Source: Streptomyces sp. BV286
GTDB lineage: Bacteria > Actinomycetota > Actinomycetes > Streptomycetales > Streptomycetaceae
Assembly: GCF_019090165.1 (NCBI RefSeq)
Contig: NZ_JAHRIB010000062.1
Span: forward strand, 1-64,000
Direction: 5' to 3'
DNA length: 64,000 nucleotides
Under the pieces are notes generated by a model, which saw only the letters and a program-made list of their open reading frames with translations, was not told where the DNA came from and did not search any database. The translations under genes and the position numbers were made by a program. This document shows, piece by piece, positions 1 through 64,000 of this stretch. Each line of letters opens with the position of its first letter. The stretch's first letter is position 1.

Positions 1-438
1 GCGCCGGACGCGGCCCCAGCGCCGGACGCGGCCCCAGCGCCGGTCGCCGACTTTGCGCCGGACATCGGCGTCGTGCCGGACGCCGGGCTCGCGCCGGACT
101 CCGGATTCCTGCCGGGCTGCGGCTTCGCGCCGGGCTCCGGCTTCGCGCCCGCCGGCGGCCGGGCGTCCGGCTCCTGGTGCATGCCCGTCTGTGGCCCGGT
201 GTCCGGCTCCCGGCCAATCTGCGGCTCGGTGTCCCGTGCATCGTCCGCGCCGGTCGGCGGCCGGGCGTCCGGCTCCTGGAACGCGCCGGTCGGCAGCTCG
301 GCGTCCGGCTCCCGCTGCACGTCGGCCGGCCCCTTCGCGCCCGGCGTCCGATGCGCGCCGGACGACGACTCCGCGCCGGACCGTGGCGGTGCGGACAGCG
401 GCGCTGCCTCGGACCGCGGCGCTGTCTCGGACTCCGGC
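1..438 (-). repeat. Degenerate in-frame repeats coding for a Pro/Gly/Ala-rich linker
   Basis: The coding frame here is built from short degenerate units such as EPDARPPTGA, EPDARPPAGA, EPGAKPQPG and GAGAASG. At the window edge the DNA holds two adjacent near-identical 18-base units (1-18 and 19-36). The segment follows the membrane domain of the ABC exporter directly. The repeats keep the reading frame, so this looks like an expressed, probably disordered linker and not decay. Its full length is unknown because it continues past position 1. Confidence 0.8.
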
Positions 439-1451
439 TTCGCGTCCATCACCTCGAAGTAGCGCTCCGTGGCCGTCGCCGCCTCCTGGCTCATCGCCAG
501 CAGGAAACCGATCGACTCGACGGGCCACCGCAGGGCGAGCGCCGTGGACAGGAACGCGACCAGCGTGCCGGCCGACAGGTCGCCGTCGGCCACCTGCACC
601 GTCCCGAGCACGAGGGCCGCGCCGACGGCGAGTTCGGGCAGCGTCGTGATGGCGGCGAAGATCCCCGCGAGCAGCCGCGCCTTGGCGAGTTCCGTACCGC
701 GCAGCGTCCGGGAGAGCTCGCGAAAGGCGAGGGCCTGACTGCGATGGCGCCCGAACCCCTTGATGATCCGGATGCCGAGCACGCTCTCCTCGACGAGTGT
801 CGTCAGGTCGCCGACCTGGTCCTGGGCCCGCCGGGCCACCTGCGAGTACCGCTTCTCGAAGAGCCAGCAGACGACCATCACGGGCAGCGCGGGCGCGAGC
901 AGCACGAGTCCCAGCGTCCACTCCTGGGCCAGCATGATGAGGACGCCCACAAGGATCGTCACCGAGTTGACCAGCAGGAACGTCAGCGGGAACGCGAGGA
1001 ACATCCGCAGCAGCATCAGGTCGGTCGTGCCCCGCGACAGCAACTGCCCGGAGGCCCAGCGGTCGTGGAACGCAATGGGCAGCCGCTGCAGATGCCGGTA
1101 CAGGTCCGCCCGCATCGCCGCCTCGACCCCGGCCAGCGGCCGGGCCACCAGCCAGCGCCGCAGCCCGAAGAGCAGTGCCTCCACGATCCCGAGCAGCAGC
1201 AGGCACAGCGCGCCGAGCCACACGCCGCCGGTGCTCCGGTCGGCCACCGGGCCGTCCACGATCCACTTCAGGACGAGCGGGATGACCAGCCCCGTACAGG
1301 AGGCGACGACCGCGACGACGGCCGCGGTGAGCAGCCGTCCTCGCACGGGTCTCACGTACGGCCACAGGCGCAGCAGAGCGCGCACGGTGGAACGGCTCCT
1401 GGCGGGCTCGGTCTTGTGGGCTTCCTCGGTGGGCGCGGGTGTAGTCGGCAT
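1..1451 (-). CDS. ABC exporter, fused membrane and ATPase domains (3' part outside window)
   Basis: Reads leftward from an ATG at 1451 and runs off the window after about 483 codons. Residues 20-320 look like a type I exporter membrane domain: hydrophobic segments follow the start (LLTAAVVAVVASCTGLVIP) and the region ends in YFEVMDA near residue 331, the sequence that normally comes just before the ATPase domain. About 145 residues of Pro/Gly/Ala/Glu/Asp-rich repeats follow instead, and the ATPase domain must lie beyond position 1. No ribosome binding site is visible; TAGGCT sits 8 bases before the ATG, so the message may be leaderless. The product would be an inner-membrane drug or lipid exporter half-molecule. 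The substrate cannot be told from what is visible. Confidence 0.85.
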   Translation of the reverse strand, partial: MPTTPAPTEEAHKTEPARSRSTVRALLRLWPYVRPVRGRLLTAAVVAVVASCTGLVIPLVLKWIVDGPVADRSTGGVWLGALCLLLLGIVEALLFGLRRWLVARPLAGVEAAMRADLYRHLQRLPIAFHDRWASGQLLSRGTTDLMLLRMFLAFPLTFLLVNSVTILVGVLIMLAQEWTLGLVLLAPALPVMVVCWLFEKRYSQVARRAQDQVGDLTTLVEESVLGIRIIKGFGRHRSQALAFRELSRTLRGTELAKARLLAGIFAAITTLPELAVGAALVLGTVQVADGDLSAGTLVAFLSTALALRWPVESIGFLLAMSQEAATATERYFEVMDAKPESETAPRSEAAPLSAPPRSGAESSSGAHRTPGAKGPADVQREPDAELPTGAFQEPDARPPTGADDARDTEPQIGREPDTGPQTGMHQEPDARPPAGAKPEPGAKPQPGRNPESGASPASGTTPMSGAKSATGAGAASGAGAASG

Positions 1452-1732
1452 CAGCAGCGAGCCTACGGATCGGCACTGACATCGCCCACCGAGTTTTGGC
1501 CGGGTCCGGATCCGTCGCCGGTCCTACGACCTGCGTGTTCGAGGAGTCGTACAGCCGGGACCGTAAGGTGCACAGGCGCCACCGGCCGTCGCCGGGGAGC
1601 GGGGGATCTTCGGCGTCCTCGGCCCGTCCGGCGCGGGCCGGACCACCACCGGCGACGCCCCGCCGCGGTCCGGGCGACGTCCCGACTCGGTCCGGGCAAC
1701 TCCACGACGCCGCCGGGCGGCCCCCCGACGGG

Positions 1733-1766
1733 GTCCGGGGCGACGCCCCCGCGCATCGCCCCGGAC
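1733..1766 (-). terminator. Terminator candidate after glgX (11-bp stem)
   Basis: Arms at 1733-1743 and 1756-1766 are perfectly complementary (GTCCGGGGCGA / TCGCCCCGGAC) around a 12-base loop, 12 bases past the glgX stop on the minus strand. There is no U-tract, as is usual in Streptomyces. The rest of the 326-base gap (1452-1777) holds a second 7-bp hairpin at 1626-1643 and the TAGGCT box of the ABC gene; I see no gene in it. Confidence 0.6.
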
Positions 1767-1777
1767 GCGCCCTCCTG

Positions 1778-4096
1778 TCACCGCACCCGCAGCAGCAGGA
1801 CCGCCCGTCCGGGCACCGTGACCGTTTCCCCCGCCCGGTGCACCACCCCGGGCGGAGCGCCCTGCTCCTCCCACGACGTGTCGACGACGACCTCGTACGC
1901 CTCGGCCCACGGCGGGCCCGGCAGGACGAAGTCCGCGGGCCGGTCGCCCGCGTGCAGCACCGCGAGGAAGCTGTCGTCCGTCACGGGCACGCCCCGCGCG
2001 TCCCGCCCGGGGATGTCCCGGCCGGACAGGTACATCCCCAGCGTCCCCGCGGGCGCGTACCAGTCCCGTTCCGTCATCTCGGTGCCGTGCGCGGTGAACC
2101 ACGCCAGGTCCCGCAGTCCGTCGGCCGAATGGGCCCGGCCGGAGAAGAAGGCGCGCCGCCGGAGCACGGGGTGGGCGTGGCGCAGCGCGATCAGACGGGA
2201 CGTCAGGTCGAACAGGGCCCGCCAGCCGGGGTCGTCCAGCAGGCTCCAGTCGAGCCAGCTGATCTCGTTGTCCTGGCAGTACGCGTTGTTGTTGCCGCCC
2301 TGGGTCCGGCCCAGTTCGTCGCCCGCGACCAGCATCGGGACGCCCGTGGAGAGCAGCAGGGTGGTCAGGAGGTTGCGCAGCTGGCGGCGCCGCAGACCGT
2401 GTACCCGGGCGTCCTCGGTCTCGCCCTCCGCCCCGCAGTTCCACGCCCGGTTGTCGTCGGTGCCGTCCCGGTTCCCCTCGCCGTTGGCCTCGTTGTGCTT
2501 GCGCTCGTACGACACCAGGTCCCGCAGGGTGAACCCGTCGTGCGCGGTCACGAAGTTCACCGACGCGTACGGCCGCCGCCCGCCCCACGCGTACAGGTCG
2601 CTCGACCCGGACAGCCGGTACCCGAGGTCCCGCACGTCCGGCAGCGCGCCCCGCCAGAAGTCCCGTACGGCGTTGCGGTAGCGGTCGTTCCACTCCGTCC
2701 AGAGCGGAGGGAAGGCCCCCACCTGGTAGCCGCCGGAGCCGACGTCCCAGGGCTCCGCGATCAGTTTCACGCGGCGCAGCACCGGATCCTGCGCGATGAC
2801 GGCGAGGAACGGGGACAGCATGTCGACGTCGTGCATGGACCGGGCCAGCGCGGCAGCCAGGTCGAACCGGAAGCCGTCGACGCCCATCTCCGTCACCCAG
2901 TAGCGGAGCGAGTCCGTGATCAGGCGCAGCACGTGCGGCTGGACGACGTGCAGCGTGTTCCCGCAGCCCGTGTAGTCCGCGTACCGGCGGGCGTCGTTCT
3001 GCAGCCGGTAGTAGCCGCGGTTGTCGATCCCGCGCAGCGACAGCGTCGGGCCCAGTTCGCCCGCCTCCGCCGTGTGGTTGTAGACCACGTCGAGGATGAC
3101 CTCGATCCCGGCGGCGTGCAGCGCGCGCACCATGCGCTTGAACTCGCCGACCTGCTGGCCGTTGGTCCCGGAGGCCGCGTATCCGGCGTGCGGGGCGAAG
3201 TAGCCGATGGAGTTGTAGCCCCAGTAGTTCTTCATGCCCCGGCGCAGCAGATGGTCCTCGTGCGCGAACTGGTGCACCGGCAGCAGCTCGACGGCCGTGA
3301 CCCCGAGCGCCACGAGGTGCTCGATCGCCGCCGGGTGCGCCAGCCCGGCGTACGTACCGCGCAGCTCCTCGGGGATGCCCGGGTGCAGCTTCGTGAACCC
3401 CCGGACGTGCAGTTCGTAGATGACGGAGTCCGCCCACGGCGTCTTGGGGCGGCGGTCGTCCGTCCACTCGTCGTCGGGGGTGTCGTCGTGCACGACGACA
3501 CCCTTGGGGACGTACGGCGCCGAGTCCCGGTCGTCGCGCACGGTGTCGGCGACCTGCTGCTGGGGCCAGTCCCGCACATGCCCGTACACCTGCGGCGGCA
3601 GGCTGCCGTACTCGTCCTGTCCGGCGCCGTCCACGGCACGGGCGTACGGATCGAGGAGCAGCTTCGCGGGGTTCCAGCGAGCCCCCGTCCACGGGTCCCA
3701 GCGGCCGTGCACCCGGAAGCCGTACCGCTGTCCGGGCCGTACGCCGGGCACGAAGCCGTGCCAGATCTCGTGGGTCAGTTCGGTCAGCGGGACCCGGATC
3801 TCGGTGTCCCCGCCGTCCCCGCGGCCCTCGCCGTCCTCCGTGCCGAAGAGGCAGAGCTCGACCGACTCGGCCCCGCCCGCCCAGAGCGCGAAGTTGGTGC
3901 CCGAGACGCCGTCGGGCCCGGTCCTGAAGCGTGCCCCGAGCGGGGTCGGGGTGCCCGGCCACACGGAGACGCCCGGCTCCGACCGCGCCGTGCCGTTCAG
4001 CACAGGGCCGGGCTGGACGGGTCCGGGCTGGACGGGCAGCCCACGGCCGGGGGCGAGCCCCTCCCGCACTGCCTCCTGATCGGCTGCGCTCGACAC
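1778..4096 (-). CDS. glgX: Glycogen debranching enzyme GlgX (GH13)
   Basis: Cytoplasmic isoamylase-type enzyme that hydrolyses alpha-1,6 branches of glycogen or maltodextrin. About 772 residues. An N-terminal CBM48-like segment (WPGTPTPLGARF..., residues 40-130) precedes a GH13 barrel with all landmark motifs: VVYNH, GFRFDLA carrying the nucleophile Asp near 412, AEPWD carrying the acid/base Glu near 448, and VTAHDG. The GlgX/TreX-type stretch CQDNEISWLDW is also present. I chose the GTG at 4096 because a GGGAGG box lies just upstream. A longer open frame to 4390 has low-complexity, non-family sequence and would overlap the divergent lipoprotein gene. It stands alone between its own terminator and a divergent promoter region (4097-4332). 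Confidence 0.9.
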   Translation of the reverse strand: MSSAADQEAVREGLAPGRGLPVQPGPVQPGPVLNGTARSEPGVSVWPGTPTPLGARFRTGPDGVSGTNFALWAGGAESVELCLFGTEDGEGRGDGGDTEIRVPLTELTHEIWHGFVPGVRPGQRYGFRVHGRWDPWTGARWNPAKLLLDPYARAVDGAGQDEYGSLPPQVYGHVRDWPQQQVADTVRDDRDSAPYVPKGVVVHDDTPDDEWTDDRRPKTPWADSVIYELHVRGFTKLHPGIPEELRGTYAGLAHPAAIEHLVALGVTAVELLPVHQFAHEDHLLRRGMKNYWGYNSIGYFAPHAGYAASGTNGQQVGEFKRMVRALHAAGIEVILDVVYNHTAEAGELGPTLSLRGIDNRGYYRLQNDARRYADYTGCGNTLHVVQPHVLRLITDSLRYWVTEMGVDGFRFDLAAALARSMHDVDMLSPFLAVIAQDPVLRRVKLIAEPWDVGSGGYQVGAFPPLWTEWNDRYRNAVRDFWRGALPDVRDLGYRLSGSSDLYAWGGRRPYASVNFVTAHDGFTLRDLVSYERKHNEANGEGNRDGTDDNRAWNCGAEGETEDARVHGLRRRQLRNLLTTLLLSTGVPMLVAGDELGRTQGGNNNAYCQDNEISWLDWSLLDDPGWRALFDLTSRLIALRHAHPVLRRRAFFSGRAHSADGLRDLAWFTAHGTEMTERDWYAPAGTLGMYLSGRDIPGRDARGVPVTDDSFLAVLHAGDRPADFVLPGPPWAEAYEVVVDTSWEEQGAPPGVVHRAGETVTVPGRAVLLLRVR

Positions 4097-4332
4097 CTGA
4101 CGCCCTCCCGCGGCTCGGTCGGAGCGGCACGAGGAGGGCCGCGGCGTCCCGGCCGCGGCTCCCTGTCGTGTCGTCCTCCCCACTGTTCTGCCCAGAGCCG
4201 GGCTCGCACTCACGTTTCCCGAGGCGGGTGCTGACCGGCCCCGGCAGGCGGGCCGCGCCGCCTCACCCGTCACGGCGGGCCGCGGAACCACCCCACTTCC
4301 CCGGGGCCGCCTCGGTCGTTGGGTCCCACGTG

Positions 4333-5562
4333 ATGCACGCACAGAGGCGCGCGCGGCGCGCAGGGGCCGCGCTGGCCGCCGTACTGACATGGGCGGGCCT
4401 GCTCGCCGGAGCCGCGGGATGCACCTCGCACGGCACGGACGGGATGCTCGGCAAGCCCCGGTCGGCCGAGGACACCATCCGCGTCTCGCCGGACGACGGC
4501 AGCCGGGGCGTACGCCCCGAGGAGGGGCTGAGGGTGCGGGTACCGGCCGGGCGCCTGGAGTCGGTGAAGGTCGTGAAGTCGCAGGACGCGCAGGACTCCC
4601 CGGTGCCCGGCCGGATCGGCGAGGACGGCACGACCTGGAGGCCCGACGACCCGAGGCTCGCGCTGGCCGCCAAGTACGCGGTGGACGCGGTCGCGCTCGA
4701 CGGCCACGGCCGGCGGGTGGCCCGGCACGTGACGTTCACGACGTACGTCCCCGACGAGCGGTTCATCGGATACGTCGTGCCGGAGAACCGCTCGACCGTC
4801 GGCACCGGGATGATCGTGTCGCTGGAGTTCAACCGCCGGATCCGCGACCGGGCGGCGGTCGAGCGCGCGGTCCGCGTGACGTCCGTGCCGAAGGCGGAGA
4901 TCGCCCCGCACTGGTTCGGCCGGAACCGGCTGGACTTCCGCCCCGAGACGTACTGGAAGCCGGGCACGAAGGTCACCGTCGAGCTGCGGCTGCGGGACGT
5001 CGAGGCGGCTCCGGGCGTGTACGGGCTGCAGTACCGGACGTTCTCCTTCACGGTCGGCCGCAGTCAGGTCAGCGTCGTCGACGCGGCAGCCCACACCATG
5101 GAGGTACGCCGCGACGGAGCGCTCCTGTCCACCGTGCCGATCACCGCGGGCGCCCCCACGAGCACGACGTACAACGGGAAGATGGTCGTCACCGAGATGC
5201 TGGAGGTGACCCGGATGAACGGGGCCACCGTCGGTTTCAAACGGGCCGACGGCAAGGGCGAGTACGACATCCCGGACGTGCCGCACGCGATGCGCCTCAC
5301 CTCCTCCGGGACCTTCCTGCACGGCAACTACTGGGCGCGGGGCGTGTTCGGCACCGCCAACGTCAGCCACGGCTGCGTGGGCCTGCGCGACGTGAAGGGC
5401 GGCAGCTCCGCGACCCCGGCGGGCTGGTTCTTCGACCGCAGCCTCGTCGGTGACGTCGTCGAGGTGGTCAACAGCGACGACAAGAAGGTCGCTCCCGACA
5501 ACGGCCTCGGCGGATGGAACATGGACTGGAAGGCGTGGAAAGCGGGCTCCGCGGTGAAGTAG
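4333..5562 (+). CDS. Lipoprotein L,D-transpeptidase (YkuD), first of a tandem pair
   Basis: Cell-wall cross-linking enzyme forming 3-3 (L,D) peptide bridges in peptidoglycan outside the membrane. 409 residues. An Arg-rich start and hydrophobic stretch end in a lipobox-like GAAGC near residue 35, so it is probably a lipid-anchored lipoprotein. Ig-like domains fill residues 45-235, and a YkuD catalytic domain follows with HGNYW and SHGCVGLRD; the catalytic Cys is about residue 348. The ATG at 4333 gives a normal signal sequence; the GTG three bases upstream is an alternative. It is a close paralogue of the next gene: they share HWFGRNRLDFRP-type, YWKPGTKVTV and FTVGRSQVS-type segments. It is divergent from glgX. 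Confidence 0.92.
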   Translation: MHAQRRARRAGAALAAVLTWAGLLAGAAGCTSHGTDGMLGKPRSAEDTIRVSPDDGSRGVRPEEGLRVRVPAGRLESVKVVKSQDAQDSPVPGRIGEDGTTWRPDDPRLALAAKYAVDAVALDGHGRRVARHVTFTTYVPDERFIGYVVPENRSTVGTGMIVSLEFNRRIRDRAAVERAVRVTSVPKAEIAPHWFGRNRLDFRPETYWKPGTKVTVELRLRDVEAAPGVYGLQYRTFSFTVGRSQVSVVDAAAHTMEVRRDGALLSTVPITAGAPTSTTYNGKMVVTEMLEVTRMNGATVGFKRADGKGEYDIPDVPHAMRLTSSGTFLHGNYWARGVFGTANVSHGCVGLRDVKGGSSATPAGWFFDRSLVGDVVEVVNSDDKKVAPDNGLGGWNMDWKAWKAGSAVK

Positions 5563-5742
5563 ACCGACATAGGGGTACGCACAGGGAGGGATCCGGTGGC
5601 GCGGCCGGCACCGTGAGTTGGGACTGAACGGTGACATTCCCGGGAGGCCATCACGCCTGGCAGTGTGATTAATTAGCGCGATGCGCGGCGTGGGACGCGC
5701 GGTAGTGCGGGCCTGACCAGGCCGTGCGAGGGGAGAACGAAC

Positions 5743-6990
5743 TTGAACGGGCGACCGATATCGGGGGCGTCGGTTGGCGCGCGGACACGAAGTGGCAAGG
5801 GGGCCCTGGCACTTCTGCTCGGGGTGCTGCTGCTCTTCGTGGCCGCCTGCGGCGGGGGAGGGGACTCGGACTCCGGGTCCGACGAGGGGAAGGGCAAGGG
5901 CGAGGATTCGAGCCAGGCGGACACCAAGGTCTCGCAGGCGGTCGTCACGATAGCCCCGAAGAACGGCACGGACGCCGTGAAGACCAGCGGCGCGCTGAAG
6001 GTGACGGCCGCCAAGGGCAAGCTGACCGAGGTCAAGGTCGAGGACACCAAGGGCAACCCGGTCGAGGGGAAGATCACCGACGGGGGCGCGACCTGGACGC
6101 CCGCCACGCATCTCGCGGCGTCCACCAAGTACAAGGTCCACGCGGTGGCCAAGGACTCCGACGGCCGGCAGGCCGCCGAGGAGTCCGCCTTCACCACGCT
6201 GACCCCGAAGAACACCTTCGTGGGCATCTTCACGCCGGAGGACGGTTCCAAGGTCGGCGTCGGCATGCCCTTCTCGGTCCGCTTCACACGGGGCATCACA
6301 CACCCCGAGGACATCGAGAAGGCGATCGACATCAAGACCGAGCCCGCGGTCGACGTCGAGGGCCACTGGTTCGGCAACGACCGCCTCGACTTCCGCCCGG
6401 AGAAGTACTGGAAGCCCGGCACGAAGGTCACCGTCACGCTCAACCTCGACGGCGTCGAGGGACGGCCGGGTGTCTACGGCGAGCAGGCCAAGACCGTGAA
6501 GTTCACGATCGGCCGCAGCCAGGTCTCCACCGTCGACGTGAAGACCAAGAAGATGGTGGTCAAGCGTGACGGCAAGGTCATCAAGACCATCCCGGTGACC
6601 ACGGGCAAGCCCGGCTACGAGACCTGGAACGGCCAGATGGTCATCAGCGAGCGCCTCAGGGTGACCCGCATGAACGGCGAGACGGTCGGCTACGGCGGCG
6701 AGTACGACATCAAGGACGTGCCGGACGCGATGCGCCTGACCACGTCCGGCACCTTCCTGCACGGCAACTACTGGGCCGGCGGCGCCTTCGGCAACTACAA
6801 CGCCAGCCACGGCTGCATCGGCCTGCGCGACCAGCGCGGCGGCGGTGACCGGGGGGCGCCGGCGGCATGGTTCTTCGACCGCTCGATCATCGGTGACGTG
6901 GTCGTCGTGAAGAACTCCAACGACCGGATCGTGAGCCCGGACAACGGGCTCAACGGCTGGAACATGTCCTGGGAGAAGTGGACGGCGTGA
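5743..6990 (+). CDS. Lipoprotein L,D-transpeptidase (YkuD), second of a tandem pair
   Basis: 415 residues with the same architecture as its upstream paralogue: signal sequence with lipobox VAAC, an acidic Ser/Asp/Gly/Lys linker, two Ig-like domains, and a YkuD domain with HGNYW and SHGCIGLRD (catalytic Cys about 358). The start is a TTG at 5743, supported by GAGGGGAG about 8-10 bases upstream and by the signal sequence beginning there; no nearby ATG or GTG in frame does as well. The two paralogues probably arose by tandem duplication, since distinctive segments match throughout. The 180-base gap between them includes an AT-rich stretch (GATTAATTAG near 5668) that may carry its own promoter. 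Double terminators follow. Confidence 0.93.
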   Translation: MNGRPISGASVGARTRSGKGALALLLGVLLLFVAACGGGGDSDSGSDEGKGKGEDSSQADTKVSQAVVTIAPKNGTDAVKTSGALKVTAAKGKLTEVKVEDTKGNPVEGKITDGGATWTPATHLAASTKYKVHAVAKDSDGRQAAEESAFTTLTPKNTFVGIFTPEDGSKVGVGMPFSVRFTRGITHPEDIEKAIDIKTEPAVDVEGHWFGNDRLDFRPEKYWKPGTKVTVTLNLDGVEGRPGVYGEQAKTVKFTIGRSQVSTVDVKTKKMVVKRDGKVIKTIPVTTGKPGYETWNGQMVISERLRVTRMNGETVGYGGEYDIKDVPDAMRLTTSGTFLHGNYWAGGAFGNYNASHGCIGLRDQRGGGDRGAPAAWFFDRSIIGDVVVVKNSNDRIVSPDNGLNGWNMSWEKWTA

Positions 6991-6996
6991 TCGCCA

Positions 6997-7118
6997 GGGG
7001 GCGCTGACTCCGCCCCCGCGGCCTGCGGGTCCCCGGTTTGCCGGGCCCTCAGGTCCTCAGGACCCCTACGGCCCCGGTGTGCCGCTCTGTGACGGAGCAC
7101 ACCGGGGCCGTTGTCGTT
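6997..7118 (+). terminator. Tandem terminators after the L,D-transpeptidase pair
   Basis: The first hairpin (arms 6997-7003 and 7011-7017) has a 7-bp stem, GGGGGCG/CGCCCCC. The second (7069-7081 and 7098-7110) has a perfect 13-bp stem, CGGCCCCGGTGTG/CACACCGGGGCCG, followed by the T-rich TTGTCGTT, which is a good factor-independent terminator for this genome. Confidence 0.8.
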
Positions 7119-7139
7119 AGTCACCGTTAACCTGCCCTC

Positions 7140-7907
7140 ATGACTGTGCATCTCGAAGTCGCCGAAGGTGTCGGCACGATCCGCCTCGACCGTCCGCCGA
7201 TGAACGCGCTGGACGTCGCCACCCAGGACCGCCTCAAGGAGCTCGCCGAGGAGGCCACGCGCCGCGAGGACGTGCGCGCGGTGATCCTCTACGGCGGCGA
7301 GAAGGTGTTCGCGGCCGGCGCGGACATCAAGGAGATGCAGGCCATGGACCATGCGGCGATGGTCGTACGCTCCAGGGCCCTGCAGGACTCCTTCACCGCC
7401 GTGACCCGCATCCCCAAGCCGGTCGTCGCCGCCGTCACCGGTTACGCGCTGGGCGGGGGCTGCGAGCTGGCGCTCTGCGCCGACTTCCGCATCGCCGCGG
7501 ACAACGCGAAGCTGGGCCAGCCGGAGATCCTCCTGGGCCTGATCCCGGGCGCGGGCGGCACCCAGCGCCTGTCCCGCCTCATCGGCCCCTCCCGGGCGAA
7601 GGACCTCATCTTCACCGGCCGCATGGTCAAGGCCGACGAGGCGCTGTCCCTCGGCCTGGTGGACCGCGTCGTACCGGCCGCCGACGTGTACGCCGAGGCG
7701 CACGCGTGGGCCGCGAAACTCGCGCAGGGACCGGCGCTCGCGCTGCGCGCGGCCAAGGAGTGCGTCGACGCGGGTCTGGAGACGGACATCGAGACCGGGC
7801 TCACCGTCGAACGGAACTGGTTCGCCGGTCTGTTCGCCACGGAGGACCGGGAGCGCGGGATGCGGAGCTTCGTCGAGGAGGGCCCGGGCAAGGCGAAGTT
7901 CCTCTGA
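7140..7907 (+). CDS. Enoyl-CoA hydratase/isomerase family protein
   Basis: 255-residue crotonase-fold enzyme. Oxyanion-hole segment FAAGADIKEM (about 60-69) and GGGCELALCADFR give the acyl-CoA pocket. The two Glu residues expected in true hydratases are present: E109 in GGCELAL and E129 in QPEILLGLIPG, spaced 20 apart as in the mitochondrial enzyme. It would hydrate 2-enoyl-CoA in fatty-acid beta-oxidation, in the cytoplasm; the exact substrate cannot be told. No ribosome binding site is seen. TAACCT at 7128-7133 lies 6 bases before the ATG, so the transcript is probably leaderless. It stands alone with a terminator on each side. Confidence 0.9.
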   Translation: MTVHLEVAEGVGTIRLDRPPMNALDVATQDRLKELAEEATRREDVRAVILYGGEKVFAAGADIKEMQAMDHAAMVVRSRALQDSFTAVTRIPKPVVAAVTGYALGGGCELALCADFRIAADNAKLGQPEILLGLIPGAGGTQRLSRLIGPSRAKDLIFTGRMVKADEALSLGLVDRVVPAADVYAEAHAWAAKLAQGPALALRAAKECVDAGLETDIETGLTVERNWFAGLFATEDRERGMRSFVEEGPGKAKFL

Positions 7908-7910
7908 CGG

Positions 7911-7969
7911 GGCACGGCCCGGTCGGGTGACGGAGGCCTTCCGCCCTCTCGGAAAGGCCCTGCCGTGCC
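7911..7969 (+). terminator. Nested hairpin terminator after the enoyl-CoA hydratase
   Basis: Outer arms GGCACGGC (7911-7918) and GCCGTGCC (7962-7969) enclose an inner hairpin GGCCTTCCG...CGGAAAGGCC (7936-7959) with one bulged base. It starts four bases after the stop codon. Confidence 0.55.
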
Positions 7970-8055
7970 GCGAAACTCACCCATCAAGTTCCGCTGATCC
8001 ACTTGCAGTTGACGCGATGTCTTACCCGCGTCCCCCGAAGGGGCGGTTTATCCGA

Positions 8056-8076
8056 GCCTTAAGGCAGCCTTAAGGG
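8056..8076. repeat. Tandem GCCTTAAGG palindromic boxes in the 7908-8259 gap
   Basis: GCCTTAAGGC (8056-8065), a perfect 10-base palindrome, is followed one base later by GCCTTAAGGG (8067-8076), giving an 11-base period. This stands out in a GC-rich gap of about 350 bases. The boxes lie about 190 bases upstream of the HATPase gene and could be a paired operator, but I cannot name a regulator. I see no gene in the remainder of the gap. Confidence 0.4.
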
Positions 8077-8259
8077 TTCCTTGTCGGGGAACGCGGGCGA
8101 TTGCCCCCGCGAGGGCCGTCGGTGCAGGTCAGGTGGGCTGTACGGACGGCCGAACTGCCCCTGGCATATGCCGTTCGAATTCAGCGGAATGAATGCCTCC
8201 GGGGGGCGTATTCCTCCGGAACGCCCCCGGAACGACCCCTGGGCGGCCATGATGGGGTC

Positions 8260-8763
8260 ATGGCGGGGCTGGAGGGTATCGAACAGCCGCGGCGGCACGG
8301 GAGTGCGACCGCGGCGCGCTGGTCGCCTGCTGTCGAGGACGAACACGCGCTGAAGGCGCTGGAGTTGTTCGGCAATCCGACCGAGGCGGAGGTACCCCTG
8401 CCGTCGCGGCCGGAGTCGGCCGCCACCGCGCGCCGGCTCGCCCAGGTCGTGGTGCTGCGCCACTGGGGACTCTCACCGAAGATGACCGAGGACGCGGTCC
8501 TGCTCGTCTCGGAGCTGGTGGGCAACGCCGTACGTCACACGGGCGCCCGGGTCTTCGGCCTCCGTATGAGACGCAGGCGGGGCTGGATCCGCGTCGAGGT
8601 CCGCGACCCCTCCCGCGGCCTTCCCTGCCTGATGCCGGTCCAGGAGACGGACGTCAGCGGCCGCGGCCTCTTCCTCGTCGACAAGCTCTCCGACCGCTGG
8701 GGCGTCGACCTCCTCCCACGCGGCAAGACGACATGGTTCGAGATGCGCGTCGCGGACCGCTAG
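8260..8763 (+). CDS. Small HATPase_c protein (anti-sigma/SpoIIAB-like kinase fold)
   Basis: 167 residues. The GHKL ATPase motifs are clear: ELVGNAVRHTG (N box) and GRGLFLVDKLSDRWG (G box). There is no sensor, dimerisation or membrane part, so this matches the many short stand-alone HATPase proteins of Streptomyces, related to anti-sigma factors and serine kinases. It probably binds ATP and partners with an anti-sigma antagonist or sigma factor not seen nearby. I chose the ATG at 8260; the frame is open further upstream, but that sequence is GC-rich with no family character. CATGAT sits 6 bases before the ATG, so it may be leaderless. Its target is unknown. Confidence 0.8.
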   Translation: MAGLEGIEQPRRHGSATAARWSPAVEDEHALKALELFGNPTEAEVPLPSRPESAATARRLAQVVVLRHWGLSPKMTEDAVLLVSELVGNAVRHTGARVFGLRMRRRRGWIRVEVRDPSRGLPCLMPVQETDVSGRGLFLVDKLSDRWGVDLLPRGKTTWFEMRVADR

Positions 8764-8849
8764 ACAGGGCCTGGGGGTCACCCCGGCATCCTCCGCCGCA
8801 CCGGGCCCCGCCTTGAGTCTCCACCCGCTGGAAGGCCCAGACTCCAGAA

Positions 8850-9764
8850 ATGATCGACGACGGCACCGGACTCTTCACCATCGGCGAGCTGGCCCGGGCC
8901 ACCGGGCTGACCGTACGCACCATCCGCTACTGGTCGGACGTGGACGCCCTGCCGCCCGTGACCCGCTCCGAAGGCGGCTACCGGCTGTACGACGCCGCGT
9001 CCGTGGCCCGCCTCGAACTCATTCGTACGCTGCGGGAGCTGGGCCTCGGCCTGGACGACGTACGCCGGGTGCTGGCGGGTGAGACGACGGTCGCGGAGGT
9101 GGCGGCGACCCATGTGGCGGCCCTGGACGCCCAGATCAGGTCGCTGAAGGTGACCCGGGCGGTGCTGTCGACCGTGGCGCGACGCGGTTCGACCGCGGAG
9201 GAGATGACCCTGATGAACAAACTGGCGCGACTGTCGGCGACCGAGCGCAAGCACATCATCGACCACTTCATGGAGGAGACCTTCCAGGGGCTCGACACCG
9301 CGGACCCCGACATCCGCACCCGGATGCGGTTCGCGGTCGCCGACCTGCCCGAGGACCCCACCCCCGAGCAGGTGGACGCCTGGGTGGAACTGGCCGAGCT
9401 GATGCGGAACCCGGATTTCCGCCGGCGTATGCGCAGGACGGTCGAGTTCAACGCGGCGGACCGCGGGCCGCAGGTGCCGGCCGGGACGTCCCTGTGGTTC
9501 ATGAGCCGCCTGGTGCAGCTCGCGGGCGAGGCACTGGAACAGGGCGTCGCTCCGGAGTCGTCCCGCGCCGAGGAGGTGCTGGACGGGCTTCTGGGCACCG
9601 CCGACCGGGCCGCCGTACTGGAACGCATGGAGTCCGCGGCGCACGTGGAGCTCGCCCGCTTCCGGGAGCTGACGGCGCTCGTCCGCGGAACGGGGCCCCT
9701 GCCCGCGCACACCGAGGAGTTCGCCTGGGTGGTCGCCGCGCTCCGCGCCCGGCCGGAACGTTAA
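8850..9764 (+). CDS. MerR-family transcriptional regulator
   Basis: 304 residues. Residues 9-80 form a MerR winged-helix domain (FTIGELARATGLTVRTIRYW... then GGYRLYD and LRELGLGLDDVRRVL), followed by the dimerisation helix around 85-115. The 190-residue C-terminal part is helical, has no Cys-rich metal site, and is probably an effector-binding or protein-interaction region of the long MerR type. MerR proteins normally act at promoters with a long spacer; I did not identify such a promoter. It is followed 40 bases later by the EF-hand gene. Confidence 0.88.
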   Translation: MIDDGTGLFTIGELARATGLTVRTIRYWSDVDALPPVTRSEGGYRLYDAASVARLELIRTLRELGLGLDDVRRVLAGETTVAEVAATHVAALDAQIRSLKVTRAVLSTVARRGSTAEEMTLMNKLARLSATERKHIIDHFMEETFQGLDTADPDIRTRMRFAVADLPEDPTPEQVDAWVELAELMRNPDFRRRMRRTVEFNAADRGPQVPAGTSLWFMSRLVQLAGEALEQGVAPESSRAEEVLDGLLGTADRAAVLERMESAAHVELARFRELTALVRGTGPLPAHTEEFAWVVAALRARPER

Positions 9765-9804
9765 TCTGACCTCGTCAGATAGGCACCAAGAAGGGGCGGG
9801 TCCG

Positions 9805-10017
9805 GTGGCGGACATCGAGGAAGCACGCAAGGCGTTCGAGCGCATCGACGTGGACGGGGACGGCTACATCACCGCCGCCGAGTTCAAGAAGGCTCTGGCC
9901 CAGGGCGGGGACTGGAACGTCACCGAGTCGGTGGCCGAGGCCGTCATCGCCGCCCAGGACCTCAACGGCGACAAGCTGCTCTCGTTCGACGAGTTCTGGT
10001 CCCACGTCAACAGGTGA
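9805..10017 (+). CDS. Two-EF-hand calcium-binding protein
   Basis: 70-residue soluble acidic protein. The first loop (residues 15-26, DVDGDGYITAAE) is canonical. The second (52-63, DLNGDKLLSFDE) keeps Asp, Asn and Asp at loop positions 1, 3 and 5 and Glu at 12, but has Lys in place of Gly at position 6, so it may bind calcium less well. There is no signal peptide, so it is probably cytoplasmic. The GTG at 9805 has a purine-rich AAGGGGCGGG box upstream. It resembles the small Cab-type calcium sensors described in Streptomyces; its partner is unknown. Confidence 0.88.
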   Translation: MADIEEARKAFERIDVDGDGYITAAEFKKALAQGGDWNVTESVAEAVIAAQDLNGDKLLSFDEFWSHVNR

Positions 10018-10027
10018 CGTGAGGGAC

Positions 10028-10062
10028 AGGGGCGCCCGCCGGTCCACGGGGGGCGCCCCTTC
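10028..10062 (+). terminator. Terminator after the EF-hand gene
   Basis: A perfect 10-bp stem, AGGGGCGCCC (10028-10037) and GGGCGCCCCT (10051-10060), with a 13-base loop, ten bases after the stop codon. Confidence 0.7.
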
Positions 10063-10160
10063 GTCGTGTCCGCCCTCCGGGCGCGGCCCGGAATAGCCCG
10101 ATCCGTCCCGGGGTTGCTACTGCGCACAGGAGTCATCCACCCCCGAAAGGCGAGTCGGAC

Positions 10161-10823
10161 ATGAGGATCGGCATCATCGGAGCAGGCAACATCGGCGGCA
10201 ACCTCACCCGGCGGCTCACCGCCCTGGGCCACGACGTGTACGTCGCCAACTCCCGGGGCCCGCAGACGCTCACCGAGCTGGCGCGGGAGACCGGAGCGAC
10301 CCCGGTCACCGTGGAGGAGGCCCCGCGGGACGCCGAGATCGTCATCGTCACGATCCCCCTGAAGGCGGTCCCCGGCCTGCCGTCCGGGCTGCTGGACAAG
10401 GCGGCCGACGGGGTGAGCGTCATCGACACCGGCAACTACTACCCCAAGCAGCGGGACGGCAGGATCGCCGAGATCCTCGACGAGGGCCTGACGGAGAGCC
10501 GCTGGACGGCCCGGCAGCTCGGCCACACCGTCGTCAAGGCGTTCAACGGCACGTTCGCCCAGGACATCCTGGACCGGCACCGTCCGGCCGGCGCCGCCGA
10601 CCGCGTCGCCCTCCCGGTGGCCGGCGACGACGCGACCGCCAAGCAGGCCGTACGCGACCTCATCGACGAACTCGGCTTCGACACCGTGGACGCGGGCGGC
10701 CTCGACGACTCCTGGCGCCAGCAGCCCGGCACGCCCGTCTACGGTCTGCGGGAAGGCGTCGAGGGAGTGACGAAGGCGCTGGCCGAGGCGTCGCCGGAGC
10801 GTACGACGGACTTCCGGGCGTAG
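10161..10823 (+). CDS. NADP/F420-dependent oxidoreductase-like protein
   Basis: 220 residues. It begins with a Rossmann fold, MRIGIIGAGNIGGNL, typical of F420H2:NADP oxidoreductases and the related metalloreductase-like dehydrogenases. It then has the nucleotide-contact segment VYVANSRGPQ and a catalytic-domain stretch VVKAFNGTFAQDIL. It would transfer hydride between NADPH and F420 or another acceptor in the cytoplasm; sequence alone does not separate these. A GAAAGGCGAG box precedes the ATG. The gene converges with the MOSC gene, whose stop is ten bases away on the other strand. Confidence 0.78.
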   Translation: MRIGIIGAGNIGGNLTRRLTALGHDVYVANSRGPQTLTELARETGATPVTVEEAPRDAEIVIVTIPLKAVPGLPSGLLDKAADGVSVIDTGNYYPKQRDGRIAEILDEGLTESRWTARQLGHTVVKAFNGTFAQDILDRHRPAGAADRVALPVAGDDATAKQAVRDLIDELGFDTVDAGGLDDSWRQQPGTPVYGLREGVEGVTKALAEASPERTTDFRA

Positions 10824-10832
10824 GGCCGCCGC

Positions 10833-11375
10833 TCAGACGATCTGCAGGGGCAGGTGCGGCCCCTCCGGTAGATCGACCTCGACGGGGTCGCCGGGCCGCA
10901 CCACCCCGCCCGTGACGACCACGCTCATGATCCCGGCCCTGAAGCGGGGCTTCCCGTCCCCGTCCCGGCCCACGACCTGCTTCATGAGCCCCTTCTGGAA
11001 GCCGTCGATCTGGGCGCAGGGATTCCGCAGACCGGTGACCTGCACCACGGCCTCGTCCCCGAGGCGCAGCAGCGTCCCCGCGGGCAGCCCCAGCAGGTCG
11101 AGGTTCCGGGTGGTGACGTTCTCCCCGAGTTCTCCGGCGGCGACCTCGAAGCCCGCCTCGCGCACCTCGTCGAACAGTTCCTCGTGGATCAGGTGCACCT
11201 GCCGCAGATTCGGCTGCGAGGGGTCCTTCGCCATCCGGAACCGGTGCTTCACCGTCGTCCCGGCATGGACGTCCCCCTCGACCCCGAGCCCGGCGAGCAG
11301 CGTGATGCTCCCGCGGTTCGGCTTGGTGAACGCGTACGTCCCGTTGCTGCTGACCGCAGCGATACTCCCACCCAT
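10833..11375 (-). CDS. MOSC-domain protein
   Basis: 180 residues, beta-strand-rich MOSC fold with the segment GLRNPCAQIDGFQKG, whose Cys matches the conserved Cys of the family, and GELGENVTT near residue 85. Stand-alone MOSC proteins are proposed to carry sulfur or bind the molybdenum cofactor, or to metabolise N-hydroxylated compounds. I chose the ATG at 11375 (MGGSIAAVSSNGTYAF); the frame is open further but enters the GH25 gene. It lies ten bases after that gene on the same strand, so the two are probably cotranscribed, although their functions do not obviously match. Confidence 0.82.
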   Translation of the reverse strand: MGGSIAAVSSNGTYAFTKPNRGSITLLAGLGVEGDVHAGTTVKHRFRMAKDPSQPNLRQVHLIHEELFDEVREAGFEVAAGELGENVTTRNLDLLGLPAGTLLRLGDEAVVQVTGLRNPCAQIDGFQKGLMKQVVGRDGDGKPRFRAGIMSVVVTGGVVRPGDPVEVDLPEGPHLPLQIV

Positions 11376-11385
11376 GCGGGGCAGC

Positions 11386-11940
11386 CTACGGGGTCGCCCA
11401 TTCGCGCAGGTCGGCGATGGTGTCGAAGCGTGCGACGTTCTTGTCCAGCGGGTCGTCGGTGTACTGGTGGAAGCGCCACTTGGCCTGGATGCGGGGCTTG
11501 CCCGCGGTAACGTAGTCGGCGATCCACAGACCGTCACCGGCGTACGAGGTGTCGTCGATGTTCAGCCAGAAGTGCCGGTTGCAGTACAGCACCACCCGGT
11601 TGTTCGGCCGGAGTTCCTTCACCTTGCGGATGAAGCGGTCCTTCTCGGCGTTGCTCGCGTGGGTGCCGTCGCTCGTCGTCTCCCAGTCGACGGCGAGGAT
11701 GTCGCCCGCCCTCTCCGGGGCCTTGCCGACGAAGTACTCGGCCTGGGCCGTGATGTTGCCCGGCCACAGGAAGTGGTAGAAGCCGACCACGCAGCCGGCG
11801 TCCCGGGCCCTCTTCGCCTGCGCGCCCAGCTTCGGGTTGACGTAACTCCGGCCTTCCGTCGCCTTGACGAAGACGAAGGACAGGCCCTCGGTGCTGTACG
11901 AGGACGACTGGTAGGAGCTCACGTCGATGCCGCGCAGCAT
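11386..11940 (-). CDS. GH25 lysozyme-like muramidase without signal peptide
   Basis: 184 residues, the whole of a GH25 barrel. It starts MLRGIDVSSYQ with the conserved Asp at residue 6 and has the catalytic pair in AVDWETT (D85 and E87), plus GFYHFLWPG and WIADYV. GH25 enzymes cut the beta-1,4 bond between MurNAc and GlcNAc. Most are secreted, but no signal peptide, Tat motif or wall-binding module is present, and GGAGGA directly supports this ATG. It may leave the cell by lysis or a non-Sec route, or act on imported wall fragments. It sits upstream of the MOSC gene as a probable two-gene unit. Confidence 0.88.
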   Translation of the reverse strand: MLRGIDVSSYQSSSYSTEGLSFVFVKATEGRSYVNPKLGAQAKRARDAGCVVGFYHFLWPGNITAQAEYFVGKAPERAGDILAVDWETTSDGTHASNAEKDRFIRKVKELRPNNRVVLYCNRHFWLNIDDTSYAGDGLWIADYVTAGKPRIQAKWRFHQYTDDPLDKNVARFDTIADLREWATP

Positions 11941-12030
11941 GGTGGTTCCTCCGTGCGATGGGGGGATGGGGCTGATGGTGCGTGTGGGGTCAACTCCCTC
12001 TGCTCCTGCCCCTCTTCGCCCGTCCCACCC

Positions 12031-13398
<1,368 letters not shown>

Positions 13399-13507
13399 GG
13401 TGACTCCTCAAAACAGGGTGAAGCGGGTGGAACAGGGGTGGGGCGGATGGGCCGGTGAAGGCCCGGGGGCGCGGGGCGCCGTGGCGGGGCGGTGGTGGGT
13501 GACGGGC

Positions 13508-13545
13508 GGGGTACCGCGCACACCTTCCAGTGTGCGCGGTACCCC
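13508..13545 (-). terminator. Strong terminator between glyA and sdaA
   Basis: A perfect 16-bp stem with arms 13508-13523 and 13530-13545 (GGGGTACCGCGCACAC / GTGTGCGCGGTACCCC) and a six-base loop, 12 bases past the glyA stop. It should end the riboswitch-controlled transcript before sdaA. Confidence 0.85.
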
Positions 13546-13557
13546 CGTGAAACGGGA

Positions 13558-14820
<1,263 letters not shown>

Positions 14821-14833
14821 CGGTCAGGAGTCC

Positions 14834-15211
14834 TTAGCTGCCGGAGAATTCGGTGTACTCGTCCGCGGAGAGCAGGTCCTTCGGCTCCTCCGAGGTGCGC
14901 ACCTTGAACAGCCAGCCGCCCTCGAACGGGGCGGTGTTCACCAGCGCGGGGTCGTCCACGACGTCCTGGTTGATCTCGGTGATCTCGCCGGTGACGGGCG
15001 AGTACAGGTCGCTGACCGACTTGGTCGACTCCAGCTCACCGCAGGTCTCGCCCGCGGTCACCGTGGCACCGACCTCCGGGAGCTGGACGTACACGACATC
15101 GCCGAGCGCGTTGGCCGCGTGCTCCGTGATACCGACCGTCGAGACGCCGTCCTCGGCGCCCGACAGCCACTCGTGCTCCTTGCTGTAGCGCAGCTGCTGG
15201 GGATTGCTCAT
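14834..15211 (-). CDS. gcvH: Glycine cleavage system H protein
   Basis: 125-residue lipoyl carrier of the glycine cleavage system. The lipoylation site is in ESTKSVSD (K64), and the usual YSKEHEW start region is present. It shuttles the aminomethyl group from the P-protein (gcvP, not in this window) to the T-protein encoded just upstream. A GGAGAA box precedes the ATG. The 190 bases between gcvT and gcvH contain GC-rich hairpins and two near-copies of a CGCGGACCrGTGTC segment (near 15341 and 15390); transcription probably still reads through. Confidence 0.97.
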
Positions 15212-15401
15212 GGCCTGAATTCTCCTGTACGCCGGGGAGTGCTGATGCAGGGGGACTGGGGTGGCCGGGCGGATGTGCCCGGGGTCACGTCTGATGCTGT
15301 CGAGCGGCGCTGTCGCGCCGTGTCACCTGTGGAGTCCGCGGACCGGTGTCGTCCGGGGAGCCCGGACCGGGTGCCTCACTTCCGGCGCCCGCGGACCAGT
15401 G

Positions 15402-16529
<1,128 letters not shown>

Positions 16530-16564
16530 CGGTGGGGCTCCCAAGGCATGACGGCGAGGTCGTT

Positions 16565-16800
16565 CCTCCCCATCTGTCATCGGAACCTGAGAGGTTCGCC
16601 GTGAACACCCATGAACGTGGTGGTCACTGACTTGCACCTTGGGTGGAGCCGACGCCCTGGCGGTCAGGGGGCGGCCCGCTTTTCAGATGTGCCTCGCCCG
16701 CGCGGTAACGGGGCCTGAGAGATTCAAGGGAGGGACTTGCTCCTTCGGCGCCCGGGCACTCGTACACCTGCGTGTACACGTACCCGGAACTCTCCCGCGC
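16565..16800 (-). promoter_or_regulatory. Tandem glycine riboswitch upstream of gcvT
   Basis: Read on the minus strand, the leader starts with CGCGGGAGAGTTCC and contains GCGCCGAAGGAGCAAG followed by AATCTCTCAGGCCCCG, the first glycine aptamer. A second aptamer has CACCCAAGGTGCAAGTC, then AACCTCTCAGGTTCC and GATGACAGATGGGGAGG, ending about 35 bases before the gcvT ATG. A hairpin CGTGTAC...GTGTACG forms a side arm of the first aptamer. Glycine riboswitches that switch on glycine cleavage genes are established in Streptomyces. The upstream boundary is estimated from the conserved blocks. Confidence 0.93.
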
Positions 16801-17053
16801 GGATTCAAGCGGCCGGTATGCAGTTGGCGCGCACATCATTGCACGCATCGGACCGGGGCGGCAGGGGCCTCGGCGGGGCGGCGGACCGGCCCGTACCGGG
16901 CCGGACAGTGTCCGGACAGGGCTCACAGGCGTTCACAGTGATCTGTGACGGGGCTGTGGCAGGACGAGAACAGAAATGAGGGGACCAGCGCATTACCTTC
17001 TCTTTACACTCGACGGGGATGGGTCTCCCGACCCCATGGGGAGGACGATCAGG

Positions 17054-17722
17054 GTGAACAGGACCACGGCGTACGCGACCAGTACGGGCATCGCGCTGCC
17101 CAAGCAGCCCACCGCACCGGCCAGGGAGGCGTGCGACCCGCTTCCGGCGCCCGTCGTCCGTGATCTGCGGGAGCGCGCGGGTCACAGCCCTCACGGCCTG
17201 CGGTTCGGAGCCGCCGACCTGGTCGTGGTCACGGGCCTGCCGGGCAGCGGCAAGTCGACCCTGATGCGCCGGGCGGTGACCGGCCGCCGCATCGACTCCC
17301 AGGACACCCGCGACCGCTGGGACGGCAGGCTGGCCCGTTTCCTTCCGTACGCGGTCTACCGCCCCCTCGTGCGCGCCGCGCACTACGCGGGCCTGCGCGG
17401 GGCCCTGCGCTCCGGCGAGGGCGTCGTGGTGCACGACTGCGGTACGCAGGCCTGGGTGCGCAACTGGCTCGCCCGGGACGCCCGGCGCCGGGGCGGCACC
17501 CTGCACCTGCTGCTGCTCGACGTCGATCCCGGCACCGCGCTGGACGGCCAGCGCGAGCGCGGCCGGGGCGTCTCGCGGTACGCGTTCGCGCGGCACCGCG
17601 GCGCCGTCGCCAGGCTGCTGCGTTCCGTCGAGAAGGGCGACCTCCCCGAGGGCTGCGGCTCCGCCGTCCTCGTCGACCGCGCCGCGGCGGACGTGCTGCG
17701 GCGCATCGACTTCGGCGACTGA
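17054..17722 (+). CDS. P-loop ATPase/kinase-like protein
   Basis: 222 residues. A Walker A motif, VTGLPGSGKST, lies near residues 60-70, followed by VVVHDCGT and LHLLLLDVDPGTALDGQRERG, resembling zeta-toxin-like or small-molecule kinase P-loop proteins. There is no transmembrane segment. The start is decided by the ribosome binding site: GGGGAGG at 17038-17044 lies about nine bases before the GTG at 17054 and overlaps the in-frame ATG at 17036, which therefore lacks a site of its own. It is divergent from the gcvT leader and followed by the SseB-like genes. The substrate is unknown. Confidence 0.75.
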   Translation: MNRTTAYATSTGIALPKQPTAPAREACDPLPAPVVRDLRERAGHSPHGLRFGAADLVVVTGLPGSGKSTLMRRAVTGRRIDSQDTRDRWDGRLARFLPYAVYRPLVRAAHYAGLRGALRSGEGVVVHDCGTQAWVRNWLARDARRRGGTLHLLLLDVDPGTALDGQRERGRGVSRYAFARHRGAVARLLRSVEKGDLPEGCGSAVLVDRAAADVLRRIDFGD

Positions 17723-17834
17723 GCGCCGCTCCCGGTCGGCGGGTTCCGGCTTCCGCGGGTCTCGGACGCGGTGGACGGGCGGGCAGGCGCGTAATCTCGA
17801 CAACCGCAGAAGGCGGTTCGAGCAGGCGGTAGAG

Positions 17835-18656
17835 ATGGACTTCCCGGCACAGGACATTCCGGCGCAGAACTTTCCCACACAGGACTTTCCGGCACGGGCG
17901 CACCCGCATCCCCATACCGGCTGGCCCGGCAACGAGGTGGAGGAGGTGCTCGCGGCCTCCCTCGGGCTTCCCCCGTCGCCCTCGACGGGCGCCCGGATCG
18001 TGGAGGCCGTCGGGCGCGCCTTCCTCTGGGTGCCGCTGCCGGAGGGCGGCGGCCCGCACAGCGGCCCGCTCGACCTGCCCACGGTGGAGCTCGGCGGGCA
18101 GGCGTACGTGCCGGTCTTCACCTCGGACCAGCAGTTCCGCCAGGTCGTCGGCGACCACATGGCGTACACCGTCGCGCCCGCCGTGGAGTTCGCGCGCGGC
18201 CTGCCGCCCCAGGTGGGCATCGTGCTGAACCCGGACGGCACGGTCGGGGTGCCGCTGCCCCCGCCGGCCGTGGCCGAGCTGTGCCGGGCCGGGCGGACCC
18301 AGCTGGACGGGGCCGCGAGCGGCGGCCGGGTCCGGCTGTTCCAGCCCGACTGGCAGGACGACCCGGTGGACTTCCTCGCCGCGGCCTCGGCGGAGTTCGC
18401 CGCCGCCGGCGTCGTGCTGAGCGCCCGCCGCTGTCTGGCGAGCATCGAGGGCGGCGACCCCGTGATGTTCGTCGGCATCGAGGCGGTCCACTGGGACGAG
18501 AGCGCGCGCACGCTTCCGCTGGACGCCCTCGGCCGGGCCCTGGGGCGCGTTCCCCTGGCACACCCGGTGAGCCTCGTCTTCCTCGACGTGGCCCAGGACC
18601 CGGTGGGCGACTGGCTGAGGGCCCAGGTCCGCCCCTTCTACACCCGGACTTTCTAG
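17835..18656 (+). CDS. SseB-like protein 1 (enhanced serine sensitivity family)
   Basis: 273 residues, soluble. SseB N-terminal-type region (LPTVELGGQAYVPVFTSDQQ, residues 75-95) and a C-terminal SseB-type domain ending VGDWLRAQVRPFY. The molecular function of the family is unknown; the name comes from the serine sensitivity caused by sseB in E. coli. It lies next to a second copy and near sdaA, glyA and gcv, which fits a link with serine homeostasis but does not prove it. Residues 2-21 are four tandem five-residue units (DFPAQ, DIPAQ, NFPTQ, DFPAR). The start is the ATG at 17835. Confidence 0.8.
   Translation: MDFPAQDIPAQNFPTQDFPARAHPHPHTGWPGNEVEEVLAASLGLPPSPSTGARIVEAVGRAFLWVPLPEGGGPHSGPLDLPTVELGGQAYVPVFTSDQQFRQVVGDHMAYTVAPAVEFARGLPPQVGIVLNPDGTVGVPLPPPAVAELCRAGRTQLDGAASGGRVRLFQPDWQDDPVDFLAAASAEFAAAGVVLSARRCLASIEGGDPVMFVGIEAVHWDESARTLPLDALGRALGRVPLAHPVSLVFLDVAQDPVGDWLRAQVRPFYTRTF
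17838..17897 (+). repeat. Four tandem 15-base repeats at the start of the first SseB-like gene
   Basis: Units at 17838-17852, 17853-17867, 17868-17882 and 17883-17897 share the pattern rAyhTTCCsrCrCrG and code for DFPAQ-like pentapeptides. Being a multiple of three, they can grow or shrink without breaking the frame. Confidence 0.75.
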
Positions 18657-18672
18657 GAGGGGCTCACCCGGG

Positions 18673-18692
18673 CGCGCCCCGGCAGGGGCGCG
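18673..18692 (+). terminator. Hairpin after SseB-like gene 1, part of a dispersed repeat
   Basis: CGCGCCCC (18673-18680) and GGGGCGCG (18685-18692) form an 8-bp stem with a four-base loop, 17 bases after the stop. With the following GGGGAACGGCGCG it is the reverse complement of the GCGCAGTTCCCCGCGCCCC-type element also found near 31690 and 46300. Confidence 0.6.
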
Positions 18693-18907
18693 GGGAACGG
18701 CGCGCTCGACCACATCCGACCCGCGGGCGGCGGACAACAGAAAGCCCCGACCTCTCAACACCAAACCCAGCGGAGCGCAACGGTGCTGTCGGGATCGCCA
18801 CTTAAGCTGGTTTCATGGCTCGGTCGGGGTGGTGTCGTGTTCACGTGAGCACAGCGCCCCGCCGAATGGACCCGTATGTCAGGGATGTCGCGAAGGGGCG
18901 GTAGAAG

Positions 18908-19699
18908 GTGAGCGCGTCGGGCACGGCCGCGGCCGGGCAGGTCGAGCACATGCTGCGCCAAGTGACGCCCGGGCGTTACGACGCCTACGAGGCGCTCCTT
19001 CGCGCGCTCGCGACCCCGTCGTCCGGCCAGGTCTGGATGCTGCTCTGGCACGGCCAGGCGGGCTCGCCCGACGCCCAGTACGGGAACATGCAGGTGGACG
19101 GCTTCGGCTACGCCCCCTGTGTGACCTCCGCGCAGGAGCTCTCGGCCAGCGGCTGGAACCGTTCGTACGAGGTCGTCGACGGGCTCGACGTCGCCCGGAC
19201 CCTCTACCCCGACCACTACGGCCTCTGGTTGAACCCGCACGCGCCGGGCGGCGGCGTCGGCATCCCCTGGCTGGATCTGCGCCGTATCGCCACCGGTCTG
19301 GAGCGGCAGCCCGCGGGCCCGCTGAGACTGTCCGAACCGGGCATCGAGATCCCGCAGTTCTACGCCCTCCTCACGCAGAACGCCCACCGGACCACCGCGG
19401 TCCGCTCGCTGCGCCGCGCCTGGGTGCAGCCCTCGCTCGGGGCGCCGTATCTCGCCATCGGGCTCGACGTGTACGACACCAGTCCGCCCGCCGTGGACTC
19501 GGTGCGGGCGATGATGCAGCAGTCGATCGGCGCGGTGCCGGACGGCCTGCCGGTGTCGACCGTCGCCATGTCGGACGAGTACGACCCGGTGGCCCTGTGG
19601 CTGCGGGCGCACGCCCGGCCGTTCTACGACCGGGAGGCGCACGCGGCGCCCGTCCAGGCTCCGGCGGCCGGCGGGTACGGGTTCCCCGGCGCGTACTGA
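18908..19699 (+). CDS. SseB-like protein 2
   Basis: 263 residues, start GTG at 18908. Paralogue of the preceding SseB-like protein, best recognised at the C-terminus (DPVALWLRAHARPFYDRE against VGDWLRAQVRPFY) and in the preceding beta/alpha pattern. It lacks the pentapeptide repeats and has its own N-terminus (VEHMLRQVTPGRYDAYEALLRAL), followed by WMLLWHGQAGSPDAQYGN and GFGYAPCVTSAQEL. Soluble, function unknown. The 251-base gap between the two genes contains a hairpin, so cotranscription is uncertain. Confidence 0.78.
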   Translation: MSASGTAAAGQVEHMLRQVTPGRYDAYEALLRALATPSSGQVWMLLWHGQAGSPDAQYGNMQVDGFGYAPCVTSAQELSASGWNRSYEVVDGLDVARTLYPDHYGLWLNPHAPGGGVGIPWLDLRRIATGLERQPAGPLRLSEPGIEIPQFYALLTQNAHRTTAVRSLRRAWVQPSLGAPYLAIGLDVYDTSPPAVDSVRAMMQQSIGAVPDGLPVSTVAMSDEYDPVALWLRAHARPFYDREAHAAPVQAPAAGGYGFPGAY

Positions 19700-19708
19700 G
19701 ATGATCGG

Positions 19709-19725
19709 GGTGGACCGCGTCCACC
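19709..19725 (+). terminator. Small hairpin after SseB-like gene 2
   Basis: GGTGGAC (19709-19715) and GTCCACC (19719-19725) form a 7-bp stem with a three-base loop, ten bases after the stop codon. Confidence 0.5.
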
Positions 19726-20040
19726 TCGTGGAGTTCCTCCTCGCATCCCCGCACCGCCTCCGGGCGGAATGTCCCGATCTACGCGGGTAAATGGGATGCA
19801 AGGCCCGTTCCGCCCCAAATGTCATGCGTCCGACCCCCGTTACCCGGCGTTCGGATAACGGAACCCCCCAGACAGCATCACGTTTGCGCATCCATTCACC
19901 GTCAGGTCTGGCTACAGATCGCTGAGGCGTTGAAGACTCCCGGTCCAGGGGGTTTCGCCCCTGTGTACGACGGACTGATCACGCCGCTACAGCGGCAAGC
20001 GTGGGCCGGCTACCGCCGGTTGAGAGGGGTCCCTGCCACG
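19726..20040 (+). promoter_or_regulatory. Leader region of the oligopeptide transporter operon
   Basis: About 315 bases without a gene ahead of the Opp-type operon. It contains an inverted repeat CCGTTA (19837-19842) / TAACGG (19856-19861) with a 13-base spacer, which could be an operator. Nearer the start codon are small hairpins such as GCCGCT-AC-AGCGGC (around 19983-19996). No confident -35/-10 pair was found. An open frame across it is GC-rich filler. Confidence 0.4.
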
Positions 20041-21054
20041 ATGACGGCACCATTGCACGAGCCGACGACCGAAGCCGCCCCGAGTGCGGCCGAGGAGGCG
20101 GCGCTCGCCGCGGGCTCCGCCGAGGCGAAGGCGGTACAGGGGCGTTCCCTCGGCCGCATCGCCTGGGAGCGCCTGAAGCGGGACAAGCTCGCCCTGACGG
20201 GCGGTGTCGTCGTACTCGTGCTGATCCTGATCGCGCTGTTCGCTCCCGTGATCACGAGTCTGGTCGGCCAGGACCCCGAGACGCACCACGAGGACCTGAT
20301 CGACCCGCTCTTCTCGACTCCCACCGGGTCCTTCGGCGGTATCAGCGGGGACCACCTCTTCGGTGTCGAACCGGTCAGCGGCCGCGACATCTTCGCCCGG
20401 ATCGTCTACGGCGCCCGGGTGTCGCTCCTGGTCGGCTTCCTGTCGGCGTTGGTCGCGGTGGTGCTCGGCACCGTCCTCGGCGTACTCGCCGGCTACTTCG
20501 GCGGCTGGCTGGACGCCGTCATCAGCCGCGTGATGGACGGCCTGCTGGCCTTCCCGCAGCTGCTCTTCATCATCGCGCTGGTCTCGGTCATGCCGAACGA
20601 GATGCTGGGCCTGACCGGCACGGGTGTGCGCCTGTTCGTCATGATCCTGGTGATCGGCTTCTTCGGCTGGCCCTATGTCGGACGTGTGGTGCGCGGCCAG
20701 ACGCTGTCCATGCGCGAGCGCGAGTACGTCGAGGCCGCGCGCAGCCTCGGGGCGGGCCGCTTCTACATCCTGTTCAAGGAACTGCTGCCCAACCTGGTCG
20801 CGCCGATCATCGTCTACACGACGATGATGATCCCGACCAACATCCTGACCGAGGCGGCGCTGAGCTTCCTGGGCGTGGGCGTCAAGCCGCCCTCCGCCTC
20901 GTGGGGGCAGATGCTCTCCTCCGCGATCGACTACTACGACTCGGATCCGATGTACATGGTCATCCCGGGTGTAGCGATCTTCATCACCGTGCTCTCCTTC
21001 AACCTCTTCGGCGACGGCGTACGCGATGCGCTCGACCCGAAGGGTTCCCGCTGA
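20041..21054 (+). CDS. Oligopeptide ABC transporter permease (OppC type)
   Basis: 337 residues. A cytoplasmic Ala/Glu-rich N-terminus (1-55) precedes about six membrane helices. The binding-protein-dependent permease loop is EAARSLGAGRFYILFKELLPN, the EAA motif that contacts the ATPase. The OppC hallmark C-terminus is present: NILTEAALSFLGVGVKPPSASWGQML. I chose the ATG at 20041, with GAGAGGGG upstream. First gene of the C-A-B-D-F ordered importer; the other four follow on the same strand. Confidence 0.92.
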   Translation: MTAPLHEPTTEAAPSAAEEAALAAGSAEAKAVQGRSLGRIAWERLKRDKLALTGGVVVLVLILIALFAPVITSLVGQDPETHHEDLIDPLFSTPTGSFGGISGDHLFGVEPVSGRDIFARIVYGARVSLLVGFLSALVAVVLGTVLGVLAGYFGGWLDAVISRVMDGLLAFPQLLFIIALVSVMPNEMLGLTGTGVRLFVMILVIGFFGWPYVGRVVRGQTLSMREREYVEAARSLGAGRFYILFKELLPNLVAPIIVYTTMMIPTNILTEAALSFLGVGVKPPSASWGQMLSSAIDYYDSDPMYMVIPGVAIFITVLSFNLFGDGVRDALDPKGSR

Positions 21055-21115
21055 ACTGCCGTACCCCCAGGGCCCGTCATCTGTCGACGGGCCGCTACAC
21101 ACACGGAGGATCCGA

Positions 21116-22906
21116 GTGATTACCCAACGCACCACAGGGCGGCGTAAGCAGGCTGCGGCCGCCGCAGCCGTGGTCGCTGCACTGCTGTCCACGGCGGCGT
21201 GCGGCGGCGGCGGCAACGACGACGACGGCGGCTCGAAGAACGGCGCGGCCGGCTTCAACGCGGCGAACAACAAGGTCGCGCAGGCCTCCCTCGCCAAGAA
21301 GGGCGGCACGCTGAAGTTCGCGGGCGTCCAGGACGCCGACTCGTGGGACACCACGCGTGGCTACTACGGCTTCGCCTGGAACTTCATGCGGTACTACAGC
21401 CGCACGCTGGTGACCGGCAACGCCGAGCCCGGTGCCAAGGGTGCCGAGCTCTCCCCGGACCTCGCCACCAGCACGGCGAAGATCAGCGACGACGGCAAGA
21501 CGTACACCTACACGCTGCGGGACGGGGTGACCTGGGAGGACGGCAAGCCGATCACCTCCAAGGACATCAAGTACGGCATCGAGCGCCAGTGGGCGCAGGA
21601 CGTGCTGTCCGGCGGTCCGGTCTACCTGAAGGACGTCCTCGACCCCAAGGGCGAGTACAAGGGCCCGTACAAGGACAAGTCCGCGGACAAGCTGGGTCTG
21701 AAGGCGATCGAGACGCCGGACGACAAGACCATCGTCTTCAAGCTGCCGCAGGCCAACTCGGACTTCGAGGACATGCTGGCGCTGGCCTCCTCCTCGCCGG
21801 TCCGCCAGGACAAGGACACCAAGTCCAAGTACGGCCTGAAGCCGTTCTCGTCCGGCCCGTACAAGTTCCAGTCGTACACGCCGAACAAGTCGCTGACCCT
21901 GGTCCGCAACCCGGAGTGGAAGGCGTCCTCGGACAAGATCCGCAAGGCGTACCCGGACAAGATCACGCTGACGCTGTTCACCAACGCCAACGACATGGAC
22001 CAGCGTCTGATCAACGGCGACTACGACCTGGACATCAACCAGACCGGCATGTCCCCGCAGGGCCGCACCACCGCCCTGAAGCAGCACAAGGGCAACCTGG
22101 ACAACCCGGTCTCCGGCTACGTCCGCTACGCGGTCTTCCCGCAGAGCGTCAAGCCGTTCGACAACGAGCACTGCCGCAAGGCCGTGATCTACGGTGCCGA
22201 CCACGAGTCGCTGCAGACCGCGCGCGGTGGCCCGGTGGCCGGTGGTGACATCGGCACGAACATGCTGCCGCCGTCCGTCCCGGGCGCCGAGGGTCAGAAG
22301 TACGACCCGTACGAGTCGGCCACGACGAACAAGAAGGGCAACGCCGCCAAGGCCAAGGAAGAGCTGAAGGCCTGCGGCCAGCCGAACGGCTTCAAGACCA
22401 CCATCGCGGTCCGCAACAACAAGCCGGTCGAGGTCGCCACCGCCGAGTCCCTCCAGGCCTCGCTGAAGAAGGTCGGCATCACCGCCGAGATCGACCAGTA
22501 CGACGGCGCGCAGACCAGCGGCATCATCGGTAGCCCCGCGAACGTCAAGAAGAAGAACTACGGCATCATCATCATGGGCTGGGGTCCGGACTTCCCGACC
22601 GTCCAGGGCTTCGGTCTGCCGCTGTGGAGCGGCAAGTACATCCTCGAGAGCGGCAACAACAACTTCGCCCTGATCAAGGACAAGACGATCGACGGCCTCT
22701 TCGACGACTACGTCAAGGAGCTCGACGAGGCGAAGAAGGTCGAGCTTTCCACGGAGATCAACCACAAGGTCATGGAGGGCGGTTACTACCTGCCCTTCGT
22801 CTTCGAGAAGTTCGTCAACTGGCGTGGCAGCAACCTCGCGAACGTCTACACGACCGACAACTACAGCGGTCAGTACGACTTCGTGAACCTGGCTCTGAAG
22901 AAGTAA
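21116..22906 (+). CDS. Oligopeptide ABC transporter substrate-binding lipoprotein (OppA type)
   Basis: 596 residues, family 5 extracellular solute-binding protein. The GTG at 21116 has GGAGGA six bases upstream. A short basic N-terminus (TTGRRKQAAAAAAVV) leads to the lipobox TAAC, followed by a Gly/Asp spacer. Family landmarks include GGTLKFAGVQDADSWD and YTYTLRDGVTWEDGKPITSKDIKYG (quoted here only as landmark), the region that recognises peptides or nickel-like ligands in this fold. Codon use is extremely GC-ending, consistent with strong expression. It is followed by a 15-bp hairpin before the next permease. Confidence 0.93.
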   Translation: MITQRTTGRRKQAAAAAAVVAALLSTAACGGGGNDDDGGSKNGAAGFNAANNKVAQASLAKKGGTLKFAGVQDADSWDTTRGYYGFAWNFMRYYSRTLVTGNAEPGAKGAELSPDLATSTAKISDDGKTYTYTLRDGVTWEDGKPITSKDIKYGIERQWAQDVLSGGPVYLKDVLDPKGEYKGPYKDKSADKLGLKAIETPDDKTIVFKLPQANSDFEDMLALASSSPVRQDKDTKSKYGLKPFSSGPYKFQSYTPNKSLTLVRNPEWKASSDKIRKAYPDKITLTLFTNANDMDQRLINGDYDLDINQTGMSPQGRTTALKQHKGNLDNPVSGYVRYAVFPQSVKPFDNEHCRKAVIYGADHESLQTARGGPVAGGDIGTNMLPPSVPGAEGQKYDPYESATTNKKGNAAKAKEELKACGQPNGFKTTIAVRNNKPVEVATAESLQASLKKVGITAEIDQYDGAQTSGIIGSPANVKKKNYGIIIMGWGPDFPTVQGFGLPLWSGKYILESGNNNFALIKDKTIDGLFDDYVKELDEAKKVELSTEINHKVMEGGYYLPFVFEKFVNWRGSNLANVYTTDNYSGQYDFVNLALKK

Positions 22907-22966
22907 TCCCGACCGGCGCACCCGCCATACGGCACGAAAGGCAGGTGAAGGCCGGCGCGGCGTGAC

Positions 22967-23001
22967 CCGCGGGCCACCGGACGACCTCCGGTGGCCCGCG
23001 G
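22967..23001 (+). promoter_or_regulatory. 15-bp hairpin between binding-protein and permease genes
   Basis: Arms at 22967-22981 (CCGCGGGCCACCGGA) and 22987-23001 (TCCGGTGGCCCGCGG) are perfectly complementary with a five-base loop. Placed 60 bases after the binding-protein stop, it probably stabilises that message or stops part of the transcripts, giving more binding protein than permease, as known for other binding-protein operons. It also argues against starting the next gene at the in-frame GTG at 22991, which lies in the stem. Confidence 0.7.
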
Positions 23002-23023
23002 CCCCGCCGTCGGGCCGAGAGCA

Positions 23024-24022
23024 GTGCTCGCTTACCTCATCAGGCGGCTCTTCGCCGCCGCAGTGATGCTGGTGGTCATCATTCTGGTGGTCTTCTGCAT
23101 CTTCTTCCTCGTCCCCCGCTGGGCGGGCGTGGACCCGGCCACGATGTTCGTGGGCAAGCAGGCCGACCCCGCGGCGATCGAGGCCGTACGGCAGAAGCTC
23201 GGGCTGGGCGAGCCGATCTTCGTCCAGGTCTGGGAGTTCTTCAAGGGCATCTTCGTCGGGCGCACCTACGCGTCCGGCGGCGACGTCACGAACTGCGCGG
23301 CCCCGTGCTTCGGTTACTCGTTCCGCAACGAGCAGGCCATCTGGCCCGTGCTCACCGACCGCTTCCCAGTGACCCTGGCTCTCGCGCTCGGTGCCGCGGT
23401 CCTGTGGCTGATCTTCGGTGTCGCGGCGGGTGTGCTCTCCGCGCTCAAGCGCGGCTCCCTGTGGGACCGCGGTGCGATGATCGTCGCCCTCAGCGGTGTC
23501 TCGCTCCCGATCTACTTCACCGGTCTGCTGTCACTGGCGGTCTTCAGTTACGGCCTCGGATGGATCGACGGCCAGTACGTCCCACTGGAGGAGAGCTTCA
23601 GCGGCTGGCTCGGGGGCATGATCCTGCCCTGGGTCACCCTGGCCTTCCTCTACGCGGCCATGTACGCCCGGATCACCCGCGCCACCATGCTGGAGATCCT
23701 GGGTGAGGACTACATCCGCACGGCCAGGGCCAAGGGCCTGCGCGAGCCGGTCGTCATCGGCAAGCACGCCATGCGTTCGACCATGACGCCGATCCTGACC
23801 ATGTTCGGAATGGACCTGGGCGCCCTGATCGGCGGCGCGATCCTCACCGAGACCACGTTCAGCCTGCCGGGCCTCGGCCAGGCCGTGCTGACGGCGATCA
23901 ACACCAAGGACCTGCCGATCATCCTGGGCGTCACGCTGATCACCTCGCTCGCCGTGATCTTCGCCAACCTGGTCGTCGACCTCCTGTACGCCGTGATCGA
24001 CCCCCGTGTGAGGCTGTCATGA
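23024..24022 (+). CDS. Oligopeptide ABC transporter permease (OppB type)
   Basis: 332 residues. Starts VLAYLIRRLF, the typical OppB N-terminus, at the GTG at 23024. About six membrane helices, with the EAA-type loop YIRTARAKGLREPVVIGKHAMR and the GGAILTETTFSLPGLGQ region. The long first periplasmic segment (MFVGKQADPAAIEAVRQKLGL) is typical. Its stop overlaps the start of the next gene (ATGA), so the pair is translationally coupled. Confidence 0.92.
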   Translation: MLAYLIRRLFAAAVMLVVIILVVFCIFFLVPRWAGVDPATMFVGKQADPAAIEAVRQKLGLGEPIFVQVWEFFKGIFVGRTYASGGDVTNCAAPCFGYSFRNEQAIWPVLTDRFPVTLALALGAAVLWLIFGVAAGVLSALKRGSLWDRGAMIVALSGVSLPIYFTGLLSLAVFSYGLGWIDGQYVPLEESFSGWLGGMILPWVTLAFLYAAMYARITRATMLEILGEDYIRTARAKGLREPVVIGKHAMRSTMTPILTMFGMDLGALIGGAILTETTFSLPGLGQAVLTAINTKDLPIILGVTLITSLAVIFANLVVDLLYAVIDPRVRLS

Positions 24023-25116
24023 CCGAACCCAGCAAGACCGGAGCGGCCATGACCGAGCCCGTCAAGGACTCGCCCGCCCCCTCCGCCTTCCTCGAAGTCC
24101 GCGACCTGAAGGTCCACTTCCCGACCGACGACGGCCTGGTCAAGTCCGTCGACGGGCTCAGCTTCACGCTGGAGAAGGGCAAGACCCTCGGCATCGTGGG
24201 CGAGTCGGGCTCGGGCAAGTCGGTGACCTCGCTCGGCATCATGGGTCTGCACACCGCCGGTCAGTACGGCAAGCGCAAGGCGCAGATCTCCGGCGAGATC
24301 TGGCTCGACGGCACGGAACTGCTCTCCGCCGACCCGGACTACGTGCGCAAGCTGCGTGGCCGCGAGATGGCGATGATCTTCCAGGACCCGCTGTCGGCGC
24401 TGCACCCGTACTACACGATCGGTCAGCAGATCGTGGAGGCCTACCGGATCCACCACAAGGTCGACAAGAAGGTGGCCCGCAGGCGGGCCGTCGAGATGCT
24501 CGACCGGGTGGGCATCCCCCAGCCGGACAAGCGGGTCGACAACTACCCGCACGAGTTCTCCGGCGGTATGCGCCAGCGCGCGATGATCGCGATGTCGCTG
24601 GTCAACAACCCCGAACTGCTGATCGCGGACGAGCCGACGACCGCCCTGGACGTGACCGTCCAGGCGCAGATCCTCGACCTCATCCGTGACCTGCAGAAGG
24701 AGTTCGGCTCCGCGGTCATCATCATCACCCACGACCTGGGCGTCGTCGCCGAACTGTCCGACGACATCCTGGTGATGTACGGCGGCCGCTGCATCGAGCG
24801 GGGCCCCGCCGAGAAGGTCTTCTACGAGCCGAGGCACCCGTACACCTGGGGTCTGCTGGGTTCGATGCCGCGCCTCGACCGTGAGCAGACCGAGCGGCTG
24901 ATCCCGGTCAAGGGCTCACCGCCCTCGCTGATCAACATCCCGTCGGGCTGCGCCTTCAACCCGCGCTGCCCGTACGCGGACGTCCCCAAGGACAACGTCA
25001 CCCGCACGGTCCGCCCCGAGCTGTCCGAGGTGGGCAGCCAGCACTGGGCCGCGTGTCACATGACGCAGGAGCAGCGGGAACGGATCTGGACCGAAGAGAT
25101 TGCGCCGAAGCTGTGA
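24019..25116 (+). CDS. Oligopeptide ABC transporter ATPase (OppD type)
   Basis: 365 residues. Walker A GESGSGKS, signature SGGMRQR, Walker [13 protein letters not shown], switch His in TITHDLG-type [10 protein letters not shown]. The Opp-specific C-terminal extension carries HPYTWGLL and the Cys cluster [10 protein letters not shown] with a later Cys (about residues 300-350), often an iron-sulfur site in this family. Start ATG at 24019 overlaps the permease stop; a second in-frame ATG at 24049 is an alternative. Its stop overlaps the next GTG, so translation is coupled along the operon. Confidence 0.93.
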
Positions 25117-26420
25117 GTGACAACGCAGAGGACAAAGCAGTGGCCATCCCTGCACAGAGCGACGGCTCGGCCTCGGGTGCGGTCCTCACGAAGGACGCCG
25201 CCCCCGGCGAGACGATCCTCAAGGTGACCGGGCTGCAGAAGCACTTCCCGATCCGCAAGGGACTGCTCCAGCGGCAGGCCGGCGCGGTGCGGGCGGTCGA
25301 CGGCATCGACTTCGAGGTCAGGTCCGGCGAGACCCTGGGCGTCGTGGGCGAGTCCGGCTGCGGCAAGTCGACGATGGGCCGGCTGATCACCCGGCTGCTC
25401 GAACCGACCGCGGGCACCGTGGAGTTCGAGGGCAAGGACATCACGCACCTCGGGGTGGGCGCGATGCGTCCGATGCGCCGTGACGTCCAGATGATCTTCC
25501 AGGACCCCTACTCGTCGCTGAACCCGCGCCACACCATCGGCACGATCATCAGCGCCCCCTTCAAGCTCCAGGGCGTCACGCCCGAGGGCGGTGTCAAGAA
25601 GGAGGTCCAGCGGCTGCTGTCCGTGGTCGGTCTCAACCCCGAGCACTACAACCGCTACCCGCACGAGTTCTCCGGTGGCCAGCGCCAGCGCATCGGCATC
25701 GCCCGCGCGCTCGCGCTCAACCCGAAGCTGGTCGTGGCGGACGAGCCGGTCTCCGCGCTCGACGTGTCGATCCAGGCGCAGGTGGTCAACCTGCTGGACG
25801 ACCTCCAGCAGGAGCTCGGCCTCACGTACGTGATCATCGCGCACGACCTGTCCGTCGTACGCCATGTCTCGGACCGTATCGCCGTGATGTACCTCGGCAA
25901 GATCGTGGAGCTGGCGGACCGCGAGTCGCTGTACAAGGCGCCGATGCACCCGTACACCAAGGCGCTGATGTCGGCCGTGCCGATCCCGGACCCCCGGCGC
26001 AGGTCGGCCAAGAGCGACCGGATCCTGCTCAAGGGTGACGTTCCCTCGCCGATCTCGCCGCCGAGCGGGTGCCGCTTCCACACGCGGTGCTGGAAGGCCA
26101 CGCAGATCTGCACGACCACCGAGCCGCCGATGCTCGAGCTGAAGCCCGGTCAGCAGGTGGCCTGCCACCACCCGGAGAACTTCGAGGACCAGGCCCCGCA
26201 GGACACGGTGCTGCTGACCGTCGCGAAGGAGGCGGCGGAGCTGGTGGCCGACGAGGTGCTCGCGGAGTCCGCGGAGACGTCGGCGGCCGTCGCGGCGGAG
26301 GTCGCGGATTCGGCCGCGGACTCGGCCACCGTCACGGAGGCTCCCGCCGGGACCGCTCCCGAGGGCGACGCTCCCGAAGCCGACGCTTCCGAGGGCGACA
26401 CTCCCGCCAAGGAGAAGTAG
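25113..26420 (+). CDS. Oligopeptide ABC transporter ATPase (OppF type) with acidic tail
   Basis: 435 residues, GTG at 25113 overlapping the previous stop (GTGA). Walker [10 protein letters not shown], signature SGGQRQR, Walker [13 protein letters not shown], and the Opp C-terminal region with [16 protein letters not shown] and the Cys-containing [14 protein letters not shown]. It pairs with the preceding ATPase as a heterodimer. Unusual is a 70-residue low-complexity Ala/Glu/Asp tail (from about residue 365, e.g. [19 protein letters not shown]), absent from most family members. Last gene of the operon; a very strong terminator follows. Confidence 0.93.
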
Positions 26421-26451
26421 GCCACAGGGAAACAGGCCGCAGAGAAGTGAG

Positions 26452-26498
26452 CAGCACTGAGCCCCTGCCTTGCAACGCAAGGCAGGGGCTCAGTGCTG
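26452..26498 (+). terminator. Very strong 22-bp-stem terminator ending the transporter operon
   Basis: Arms at 26452-26473 and 26477-26498 are perfectly complementary over 22 bases with a three-base loop; the core is GAGCCCCTGCC/GGCAGGGGCTC. It begins 32 bases after the last ATPase stop and ends about ten bases before the likely start of the next gene. Confidence 0.9.
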
Positions 26499-26507
26499 GG
26501 TGAGAAT

Positions 26508-27176
26508 GTGCAGGTGCTCCAGCAACTCTTCACTCCCTCCGTTCAGCACACGCTCGAACTGATCGGCATCTTCGTCTTCGCGATCTCCGGGGCGCTGCTG
26601 GCCGTGCGGAAGAACTTCGACGTCTTCGGTATCGCCGTCCTCGCCGAGGTCACCGCGCTGGGCGGCGGACTGTTCCGGGACCTGGTCATCGGGGCCGTGC
26701 CGCCGGCCGCCTTCACGGACCTGGGGTACTTCCTCACGCCCCTGCTCGCCACCGTCCTCGTGTTCTTCCTCCATCCGGAGGTGGAGCGGATCCAGCTCGG
26801 GGTGAACGTCTTCGACGCGGCCGGGCTCGGCCTCTTCTGCGTCGCGGGCACGACGAAGGCGTACGAGTACGGGCTGGGCCTCACCGCCTCCGCGACCCTC
26901 GGACTGGCGACGGCCGTCGGCGGCGGTGTGCTGCGGGACGTCCTCGCCAACGAGGTGCCCTCGCTGCTGCGCTGGGACCGCGACCTGTACGCCGTGCCCG
27001 CCATCGTCGGCGCCACGATGGTCGCCCTGTGCATCCGCTACGACGTGCTGACGCCCTACACGTCCGCGCTCGCCGTCGTCACCGCCTTCGCGCTGCGGCT
27101 GCTCGCGATGCGCTACCACTGGCGCGCGCCCCGGGCGTGGCACCGGCGCTCGACGGCGGTCGAGGTGCCGGACTGA
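26508..27176 (+). CDS. TRIC-type trimeric cation channel family membrane protein (UPF0126)
   Basis: 222 residues, about seven membrane helices. Two homologous halves carry the family's glycine motifs: EVTALGGGLFRDLVIG and LATAVGGGVLRDVLANEVPSLL. Bacterial members form trimeric potassium-permeable channels in the inner membrane. The start is uncertain among in-frame GTGs at 26493, 26508 and 26514. I chose 26508 because GGGTGAG lies before it and because 26493 falls inside the arm of the preceding terminator. Expression is probably low, from a promoter close to or overlapping the terminator. Confidence 0.85.
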   Translation: MQVLQQLFTPSVQHTLELIGIFVFAISGALLAVRKNFDVFGIAVLAEVTALGGGLFRDLVIGAVPPAAFTDLGYFLTPLLATVLVFFLHPEVERIQLGVNVFDAAGLGLFCVAGTTKAYEYGLGLTASATLGLATAVGGGVLRDVLANEVPSLLRWDRDLYAVPAIVGATMVALCIRYDVLTPYTSALAVVTAFALRLLAMRYHWRAPRAWHRRSTAVEVPD

Positions 27177-27229
27177 GGGCTCCCGCCCCCGCGTCCGCCG
27201 GCGGGGTTCATGTGACGGAAACAGAGAAA

Positions 27230-27244
27230 GCTACCGCTTAGTAA
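27230..27244. promoter_or_regulatory. Candidate operator before the thioesterase gene
   Basis: GCTACCGCTTAGTAA is an AT-containing, weakly palindromic box of the kind bound by TetR-type acyl-CoA regulators (TnACCG...GTnA). It lies just upstream of TAGCGT (27255-27260), itself six bases before the ATG. Assignment is by resemblance only. Confidence 0.35.
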
Positions 27245-27266
27245 TTTCCTGTTGTAGCGTTCAGGC

Positions 27267-28127
27267 ATGCCAGAAGCAGCTTCCCTGCACGCGACACGGG
27301 CCAGGATCGGCGACAGCGAGTTCGACCGCGACACCGCGGTCACCCGACGCGAACCCGGCGTCTACGACATCGACCTGTCCGCCGGGTGGACCATCATCAG
27401 CGCCGTCAACGGCGGCTATCTCCTCGCCGTCCTCGGCCGCGCGCTCGCGGACGCACTGCCGCACTCCGACCCGTTCACGATCTCGGCGCACTACCTGACG
27501 GCGTCCCAGCCGGGCCCGGCGGTCGTCCGCACCGACGTCGTCCGCACCGGCCGCACCCTCTCCACCGGCCAGGCGTCCCTGTTCCAGTACGACGACGAGG
27601 GTCGCGAGACCGAGCGGATCCGCGTACTCGCCTCGTACGGAGACCTCGACAGCCTGCCCGACGACGTCCGTACGACCGCGAAGCCGCCCGCCATCGCCCC
27701 GATCGACCAGTGCTTCGGGCCCGCGGACAGCCCCGCGCCCGTCCCCGGCAGCTCCGCCATCACCGACCGCCTGATGCTCAAGCTCGACCCCGCCACGCTC
27801 GGCTGGGCCCTCGGGGCGCCGTCCGGCAAGGGTGAGATGCGGTCCTGGTTCGGCCTCGCCGACGGCCGCGACGCGGATCCCCTCTCGCTGCTCCTCGCGG
27901 TGGACGCGCTGCCGCCGACCGCCTTCGAGATCGGCCTGACCGGCTGGGTGCCCACCGTCGAGCTGACCGTCCACGTGCGCTGCCGTCCGGCGCCGGGACC
28001 CCTCCGGGTCGCCATCACCACCCGCAACCTCGCCGGCGGCTTCCTGGAGGAGGACGCCGAGGTCTGGGACAGCGCGGACCGACTCGTCGCGCAGTCGCGC
28101 CAACTGGCCCGGGTGCGCCTCGGCTGA
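27267..28127 (+). CDS. Acyl-CoA thioesterase family protein (double hotdog, TesB-like)
   Basis: 286 residues. The N-terminal hotdog has GWTIISAVNGGYLLAVLGRAL and FTISAHYLTASQPGP; the C-terminal hotdog has LLLAVDALPPTAFEIGLTGWVPTVELTV (quoted in part), the usual pairing in TesB-like thioesterases. It would hydrolyse acyl-CoA esters in the cytoplasm; the natural substrate is unknown. No ribosome binding site is present, and TAGCGT six bases before the ATG predicts a leaderless message. A possible TetR-type operator lies just upstream. Confidence 0.82.
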   Translation: MPEAASLHATRARIGDSEFDRDTAVTRREPGVYDIDLSAGWTIISAVNGGYLLAVLGRALADALPHSDPFTISAHYLTASQPGPAVVRTDVVRTGRTLSTGQASLFQYDDEGRETERIRVLASYGDLDSLPDDVRTTAKPPAIAPIDQCFGPADSPAPVPGSSAITDRLMLKLDPATLGWALGAPSGKGEMRSWFGLADGRDADPLSLLLAVDALPPTAFEIGLTGWVPTVELTVHVRCRPAPGPLRVAITTRNLAGGFLEEDAEVWDSADRLVAQSRQLARVRLG

Positions 28128-28365
28128 CGACGCCTGGGCGGAGCCTCCGCGGTGTGGGGGACCGGGCACGGGTGGCGGCCTTCGTCACGGAGCTGTACCA
28201 GCGGGGGAGTTGAACCGCGCCCGTAAAAGCGCAGGTCGGCGGCGGTTCGTGGCGTCGCGCCGCGCCCTGGCCACAGGTGGCGCACAGTGCGCGCCCATGC
28301 GGCACCCAAGGACCGTTGGTTGCATGCGCCTCTCAGAACAGGCTCATACAACGGGAGTTGCCCCC

Positions 28366-28758
28366 ATGAAGCGTGTACGTCACGTCCCGGCCGTCGCCCT
28401 GCTGGCCCTCTCGCCGCTCCTGCTGACGGCCTGCGGCTCGGGCGACTCCTCGTCCTCGGGCAGCGGCAGCGGTAGCAGCAGCGGCACCTCGGGACAGCAG
28501 AGTTGCCAGGCGCCGTCGGGAGCGCCGAGCGGGGCTCCTTCGGGAATGCCGAGCGGCGCGCCCTCGGGGGCGCCGTCCGGCGCCCCCACGGGGGAGGCCC
28601 GGTCGGGCGCGCCTTCCGGCAAGCCGTCGGGTGCGCCCAGCGGCGGCCCCGGCGGGCAGGGAGGCGGCCAGGGCGGCGGTCAGGGTGGCGGCTGCGGCCC
28701 CGGCGGCGGTCAGGGCCAGAACCAGAACGGGAACCAGGGGCAGCAGACGCAGGGCTGA
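28366..28758 (+). CDS. Low-complexity Gly/Ser/Pro lipoprotein
   Basis: 130 residues. MKRVRHVPAVALLALSPLL leads to lipobox LTAC, so it is a predicted lipoprotein. The mature part has no fold motif: a Ser/Gly run, then about a dozen GAPS-type tetrapeptides (PSGAPSGAPSGMPSGAPSG), then GGQ repeats and a Gln/Asn-rich tail. It has only two Cys after the lipid Cys (QSCQAPS and GGGCGPG), which could pair. GGGAG precedes the ATG at 28366. Possibly a surface or wall-spanning spacer; function unknown. No gene is seen in the 238 bases upstream. Confidence 0.7.
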   Translation: MKRVRHVPAVALLALSPLLLTACGSGDSSSSGSGSGSSSGTSGQQSCQAPSGAPSGAPSGMPSGAPSGAPSGAPTGEARSGAPSGKPSGAPSGGPGGQGGGQGGGQGGGCGPGGGQGQNQNGNQGQQTQG

Positions 28759-28791
28759 CCTGCGCTCGCGCCAGGCAGGGCGCAAGAGAGA

Positions 28792-28833
28792 GCGAAGGGT
28801 GCGTACGGGGCGGTCCCCGTACGCACCCTTCGC
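28792..28833. terminator. Bidirectional 19-bp-stem terminator between convergent genes
   Basis: GCGAAGGGTGCGTACGGGG (28792-28810) and its exact complement (28815-28833) with a four-base loop, between the lipoprotein gene (plus) and the TetR gene (minus). It can serve both. Confidence 0.88.
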
Positions 28834-28905
28834 GCATGTCCGGTGACGTGCCTGGTGGCGTGCCGGTGGACGCGGACGTGGTGGCGAGTCGTGCGCCGGC
28901 GGGCG

Positions 28906-29523
28906 TCAGCCCAGCCAGTGGCGGCGGCCGATGCTGATCAGGCGCATCCGGCGCACGGCCACCCGGGCCACCCGGTCCTCCTCCTCGGGGGCAGCCTCCA
29001 GGAAGGTGCCGGCGGTCATCAGCATCTGGTCGACGTACAGCCCGGCGAGCATCCGCAGATCGTCCTCGGTCCAGCCGGCCGACTCCGGCTGCCTGGCCAG
29101 CTCGGCCGTCACCTCGTCGGTGAACCGGTCCATCTGCTCCGCGATCGCGGCCCGGACCTTCTGCACACCGCCGTTGCGCTCGCGGGCGATGAACCGGATG
29201 TGCGCGGGGTGCTCGCGCACGTGACCGGCGATCAGGGTGACGGCCCGGTCTATGCGTTCGTCGCTGTCGCCGGACGCGGACACCGTGCCGGAGATCATCG
29301 GATGCAGGCTGCCCAGCGCCTCCTCGACCAGGGCGACGCCCAGATCCGCGGTCGAGTGGAAATGCCGGTAGAACGCGGTCGGGGCCACGCCGACGGCCCG
29401 GGTGACCTCGCGCAGGCCCAGGCTGCTGAGGCTCTGCTCCTCCAGCAGGCCCAACGCGGCGTCCAGGAACGCCTGTCGGGTCTTCTGTTTCTGGGCCTGC
29501 CGGACGCCGAGACTGTGACTCAT
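28906..29523 (-). CDS. TetR-family transcriptional regulator
   Basis: 205 residues. The N-terminal helix-turn-helix is canonical (TRQAFLDAALGLLEEQSLSSLGLREVTRAVGVAPTAFYRHF, described here by its ends), residues 15-60. The C-terminal ligand domain has FIARERNGG, a pattern seen in TetR proteins near fatty-acid desaturation or lipid genes. It is divergent from two small membrane-protein genes; two copies of AGTkAACAACTGTw lie between them, one next to its own start, so autorepression is likely. Confidence 0.9.
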   Translation of the reverse strand: MSHSLGVRQAQKQKTRQAFLDAALGLLEEQSLSSLGLREVTRAVGVAPTAFYRHFHSTADLGVALVEEALGSLHPMISGTVSASGDSDERIDRAVTLIAGHVREHPAHIRFIARERNGGVQKVRAAIAEQMDRFTDEVTAELARQPESAGWTEDDLRMLAGLYVDQMLMTAGTFLEAAPEEEDRVARVAVRRMRLISIGRRHWLG

Positions 29524-29530
29524 GCCATGC

Positions 29531-29601
29531 AGTTAACAACTGTTCTCCGGGATTGGAAAGTCGCCGGACGCGCTAGACTCTGGAGTCAGTGAACAACTGT
29601 A
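29531..29601. promoter_or_regulatory. Paired operators and promoter between TetR gene and small membrane genes
   Basis: AGTTAACAACTGTT (29531-29544) and AGTGAACAACTGTA (29588-29601) differ at only two positions and centre on AACA-AC-TGTT, an inverted repeat. They lie 57 bases apart. Between them TTGGAA (29553-29558) and TAGACT (29574-29579) may form a rightward promoter, with the second operator at its start point. I infer that the adjacent TetR protein binds both. Confidence 0.65.
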
Positions 29602-29696
29602 ACCACAAGCGTTCACCGAATCGTCGGCTCCCTGAAACATCCGGGGACACCCGGACCGGGCACGGCGACTCGCCGGACTTCCACGGGAGGCATCAC

Positions 29697-29861
29697 ATGC
29701 TGTTCCTCGTCGCAGCGCTTCTGCTGCTGGGCGTCGTGCTGGGCACCGTGGCCCACGCACCGCTGTCCTTCACCCTCGTCGCCGCCGCGGTCATCGGCGT
29801 CTGGCTGGCCGTCTTCGCGGTCCGCGAGCGCCACGGCCGACGGCGCCAAACCTCCAGCTGA
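29697..29861 (+). CDS. Small membrane protein (54 residues)
   Basis: Two hydrophobic helices (MLFLVAALLLLGVVLGTVAHA and FTLVAAAVIGVWLAVFAV) and a basic tail RERHGRRRQTSS. GGGAGG directly precedes the ATG at 29697, which decides this start over the longer open frame from 29589. No function is known. It lies downstream of the paired TetR operators and is probably controlled by that regulator; the next gene, also a small membrane protein, follows 53 bases later. Confidence 0.65.
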   Translation: MLFLVAALLLLGVVLGTVAHAPLSFTLVAAAVIGVWLAVFAVRERHGRRRQTSS

Positions 29862-29914
29862 ACCGACCGCACCCTCCACCCGTCCCCGTACGACTGCCTG
29901 CTGGGAGCAGACAC

Positions 29915-30184
29915 ATGGAACTCACCACCGCCGCGCCGCGGCCCCGGAGCGCCGCCCGTGACGCCGACGGCATGGCCGTCGCGTCCTTCATCCTCGGCCT
30001 CGTCGGCCTGCTGGCGCTGAACATCTTCCTCGGCCCCGTCTCCATCGCACTCGCCTCCGTGGCCCTCTACCGGGGCACCACCCGCCGCGGGCGCGCCTTC
30101 CTCGGACTCGGCCTGGGCGTCGCCGACCTCCTGGTCCTGGCCGCCTTCATGTCGGCGGACAGCACCCTGTCCTGGAGCTTCTGA
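29915..30184 (+). CDS. DUF4190-type small membrane protein
   Basis: 89 residues. Cytoplasmic N-terminus, then ADGMAVASFILGLVGLLALN and GPVSIALASVALYRGTTRRGRAFLGLGLGVADLLVL (two to three helices), the usual DUF4190 pattern. Function unknown. It probably forms a unit with the 54-residue membrane protein upstream. The 263 bases after it (30185-30447) are GC-rich with a GGCGGCGCCGCC palindrome at 30186-30197 and no gene. Confidence 0.72.
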   Translation: MELTTAAPRPRSAARDADGMAVASFILGLVGLLALNIFLGPVSIALASVALYRGTTRRGRAFLGLGLGVADLLVLAAFMSADSTLSWSF

Positions 30185-30447
30185 CGGCGGCGCCGCCACC
30201 GGAGCGGCCCCCTCGCGGCGAAGAGGCCGCCGGCAACCGCCGTGCGGCGGGCTGTCGTTCCGCGGACCGGCGAGGCTCCGCCCCGGCGGACCCAGGGGCG
30301 GGGAGGGTGCGTGGCCGGGTCCGGTCCCGGGTGCATGCCCGGCGGACCGGGCACGGGCACCGGCGGAGGCCGTCGGCTCCGGCACCGGGGCCGTACACCC
30401 CCCGCCCGACCGGCCCGGCAGACGGCGGGCCATAGAATCGGGCCACC

Positions 30448-31617
30448 ATGGCATACCTCGACCACGCCGCGACCACCCCCATGCTTCCGGAGGCGGCCCT
30501 GGCGATGACCGCCCAGTTCGCCGTCACCGGCAACGCCTCCTCCCTCCACGCCGCCGGCCGCCGCGCCCGCCGGACGGTCGAGGAGGCCCGCGAGACCCTG
30601 GCGGACGCCCTGGGCGCCCGCCCCAGCGAGGTGGTTCTCACCTCCGGCGGCACCGAGGCCGACAACCTCGCGGTGAAGGGCCTGTACTGGTCCCGCCGCG
30701 ACGCCGACCCGGCCCGCACCCGCGTCCTCGCCAGCCCCGTCGAACACCACGCCGTCCTCGACGCCGTCCACTGGCTGGGCGAGCACGAGGGCGCCACCAT
30801 CGAGTACCTCCCCGTCGACCGGTACGGCCGCGTCCACCCCGACGCCCTGCGCGAGGCCATGGCCCGCAACCCCGACGACGTCGCCCTCGCGACCGTCATG
30901 TGGGCGAACAACGAGATCGGCACGGTCATGCCGGTCCGTGAACTCGCGGACGTGGCAGGGGAGTTCGGCATCCCGCTGCACGCCGACGCGGTCCAGGCCT
31001 TCGGTCAGATCCCGGTCGACTTCGGCGCCTCGGGACTTGCCGCGATGACCGTCTCCGGGCACAAGATCGGCGGCCCGTACGGCATCGGGGCGCTGCTGCT
31101 CGGCCGGGAGTACAGCCCCGTACCGGTCCTGCACGGCGGCGGCCAGGAGCGCCATGTGCGCTCCGGCACCCTCGACGTGCCCGCCGTCGCCGCGTTCGCC
31201 GTGGCGGGCCGGACCGCCGCCGAGCAGCGCGAGTGGTTCGCCCGCGAGATCGGCGCGCTGCGCGACGACCTGGTCGACGCGGTCCGCGCGGCCGTGCCCG
31301 ACGCGATCCTCGGCGGCGACCCGTCGGACGGGGGCCGGCTTCCCGCGAACGCCCACTTCACCTTCCCGGGCTGCGAGGGCGACTCCCTGCTCCTGCTGCT
31401 CGACGCCCAGGGCATCGAGTGCTCCACGGGCTCCGCGTGCACGGCGGGCGTGGCCCAGCCGAGCCACGTCCTCCTCGCCACCGGCACCGACCCCGACCTG
31501 GCCCGCGGCACCCTCCGCTTCTCCCTCGGCCACACCTCGACGGAGGCGGACGTCGAGGCGGTCGCCAAGGCGATCGGCCCGGCCGTGGAACGGGCTCGGT
31601 CGGCGGGCCTGAGCTGA
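30448..31617 (+). CDS. Cysteine desulfurase (IscS/NifS type)
   Basis: 389 residues. PLP enzyme that takes sulfur from cysteine to a persulfide and passes it to acceptors. It starts [11 protein letters not shown]; the PLP lysine is in [10 protein letters not shown] (about K206) and the active Cys in [12 protein letters not shown] (about C325), the short-loop class I pattern. mnmA lies 866 bases downstream on the same strand, so delivering sulfur for tRNA 2-thiouridine is its likely job. TAGAAT (30433-30438) nine bases before the ATG and the lack of a ribosome binding site suggest a leaderless message. Confidence 0.93.
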
Positions 31618-31689
31618 CGGCTCCGCCGGTTCGCTTCGCTCGGGTGGCGGGCGTGGCTGCTGTCGTGTGTGGGCCGCGGGCCGGCGGGG

Positions 31690-31725
31690 GTTTGTCGCGC
31701 AGTTCCCCGCGCCCCTCGCGGGGCG
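31690..31725. repeat. Dispersed Streptomyces intergenic element (copy)
   Basis: Contains TCGCGCAGTTCCCCGCGCCC followed by a CGCCCC-TCGC-GGGGCG hairpin. Near copies occur at about 46300 (same orientation) and at about 18673-18706 (inverted). All lie between genes near stop codons; here it sits between convergent genes and may terminate both. Confidence 0.6.
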
Positions 31726-31738
31726 GGGCCTCGGGCGG

Positions 31739-32422
31739 CTATGCGCCGGCCGTCGGTGTGGCTGTCGCTGCCTGCTTCGCCGCCTTGCGGACGAGCGGTA
31801 TGTAGCGGTCCCAGTCCCAGTGCGGTCCGGGATCGGTGTGGTCCGTGCCCGGGACCTCGACGTGGCCGATGACGTGCTGCCGGTCGATCGGGAGGTCGTA
31901 CCGGGCGCAGATCCGGGCCGTCAGACGGGCCGACGCCTCGTACATCGCGTCCGTGAAGTCCTGCGGCCGGTCGACGAAACCCTCGTGCTCGATGCCCACA
32001 CTCCGCTCGTTGAACTCGCGGTTGCCCGCGTGGAAGGCCACGTCCAGCTCGCGGATCATCTGGGTGATGCGGCCGTCCTGGCGGACGATGTAGTGCGTGG
32101 CGGCGCCGTGGGCGGGGTCCTGGAAGACCTTCACCGCGCTCTTGTAACTGCCCTGCGTGACATGGATGATCACGCGGTCTATGCCGAAGTCGTCGGGACG
32201 GTCGGCCCTGCGCCAGTTCCCCGAGGACGCCGCCACCCAGCGCGCACCCCGGAAGTCGACCTCGCCCTCCTTGCGCGGCTTCTCCACGCTCGGCAACCGC
32301 CACCACAGGCGCCCCAGCTCGTCCCGGGCCAGCACGGCGGTGCCCACGGCGGCCGCGGCGCCGCCGATGAGCAGGCCGCGGCGCCCGATGCGCCGGTCCG
32401 AGTCGTTCGTCGAGTCGCCCAT
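31739..32422 (-). CDS. Tat-exported N-acetylmuramoyl-L-alanine amidase (Amidase_2)
   Basis: 227 residues. The N-terminus DRRIGRRGLLIGGAAAAVG is a twin-arginine signal. The Amidase_2 domain has the zinc ligand candidates in VIIHVTQGS and DHTDPGPHW, plus ATHYIVRQDG, SVGIEHEG and HVIGHVEVPG. It would cut the MurNAc-alanine bond in peptidoglycan outside the membrane. I chose the ATG at 32422; the much longer open frame upstream runs antisense through mnmA and has no family character. It is placed on the opposite strand between the desulfurase gene and mnmA. Confidence 0.9.
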   Translation of the reverse strand: MGDSTNDSDRRIGRRGLLIGGAAAAVGTAVLARDELGRLWWRLPSVEKPRKEGEVDFRGARWVAASSGNWRRADRPDDFGIDRVIIHVTQGSYKSAVKVFQDPAHGAATHYIVRQDGRITQMIRELDVAFHAGNREFNERSVGIEHEGFVDRPQDFTDAMYEASARLTARICARYDLPIDRQHVIGHVEVPGTDHTDPGPHWDWDRYIPLVRKAAKQAATATPTAGA

Positions 32423-32482
32423 GTGATCGTGAACGGATACTCGCGGGCTCCGGTTCCCGGCGACCCGTACCCTTGAAGCGTT

Positions 32483-33613
32483 ATGACTGAGACCACGCAG
32501 CGCCCCCGCCCCCTCCGAGTACTGGCCGCCATGTCCGGCGGTGTGGACTCCGCCGTCGCCGCCGCCCGCGCCGCGGAGGCCGGGCACGACGTGACCGGAG
32601 TCCACCTCGCCCTCTCGGCGAACCCGCAGTCGTTCCGCACGGGCGCGCGTGGCTGTTGCACCATCGAGGACTCGCGCGACGCCCGCCGCGCCGCGGACGT
32701 CATCGGCATCCCGTTCTACGTGTGGGACCTCGCCGAGCGGTTCCGCGAGGACGTGGTCGAGGACTTCGTCGCCGAGTACGAGGCCGGCCGCACCCCGAAC
32801 CCCTGCCTGCGCTGCAACGAGAAGATCAAGTTCGCGGCCCTGCTCGACAAGGCCCTCGCCCTCGGCTTCGACGCGGTCTGCACGGGCCACTACGCCAAGG
32901 TCCTGGTGAACGAGGACGGCACACGCGAGCTGCACCGCGCCTCCGACATGGCCAAGGACCAGTCGTACGTCCTCGGCGTCCTGGACGACCGCCAGCTCGC
33001 GCACGCGCTGTTCCCCCTCGGCGACACGCTCACCACGAAGGACGAGATCCGCGCGGAGGCCGAGCGGCGGGGCCTGGCCGTCGCCAAGAAGCCCGACTCG
33101 CACGACATCTGCTTCATCGCCGACGGCGACACCCAGGGCTTCCTGTCGAAGCGTCTCGGCAAGGCGGAGGGCGACATCGTCGACGAGTCCGGCGCGGTCC
33201 TCGGCAGCCACGAGGGCGCGTACGGCTTCACGATCGGCCAGCGCAAGGGCCTGCGCATCGGCACCCCGGCCGCCGACGGCAAGCCGCGCTACGTCCTCGA
33301 CATCTCGCCGGTGAACAACACCGTGACGGTGGGCCCGGCCGACGCCCTGGACGTCTCCGGCCTGACGGCGATCAAGCCCCGCTGGTGCGGTGCGGCGCCC
33401 GTCGGTTCCGGCACGTACACGGCCCAGCTCCGCGCCCACGGCGGCGAGACGACGGTCACCGCCGAACTCGTCGACGGCGAGCTCCGGGTGCGCTTCGCCG
33501 AGCCCGTCCGCGGCGTCGCCCCCGGCCAGGCGATCGTCCTCTACGACGACACCCGTGTGGTGGGCTCGGCGACGATCGCGACGACCACCCGCGCGGCGGC
33601 CGCGGCGGTCTGA
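32483..33613 (+). CDS. mnmA: tRNA-specific 2-thiouridylase MnmA
   Basis: 376 residues. Adds sulfur to U34 of Glu, Gln and Lys tRNAs. The PP-loop [14 protein letters not shown] binds ATP. The two catalytic Cys are in [12 protein letters not shown] (about C111) and [11 protein letters not shown] (about C210). C-terminal features such as [15 protein letters not shown] are present. The actinobacterial segment [21 protein letters not shown] is also present. TACCCT lies nine bases before the ATG with no ribosome binding site, so it is probably leaderless. The sulfur donor is likely the cysteine desulfurase upstream. Confidence 0.97.
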
Positions 33614-33626
33614 ACCCGCCGACGGC

Positions 33627-33643
33627 CCGGGCGCGGGGCCCGG
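33627..33643. terminator. Hairpin between mnmA and the DUF427 gene
   Basis: CCGGGC (33627-33632) and GCCCGG (33638-33643) with a five-base loop, in the 43-base space between the convergent stops. A short stem, hence low confidence. Confidence 0.4.
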
Positions 33644-33656
33644 ACCGGCCGACGGC

Positions 33657-33980
33657 TCAGACGACCTCCACCTCGTAGAAGCACAGGTGGTCCTTGATCT
33701 CCGCGACCTCCGGCTTCGGGTCGGGGTACGTCCAGACGAGATCGGGGGCGTCCGGCAGCGACCAGTAGGACGCGTCACCCTTGAACGGACAGTGGGTGTG
33801 GGTCTGCGACGGCGTCAGCAGGTCGAGGCGTACGTCCTCCACGGGGAGGTAGTAGCGCACGGGCAGGCCCGTCTCGCGCAGCAGCAGGGGGCGTGTGCTC
33901 TCCGCGAGCACCTGCCCTCCGCGGACGACGCGGACATGCTCGGTGCCCTGCTCGACGGTGATGCGATGGCCTGCGGTCAC
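33657..33980 (-). CDS. DUF427-family protein
   Basis: 107 residues, soluble beta-rich. Characteristic segments: GQVLAESTRPLLLRETGLP, RYYLPVEDV, HTHCPFKGDASYW and a C-terminal CFYEVEVV-type end. The HCPFKG motif is the family hallmark. The biochemical role is unknown. The start is the GTG at 33980 (VTAGHRITVEQG); the frame is open far upstream but antisense to the methyltransferase. Its 5' end faces the methyltransferase gene, so the 138 bases between them hold both promoters. Confidence 0.85.
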   Translation of the reverse strand: MTAGHRITVEQGTEHVRVVRGGQVLAESTRPLLLRETGLPVRYYLPVEDVRLDLLTPSQTHTHCPFKGDASYWSLPDAPDLVWTYPDPKPEVAEIKDHLCFYEVEVV

Positions 33981-34118
33981 GGCTTCTCGGCCCCCTCGGG
34001 TAGCGGTCCCGCCCGGTACAGCGCAGGCTGCTGTCGTGTTCTTCCCCGGTTCCGGGGCCGGTTTCCCGGCCCCCACGCCGTCGAACTCCCCACTGGCATC
34101 TCTCCGCCGGAGGTCCTC

Positions 34119-34931
34119 ATGGGCGCCACCAGCCTGACCCGCGACCGCGGGAGCCTCACCCACCGGGCGCGCTACGCCCTGCGGAACCCGGGGAGAGTGC
34201 CCGCCCACGCGCGCAGGGCCGCGCGGGACGCCTGGCTGCGGCTGAGGTACGGCCACGACCACATCGCCTACTACCGGGCCGTGATGGCCTCCGACGCCGC
34301 CCGCTGCACCGAGGCGGCGGTGGGCCACAACCCGTCCCCCGACCGGTGGGCGCAGATCGGCCGGATGCAGTTCGACTACCTGGTGCGGCACGGACTGAGG
34401 CCGGAGCACCGGATGCTGGAGATCGGCTGCGGGAACCTGCGCGCCGGACGGCTGTTCATCGACCACCTGGACAGCGGCAACTACTACGGGATCGACATCT
34501 CGCCCGACATCCTCATCGCCGCCCAGGACACCCTCGTACGGGAGGGGCTCCAGGCCAAGCTGCCCCATCTGACGCTGACCGACGACCTGACGTTCGCGTT
34601 CCTGCCGGACGCCCACTTCGACGTGGTGCACGCGCACAGCGTGTTCTCGCACTCGCCGGCGCACGTCATCGACGAGTGCCTCGCCCACGTCGGCCGGATC
34701 CTGGCGCCCGGCGGCTTCTTCGACTTCACCTTCGACCGGACCGAGGGCACCGAACACCAGGTCCTGCACGAGGACTTCTACTACCGCACGGAGACCCTCG
34801 CCGGACTCGCCGCCCGGCACGGTCTGTCGGCCCGCTTCCTCGACGACTGGGAGGCCCTCCCGCACCGGCAGTCCAAGCTGCGCGTCACCGCCGCTCCCGA
34901 GCGGGCCCGTGAGGCCGGATCCGTCTCGTGA
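34119..34931 (+). CDS. SAM-dependent methyltransferase (class I fold)
   Basis: 270 residues. Motif I is MLEIGCGNLRAGRLFI (about 108-122), followed by YYGIDIS with the acidic residue for SAM ribose, and HFDVVHAHSVFSH and ILAPGGFFDFTFD later in the fold. The Arg-rich N-terminus (RARYALRNPGRVPAHARRAARDAWLR) may contact membrane or nucleic acid. GGAGG seven bases before the ATG at 34119 settles the start. The substrate cannot be inferred. It ends 28 bases before the LOG-family gene. Confidence 0.82.
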   Translation: MGATSLTRDRGSLTHRARYALRNPGRVPAHARRAARDAWLRLRYGHDHIAYYRAVMASDAARCTEAAVGHNPSPDRWAQIGRMQFDYLVRHGLRPEHRMLEIGCGNLRAGRLFIDHLDSGNYYGIDISPDILIAAQDTLVREGLQAKLPHLTLTDDLTFAFLPDAHFDVVHAHSVFSHSPAHVIDECLAHVGRILAPGGFFDFTFDRTEGTEHQVLHEDFYYRTETLAGLAARHGLSARFLDDWEALPHRQSKLRVTAAPERAREAGSVS

Positions 34932-34959
34932 CGCCCGCGCGGGCCCGTAGCGTGGAGCC

Positions 34960-35499
34960 ATGAGAATCTGTGTCTTCCTCTCCGCCGCCGACCTCGACGA
35001 GCGCTACACCCGGCCCGCCCGCGAGTTCGCCGAGCTGCTCGGCAAGGGCGGGCACACCCTCGTGTGGGGCGGTTCGGACGTCGGACTCATGAAGGTGGTC
35101 GCCGACGGCGTCCAGGAGGCGGGCGGACGGCTGGTGGGCGTCTCCGTCGAGTTCCTCGTCGCCAAGGCACGGACGGGCGCGGACGAGATGGTGGTCGCCC
35201 GGGACCTCGCCGAGCGCAAGGCCCTGCTCCTGGAGCGCGCCGACGCCGTCGTCATCATGGTCGGCGGTACGGGCACCCTCGACGAGGCGACCGAGATCCT
35301 CGAGCTGAAGAAGCACGGGCACACGGACAAGCCGGTCGTCCTGCTGAACACGGCGGGGTTCTACGACGGCCTCAAGGAGCAGTTCCGGCGCATGGACGCC
35401 GAGGGCTTCCTGCCGAGGCCCCTCACGGACCTGGTCTTCTTCGCCGAGGAGCCGGTAGGGGCGCTGGCCTACCTGGAGGAGAGCCGGGGCACGCAGTGA
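34960..35499 (+). CDS. LOG-family (lysine decarboxylase-like) Rossmann protein
   Basis: 179 residues. The family signatures ERKALLLERADAVV and the active-site loop GGTGTLDEATEILE are present. LOG proteins are nucleoside 5'-monophosphate phosphoribohydrolases, best known for releasing cytokinin bases. The usual PGG start of the loop is VGG here, a small deviation. TAGCGT six bases before the ATG and the absence of a ribosome binding site point to a leaderless message. Confidence 0.87.
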   Translation: MRICVFLSAADLDERYTRPAREFAELLGKGGHTLVWGGSDVGLMKVVADGVQEAGGRLVGVSVEFLVAKARTGADEMVVARDLAERKALLLERADAVVIMVGGTGTLDEATEILELKKHGHTDKPVVLLNTAGFYDGLKEQFRRMDAEGFLPRPLTDLVFFAEEPVGALAYLEESRGTQ

Positions 35500-35560
35500 G
35501 CCGGGGACGTCCGGGCACCGGCCGCAGGGTCCGGCGGGGGCGGGACACGCGCGTGCGAGC

Positions 35561-36259
35561 ATGGCGGGCATGGCTACTCATGTGATCACCGGGGCCGGCT
35601 CCGGCATCGGCGCGGCCGTCGCCCGCCGCCTCCACGCGCGCGGGGACGATCTCGTGCTGCACGCGCGCGACGCGGGCCGCGCGAAGGAGCTGGCCGCCGA
35701 GTTCCCCGGGGCCCGGACCCTCGTCGGCGACCTCGCGGAACCGGACCGGCTCTCCTGGGCGTTCTCCCACCAGACGCTGCCCGACCGGGTGGACTCGCTC
35801 CTGCACGTCGCGGGCGTCATCGACCTCGGCCGGGTCGGCGACCTGACGCCGAAGACCTGGCGCCACCAGCTCGACGTCAACCTGATCTCGCCCGCCGAGC
35901 TGACCCGCCACTTCCTGCCCCAACTCCGGGTCGCCCAGGGCCATGTGATCTTCGTCAACTCCGGCTCCGGTCTCAAGGCCGGCCACGAGTGGTCGGCGTA
36001 CGCCGCGTCCAAGCACGGCCTGAAGGCCCTCGCCGACTCCCTGCGCCACGAGGAGCACGCGAACGGCGTCCGCGTCACCTCCGTGTACCCCGGCCGCACC
36101 GCGAGCCCCATGCAGGCCAAGGTCCACCAGCAGGAGGGCAAGGAGTACGACGCCGCGCAGTGGATCGACCCGGAGTCCGTCGCGACGACCATCGTGATGG
36201 CCCTGGACCTGCCGAGGGACGCCGAGGTCAACGACCTGACGGTGCGCCCGGGCCGCTGA
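35561..36259 (+). CDS. Short-chain dehydrogenase/reductase
   Basis: 232 residues, classical SDR: TGAGSGIG cofactor motif, HARDAGRA, the NNAG-equivalent HVAGVID, catalytic SAYAASKHG (Tyr and Lys) with the Ser in NSGSG, and YPGRTASP after it. The Arg/His after the second strand suggests NADP(H). Starts possible at 35561 or at the second ATG 35570; neither has a strong ribosome binding site. Substrate unknown. Confidence 0.88.
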   Translation: MAGMATHVITGAGSGIGAAVARRLHARGDDLVLHARDAGRAKELAAEFPGARTLVGDLAEPDRLSWAFSHQTLPDRVDSLLHVAGVIDLGRVGDLTPKTWRHQLDVNLISPAELTRHFLPQLRVAQGHVIFVNSGSGLKAGHEWSAYAASKHGLKALADSLRHEEHANGVRVTSVYPGRTASPMQAKVHQQEGKEYDAAQWIDPESVATTIVMALDLPRDAEVNDLTVRPGR

Positions 36260-36324
36260 CCGGCCGGGGCGCCGGGCCGTCGGCCGGGCGTGGCACCGGC
36301 CCGCCGGTTCCGTAGGCTTCCCGG

Positions 36325-37344
36325 GTGAGCGAAAACAGCAAGTTCAGGCCCGGCCCCGCGACCGGGATCGGGTCGATGCCGGGCGGCGACGCCCGGGAGG
36401 CCGCGAGGACCGTCGCCGGGACCTTCGAAGGCCCGGAGACGGGCATGCCGTTCCTCGCGGAACTGCCCGCCCGCGGACCCGGCGCCGACATGATCGGCCG
36501 GACCGCCGGGATGCTGGCCGAGCTGTACGCGCGCGTGGAGCCCAGCGGCTGGCGCCTAGGTGACCGGCCGGGACGCGACACCAAGCGGGCCAGGTCCTGG
36601 CTCGGCGAGGACCTGGACGCCCTGGAGGAGTTCACCCAGGGCTACACGGGACCGGTGAAGGTACAGGCGGTGGGCCCCTGGACCCTCGCGGCCGCGCTGG
36701 AGCTGCGCAACGGCGAGGTGGCCCTCTCCGACGCCGGAGCCTGCCGGGACCTCGCCGGGTCGCTCGCCGAGGGCCTGCGCGAGCACCTGGCCGACGTGCG
36801 GCGCCGCATCCCCGGCGCCGAGATCGTCCTGCAGCTCGACGAACCCTCACTCATGGGCGTACTGCGCGGCCAGGTGAGGTCCGCGAGCGGCTATCGCACC
36901 CACCGGGCCGTGGACCGGCAGCTCGTCGAGGCCACCCTGCGGGACGTCATCGGGGTGCAGGGCTCCGGCCCCGCCGTCGTCCACTCGTGCGCCCCCGACG
37001 TTCCGTTCGCGCTGCTGCGCAGGGCCGGAGCGACCGCCGTCTCCTTCGACTTCGCCCTCCTCACCGAACGTGACGACGACACGATCGGGGAAGCGGTGGA
37101 AGGGGGGACCAGGCTCTTCGCCGGTGTCGTCCCCGGCACGGACGGCCCATTGTCGGACCCTGCCGGTAGCGTCATGGGTGTCAGGACGCTGTGGCGCAGG
37201 CTGGGGCTGAGTCCGGGGCTTCTCACGGACGCGCTCACCCTCACCCCGTCGTGCGGACTCGCGGGCGCCTCCCCCGAGTACGCGCGCAGAGCGCTCGCCC
37301 ACTGCGTCCGGGCGGCGAGATCCCTCGCGGACAACCCAGAGTAA
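36325..37344 (+). CDS. MetE-like (cobalamin-independent methionine synthase) C-terminal-type protein
   Basis: 339 residues, a single barrel like the catalytic half of MetE. It has GIGSMPGG near the start, QLDEPSL, the zinc ligand candidates VHSCAPD (His and Cys) and TPSCGLAG (Cys). It lacks the N-terminal half of MetE, so it may use a corrinoid or other methyl donor, or have another thiol-methylation role. The GTG at 36325 has TAGGCT six bases upstream (leaderless). ligA starts 15 bases after its stop, so the two are probably cotranscribed. Confidence 0.8.
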   Translation: MSENSKFRPGPATGIGSMPGGDAREAARTVAGTFEGPETGMPFLAELPARGPGADMIGRTAGMLAELYARVEPSGWRLGDRPGRDTKRARSWLGEDLDALEEFTQGYTGPVKVQAVGPWTLAAALELRNGEVALSDAGACRDLAGSLAEGLREHLADVRRRIPGAEIVLQLDEPSLMGVLRGQVRSASGYRTHRAVDRQLVEATLRDVIGVQGSGPAVVHSCAPDVPFALLRRAGATAVSFDFALLTERDDDTIGEAVEGGTRLFAGVVPGTDGPLSDPAGSVMGVRTLWRRLGLSPGLLTDALTLTPSCGLAGASPEYARRALAHCVRAARSLADNPE

Positions 37345-39585
<2,241 letters not shown>

Positions 39586-39846
39586 CGGTTGAAGACCACC
39601 CGTTCGGCGCATACCAGATGCATACGGGTGGCCGGGTCGCATTCGGGCAACCGTCGACGACCGCTGCCCGTAGAAGCCTTCTGCGGCCTACTGTTGAGGT
39701 GTGCGCCTGCCGTGCCCAGCTGCGGTCGGGGCAGCCTCCTGCTCCTCAGGAGCCGGGGGAAGGGTTTTCAGACGCGGTGCCGCTGAGGGATTTGTCGGGC
39801 ATCGGGCCGCGTGGCGTGGGCACCGCCGGCTGTGAGAGGGACGGGA

Positions 39847-42147
39847 ATGGAACCGACCGAGAGCGCCTCCCCGGACTCACGGCTGCGCCCACGCTGGATG
39901 ACCGGCGTGCGGCGGTGGGGTCACCCCTTGCTCCAGCGAAGCCGGGAGTTCGCAGCGGGTCTCGGGGCCACCGGTCCCACGGTGCGGCCGGGCCCGCCGG
40001 GATACGTCGCCGGACAGCGGAGCACGGCGCACGGACTCGGCCCCGGCCATCTCACCGCCGTCCCCGGAGCCCCCTCCCGGATGCCGGGTCAGGAGCCGGA
40101 ACAGAAGTCCTGGCCCGCGCTGCCCGCTGCGGTCGTCACGGCCGCCGCCTTCGTGCTGGGCGCGGGGTTCTACCGGGCCTTCACCGGGCACCACGCGCTG
40201 TTTCCCTCGGGGTCCGTCGGCTGGGCGCTGGCCGTCCTGGTCGGCGTCATCGTCGGCCACCTCGTCGCGCTCGGCCGTTCCCGCTGGTGGGGCGGCACCG
40301 GTTCGGGAGCGGCCCTCACGCTGGCCGTCCTGCTGCTCTACGGCTGGGTGCCGGCCGGAATGGTCAGCCTCACCGTCGTCGTCCTCGTCGGCATAGCCCG
40401 CCGCCACCGCTGGCGCCAGGGTGTCCTGCACGGTGCGGTGGACATACTGGGCATCGGCGCCGGGGCGCTGGTGCTGGCCGCCTTCGGCCGGGTGCCGTCC
40501 GTCGAGACGCCCTGGAAGCCGGAGACCTGGACCGTCTACACCGCACCTTCGGTGGTGTTGGTGGCCGGGGCGTATCTCGGGGTGACCCGCGCGCTGCTCT
40601 GGTACCTCCACGCGCCGCGTACCGCCGGACTGCCGACCGTGGCCCGTACCGCCCTGGTCAGACAGGGGCTGCTGGCCGTCGCGCTGCTCGGTATCGCCCC
40701 GCTGATCTGTGTCGTCGCCATCGCCCTCCCCGTGCTCCTGCCGCTCTTCTCCGTCCCGCTCATCGCTCTCGACTCCACGCTCTGGATAGCGCGCGCCCGG
40801 GCCGAGGAGCAACTGCGTGACCCCCTCACCGGACTGCCCAACCGGCAGTGGCTTCTCGAACGGACCTGGCGGGCGCTGGACGATGCCGAGCGAATCGGTG
40901 CACGTTCCGCGCTGATGCTGATCGACCTCGACCGTTTCAGGGCCGTGAATGACACGCTCGGGCATCTCGCCGGGGACCGGCTGCTGTTGCAGATAGCGGA
41001 CCGGCTGCGGGTCGCCCTGCCGCGCGGGGCGGAGGCCGCGCGGCTCGGTGGGGACGAGTTCGCCGTGTTACTGCCCATCGTCGACTCGACGACGTCCGCG
41101 ACGCGGGTCGCCCGCAATCTCGTGACGATGCTGGGGTCACCGCTCGACCTGGACGGGCTGACGCTCGTCCTGGAGGCCAGCGCGGGGCTCGCGGTCTTCC
41201 CCGACCACGCACTCGACGCGGAGGGGCTGCTGCGGCGGGCGGACGTCGCGATGTACCAGGCGAAGAGGGACCGCACGGGGGTGGAGGTCTACGAGTCCAA
41301 GCGGGACTCCAACACCCCTGACCGGCTCGGGCTGCTGGGGGATCTGCGACGGGCGCTCGACACGGGCGACGTCGAGCTGCACTACCAGCCGAAGGTGCGG
41401 TTCGACGGGCAGGTGGCCGGGCTGGAGGCGCTCGTGCGGTGGGTGCATCCCGAGCGCGGGAAGGTACCGCCGGACGAGTTCATAGCCATCGCCGAGTCGT
41501 CCGGTCTGATGCCGCATCTGACCGAGTACGTACTGGAGAAGGCGCTCGCGCAGGTGGCGAGCTGGCGGGCCCGTGGACTGCGGGTCCCGGTCGCCGTCAA
41601 CGTGTCACCGCGGGACGTGCACACGCCCGGGTTCGCCGGATCGGTGGCCGCGCGGCTGGCCCGGCACGGGGTTCCCGCGGGGGCGCTTCAGCTGGAGATA
41701 ACGGAACACGTGCTGCTGGAGGACCCGCAGCGGGCCGCGGACACCCTGGCCGGGCTGACCGCACACGGCGTGAAGATGTCGCTCGACGACTTCGGGACCG
41801 GGTACTCGTCGCTGGTGCATCTGCGGCGGCTGCCCGTGAGCGAGCTGAAGATCGACCGGTCCTTCGTGGCCCGGCTCGCGGTGGACACCGAGGACGCCGA
41901 GATCGTCCGGTGCACCATCGATCTCGCCCATTCGCTCGGGCTGGTGGTCGTCGCCGAGGGTGTCGAGGACGACGAGACGTGGGAGCGGCTGCGGGACCTC
42001 GGGTGCGACGCCGTTCAGGGGTGGCTCGTGGCCGCGGCGATGCCTCCGGAGGAGGCCACCGCGTGGCTGCTCGCCCGGGGGTCGCGAGGGTGGCAGCGGC
42101 CCGCCGCGGCGCTCCCCGCGGCGTTGCCCGCGGCGGCCGACGAGTAG
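39847..42147 (+). CDS. rmdB: Membrane-bound GGDEF-EAL c-di-GMP enzyme (RmdB-like)
   Basis: 766 residues. Six or more membrane helices (about 95-320) lead to a GGDEF domain (RLGGDEF at 401-405, no RxxD I-site) and an EAL domain (EALVRW from 527) with LEITEHV, LDDFGTGYSS, LKIDRSFV, VAEGVEDDE and QGW, so both activities look possible. RmdB is an established phosphodiesterase acting in aerial development, and its gene lies beside ligA in S. coelicolor as I recall. An in-frame TTA codon (41068-41070) follows the GGDEF motif. Start ATG 39847. The 261 bases upstream probably hold its promoter; no clear -35/-10 was found. Confidence 0.9.
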   Translation: MEPTESASPDSRLRPRWMTGVRRWGHPLLQRSREFAAGLGATGPTVRPGPPGYVAGQRSTAHGLGPGHLTAVPGAPSRMPGQEPEQKSWPALPAAVVTAAAFVLGAGFYRAFTGHHALFPSGSVGWALAVLVGVIVGHLVALGRSRWWGGTGSGAALTLAVLLLYGWVPAGMVSLTVVVLVGIARRHRWRQGVLHGAVDILGIGAGALVLAAFGRVPSVETPWKPETWTVYTAPSVVLVAGAYLGVTRALLWYLHAPRTAGLPTVARTALVRQGLLAVALLGIAPLICVVAIALPVLLPLFSVPLIALDSTLWIARARAEEQLRDPLTGLPNRQWLLERTWRALDDAERIGARSALMLIDLDRFRAVNDTLGHLAGDRLLLQIADRLRVALPRGAEAARLGGDEFAVLLPIVDSTTSATRVARNLVTMLGSPLDLDGLTLVLEASAGLAVFPDHALDAEGLLRRADVAMYQAKRDRTGVEVYESKRDSNTPDRLGLLGDLRRALDTGDVELHYQPKVRFDGQVAGLEALVRWVHPERGKVPPDEFIAIAESSGLMPHLTEYVLEKALAQVASWRARGLRVPVAVNVSPRDVHTPGFAGSVAARLARHGVPAGALQLEITEHVLLEDPQRAADTLAGLTAHGVKMSLDDFGTGYSSLVHLRRLPVSELKIDRSFVARLAVDTEDAEIVRCTIDLAHSLGLVVVAEGVEDDETWERLRDLGCDAVQGWLVAAAMPPEEATAWLLARGSRGWQRPAAALPAALPAAADE

Positions 42148-42150
42148 GCG

Positions 42151-42189
42151 GGTGCGGGTCGGTGGGTTTGGTTCTCTCCCATCCGCACC
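42151..42189 (+). terminator. Terminator candidate after the rmdB-like gene
   Basis: GGTGCGG (42151-42157) and CCGCACC (42183-42189) with an inner TGGG/CCCA pairing, starting four bases after the stop codon. Confidence 0.5.
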
Positions 42190-42603
42190 ATCCGTGACCG
42201 GCGCCCGACGGGCGAAGGTCTCCCGCGGGGGTCCCCACCGTCGGCGGCTCCCGGTCCGTCGTACGCCGGCGCCCGCTGAGCCCGCGCCACCCGCGCACGG
42301 CTCCCGTGGCTCTCCGTACGGCGTGCGGTCGTGCACCCCCGCTGACCGGCACGGCCCCCAGCGGCTCCCCGCCCGCCCTGCGGCGCCGCCGCCCCCTGGC
42401 CGGGCTCGGTCGAACCCCAGTTGCTCCCTGCCCAGCCTCCGGCCGCGCGCCCCTTCGGCCGGAGCGCCCGCCTGCCCTGCGCCGGTGGTGCGGTCCTCGT
42501 ATGTGCCGGGCCGGGTGGTGCGGGGGAAACCGGTGTACGGGGATCGGCGTGCGACCCATAGGATTGGGCCAAACCACACTCACTCACCCCTGAGGATCGC
42601 TGC
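42190..42603 (+). other. GC-rich gap before gatC
   Basis: About 410 bases without a convincing gene. It holds a 9-bp hairpin CTCCGGCCG (42437-42445) / CGGCCGGAG (42456-42464) and, near the end, TAGGAT (42559-42564), a likely -10 box for the gatC operon giving a leader of about 35-40 bases that contains GAGGATC before gatC. No matching -35 was recognised. Confidence 0.45.
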
Positions 42604-42900
42604 ATGCCTGGCATCACGCGCGAGGAGGTCGCCCACCTCGCCCGGCTGGCGCGTCTGGAGCTGAAGGGCGAAGAGCTCGACCACTTCGCCGGCCAGCTCG
42701 ACGACATCATCGGCGCGGTCGCCCGCGTCAGCGAGGTCGCCGACCAAGACGTACCGCCGACCTCCCACCCGCTGCCGCTGACGAACGTCATGCGCGCGGA
42801 CGAGGTCCGTCCGTCGCTCACCCCCGAGCAGGCGCTCTCCAGCGCCCCGGCCCAGGAGCAGCAGCGTTTCAAGGTGCCGCAGATCCTGGGGGAGGACTAA
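42604..42900 (+). CDS. gatC: Aspartyl/glutamyl-tRNA amidotransferase subunit C
   Basis: 98 residues, normal family length. Starts [20 protein letters not shown] and ends in the conserved VPQILGED-type tail. It links GatA and GatB in the complex that converts Glu-tRNA(Gln) and Asp-tRNA(Asn) to the amidated forms. A GAGGATC box precedes the ATG. gatA follows five bases later. Confidence 0.97.
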
Positions 42901-42905
42901 TCACC

Positions 42906-44411
42906 ATGACGGACAGCAACGTCAACATCATCAGGCTCACCGCCGCGGAGATCGCCGCAGGCATCGCCGCCGGTGAGCTCACGGCCGTCGAGGTCACCGA
43001 GGCCCACCTCGCGCGCATCGAGGCCGTCGACGAGAAGGTGCACGCCTTCCTGCACGTCGACCGGGAAGGGGCGCTCGCCCAGGCCCGTGCCGTCGACGAG
43101 AAGCGGGAGAGGGGCGAGAAGCTCGGCCCGCTCGCCGGTGTCCCCCTCGCGCTCAAGGACATCTTCACCACCGAGGGCATTCCGACGACCGTCGGTTCGA
43201 AGATCCTCGAAGGCTGGATCCCGCCCTACGACGCGACGCTCACCAAGCGGCTCAAGGCCGCCGACGTCGTCATCCTCGGCAAGACCAACATGGACGAGTT
43301 CGCCATGGGGTCCAGCACCGAGAACAGCGCGTACGGGCCCACCGGCAACCCCTGGGACCTGACGAGGATCCCCGGCGGCTCCGGCGGCGGTTCGTCCGCC
43401 GCCCTCGCCTCCTTCCAGGCGCCCCTCGCCATCGGCACCGACACCGGCGGGTCCATCCGCCAGCCGGCCGCCGTCACCGGCACGGTCGGCGTGAAGCCGA
43501 CGTACGGCGCCGTCTCGCGCTACGGCATGGTGGCGTTCTCGTCGTCCCTCGACCAGGGCGGCCCCTGCGCCCGTACGGTCCTGGACGCCGCGCTCCTCCA
43601 CGAGGTCATCGCCGGCCACGACCCCCTCGACTCCACCTCCATCGACGCGCCCGTACCGGCCGTCGTCGAGGCCGCCCGCAACGGCAGCGTGGCGGGCATG
43701 CGTGTCGGCGTCGTGAAGCAGTTCCGCGGCGAGGGCTACCAGGCCGGTGTCGTGCAGCGCTTCGACGAGTCGGTGGAGCTCCTCAGGGAGCTGGGCGCCG
43801 AGATCGTCGAGCTGGACTGCCCGTCCTTCGACCTCGCCCTGTCGGCGTACTACCTCATCGCCCCGTCCGAGTGTTCGAGCAACCTCGCCCGCTTCGACGG
43901 CCTGCGCTACGGCCTGCGCGTCGGTGACGACGGCACCCGCTCCGCCGAGGACGTCACCGCCCTCACCCGTGAGGCGGGCTTCGGCGACGAGGTCAAGCGC
44001 CGCATCATGCTCGGCACGTACGCCCTCAGCTCGGGCTACTACGACGCGTACTACGGCAGCGCCCAGAAGGTCCGTACGCTCATCACGCGGGACTTCGAGA
44101 AGGCGTTCGAGCAGGTCGACGTGATCGTGTCGCCCACGACGCCGACCACCGCCTTCCCGATCGGCGAGCGCGCCGACGACCCGATGGCGATGTACCTCGC
44201 GGACCTGTGCACCATTCCCACGAACCTCGCGGGCAACGCCGCGATGTCGCTGCCCTGCGGCCTCGCGCCCGAGGACAACCTGCCCGTCGGCCTGCAGATC
44301 ATCGCGCCGGCCCTCAAGGACGACCGCCTTTACAAGGTGGGAGCCGCCGTCGAGGCCGCGTTCGTGGAACGCTGGGGCCACCCGTTGATCGAGGAGGCTC
44401 CGTCGCTGTGA
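42906..44411 (+). CDS. gatA: Aspartyl/glutamyl-tRNA amidotransferase subunit A
   Basis: 501 residues, amidase-signature enzyme that releases ammonia from glutamine. The catalytic Lys is in PLALKDIF and the Ser-cis-Ser pair in [12 protein letters not shown] and [10 protein letters not shown]. It is the second gene of the operon and overlaps the next small gene by four bases (GTGA). Confidence 0.98.
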
Positions 44412-44650
44412 GTGCCATGGGCAAGAAGGCAAAGAACTTCAAGAAGTCGAAGGCCGGGCTGTACGTGTCGCTCGGCAGTACCGCGTTCGGCGTGATCAGC
44501 GTCGCCAAGCAGGCCAAGCTGGCCCGCAGTGACGGCGACACCCTGAGGCTCATCGACGCCGCCGTATCCGCCGCCGCCATCGTCACCGGACTCGCCATCC
44601 TCTACCGGGAGCTCAAGCGCCTGGGCGACGAAGACGTCCTGCTGGGCTGA
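44408..44650 (+). CDS. Small membrane protein inside the gatCAB operon
   Basis: 80 residues. The GTG at 44408 overlaps the gatA stop (GTGA), and an ATG lies three codons later. A basic N-terminus ([13 protein letters not shown]) leads to helix [19 protein letters not shown] and a second helix [19 protein letters not shown], with an acidic end GDEDVLLG. No known domain is recognised. The tight coupling between gatA and gatB suggests it is made with the amidotransferase; whether it interacts with the complex or only shares its expression is unknown. Confidence 0.75.
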
Positions 44651-44666
44651 GAGGGAATGTTTCACC

Positions 44667-46178
44667 GTGACTGCCACGACTGACCTGGTGTCGTACGAGG
44701 ACGCGCTGGCGTCGTACGACCCCGTCATGGGCCTCGAGGTCCATGTCGAACTCGGCACCAGGACCAAGATGTTCTGCGGGTGCTCCACCGAGCTGGGCGC
44801 CGAGCCCAACTCGCAGACCTGCCCGACCTGCCTCGGCATGCCCGGCGCACTGCCGGCCGTCAACGCGATCGGCGTCGAGTCCGCCATCAAGATCGGTCTC
44901 GCGCTGCACTGCGAGATCGCCGAGTGGTGCCGCTTCGCCCGGAAGAACTACTTCTATCCGGACATGCCGAAGAACTTCCAGACCTCCCAGTACGACGAGC
45001 CGATCGCCTTCAACGGCTATCTGGACGTCCAGCTGGAGGACGGCGAGGTCTTCCGTGTGGAGATCGAGCGCGCCCACATGGAGGAGGACACCGGGAAGTC
45101 GCTGCACGTCGGCGGCGCCACGGGCCGTATCCACGGCGCCTCGCACTCGCTGCTCGACTACAACCGCGCCGGCATCCCGCTCATCGAGATCGTCACCAAG
45201 CCGATCGAGGGTGCGGGCGAGCGCGCTCCCGAGGTCGCCAAGGCGTACGTCGCCGAGCTGCGCGAGCTCATCAAGGCGCTCGGTGTGTCCGAGGCCCGTA
45301 TGGAGATGGGCCAGATGCGCTGCGACGTGAACCTGTCGCTGCGCCCGCACGGCCGGGAGAAGTTCGGCACGCGCAGCGAGACGAAGAACGTGAACTCGCT
45401 GCGTTCCGTCGAGCGCGCGGCCCGCTTCGAGATCCAGCGGCACGCGGCCGTTCTCAACGACGGCGGAACGATCATCCAGGAGACCCGTCACTTCCACGAG
45501 GACACGGGCTCCACGACCTCGGGCCGGGTGAAGGAGGAGGCGGAGGACTACCGCTACTTCCCCGAGCCGGACCTCGTCCCGGTCGCCCCGTCCCGCGAGT
45601 GGGTCGAGGAGCTGCGCGCGGGCCTGCCCGAGCAGCCGCTGGCCCGCCGCAACCGGCTGCGCGAGGAGTGGGGCGTCAGTGCCCACGACATGCAGTCGAT
45701 GCTCAACGCCGGTGCCATCGACCTGATCGTCGCCACCATCGCGGCGGGTGCCGACGCGGCCTCCGCGCGCAAGCGGTGGATGGGTGAACTGTCGCGCACG
45801 GCCAACGAGTCGGGGGTCTCCCTGGACGCGCTGGCCATCACGCCCGAGCAGGTCGCCCGGGTGACCGCCCTGGTCGACGAGGGCTCCCTCAACGACAAGC
45901 TGGCCCGCCAGGTCATCGAGGGTGTCCTCAAGGGCGAGGGCACACCCGACGAGGTCGTCGAGAAGCGCGGTCTGAAGGTCGTCTCCGACGAGGGCGCCCT
46001 GACGGCCGCCGTCGACGAGGCCATCGCGGGCAACCCCGGTGTCGCGGACAAGATCCGTGCCGGCAAGGTGGCCGCCGCGGGCGCTCTCGTGGGCGCCGTC
46101 ATGAAGGCCACGCGGGGGCAGGCCGACGCGGCCCGCGTCAAGGAACTGATCCTGGAGAAGCTCGGCGCCGAGGGCTAG
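44667..46178 (+). CDS. gatB: Aspartyl/glutamyl-tRNA amidotransferase subunit B
   Basis: 503 residues. Binds misacylated tRNA and phosphorylates the acyl group. The cradle domain has [18 protein letters not shown] and the Cys pair in [12 protein letters not shown] (zinc site). The active-site region HMEEDTGKS and QMRCDVNLS follow, and the C-terminal tail domain ends with the YqeY-like helix ([12 protein letters not shown]). GTG start at 44667, 16 bases after the small membrane-protein stop. A strong terminator follows. Confidence 0.98.
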
Positions 46179-46203
46179 CCCGCGGTTCCCCTTGCTCTTC
46201 TGC

Positions 46204-46247
46204 CCGAAGGGGCGGTGCGCCTGTGGTCAGGTGCACCGCCCCTTCGG
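46204..46247 (+). terminator. 15-bp-stem terminator after gatB
   Basis: CCGAAGGGGCGGTGC (46204-46218) and GCACCGCCCCTTCGG (46233-46247) are perfectly complementary with a 14-base loop, 25 bases after the gatB stop. Confidence 0.85.
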
Positions 46248-46297
46248 CGTTCCGCCAGAAGCGCGGCCGCCCGTGACCCCGCGGGCCGGACGGGGAG

Positions 46298-46325
46298 CAG
46301 CCGCGCAGTTCCCGCGCCCCTGAAA
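46298..46325. repeat. Dispersed Streptomyces intergenic element (copy)
   Basis: CCGCGCAGTTCCCGCGCCCC resembles the element near 31690 (one C fewer) and the inverted copy near 18680. It lies between the gatB terminator and the convergent MFS gene. Confidence 0.5.
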
Positions 46326-46399
46326 CGGTGACGGGTTGGCGGGGGTGGTCGGCCCACGGCGGCCACCTGGCGCGGGGCCGGCCCGTCCGGCCCGCGGGG

Positions 46400-47803
46400 T
46401 CACGGGCGGTGCCTCGGCAGGCGGGCCGCCATCGGCAGGGCCAGCAGCATCAGGGCCGCCCCGCACAGGAGTGTCGTACGGAAGCCGTCCGTCGCCGTCA
46501 GGAGCAGGGCCGCCAGGGCCGTGCCGACCGACGCGGCCATCTGGAGGACGATGCCGAGCGCCGTGCTGCCGGCGGCGACCTCGGCGTCCGCGAGGCCGCG
46601 CGTGGCGGAGGCCATCACCGGCATGCTGGTCATGCCGACACCGGTGCCCATGACGGCGAGGGAGGCGACCAGGCGCCAGTACGGCGTGTCCGGACCGGCC
46701 TGCACGGCGAAGGCCAGGAAGCCCGTGACGGCGACCAGGACACCGGGGACGACGATCGCGCGCGTCGCGACCCGGTCCGAGACCCGGCTGGAGATCTGCA
46801 TCACCGTGCCGCTGAAGAGGAACTGAGGAGCCATCAGCAGCCCGGCCTCGGTGGCGGACAGGCCGCGTTCCTGCTGCCAGTACAGCGGTACGAGGATCAT
46901 CGAGCCGAAGTACGCGGCCGAGAACGGCATCATCGTCGCCACCGCCCGGCCGACCGAAGCCCCGCGCAGCAGGCGCAGATCGAGCAGGGGGTGCTCCACC
47001 CGGAGGGCCCGTACGGCGAAGGCCGTCACCAGTGCCGTACCGGCGACGAGCGGGACGACGACCCCCACCGAGTCCAGGCCGCCGCGCTCGCCGCCCAGCG
47101 TCAGCCCGTACAGCAGGGCCGCGAGGCCGGGGGAGAGCGTCAGCAGTCCGGCCAGGTCCAGCGGGCGGCGGGCCCGCTCGTCGTCGCCGCGCAGCACGCG
47201 CGCCCCGAGCAGCAGGGTGAGGGCGCCGACGGGGACGTTGACGAAGAAGATCCAGCGCCAGGACAGCGAGTCGGTGAGGAAGCCGCCCAGGACCGGGCCC
47301 GTCATCGGGCCGACGAGGACGGGAATCCCGAGGATGCCCATCATCGTGCCCTTGCGCTCGGGCGGGGCGGCGCGCAGGACCACCGTCATCGCGACGGGCA
47401 CGATCATGCCGCCGCCGAGCCCCTGCACCACCCGGAACGCGATCAGTGAGCCGGCGTCCCAGGCGAGGCCGGTGAGTGCCGAGCCGAGCGTGAAGAGCGC
47501 GACGGCGGTGAGGAAGACCCGCTTGGCGCCGTGGCGGCCCACCGCCCACGCGGTGACGGGGATGACGGTGGCGAGCGCCAGCGAGTAGCCGGTCACCGTC
47601 CACTGGACGACGGACAGGGGTGCGTCGAAGGCGTGCGACAGGCGGTCCAGCGCCACGTTGACGATGGTCAGGTCGAGCACCGTCATGAAGGACCCGAGGA
47701 CCACGACGCCCGCGAGGGCCAGGACGTCCCGGGGTATGGCGGGCAGGGGCGGATCGCCCTTCTCCCCGCTGCCTCCGGCCCGCGTCGGCAGGGTGGAGCT
47801 CAT
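46400..47803 (-). CDS. MFS drug exporter (EmrB/QacA type)
   Basis: 467 residues, multi-helix inner-membrane proton antiporter. The family D1 motif in helix 1 is LDLTIVNVAL; motif A-like GRHGAKRVFL, motif C-like GPMTGPVLGG and SWRWIFFVNVPVG are present. Likely exports hydrophobic drugs or metabolites. It is divergent from a TetR gene; an operator-like inverted repeat lies in the 133-base space, overlapping a candidate promoter (TTGCAT, 16 bases, TGTACT on the minus strand), so control by that TetR protein is very likely. Confidence 0.9.
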   Translation of the reverse strand: MSSTLPTRAGGSGEKGDPPLPAIPRDVLALAGVVVLGSFMTVLDLTIVNVALDRLSHAFDAPLSVVQWTVTGYSLALATVIPVTAWAVGRHGAKRVFLTAVALFTLGSALTGLAWDAGSLIAFRVVQGLGGGMIVPVAMTVVLRAAPPERKGTMMGILGIPVLVGPMTGPVLGGFLTDSLSWRWIFFVNVPVGALTLLLGARVLRGDDERARRPLDLAGLLTLSPGLAALLYGLTLGGERGGLDSVGVVVPLVAGTALVTAFAVRALRVEHPLLDLRLLRGASVGRAVATMMPFSAAYFGSMILVPLYWQQERGLSATEAGLLMAPQFLFSGTVMQISSRVSDRVATRAIVVPGVLVAVTGFLAFAVQAGPDTPYWRLVASLAVMGTGVGMTSMPVMASATRGLADAEVAAGSTALGIVLQMAASVGTALAALLLTATDGFRTTLLCGAALMLLALPMAARLPRHRP

Positions 47804-47872
47804 CGTGCCCCGTACGGGGATGAGGTGAGAGAGTCGGTCATGACGAGAAAGTACAACGGTGATGGCAATAAA

Positions 47873-47888
47873 TGCAACGAGCGTTGTA
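47873..47888. promoter_or_regulatory. Candidate TetR operator between MFS and TetR genes
   Basis: TGCAACGAGCGTTGTA is an inverted repeat with arms CAACG and CGTTG around AG and one mismatch further out. It covers the -35 region of the leftward candidate promoter (TTGCAT) and lies upstream of a possible rightward promoter (TTGTAA, then TACCGT). A further ACAACG half-site is at 47853-47858. Confidence 0.65.
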
Positions 47889-47936
47889 ATGACCTTGATC
47901 CGGATACCGTGACGGGCGACAGGAAGGGGCAGGCGC

Positions 47937-48560
47937 GTGAGGCAAGGGCTCGCGGAGAAGCGGCAGGCGATCGTGCGGGGAGCCCGCCGTGTCTTCGGGC
48001 GCGACGGCTACACCCGCGCCGCCGTCGACTCCATCGCCGAGGAGGCCGGGGTCTCCTCCCGCACGATCTACAACCACTTCCCGCAGGGCAAGGCGCAGCT
48101 CTTCCGGGTCGTCGTCGTGGAGGGGTCGGAGGAGGTCGTGCGGGCCCTCCACGACGCCGTCGACCGGCGGCTCCACAAGGTCACCGACCTGGAGGCCGAC
48201 CTCGTGGCGTTCGCGCACGCCTGGACGTCGCCGATGCACCTGTATCCCGACCACTTCGCCGTCGTACGGCAGCTGCGGGCCGAGGTCGGCCACATCCCGC
48301 AGGAGTTCCTGGACGCGTGGCGTGCCTCCGGCCCCGACCGCGCTCTGGAGGAGGTGGCGGCCCGCTTCCGCGAGCTGGCCGAGGAAGGGCTCCTCGACGC
48401 CCCCGACCCGCGGCGGGCCGCCACCCACTTCCTCCAGCTGGCCGTCGGCGAGCTCAGCGACCGCACCTACCAGGGCGCCGTACCCGTCACGGACGAGGAG
48501 CGCGACGAGCTGATCGCGTCCGGGGTCCGGGCGTTCCTGCGGGGTTATGAACGGCGCTGA
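47937..48560 (+). CDS. TetR-family regulator, divergent from the MFS exporter
   Basis: 207 residues. The helix-turn-helix has GYTRAAVDSIAEEAGVSSRTIYNHF (given by its ends; residues 24-50), followed by GKAQLF; the C-terminal domain is of the kind that binds a drug-like ligand. GTG start at 47937, with AGGAAGGGGC upstream. The pairing with an exporter and the shared operator suggest a repressor relieved by the exported compound. Confidence 0.88.
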   Translation: MRQGLAEKRQAIVRGARRVFGRDGYTRAAVDSIAEEAGVSSRTIYNHFPQGKAQLFRVVVVEGSEEVVRALHDAVDRRLHKVTDLEADLVAFAHAWTSPMHLYPDHFAVVRQLRAEVGHIPQEFLDAWRASGPDRALEEVAARFRELAEEGLLDAPDPRRAATHFLQLAVGELSDRTYQGAVPVTDEERDELIASGVRAFLRGYERR

Positions 48561-48817
48561 GGCCGTTCGCGTACTCCCTGTCGGTCGACCGGGGGATGCG
48601 CCGACGCCGACGCGCGTCACTCCTGGCGTGCCTGCGGACGCCGGGAGGGGCGACAGAGTTCATTGGATTGTCGTGTGAACTGCCTCGCACTCTTGTGAGT
48701 AAACCCACGAATGAGGCCGACGATCACTTTTGGCTGCAAGAGTGACAACGCATCGGTCATGCGTTCTTTGCGGGCAGTTCCCGATAAAGATCCACAAAAT
48801 ACCCAGGGAGCTCGTCC

Positions 48818-51070
48818 GTGGCAGCCCTCGCACGTTGGTGTGTGCAGCACCGCCTCGTCGCCGTACTGCTCTGGCTCCTCGCCTTCGGCGGGACCACCGC
48901 CGCCGCCTCCGTGGCCGGTGCCGCGTACTCGAACGACTACCAGGTGCCGGGCACCGAGTCGGGCAATGCCGCCCAGCTCCTCCAGGACAACTTCCCCGGC
49001 CTCGGCGGCGACAGCGACACCGTCGTCTGGCACTCCGGCCCCGGCACGGTCCGCGCCGCCGACGTCGAGCAGACCATGACCCGCACCCTCGACAGGATCG
49101 CCGCCCTGCCCGGGGTGGCCACGGTCGTCAGCCCCTACGGGGACCAGGGAGCCGGCCGGATCAGCGGCGACGGACGCACCGCCTACGCCACGGTCACCTT
49201 CGACGACCCGGCCGAGGACATCGACCAGGGCGAGGCCCGCGCGGTCGTCGACACCGCGAAGGCCGCCGAGGCCGACGGGCTGCGCGTCGAGCTGGGCGGC
49301 CAGGCGGTCGCCCTCACCGAGTCCTCCGGCGGGCACATCGCCGAGATCGTCGGCGTGGCCGTCGCCGCCGTGGTCCTCTTCCTCGCCTTCGGCTCCCTCG
49401 CCGCCTCGCTGCTGCCCATCGCCACCGCCCTGGTGAGCGTCGGCACCGCGTACGCGGGGATCGTGCTGCTCGGCCACGTGATGACCGTCGCCGACTTCGC
49501 GCCGATGCTCGGCATGCTGATCGGCCTCGGTGTCGGCATCGACTACGCGCTGTTCATCGTGACCAGGCACCGCCGCGGTCTGAAACGCGGTCTCCCGGTC
49601 GAGGAGGCCGCCCGGAACGCGGTCGCCACCACCGGCCGCGCGGTCGTCTTCGCGGGCGCCACCGTCTGTATCGCCCTGCTCGGCATGCTCATACTGCGGC
49701 TCAGCTTCCTCAACGGCGTCGCGATCGCCGCGTCCCTCACCGTGATCCTCACCGTCGCGGCCTCCGTGACCCTGCTGCCCGCGCTGCTCTCCCTCATCGG
49801 CATGCGCGCCCTGAGCCGCCGCGAACGCCGCCGGCTGGACGAGCACGGGCCCCAGCCGGAGATCCCCACCGGGCTCGCCGCCCGCTGGTCCGCCTTCGTC
49901 GAGCGGCACCCCAAACTCCTCGGCGGCGTCGCACTCGCCGTCATGGCCCTGCTCGCCCTGCCGACGTTCTCCCTGCACCTGGGCACCTCCGACCAGGGCA
50001 ACAACCCGGAGACGGCCACCACACGGCAGGCGTACGACCTGCTCGCGGACGGCTTCGGACCGGGCCTCAACGGGCCGCTGACCCTCGTCACGCCCGTCTC
50101 CGGCGGCCAGGACCGGCTCGCCCTGGACAACCTCGACGCCACGCTCCGGGGCACCGAGGGCGTCCGCGCCGCGACCCCGGTGACGTACGACAACGACGGA
50201 GACACCGCCTACCTCACCGTCGTACCGGAGTCCTCGCCGCAGTCCCAGCGGACCAGCGAACTCGTCGACCGGCTGCGCACCGAGGTGCTGCCGCGGGCCG
50301 AGACCGGGACCACGCTCGACCTGCGCGTCGGCGGCATGACCGCCGGATACGACGACTTCGCCGACGTCATCGTCGGCAAACTGCCCCTCTTCGTGGGCGT
50401 GGTGATCGGCCTCGGCTGCATCCTGCTGCTGCTCGCCTTCCGGTCCATCGGCATCCCCCTGAAGGCCGCCGCGATGAATGTCGCGGCCGTCGCCGCCGCC
50501 TTCGGAGTCGTCGTCGCGATCTTCCAGTGGGGCTGGGGCAGCGAACTGCTGGGCCTCGGCCGGGCGGGCCCCATCGAGCCCTTCCTGCCCGTGATCATGG
50601 TCTCCGTGCTCTTCGGGCTCTCCATGGACTACCAGGTGTTCCTGGTCAGCCGGATGTACGAGGAGTGGCTGGAGACCGGCGACAACCGCAGGGCCGTCCG
50701 CGTGGGCCTCGCGGAGACCAGCAGGGTGATCAACTCCGCCGCCGTCATCATGATCTCAGTCTTCCTGGCCTTCGTGCTCAGCGGCGACCGCGTCATCGCG
50801 ATGTTCGGCATAGCGCTCGCCGCCGCCGTCGCCCTCGACGCGTTCGTGCTGCGTACGCTCCTGGTGCCCGCCCTCATGCACCTGCTGGGCGGCGCCAACT
50901 GGTGGCTGCCCGGCTGGCTCGACCGGCGCCTGCCGCGCCTGAGCATCGAGCCGCCGGAAACCCGTACCGCCGCCGACCCGCGTGCGAGGATCCCGGGGGC
51001 GCGCGGCGACGCGCTCGTGGACGTACTCGTGAAGGAGCGGCAACAGGATGTACGCGATATCCCTGGGTGA
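48818..51070 (+). CDS. MMPL/RND-family membrane transporter
   Basis: 750 residues. N-terminal helix, an extracytoplasmic domain (about 35-175), five to six helices with GIDYALFIVTRHRRGL (the Asp-Tyr proton-relay pattern), a second extracytoplasmic domain (about 390-515), then a second helix bundle with LSMDYQVFLVSRMYEEW. Actinobacterial MMPL proteins export lipids, siderophores or drugs. GTG at 48818 with GGGAG nine bases upstream. The 257 bases before it are unusually AT-rich and contain the arms CACTCTTG/CAAGAGTG. It overlaps the next gene by 23 bases. Confidence 0.92.
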   Translation: MAALARWCVQHRLVAVLLWLLAFGGTTAAASVAGAAYSNDYQVPGTESGNAAQLLQDNFPGLGGDSDTVVWHSGPGTVRAADVEQTMTRTLDRIAALPGVATVVSPYGDQGAGRISGDGRTAYATVTFDDPAEDIDQGEARAVVDTAKAAEADGLRVELGGQAVALTESSGGHIAEIVGVAVAAVVLFLAFGSLAASLLPIATALVSVGTAYAGIVLLGHVMTVADFAPMLGMLIGLGVGIDYALFIVTRHRRGLKRGLPVEEAARNAVATTGRAVVFAGATVCIALLGMLILRLSFLNGVAIAASLTVILTVAASVTLLPALLSLIGMRALSRRERRRLDEHGPQPEIPTGLAARWSAFVERHPKLLGGVALAVMALLALPTFSLHLGTSDQGNNPETATTRQAYDLLADGFGPGLNGPLTLVTPVSGGQDRLALDNLDATLRGTEGVRAATPVTYDNDGDTAYLTVVPESSPQSQRTSELVDRLRTEVLPRAETGTTLDLRVGGMTAGYDDFADVIVGKLPLFVGVVIGLGCILLLLAFRSIGIPLKAAAMNVAAVAAAFGVVVAIFQWGWGSELLGLGRAGPIEPFLPVIMVSVLFGLSMDYQVFLVSRMYEEWLETGDNRRAVRVGLAETSRVINSAAVIMISVFLAFVLSGDRVIAMFGIALAAAVALDAFVLRTLLVPALMHLLGGANWWLPGWLDRRLPRLSIEPPETRTAADPRARIPGARGDALVDVLVKERQQDVRDIPG

Positions 51071-51611
51071 CGACGGCGCCGAACTCAGGCCCCTGGAGCC
51101 GTGGCACGCGCAGGAGTTCCTCGCCCATCTGGACCGCGGCCGCGAGTTCGTCCAGCAGTACATCCCCTTCGGCTCACGCGCCACGGACACCGAATCCGCC
51201 AGGGAGCTGCTCCAGGCGTACGCCGACAAGAAGGCCGCCGACACGGGCAGCCTGCACGGGGTGTGGCTGGACGGGAAGCTCGTCGGCGGAGTGCTCTTCC
51301 GGGTCTTCGACGCCGAGAACAACACCTGTGAGGTCGGCTGCTGGCTGGAGCCCGCCGCGGCCGGCCGCGGACTGATCACGCGCGCGGTGGGCGTCCTCAT
51401 CGACTGGGCGGTCGACGAACGCGGCATCCACCGCGTGGAGTGGCACGCCGCCTCCGGGAACGAGCCCAGCCTGAACGTGGCGCGACGGCTCGGCATGAGC
51501 CGTGACGGCGTCCTCAGGGAGAGTTATCCGTACCGCGGAGTACGGCAGGACACCGAGGTGTGGTCGGTGCTGGCGGGGGAGTGGCGGGCCGCACGCGCGC
51601 GGGGGAAGTGA
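51048..51611 (+). CDS. GNAT acetyltransferase (RimJ/RimL-like)
   Basis: 187 residues. GNAT fold with LDGKLVGGVLFRVFD, the acetyl-CoA motif WLEPAAAGRGLITRAV, and WHAASGNEPSLNVARRLGM plus LRESYPYRG, the usual RimJ/L ending. May acetylate a ribosomal protein, another N-terminus or a small amine. The ATG at 51048 lies inside the end of the MMPL gene, so the two are translationally coupled. Confidence 0.87.
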   Translation: MYAISLGDDGAELRPLEPWHAQEFLAHLDRGREFVQQYIPFGSRATDTESARELLQAYADKKAADTGSLHGVWLDGKLVGGVLFRVFDAENNTCEVGCWLEPAAAGRGLITRAVGVLIDWAVDERGIHRVEWHAASGNEPSLNVARRLGMSRDGVLRESYPYRGVRQDTEVWSVLAGEWRAARARGK

Positions 51612-51720
51612 CGGCGCGGGCGCGTCCCCGGCGGCGGCCGGCGAGGCGATGTGACGACCACGGCGTGACGATCCCGGGATCTTAAAGAAATTCTCAGACA
51701 GCGTCCGTACGGTGCGGAGC

Positions 51721-52329
51721 ATGGGAACCAAGACAGAGACCGAGGCCGGAACCGAGACCGGCACCGAGGCACAGCGCGACGACGAGGCCGTGAAGCTCTC
51801 CAAGAGCGACGGAACGGCAGCGATCGGGGAGGTCGAGGAGACCGACGCCGCGAAGGCCGACGACCGGGCCGACGCCGAGATCCTGGGCGAGGACGAGGAC
51901 GAGCAGGTGGGGGCCACGCCCGCCGCCGGATCCGGGGTGGGCCTGGGCGCAGCCGCCGTCGTCTCCGCCGGACTCGGCATCGTCTCGCTCACCGGCAGCT
52001 GGGTCGGCACGATCGCGCAGGCCCGCGACTCGCTGTACGGCCAGCTGGAGACCGTTCAGGGCCAGCCCGTGGCCACGCAGATCAAGCAGGTGTACTCCGA
52101 CTCCTGGAACGCCAACGCGCTGGTCGCCGGCTTCTTCGCACTGGCCGCGCTGATCGTCGGCGTCGTGGTGCTGGTCCGGCCCGCGTTCGGCAACCCCGAC
52201 CGGATCCCCGCCCAGTCCCCGTGGGTCAAGTCCGTCGCCTGGGCGGGCGTCTCGCTCGGCGTCGTCGGCCTGCTGCTGGCCGTCCTCAAGTACTCCGACA
52301 TCCTCCTGTCCATGCCGTCCGCCGGCTGA
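51721..52329 (+). CDS. Membrane protein with acidic N-terminus, function unknown
   Basis: 202 residues. The first 65 are acidic low complexity (GTKTETEAGTETGTEAQ, later LGEDEDEQ). Three membrane segments follow: GVGLGAAAVVSAGLGIVSL, ALVAGFFALAALIVGVVVLV and VAWAGVSLGVVGLLLAVL. A soluble loop of about 40 residues lies between the first two. TACGGT seven bases before the ATG suggests a leaderless message; the AT-rich CTTAAAGAAATTCTCAGA lies further upstream. Confidence 0.7.
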   Translation: MGTKTETEAGTETGTEAQRDDEAVKLSKSDGTAAIGEVEETDAAKADDRADAEILGEDEDEQVGATPAAGSGVGLGAAAVVSAGLGIVSLTGSWVGTIAQARDSLYGQLETVQGQPVATQIKQVYSDSWNANALVAGFFALAALIVGVVVLVRPAFGNPDRIPAQSPWVKSVAWAGVSLGVVGLLLAVLKYSDILLSMPSAG

Positions 52330-52347
52330 CGAACCGCACGTCCTGAG

Positions 52348-52392
52348 GGGCCTTAGTCCCGCCGTAGGCCACTTACGGCGGGACTAAGGCCC
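52348..52392 (+). terminator. 19-bp-stem terminator
   Basis: GGGCCTTAGTCCCGCCGTA (52348-52366) and its exact complement (52374-52392) with a seven-base loop, 18 bases after the stop codon. Confidence 0.88.
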
Positions 52393-52519
52393 TTCGTGCG
52401 CGCAAGATGCGGAACTCTCCCGATGTGGCGCACCCCCCTCGGAGGCGAAAGTAGAGGCATCGCAAACGAGCGAAGCCGACAGTGACTCTCCCCGAGTCAC
52501 TCAGCCCGAGGGGTACCAG

Positions 52520-52711
52520 ATGTTCGAGCACGAGCTCCAGCAGATCCGTTCCGCGGAAATGATCCGCAACGCCGACAACTACCGCATGGCCCGCGAGGCG
52601 GCCCGCAGCCGTCGCGCCGCCAGGCAGGCCGCGCGCTCCGGCGGCGACGACAGCGAGGGGCGGGTGAACGGCCACAGCCACCGCAGGCCCCGGTTCGCGC
52701 GCGCCGCATGA
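52520..52711 (+). CDS. Small basic protein (63 residues), function unknown
   Basis: MFEHELQQIRSAEMIRNAD then an Arg/Ala-rich helix (MAREAARSRRAARQAARSGG) and a His/Arg tail. No Cys and no membrane segment; it may bind nucleic acid or an acidic partner. GAGGGG lies about nine bases before the ATG. Its stop overlaps the first possible start of the large LuxR regulator (ATGA), so the two are probably cotranslated. Confidence 0.65.
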   Translation: MFEHELQQIRSAEMIRNADNYRMAREAARSRRAARQAARSGGDDSEGRVNGHSHRRPRFARAA

Positions 52712-55700
52712 GCCCCGGGGCAGCGGAGGGCGGCCGCACGGGGGTCGGCCGCCCTCCGCGGGGCGGGAGCCCGGTGGCCGCTCTCCCGGCCACCGACAGT
52801 TCCGCCACGACATCGGGCCCGTCCGCGACCGCGGACGGGCCCGAGGCCGTGGCCGGACCCCGGATAACCAGTGCCGCGACATCGGACCCCTGTGCGATGC
52901 TCGGCGCTGTGGAGACCAGGTCCGTCAGTCCTGTCTTCGTCGGCCGGGCCGACGAACTGGACGTACTGAACGACGCGTTCGCCCGAGCCGCCACGGGCGA
53001 GCCGCAGGCACTGCTGCTCGGCGGTGAGGCCGGCGTGGGCAAGACCCGCCTCATCGAGGAGTTCGCGGTGAGGGCCTGCCGCGAGGGCGCCGTCGTGGCG
53101 GTCGGCGGCTGTGTCGAGATCGGCGCCGACGGCCTGCCGTTCGCCCCGTTCTCCACCGCCCTGCGGGCCCTGCGCCGCCGGCTGCCCGACGAACTGGCCG
53201 CCGCGGCCGCCGGACAGGAGGACGAGCTGGCCCGGCTGCTGCCCGAACTGGGCGAGACCTCCCGCGGGCGGCACGACGAGGACGGCATGGCCCGCCTCTT
53301 CGAACTCACCGTCCGCCTCCTGGAACGCGTCGCCGCCGACCGCCCGGTCGTCGTCCTCCTGGAGGACCTGCACTGGGCCGACGCCTCGACCCGCCACCTC
53401 CTCGCCTACCTCTTCCGGACGCTGCGCAGCGGCCGCCTCCTCGTCGTCGCCACCTATCGCGCCGACGACATCCACCGCCGCCACCCGCTGCGGCCGCTCC
53501 TCGCCGAACTCGACCGGCTGCGCACCGTCCGCCGCATCGAGCTCGGCCGATTCAGCCGCACCGAAGTCGGCTGCCAGATCGCCGGAATCATCGCCTCCGA
53601 ACCCGATCCGGCCCAGGTCGACGAGATCTTCGCGCGCTCCGACGGCAACGCCTTCTTCGTCGAGGAACTGGCCGTGGCCGCCCACGAAGGCTGCTGCGCC
53701 GGCCTCACCGACTCCCTGCGCGACCTGCTCCTCGTCCGCGTCGAGAGCCTGCCCGAGAGCTCCCAGCAGGTCGCCAGGATCGTCGCCGAGGGCGGCTCCA
53801 CCGTGGAGTACCCGCTGCTCGCCGCCGTCGCCCGGCTCTCCGAGGACGACCTCATCGAGGCGCTGCGGGCCGCCGTAGGCGCCAACATCCTGCTCGCCAC
53901 GGCCGACGGCAGCGGCTACCGCTTCCGCCACTCCCTGGTGCGCGAGGCCGTCGGTGACGACCTGCTGCCCGGCGAGCGCTCCCGCCTCAACCGCCGGTAC
54001 GCGGAGGTCCTGGAGGCCGACCCCGCGCTCGTCCCGGCCGACGAACGAGCCGCCCGGCTGGCCAGCCACTGGTACCACGCGCACGACGCCGCCAAGGCTC
54101 TGCCCGCCGTCCTCGAAGCCTCCGTGGAGGCCCGCCGCCGGCACGCCTACTCGGAGCAACTGCGGCTCCTGGAGCGGGCGATGGAGCTGTGGGACACGGC
54201 CCCCGAGGCCGTACGCGCCGAGCTGCGGCCCGTCGACTACGCCGAGGTCTACCCCCCGTGCGGCTGCGACCCGCAGACCACCCCGCTGCGGTACCTCGAC
54301 CTGATGGCCGAGGCCGCCGTGGCGGGCCGGTTCAGCGGGGAGCGCGAGCGCGCCCTGAAGATCACGAAGCGTGCCCTGCACCTCCTGGAGGACGAGGGCG
54401 ACCCGCTGCGCGCGGCCTGGTTCTGGATCCAGCGCTCCCGGCTGATGGAGGCGCGGTCCCGGGGCGACGGCTGGAAGGAACTGTCCACCGCCCAGGACCT
54501 GGTCCGCGGACTGCCGCCGTCCGCCGTGCACGCCGACGTCCTCGCCAACGTCGCCAACTGGTCCATGCAGCACCGCCCCGGCCCGGAAGCACTCCTGGCC
54601 GCCGAGCGCGCCGTGGAGTACGCCCGGATGGTGGGCGCCCGTGACATCGAGCTGCACGCACGGCTCACCCTCGGCGGGCTCCTCGTCGAGTCGGGGGACA
54701 TCGAGGCAGGGCTCGCCGAGGTGCACGAGGTCAAGAAGCAGGCCTCGGAGGCCGGTGCCGCCTACGTGGTGGGCCGCGTCCACATCAACCTGCCGTCCCA
54801 CCTGGAGGGCCTCGGCCGCTCCCGGGAAGCCGTCCGCATCCTCCGGGAGGGGGTCGAACTCGCCCGGAAGTTCGGCCTGGTGTACTCCGAGGCCTGGGTC
54901 TGGGGAAACCTCAGCGAGTCCCTCTTCTCCCTGGGCCACTGGGACGAGGCGGGTGAGGCCGGGGTCAACTCGGAGCGCATCGGCCAGAGCGAGAAGCCCC
55001 GCGGCTTCAACGCCACCGTCCAGGCCCGGCTCGCCCTCGCCCGGGGCGACCTGGCCGAGGCGGACCACCAACTGGCCGCCGCTCGGGGCCACTTCGGCAC
55101 CCATGACGTCGTGCCCCAGCATCTGCTTCCGCTGACCGCCCTCGCGATCGGCGTCGCCGCCGGGGAGGGCCGCCTCCTCGACGCCCGCGCGGAGCTGGAC
55201 GAGGCTCTGGGCATGGGCTTCCCGCCGGGCACCCACCGCTACGGCTGGCCCCTGCTGCTCGCCTCCGCGACCGCGGAGGCCGACGCCCGCCGACTCCCCG
55301 GCGCCGACGAGGGCCGCGCCGACGTCCTCGAACGCCTGCGAGGCGCCGCCAAGGGCCTCACCACGAACGTGCCCGTCTGGCAGGGCTACGAGCGCTGGGT
55401 GCGGGCCGAGCTGCTGCGCGCCGAGAGCCGGGACGCCCCGGACGAGTGGGCCGAGGTGCTCGACGCCTTCGAGCTCCTCGAACGCCCCTACGACCTCGCC
55501 TGCGTCCGGTACCGCCTGGCCGAGTCCCTGCTGGTCGCCGGAGGCGGCGAGGAGGAGCGGGACCGCTCCACGGAACTGCTGAGGCTGGCCCGGGCCGCGG
55601 CCGACCACCTCGGCGCGCGCCCGCTCGCGGACGCCGTCTCGCTGCTCGCGCAACGCGCCCGCCTCACCCTCTCCCGCACTCCCGAGCGGACCTCCCCCGC

Positions 55701-55947
55701 TCCCGCCGACCCGGCCGAGGCGCTCGGCCTCACCAGCCGGGAGCGGGACGTCCTGCGCCTGGTGGCCGCCGGCCACACCAACCGCCGGATCGCCGAGGAA
55801 CTCTTCATCTCCCCGAAGACGGCCAGCGTCCACGTCTCCAACATCCTCGCCAAGCTGAACGTCTCGGGCCGCGGCGAGGCCGCCGCGCTGGCGCACCGGC
55901 TGCGGCTGTTCCCACCGGAGACGGTGGACGCCCGGACGACAGGGTGA
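52708..55947 (+). CDS. Large ATPase-LuxR transcriptional regulator
   Basis: Up to 1079 residues. AAA-type ATPase with Walker A GGEAGVGKTRL (about 104-114) and Walker B VVVLLEDLHWAD, a long helical TPR-like middle (about 450-980), and a C-terminal LuxR helix-turn-helix (LTSRERDVLRLVAAGHTNRRIAEEL, described by its ends, then SPKTASVHVSNIL). This is the LAL/MalT-like architecture, typically an activator responding to a ligand. The start is uncertain: 52708 is coupled to the preceding gene but adds a low-complexity stretch; the ATG at 52897 begins just before the conserved VFVGRADEL. Confidence 0.88.
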   Translation: MSPGAAEGGRTGVGRPPRGGSPVAALPATDSSATTSGPSATADGPEAVAGPRITSAATSDPCAMLGAVETRSVSPVFVGRADELDVLNDAFARAATGEPQALLLGGEAGVGKTRLIEEFAVRACREGAVVAVGGCVEIGADGLPFAPFSTALRALRRRLPDELAAAAAGQEDELARLLPELGETSRGRHDEDGMARLFELTVRLLERVAADRPVVVLLEDLHWADASTRHLLAYLFRTLRSGRLLVVATYRADDIHRRHPLRPLLAELDRLRTVRRIELGRFSRTEVGCQIAGIIASEPDPAQVDEIFARSDGNAFFVEELAVAAHEGCCAGLTDSLRDLLLVRVESLPESSQQVARIVAEGGSTVEYPLLAAVARLSEDDLIEALRAAVGANILLATADGSGYRFRHSLVREAVGDDLLPGERSRLNRRYAEVLEADPALVPADERAARLASHWYHAHDAAKALPAVLEASVEARRRHAYSEQLRLLERAMELWDTAPEAVRAELRPVDYAEVYPPCGCDPQTTPLRYLDLMAEAAVAGRFSGERERALKITKRALHLLEDEGDPLRAAWFWIQRSRLMEARSRGDGWKELSTAQDLVRGLPPSAVHADVLANVANWSMQHRPGPEALLAAERAVEYARMVGARDIELHARLTLGGLLVESGDIEAGLAEVHEVKKQASEAGAAYVVGRVHINLPSHLEGLGRSREAVRILREGVELARKFGLVYSEAWVWGNLSESLFSLGHWDEAGEAGVNSERIGQSEKPRGFNATVQARLALARGDLAEADHQLAAARGHFGTHDVVPQHLLPLTALAIGVAAGEGRLLDARAELDEALGMGFPPGTHRYGWPLLLASATAEADARRLPGADEGRADVLERLRGAAKGLTTNVPVWQGYERWVRAELLRAESRDAPDEWAEVLDAFELLERPYDLACVRYRLAESLLVAGGGEEERDRSTELLRLARAAADHLGARPLADAVSLLAQRARLTLSRTPERTSPAPADPAEALGLTSRERDVLRLVAAGHTNRRIAEELFISPKTASVHVSNILAKLNVSGRGEAAALAHRLRLFPPETVDARTTG

Positions 55948-56028
55948 GATCGGCCCGCCGAGGTCCACTCGGTGAGATCCGCCCGGGGACACCTACGCTG
56001 GAGGAGACCCCGGGCCGAGGGAGGCACC

Positions 56029-56316
56029 GTGTTCAACATGATCAACGAGCTCTTCGCACCAGGCCGCAAGCACACCGACGAGGAGCGCAAGCGGCTGGAG
56101 CTGACGCGCGTCGACCTGAACGACGGTGACCCGGGCAGGGGACCGATAGACCTGACCTCCGGCAAGGTGGTCGTGCGCCTGCCGGGACAGCCCGCGAGCG
56201 GCGCCCCGGACGGGCATGACCGTCAGGGGGATCCGGACGGCCAGGGCGACCACGACGGCCAGGGCGGCCACGACAGCCACGACGACCAGGACGATCAGGG
56301 CGACCACCGACGGTAG
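56029..56316 (+). CDS. Small actinobacterial protein with His/Asp-rich tail
   Basis: 95 residues. The N-terminal half (MINELFAPGRKHTDEERKRLELTR, given by its ends, then DPGRGPIDLTSGKVVVRLP) matches a small conserved Streptomyces family, probably DUF6191, of unknown function. The C-terminal 40 residues are His/Asp/Gly/Gln repeats (GDHDGQGGHDSHDDQDDQ) that could bind metal ions. The GTG at 56029 has GAGGGAGG before it. It lies between the LuxR gene and a converging lipoprotein gene. Confidence 0.7.
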   Translation: MFNMINELFAPGRKHTDEERKRLELTRVDLNDGDPGRGPIDLTSGKVVVRLPGQPASGAPDGHDRQGDPDGQGDHDGQGGHDSHDDQDDQGDHRR

Positions 56317-56346
56317 TGACGGTCAGGACGATCGAGACCCCACGGC

Positions 56347-56386
56347 GGCATCCAGGGACTCCGGGGCCCGGAGCGATCCGGATGCC
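56347..56386. terminator. Nested palindromic terminator between convergent genes
   Basis: Outer arms GGCATCC (56347-56353) and GGATGCC (56380-56386) enclose CTCCGGG-G-CCCGGAG. It can serve the small protein gene (plus) and the dehydrogenase gene (minus). Confidence 0.65.
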
Positions 56387-56407
56387 CCGCCCGCCCAGGC
56401 GCGGCCC

Positions 56408-57574
56408 TTACGTCACCTCCAGCTGCAGAATCCGGTCGTCCCCGCTGCCGGGGGTTCCCCTGCCGTCCGTCTCGCTCGTGACCAGCCACAGCTTGTTGCC
56501 GCCCGCCGAGACCACGGTGCGCAGACGGCCGTAGTCGTCCTCCAGGAAGGCCTGGGACTCCGCCGACGCCTCGGTGCCGTCGAGCGGGATGCGCCACAGC
56601 CGCTTGCCGCGCAGGCCCGCCATCCAGATCGAGCCCTCGGCGTAGGCGATGCCGCTCGGGGAGGCCTCGTCGGTCTTCCACTGGTCGACCGGGCTGTGGT
56701 ACTCGGAGTCGTCGGACTTGCCCTCCGCCTCCGGCCAGCCGTAGTTGTCACCCGGCTTGATGTGGTTCAGCTCGTCCCACGTGTCCTGGCCGAACTCCGA
56801 GGCGAACAGGCGCTGCTTGCTGTCCCAGGCCAGGCCCTGCACATTGCGGTGGCCGTACGAGTACACGGGGGAGTCGAACGGGTTGCCCGGCGCCGGCTCG
56901 CCGTCCGGCGTCAGACGCAAAATCTTGCCGCCCGTCGACTTCTTGTCCTGGGCCAGCTCGGTCACGTACGTCTCGCCCGTGCCCGCGTAGAGCATCTTGT
57001 CCGGGCCGAAGGCGATCCGGCCGCCGTTGTGGTTCGTGCCCTTCGGGATGCCCCTGAACACCGTGTCGGGTGCGCCCAGCTGCTCACCGGCCGGCCTCTT
57101 CTCGTCGTACAGCATGCGCACGATGCGGTTGTCGGAGTCCGACGTGAAGTACGCGTAGACCATGTGGTCCGACGCGTACGACGGGGACAGGGCCAGGCCC
57201 ATCAGGCCGCCCTCCCCCGCGGGAGCGACTCCCGGTACCGAACCCAGCTCGGTCTTCTTCCCGGTCTCGCCGTCGACCCTGGTGATCGTCCCCTCGTCCC
57301 GCGAGGACACCAGGAGGTCGCCCTCGGGAAGCGGGGCGAGACCCCAGGGTGTCTTCAGGCCTTCGGTGACGGTCCGCACGACCTTCACGGAGCCCTTGGC
57401 GGGAGGCGTCTCCTCGGCCGCCCGTCCGGAGGGCGGGGCCGACGCCCCCGGCTCCGGGCTGCTCGCGGGCGCGCTGGTGCCGTCGCCCGGATCCTCCCCG
57501 TCACCGGAGGAGCACCCGGCCGTCAGCAGGAGCGCGGCCGCGGCCAACACAGCCGTCACAGCTCGACGTTGCAC
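56408..57574 (-). CDS. Lipoprotein PQQ-type sugar dehydrogenase (GSDH/Asd-like beta-propeller)
   Basis: 388 residues from the GTG at 57574. Signal sequence AVLAAAALLLTAGC with lipobox TAGC, a Ser/Pro/Gly linker, then a six-blade propeller: GLKTPWGLAPLPEGDLLVSS, GEGGLMGLALSP, HNGGRIAFGPD, YSYGHRNVQGLAWD and NYGWPEAEG, the pattern of soluble aldose sugar dehydrogenases. It would oxidise sugars outside the membrane using PQQ. No PQQ synthesis genes are in the window. AAGGGATC precedes the start. The aldo-keto reductase gene lies upstream on the same strand but is separated by a hairpin. Confidence 0.87.
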   Translation of the reverse strand: MQRRAVTAVLAAAALLLTAGCSSGDGEDPGDGTSAPASSPEPGASAPPSGRAAEETPPAKGSVKVVRTVTEGLKTPWGLAPLPEGDLLVSSRDEGTITRVDGETGKKTELGSVPGVAPAGEGGLMGLALSPSYASDHMVYAYFTSDSDNRIVRMLYDEKRPAGEQLGAPDTVFRGIPKGTNHNGGRIAFGPDKMLYAGTGETYVTELAQDKKSTGGKILRLTPDGEPAPGNPFDSPVYSYGHRNVQGLAWDSKQRLFASEFGQDTWDELNHIKPGDNYGWPEAEGKSDDSEYHSPVDQWKTDEASPSGIAYAEGSIWMAGLRGKRLWRIPLDGTEASAESQAFLEDDYGRLRTVVSAGGNKLWLVTSETDGRGTPGSGDDRILQLEVT

Positions 57575-57736
57575 GATCAGGATCCCTTCGACGCGGCAGG
57601 TTCTACTTTTCATACACCGCTCGGGCCCCACGAGTTCCCGATCACGGAACACCGAATCGCCGGACCCCGCCCGAACCGGGCGATACAGCCATCGAGAACC
57701 CTTGCGGCGGCCGTCCCGGCCACCCGGCCGCGGACC

Positions 57737-57755
57737 CCCGCCGAGGACCGGCGGG
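57737..57755 (-). terminator. Hairpin after the aldo-keto reductase gene
   Basis: CCCGCCG (57737-57743) and CGGCGGG (57749-57755) with a five-base loop, five bases beyond the stop at 57761 on the minus strand. Confidence 0.5.
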
Positions 57756-57760
57756 CCCGC

Positions 57761-58774
57761 TCAGTCCCAGGATCCCAGCGCCGGCGGCAACCCCGCCACC
57801 TCGGCGAGGTCCTCCGCCGTCAGCCGCAGCCCGGCCGCCCCCGCGTTCTCCGCGGCCCAGCATGCCCGCTTCGTCCCGGGCACCGGAACCACGTGCCGCC
57901 CGCGCGACAGCACCCACGCGAGCGCCACCTGCGCGGGGGTGACGCGGGCTTCCTCCGCCGCGGCCGAGTGACGGGCGGCCACCCGGCGCAGGCCGACGAC
58001 GATGGACTGGTTGGCGGCCATCATCTCGGCGGTGAAACGGGGATGCCGGGCCCGTAGGTCGTCACGCTCGAACCCCTCACCCGGAGTGAGCGTCCCGGTC
58101 AGGAAGCCGCTGCCGAGCGGCATCGCCGCGAGGAAACCGACGCCGCGGGCCTCGCACCACGGCAGCAGGCTCTCCAGAGCCTGCCGCGACCACACCGACA
58201 GCTCGGCCTCCACCGCGCTCACCGGGAAGACCTGCTGCACCCGCTCCAGCCGGCGGATCGTTTCGTCGTGCAGCCGTGCCCCCGGTCCGCGGCCGGGGCG
58301 CGCGCCCAACGCGCACAGCCCGAGCGCCCGCACCTTCCCGGCCGTCACGAGCTCCGCCATCGCGCCCCAGGTCTCCTCGACCGGCACCTCCGGATCCTCG
58401 CGGTGCAGCTGGTAGAGGTCTATGACGTCCGTCTGCAGGCGGCGCAAGGAGGCGTCGCACGCCCGCTTCACGTAACCGGGACGGCCGTTGGCCACGATGT
58501 GCTGCTCGCCGACCAGCAGACCGACCTTGGTCGACACGAAGGCCTCGGAGCGCCGGTCCTTCAGCGCGCGCCCCACCAGCAACTCGTTCTTGAACGGGCC
58601 GTACATGTCGGCGGTGTCCAGGAGCGTCACACCCCGGTCGAGGGCCGTGTGCACGGTCCGCAGCGACTCCTCACCCCGCTGCCGCGAACCCGAGTACGCC
58701 CAGCTCATCGGCATGCACCCGAGGCCGACAGCCCCCACCTCGAGCGCCGCCGCCCCGATCGTCCTGCGCTCCAC
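57761..58774 (-). CDS. Aldo-keto reductase
   Basis: 337 residues. NADPH-dependent carbonyl reductase barrel. The catalytic tetrad is visible in order: Asp and Tyr in LLDTADMYGPFKNE, Lys in VSTKVGLL, and His in LYQLHREDP. The C-terminal cofactor region ends in VPVPGTKRA. Start GTG at 58774. Divergent from the hydroxyacid dehydrogenase gene; the 75 bases between them must hold both promoters. Substrate unknown. Confidence 0.92.
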   Translation of the reverse strand: MERRTIGAAALEVGAVGLGCMPMSWAYSGSRQRGEESLRTVHTALDRGVTLLDTADMYGPFKNELLVGRALKDRRSEAFVSTKVGLLVGEQHIVANGRPGYVKRACDASLRRLQTDVIDLYQLHREDPEVPVEETWGAMAELVTAGKVRALGLCALGARPGRGPGARLHDETIRRLERVQQVFPVSAVEAELSVWSRQALESLLPWCEARGVGFLAAMPLGSGFLTGTLTPGEGFERDDLRARHPRFTAEMMAANQSIVVGLRRVAARHSAAAEEARVTPAQVALAWVLSRGRHVVPVPGTKRACWAAENAGAAGLRLTAEDLAEVAGLPPALGSWD

Positions 58775-58849
58775 CTGGCCGCGCCCTCCCTCTCCTGGCC
58801 CCCCAAACTAACCTCTGCGTCCGCAGGCGCTTCGCATAGCCTCCTGACC

Positions 58850-59791
58850 ATGACGTACGAAGTGTGGCTCCCGTTTCCCGCAGACGAACTCGAAGGCCTC
58901 CCCGAGGGCCCCAACTACCGCTACTGGAACGGCGAGAGGGACTACCCCGCCGACCCCGCCGACTGCTCCTTCTATGTCGTCCCCTATATGAAGGGCGGCG
59001 ACATCTCGGTGCGCCCCCTGGCCGACATGACGTCCGTACGGGTCGTGCAGACGCTGTCGGCCGGTATCGACCACGTCCAGCCGGGCCTGGAACTGCTGCC
59101 CGGCGGCGTGCAGTTGTGCAACGCGCGCGGTGTGCACGACGCCAGCACCGCCGAACTCGCCCTCACCCTGATCCTCGCCTCGCTGCGGGGCGTCCCCGAC
59201 TTCGTCCGCGGGCAGGACAGCGAGGAATGGCGGTCCGGGTTCCGACCCGCCCTCGCGGACAAAAGCGTCCTGATCGTCGGCTACGGAGCGGTCGGCTCCG
59301 CCATCGAGGACCGGCTCGTACCCTTCGAGCTCGCGCGGGTGGCGCGCGTCGCGCGCTCCGCACGCGAGACGGCGCGCGGCCCTGTGCATCCGATCGCCGC
59401 ACTGCCCGAACTCCTCCCGGAAGCCGATGTGGTGGTGCTCATCACGCCCCTCACCGAGCAGACGAAAGGCCTGGCGGGCGCCGATTTCCTGGCCCGTATG
59501 AAGGACGGGGCACTCCTCGTGAACGTGGCCCGCGGTGGTGTCGTCGACACCAAGGCGCTCCTCGCCGAGCTGGAGAGCGGCCGGCTCCGGGCGGCCCTGG
59601 ACGTCACCGACCCCGAACCACTGCCTCCGGGGCACCCCCTGTGGCACGCGCCCGGCGTACTCATCAGCCCGCACGTCGGCGGCCCGACCTCGGCGTTCTT
59701 CCCGCGCGCCCAGCGGCTCCTCGTGGACCAGTTGAACCGTTTCGTGAACCGGGAGCCCCTGCGGAACGTGGTCCTTACGACGGGCTCGTAG
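58850..59791 (+). CDS. D-isomer-specific 2-hydroxyacid dehydrogenase
   Basis: 313 residues. The NAD-binding motif is VGYGAVGSAI; catalytic Arg in NVARGGVVD, Glu in VTDPEPLPPGHPLW and His in SPHVGG. It would reduce a 2-keto acid to a D-2-hydroxy acid; the cofactor preference is unclear because the residue after the second strand lies in an Arg-rich segment (RVARVARSAR), favouring NADP. I chose the ATG at 58850 (MTYEVWLPFP); the longer open frame is antisense to the aldo-keto reductase. TAGCCT lies seven bases before it (leaderless). Confidence 0.9.
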   Translation: MTYEVWLPFPADELEGLPEGPNYRYWNGERDYPADPADCSFYVVPYMKGGDISVRPLADMTSVRVVQTLSAGIDHVQPGLELLPGGVQLCNARGVHDASTAELALTLILASLRGVPDFVRGQDSEEWRSGFRPALADKSVLIVGYGAVGSAIEDRLVPFELARVARVARSARETARGPVHPIAALPELLPEADVVVLITPLTEQTKGLAGADFLARMKDGALLVNVARGGVVDTKALLAELESGRLRAALDVTDPEPLPPGHPLWHAPGVLISPHVGGPTSAFFPRAQRLLVDQLNRFVNREPLRNVVLTTGS

Positions 59792-59802
59792 TCCTCCCCT
59801 CT

Positions 59803-59818
59803 CCCGGCAGCTGCCGGG
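59803..59818 (+). terminator. Palindromic terminator candidate
   Basis: CCCGGCAGCTGCCGGG is a perfect 16-base palindrome 12 bases after the dehydrogenase stop, followed shortly by a second palindrome CCCGTACGGG (59825-59834). Confidence 0.45.
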
Positions 59819-59905
59819 CGGGAACCCGTACGGGCACCCTCCGCAGTCCCTCGAATGCGCGCCGTGTCCGCAACCCCGCTGATCGTCACGGAGCGTAGAG
59901 GAACT

Positions 59906-62900
59906 ATGTCCCTGAGTGACGAGACTGGTGTATCGTCCCGACAGGGGCTGCGCCGCGCATCATTCGGCGCCGGGGATCGAGAGACAGCAACAGCGAGGGG
60001 GGCGACGGGCGATGCACGGCCTATGGACCAACGATCCGACGCGGCGGGGCCGCCGACGGCGACCCTGGTGTCCACCCGCGCGCAGACGAGGCCACAGCGG
60101 CCATCACCATCGAAGGCCGAGCGGTCGCAGGAGGCACGCGCATCCGGCCCGCCGGGACCAGAGGGACTCGGGGGCGGGGCGGACCGGAGAAGCACAGTGA
60201 GCTCCCCGGTGGCGTTGCCGGCCCGTCGCCCGGCCACCGGAGGCGGACCCGGCACGGTCCCGCAGCTCGTGCTCGCCCTGATGTGCGCGGGATACGCGGT
60301 CGGTTCCGCGCTCGGCTGGGGCTCGCACCGACTCGCTCTGATCATGGGCGACTTCGGACTGAGCGCGGCGGCCTCCGCGGCGGCCGTCTCCTGCTTCCTG
60401 TGCGCCCGTGCCCGCCGCAGCCGCTTTCGACCCGCCTGGCTTCTCTTCTCGCTCTCCTCCGCGATGGCCGCGGCCGGCAACCTCGTCTGGGGCTGGTACG
60501 AGGTCGTCCTGGACCGCCCGGTGCCCAGCCCGAGCTACGCCGACCTGTTCTTCCTGTGCTTCGCACCGCCGGCCATCGTGGGACTGCTCGTCCTCGCCAA
60601 ACGGCCGGTGAGCAAGGCCGGGTGGGTCTGTCTGGCCCTCGACGCCTGGCTGATCGGCGGCTCGCTGCTCACGCTCTCCTGGAGCCTCGCGCTCGCCCAG
60701 GCGGCCAAGGCGGAGGGGCCGAGCGTGCCCCACACCGCACTGTCGCTCGCGTACCCGCTGCTGGACATCGCCCTCGTGAGCATGGTGCTCGCACTGCACT
60801 TCAGGCGCTCGGCGGTGAACCGCTCCGCGGTGAACACCGCGATCGGGGCGCTGGCCCTGACCGTGATGTGCGACGCACTGTTCACCTCGCCACTGCTGCA
60901 CAACGACTACCGCTCGGGGCAGTTGCTCGACGCCGGCTGGTTCGCCGGATCGCTGCTGCTCGCCTACGCCCCCTGGGTGGGGCACCGGAACGGACCCACG
61001 GAAGAAGAGGGGCACACGCGCGTGGTGTACGGCTACGTGCCCGGGCCCCGGCAGGGAGAACCGGCACTCGTGCCCCTCCAGGAAGGAGGTCACAGTCGGT
61101 ATCCGGCCAGCAGGCCCATCACCAGTTCGCTGGCGGCACTCACTCCCTACCTGGCCGCAGCGGTCTGCACGCTGGGGATTCTCTACAACGTGCTCAACGG
61201 CCGCAGCGTCGACCGCGTCGTGCTCGTCACCGGCGGCACGGTCGTGCTCGCCCTCGTCGTGCGCCAGGGCATCATGCTCATCGACAACATCACCCTCACC
61301 CAGGAGCTGGCCCAGAAGGAGAACCACTTCCGCTCCCTGGTGCAGGGCTCCAGCGACGTCATCATGATCGCCGCCCCGAACGGCATCCTCCGGTACGTCA
61401 GCCCGGCCGCGGCCGGGGTCTACGGACGGCCCGCCGAGGACCTGGTCGGCTCCGAACTGGCCTCGCTCATCCACCCGGAGGACCTGGGCTGCGTGGTGCA
61501 CGAGGTGCGCCGCTTCCTCGCCGCCGACCCCGCCGAGGAGCCCACCACCCGCATCGAGTGCCGTTTCCGGTCCGGTGAAGGAGGCTGGCTCAACGTCGAG
61601 TCGACCGTCAACCGCCACCACGGCGGCCTCATCTTCAACAGCCGTGACGTCACCGAGCGGGTGCGCCTCCAGGCCCAGCTGCAGCACAACGCCGAGCACG
61701 ACCCGCTCACCGACCTGCCCAACCGCGCCCTGTTCACCCAGCGCGTCGGACAGGCGCTGTCCGGCCGCCGCTCCTCCGACCACGGCACCGCCGTGCTCTT
61801 CATCGACCTCGACGGATTCAAGGCGGTCAACGACACGATCGGGCACCAGGCCGGTGACGAGCTCCTCGTACAGGCCGCCCGCAGGCTCCAGGACGCCGTC
61901 CGGTACGGGGACACCGCCTCCCGGCTCGGCGGCGACGAGTTCGCGGCCCTGATCGTCGGCGACGGCACCCGCGACCGCACCGCGCGCGAGCGCCACATCT
62001 TCGAGCTGGCCGACCGCCTCCGCAAGACCCTCTCGCAGCCGTACCTCATCGACGGCAACGATGTCCGGGTCGCCGCCTCCATCGGTGTGGCCTTCTCCGA
62101 GCCGGGCCTGGGAGCCGGTGAGCTGCTGCGCAACGCGGACCTGGCGATGTACCGGGCGAAGGCGGCGGGCAAGGGCCGCGTCGAGCTGTACGCGCCGCAG
62201 ATGCAGCAGGACGTCGTACGGAAGGCGGAGCTGGCCACCCGGCTGCGCGCCGCCCTGCACGACGGCGAGTTCGCCCTGCTGCACCAGCCCGTGGTCTCCC
62301 TGGACACCGGCCGGATCACGGCGGTGGCAGCACAGGCGCGCTGGCGCTCCGCCCAGGGTGTGCTGTTCACCCCCGCGGAGTTCCTGCGCGTCGCCGAGGA
62401 CAGCGAGCGCACCGCCGAGCTCGGCCGCTGGATGCTGGAGGAGGCCGTCGAGCAGGCCGCCGAGCGCGCCGCCACCGGGCTCGCCGTGCCCATCGCCGTC
62501 CGGATGACCGCCCGCCGGCTCCTCGACCGCTCCATGCCCCTCAGCTCGGTCGAGGCCCTGCTGACCCGGCACGGCCTGCCCTCCGGCGCACTGATCGTGG
62601 AACTGGCCGAAACCGACCCCAAGATCTCCCTGGACGAGCTGGAGCGCCGGCTGAACACGCTCAGGCGTCTCGGCGTCCGGATCGCCCTGGACGGCTTCGG
62701 CAGCGGCTACGCCACGATCACCGCGCTGCGCCGCCTGCCCGTGGACATACTGAAGCTCGACCGCGGTCTGGTCGAGGGTGTCGTCGAGTCGGCCCGGCTC
62801 CACAAGATCACCAGCGGGCTGCTGCGCATCGCCAACGAACTGGGGCTGCAGTCCGTGGCCGACGGCGTGGATCTGCCCGAGCAGGTGATCGCCCTGCGCT

Positions 62901-63154
62901 CGATGGGCTGCACCCACGGACAGGGTGTCGCCTTCTCCGGACCGCTGGACGAGTACCGACTGCGCCGGGCCCTCGCGGGGGGCGCCTACCCCATGCCCCA
63001 CGGCCCCGTCGAGCCCGTCTTCGTGGGAGGTGGCGCAAGCGGCATCTACGCAGGTGGGAGTGCGAACGTGTACGCGGCCGGGGCGGCCTCGGGCGGCTAC
63101 GGAACCGGCACCGCGCTCCGTTCACATAATGAGACTCCCGTCCCACCCACTTGA
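59906..63154 (+). CDS. cdgC: Membrane PAS-GGDEF-EAL protein (CdgC-like diguanylate cyclase)
   Basis: 1082 residues. A disordered N-terminus (1-110) precedes about ten membrane helices (115-480), a PAS domain (about 485-590), a GGDEF domain with intact RLGGDEF (675-679) and an I-site RYGD nine to six residues before it, and an EAL domain that has lost key residues: AAQARW for EALVRW (about 808), LDGFGSGYA for LDDFGTGYS, and ADGVD for AEGVE. So it probably makes c-di-GMP and does not break it down. The tail is Gly/Ala/Tyr-rich. Start ATG 59906 has AGAGGAAC upstream. The gene name rests on its position beside ilvB and on architecture. Confidence 0.85.
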   Translation: MSLSDETGVSSRQGLRRASFGAGDRETATARGATGDARPMDQRSDAAGPPTATLVSTRAQTRPQRPSPSKAERSQEARASGPPGPEGLGGGADRRSTVSSPVALPARRPATGGGPGTVPQLVLALMCAGYAVGSALGWGSHRLALIMGDFGLSAAASAAAVSCFLCARARRSRFRPAWLLFSLSSAMAAAGNLVWGWYEVVLDRPVPSPSYADLFFLCFAPPAIVGLLVLAKRPVSKAGWVCLALDAWLIGGSLLTLSWSLALAQAAKAEGPSVPHTALSLAYPLLDIALVSMVLALHFRRSAVNRSAVNTAIGALALTVMCDALFTSPLLHNDYRSGQLLDAGWFAGSLLLAYAPWVGHRNGPTEEEGHTRVVYGYVPGPRQGEPALVPLQEGGHSRYPASRPITSSLAALTPYLAAAVCTLGILYNVLNGRSVDRVVLVTGGTVVLALVVRQGIMLIDNITLTQELAQKENHFRSLVQGSSDVIMIAAPNGILRYVSPAAAGVYGRPAEDLVGSELASLIHPEDLGCVVHEVRRFLAADPAEEPTTRIECRFRSGEGGWLNVESTVNRHHGGLIFNSRDVTERVRLQAQLQHNAEHDPLTDLPNRALFTQRVGQALSGRRSSDHGTAVLFIDLDGFKAVNDTIGHQAGDELLVQAARRLQDAVRYGDTASRLGGDEFAALIVGDGTRDRTARERHIFELADRLRKTLSQPYLIDGNDVRVAASIGVAFSEPGLGAGELLRNADLAMYRAKAAGKGRVELYAPQMQQDVVRKAELATRLRAALHDGEFALLHQPVVSLDTGRITAVAAQARWRSAQGVLFTPAEFLRVAEDSERTAELGRWMLEEAVEQAAERAATGLAVPIAVRMTARRLLDRSMPLSSVEALLTRHGLPSGALIVELAETDPKISLDELERRLNTLRRLGVRIALDGFGSGYATITALRRLPVDILKLDRGLVEGVVESARLHKITSGLLRIANELGLQSVADGVDLPEQVIALRSMGCTHGQGVAFSGPLDEYRLRRALAGGAYPMPHGPVEPVFVGGGASGIYAGGSANVYAAGAASGGYGTGTALRSHNETPVPPT

Positions 63155-63190
63155 CACGCACTGCGTGCCGGGGGGAGGGTCTGTGCCATG
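63125..63190 (+). promoter_or_regulatory. Promoter region of the ilvB leader
   Basis: CATAAT (63125-63130) is a good -10 match overlapping the end of the cdgC-like gene, and a perfect TTGACA (63151-63156) lies further on with a poor -10 (GAGGGT) 18 bases later. Either could start the ilvB leader transcript; GGGGGGAGGG before 63188 is the ribosome binding site of the leader peptide. Confidence 0.4.
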
Positions 63191-63229
63191 CGCACCCGAA
63201 TTCTCGTACTTGGAAAGCGCGTCGGCTGA
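63188..63229 (+). CDS. ilvB leader peptide (13 residues)
   Basis: A short open frame coding MRTRILVLGKRVG then TGA, with a strong GGGAGGG box before the ATG. Four of its central residues are I-L-V-L, the products of the pathway, the classic make-up of a branched-chain attenuator peptide. Slow translation of these codons when charged tRNAs are scarce would change folding of the downstream leader. A U-tract terminator follows 57 bases later. Too short to appear in usual gene calls. Confidence 0.85.
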   Translation: MRTRILVLGKRVG

Positions 63230-63285
63230 GCTGGGACGCACCGGATCGATGACCCGGAACTCCCAGCGACCGCACCCGACGCGCT

Positions 63286-63319
63286 CCCCTCGCCTGCCTC
63301 ACGGCACGAGGGGTTTTTT
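63286..63319 (+). terminator. ilvB attenuator terminator
   Basis: CCCCTCG (63286-63292) pairs with CGAGGGG (63307-63313) around an inner TGCC-TCAC-GGCA helix, followed directly by TTTTTT (63314-63319). This is the only long U-tract terminator I found in the window, and it lies between the leader peptide and ilvB, as an attenuator requires. A competing antiterminator pairing could not be worked out by eye. Confidence 0.85.
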
Positions 63320-63393
63320 GTTGCACAGGTGACAGTCGATCAGGAACCGCACACCGCACAAAACATGCAAAAACCCTCAGCATCGAGAAGAGA

Positions 63394-64000
63394 ATGCCGA
63401 TGACCGAGCAGGCCACCGGGGCCCACCACCCGCAGCCGCGGCCCCGTTCCGGAGGACAGCACTCCGCACCCGAGCAGGTGACGGGAGCGCAGTCCCTCAT
63501 CCGTTCTCTCGAGGAGGTCGGGGCCGAGACGGTATTCGGCATTCCCGGCGGCACCATCCTCCCGGCCTACGACCCGCTGATGGACTCCAAGCGGGTGCGG
63601 CACGTGCTGGTCCGCCACGAGCAGGGCGCAGGCCACGCGGCCACCGGATACGCGCAGGCCACCGGCAAGGTCGGGGTGTGCATGGCGACGTCCGGGCCGG
63701 GCGCCACGAACCTGGTCACCCCGATCGCGGACGCGCACATGGACTCCGTGCCGCTGGTCGCGATCACCGGGCAGGTCGCGTCGAAGGCGATCGGCACGGA
63801 CGCCTTCCAGGAGGCGGACATCGTCGGCATCACCATGCCGATCACCAAGCACAGCTACCTGGTCACCAAGGCGGAGGACATCCCCCGGGCGATCGCGGAG
63901 GCGTTCCACATCGCCTCCACCGGCCGCCCCGGCCCGGTCCTGGTCGACATCCCCAAGGACATCCTCCAGGCGAAGACCACCTTCAGCTGGCCGCCGGCCA
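63394..64000 (+). CDS. ilvB: Acetolactate synthase large subunit (3' part outside window)
   Basis: About 202 residues visible. First step of valine, leucine and isoleucine synthesis: condenses two pyruvates, or pyruvate with 2-ketobutyrate, using thiamine diphosphate. Visible landmarks: [36 protein letters not shown] with the catalytic Glu that activates Th[13 protein letters not shown], and [16 protein letters not shown]. Start ATG at 63394 or 63400; the first has GAGAAGAG close upstream. The FAD and pyrophosphate domains lie beyond the window. Expression is under the leader attenuator upstream. Confidence 0.95.

Follow-up and report, generated by a model that had tools for sequence, protein, structure and literature searches.

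Across Streptomyces, the rare leucine codon TTA has been repeatedly lost and regained at more than 20 places in the same gene, rmdB, a turnover for which no published account was found. The rmdB orthologue in the 64,000-nucleotide stretch of DNA analyzed here (hereafter, the window) carries one such codon, and we demonstrate below the codon itself, the tRNA gene that serves it, its conservation, and its turnover. The best explanation, which we hold with considerable confidence, is that the TTA ties synthesis of full-length RmdB to the bldA tRNA, whose supply is delayed in development, and that across Streptomyces this UUA checkpoint is retained at the level of the gene, not of a single codon, and lies before the EAL domain. 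Of the brakes on Streptomyces development, the bldA tRNA and c-di-GMP acting with BldD are the two that are best known.

The rmdB orthologue and its TTA codon

The initial annotation had called the gene rmdB-like, and we assign it as the orthologue of rmdB (SCO5495), given the tandem GGDEF and EAL domains of its product (Pfam PF00990 and PF00563), the presence of one match per genome at E <1e-150 in nearly all Streptomyces genomes, and its flanking by ligA in 78/80 loci and by gatA in 77/80 (Table 1). Hydrophobic stretches were noted at the N-terminus of the translation. The codon was likewise found where it had been described, three codons past the GGDEF motif, as nucleotides 41047–41076 read GGT GGG GAC GAG TTC GCC GTG TTA CTG CCC (GGDEFAVLLP); the TTA is in frame and is codon 420 of the translated ORF (39811–42147, plus strand), counting from the GTG at 39811. 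It is the only TTA among the 109 leucine codons of rmdB, alongside 59 CTG, 43 CTC, 4 TTG, and 2 CTT codons. The N-terminal ~100 residues (window 39811–40113) are conserved only in a clade mostly carrying TTA at codon 420, and given that this region is otherwise poorly conserved, the start codon is uncertain. Codon 420 lies deep within the GGDEF domain, so this uncertainty is irrelevant to the TTA being coding.

Table 1. Features of the rmdB locus in the window
Feature	Position (nt)	Strand	Basis
rmdB orthologue, predicted membrane GGDEF-EAL protein, 778 aa	39811..42147	+	Single high-scoring orthologue per Streptomyces genome; between ligA and gatA
GGDEF domain, residues 336-488	40816..41274	+	Pfam PF00990, E 2.4e-39
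GGDEF motif, codons 413-417	41047..41061	+	Sequence read
TTA leucine codon 420, read by bldA tRNA-Leu(UAA)	41068..41070	+	TTA at same codon in 134/393 Streptomyces genomes
EAL phosphodiesterase domain, residues 511-742, 3′ of the TTA	41341..42036	+	Pfam PF00563, E 1.7e-72
ligA, upstream neighbour; TTA-free control, 78 related loci	37360..39585	+	NCBIfam LigA
gatA, downstream neighbour; TTA-free control, 77 related loci	42906..44411	+	NCBIfam TIGR00132

This TTA had also been described as the sole in-frame TTA noticed in the window, and that it is the only one holds as far as can be told: among window ORFs of ≥60 aa, none of the other TTAs lies clearly inside a real gene. The remaining in-frame TTAs fall in ORFs lacking coding-type GC3, in ORFs without a Pfam match where tested, or 5′ of the likely true start. 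The eighth codon of the longest ORF for an OppC-like permease is a TTA (19840–19842); the DNA there is richer in AT and probably lies 5′ of the true start. At 11508 on the minus strand, a TTA ahead of a MOSC protein is also 5′ of the likely true start. A lone TTA in a gene is in itself unremarkable, given that Streptomyces genomes each contain 51–505 TTA-bearing ORFs, according to a survey (PMC10327506).

In the 9.42-Mb genome of the window strain (G000), ARAGORN located a tRNA-Leu gene with the anticodon taa (UAA) on contig C190 (about 10436–10520, minus strand), and this gene is bldA. Of the 72 tRNA genes, those of Leu/Ser size and a few others were typed.

The published link between RmdB and bldA

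The dependence of RmdB on bldA is already known and is not new to this work (PMC7026642, PMC4255298, PMC10327506). In S. ghanaensis, rmdB contains a single TTA, upstream of EAL, and an rmdB-gusA fusion carrying it gave no GusA activity during the first 24 h, whereas a CTG version was active from 18 h; upon deletion of bldA, the TTA version was nearly untranslated and the CTG version was unaffected (PMC7026642). The tie between a c-di-GMP enzyme and bldA proposed in the initial annotation is therefore right in kind, being proved in S. ghanaensis (PMC7026642) and accompanied by a tRNA-Leu(UAA) gene in the genome of the window strain. The two genes are alike in encoding orthologous GGDEF-EAL phosphodiesterases with one TTA ahead of EAL, and the need for bldA was measured in S. 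ghanaensis; by analogy, we infer that the window strain shares the same dependence. The c-di-GMP phosphodiesterase activity of RmdB is known from S. coelicolor and S. venezuelae (PMC6205966, PMC13232838).

Conservation of a TTA in this gene has also been noted in surveys. Chandra and Chater listed SCO5495 as TTA-bearing in 7/14 Streptomyces and in Kitasatospora setae (PMC4255298, Table 2), and a survey of 213 species placed the TTA of a diguanylate-phosphodiesterase among 11 TTA codons conserved in ≥50% of species, the entry being S. coelicolor FQ762_RS28405 with TTA at nt 1171–1173, i.e., codon 391 (PMC10327506). From its annotation and tag number, FQ762_RS28405 is presumably SCO5495, and in L053, a relative of S. 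tendae, counting from a plausible GTG start places the same TTA at codon 392. In the portions available, these surveys give the presence of the TTA or one conserved position, whereas the alternative positions before EAL come from the present comparison; we found no published account of the many positions of the rmdB TTA and of its confinement before EAL. A further parallel is the TTA of adpA in the bldA-AdpA loop, also a conserved UUA checkpoint between domains of a developmental regulator. The adpA codon, however, is reported in all streptomycetes analyzed (PMC4255298), while that of rmdB has been gained, lost, and relocated.

Conservation and positional turnover of the codon

A pattern search for the site recovered TTA at exactly codon 420 in 134/393 Streptomyces genomes, with one match per genome, which is far beyond chance. 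The reversed control pattern gave no matches in the 393 genomes, and direct reading of 169 pattern-negative Streptomyces genomes revealed no missed TTA at this site. The leucine at codon 420 is invariant (343/343 orthologues), and parsimony on the gene tree gave at least 18 changes at this codon, with TTA in 98 tips. Conservation in orthologues, which the initial annotation had put forward as a check, stood in part: TTA occupies codon 420 in L342 as well as in the 134 genomes, but the three nearest relatives (L002, L111, and L031, about 91–93% identical), to which L342 is next in the gene tree, have CTG there and carry no other TTA in rmdB. The CTG of these three may reflect either a recent loss of UUA control or a regain in the window strain. 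Outside the genus, two orthologues from a distant Streptomycetaceae genus (g22; L290 and L299) carry TTA at the same codon and a second TTA each, suggesting an independent origin or an old site.

TTA also occurs elsewhere in the gene: of 169 Streptomyces orthologues that were sampled and lack it at codon 420, 49 have one at another position (residues 104–755 read). Combined with the 134/393 above, we estimate that ~53% of Streptomyces rmdB genes have some TTA, which fits the published 7/14. Turnover was then followed in 304 orthologues, nearly all labelled Streptomyces, by counting parsimony events on a FastTree gene tree. TTA was seen in 21 leucine columns, all between residues 104 and 420 (155 codons, 46 events), with no columns and no events after codon 420 in the 304 orthologues. 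Other leucine codons were spread across the gene, with events before and after codon 420 numbering 18:18 for CTA, 229:160 for TTG, and 98:103 for CTT, and the confinement of TTA gave Fisher p values of 1.6e-8 against CTA, 2.7e-6 against CTA with codon 420 excluded, and 5e-12 against CTA, TTG, and CTT combined. TTA is generally biased toward gene starts in streptomycetes (PMC4255298), so the upstream restriction is not peculiar to rmdB.

We considered whether the codon reflects a property of the region or of the protein family. That the first half of rmdB is simply more permissive of A/T-ending codons was rejected, given that GC3 is 0.944 in this half and 0.951 in the second, and that CTA, CTT, and TTG are not concentrated in the first. 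At the same 80 loci, TTA made up 50/8507 leucine codons in rmdB (49/80 loci with TTA), 0/5274 in ligA, and 0/3477 in gatA. An enrichment common to all GGDEF-EAL genes was not seen in the single paralogue compared, which had TTA in 2/24 genomes, near the N-terminus, against 13/24 for rmdB in the same genomes. In L397 and L399 of this PAS-GGDEF-EAL paralogue, the TTA is near codon 13 and may precede the true start.

The relocation of the codon is displayed within a 15-member Streptomyces group in which all members have a TTA, at positions 169, 205, 104, 292, or 317; the node joining the group is weakly supported (44), and its two main branches have supports of 86 and 100. One orthologue (L201, genome G082) carries three TTAs (169, 292, and 317) together with TTG at codon 420. 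No Streptomyces orthologue with TTA at codon 420 had a second TTA (0/96). Compensation as a cause of this mutual exclusion was set aside, as the raw p value of 5e-11 was not significant with independent pairs (2–4 informative). In other Streptomycetaceae genera, TTA occurs in 13/39 orthologues at varying positions, with six TTAs after codon 420, two of them inside EAL; these two, in L295 and L302 at residues 626 and 646, are the only cases of a TTA within this domain among the rmdB orthologues.

A probable UUA checkpoint ahead of the phosphodiesterase domain

Before the bldA tRNA is available, ribosomes reaching codon 420 would stall or abort within the GGDEF domain, and the resulting fragment would be missing EAL together with almost half of GGDEF. 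The cell would then have neither the EAL phosphodiesterase nor a complete GGDEF domain, c-di-GMP would stay high, and BldD would stay repressive until the developmental switch; across Streptomyces, the TTA has been lost and regained at many leucine positions, always ahead of EAL. In S. venezuelae RmdB, EAL is active on its own, and GGDEF binds sigma-WhiG, displacing the anti-sigma factor RsiG (PMC13232838); the useful place for a stop is therefore before EAL. A UUA anywhere before EAL would be enough to withhold the phosphodiesterase, which would explain both the free position of the codon and its confinement to the first half. Given that c-di-GMP activates BldD and that BldD regulates bldA (PMC7026642, PMC4255298), the arrangement of bldA, RmdB, and c-di-GMP closes a loop, the sign of which differs between species in the literature. 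UUA control of RmdB is not essential, as it is absent in the three nearest relatives and in about half of Streptomyces rmdB genes.

We think it reasonably likely that selection maintains the dependence of RmdB on UUA (bldA) as a trait free to move, given at least 21 positions and repeated loss and gain, always upstream of the phosphodiesterase domain, and selection would then be what drives the regain of TTA. An unlikely alternative is that the codon is a neutral relic, tolerated rather than selected as rmdB would be expressed only when the bldA tRNA is present anyway; its absence from the nearest relatives and about half of Streptomyces fits such drift. CTA is rare by base make-up like TTA, and is one mutational step from CTG, while TTA is two. 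Drift should thus leave at least as many CTA as TTA codons, yet upstream of EAL, we counted 155 TTA against 19 CTA, and downstream 0 against 19. Each TTA event also extends over many tips (98 tips over 18 changes at codon 420), unlike those of CTA (38 tips over 36 events). Experimental work bears on both sides: in S. ghanaensis, the CTG allele is translated earlier (PMC7026642), which speaks against a relic, while in S. venezuelae, rmdB lowers c-di-GMP at all stages (PMC13232838), which speaks for one and means that bldA control may not be universal.

That codon 420 instead serves local translation speed or the folding of the GGDEF hairpin, and not developmental timing, is suggested by its place directly after the GGDEF motif at an invariant leucine (343/343). 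We regard this as highly improbable, as TTA occupies over 20 unrelated places in other lineages, among them the hydrophobic N-terminal part; other slow codons show no concentration there, and translation in S. ghanaensis is almost lost when bldA is deleted (PMC7026642).

The UUA codon of RmdB connects the bldA tRNA with c-di-GMP and BldD, a connection already published. Should the dependence indeed be kept as a movable trait, convergent evolution would have brought c-di-GMP breakdown under bldA control many times over. As TTA has been lost and regained repeatedly, strains that have the codon and strains that lack it form a natural series, in which one could test directly whether it sets the timing of c-di-GMP breakdown. 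The turnover also suggests that genes with a moving TTA escape searches for bldA targets that rely on conserved codon position.
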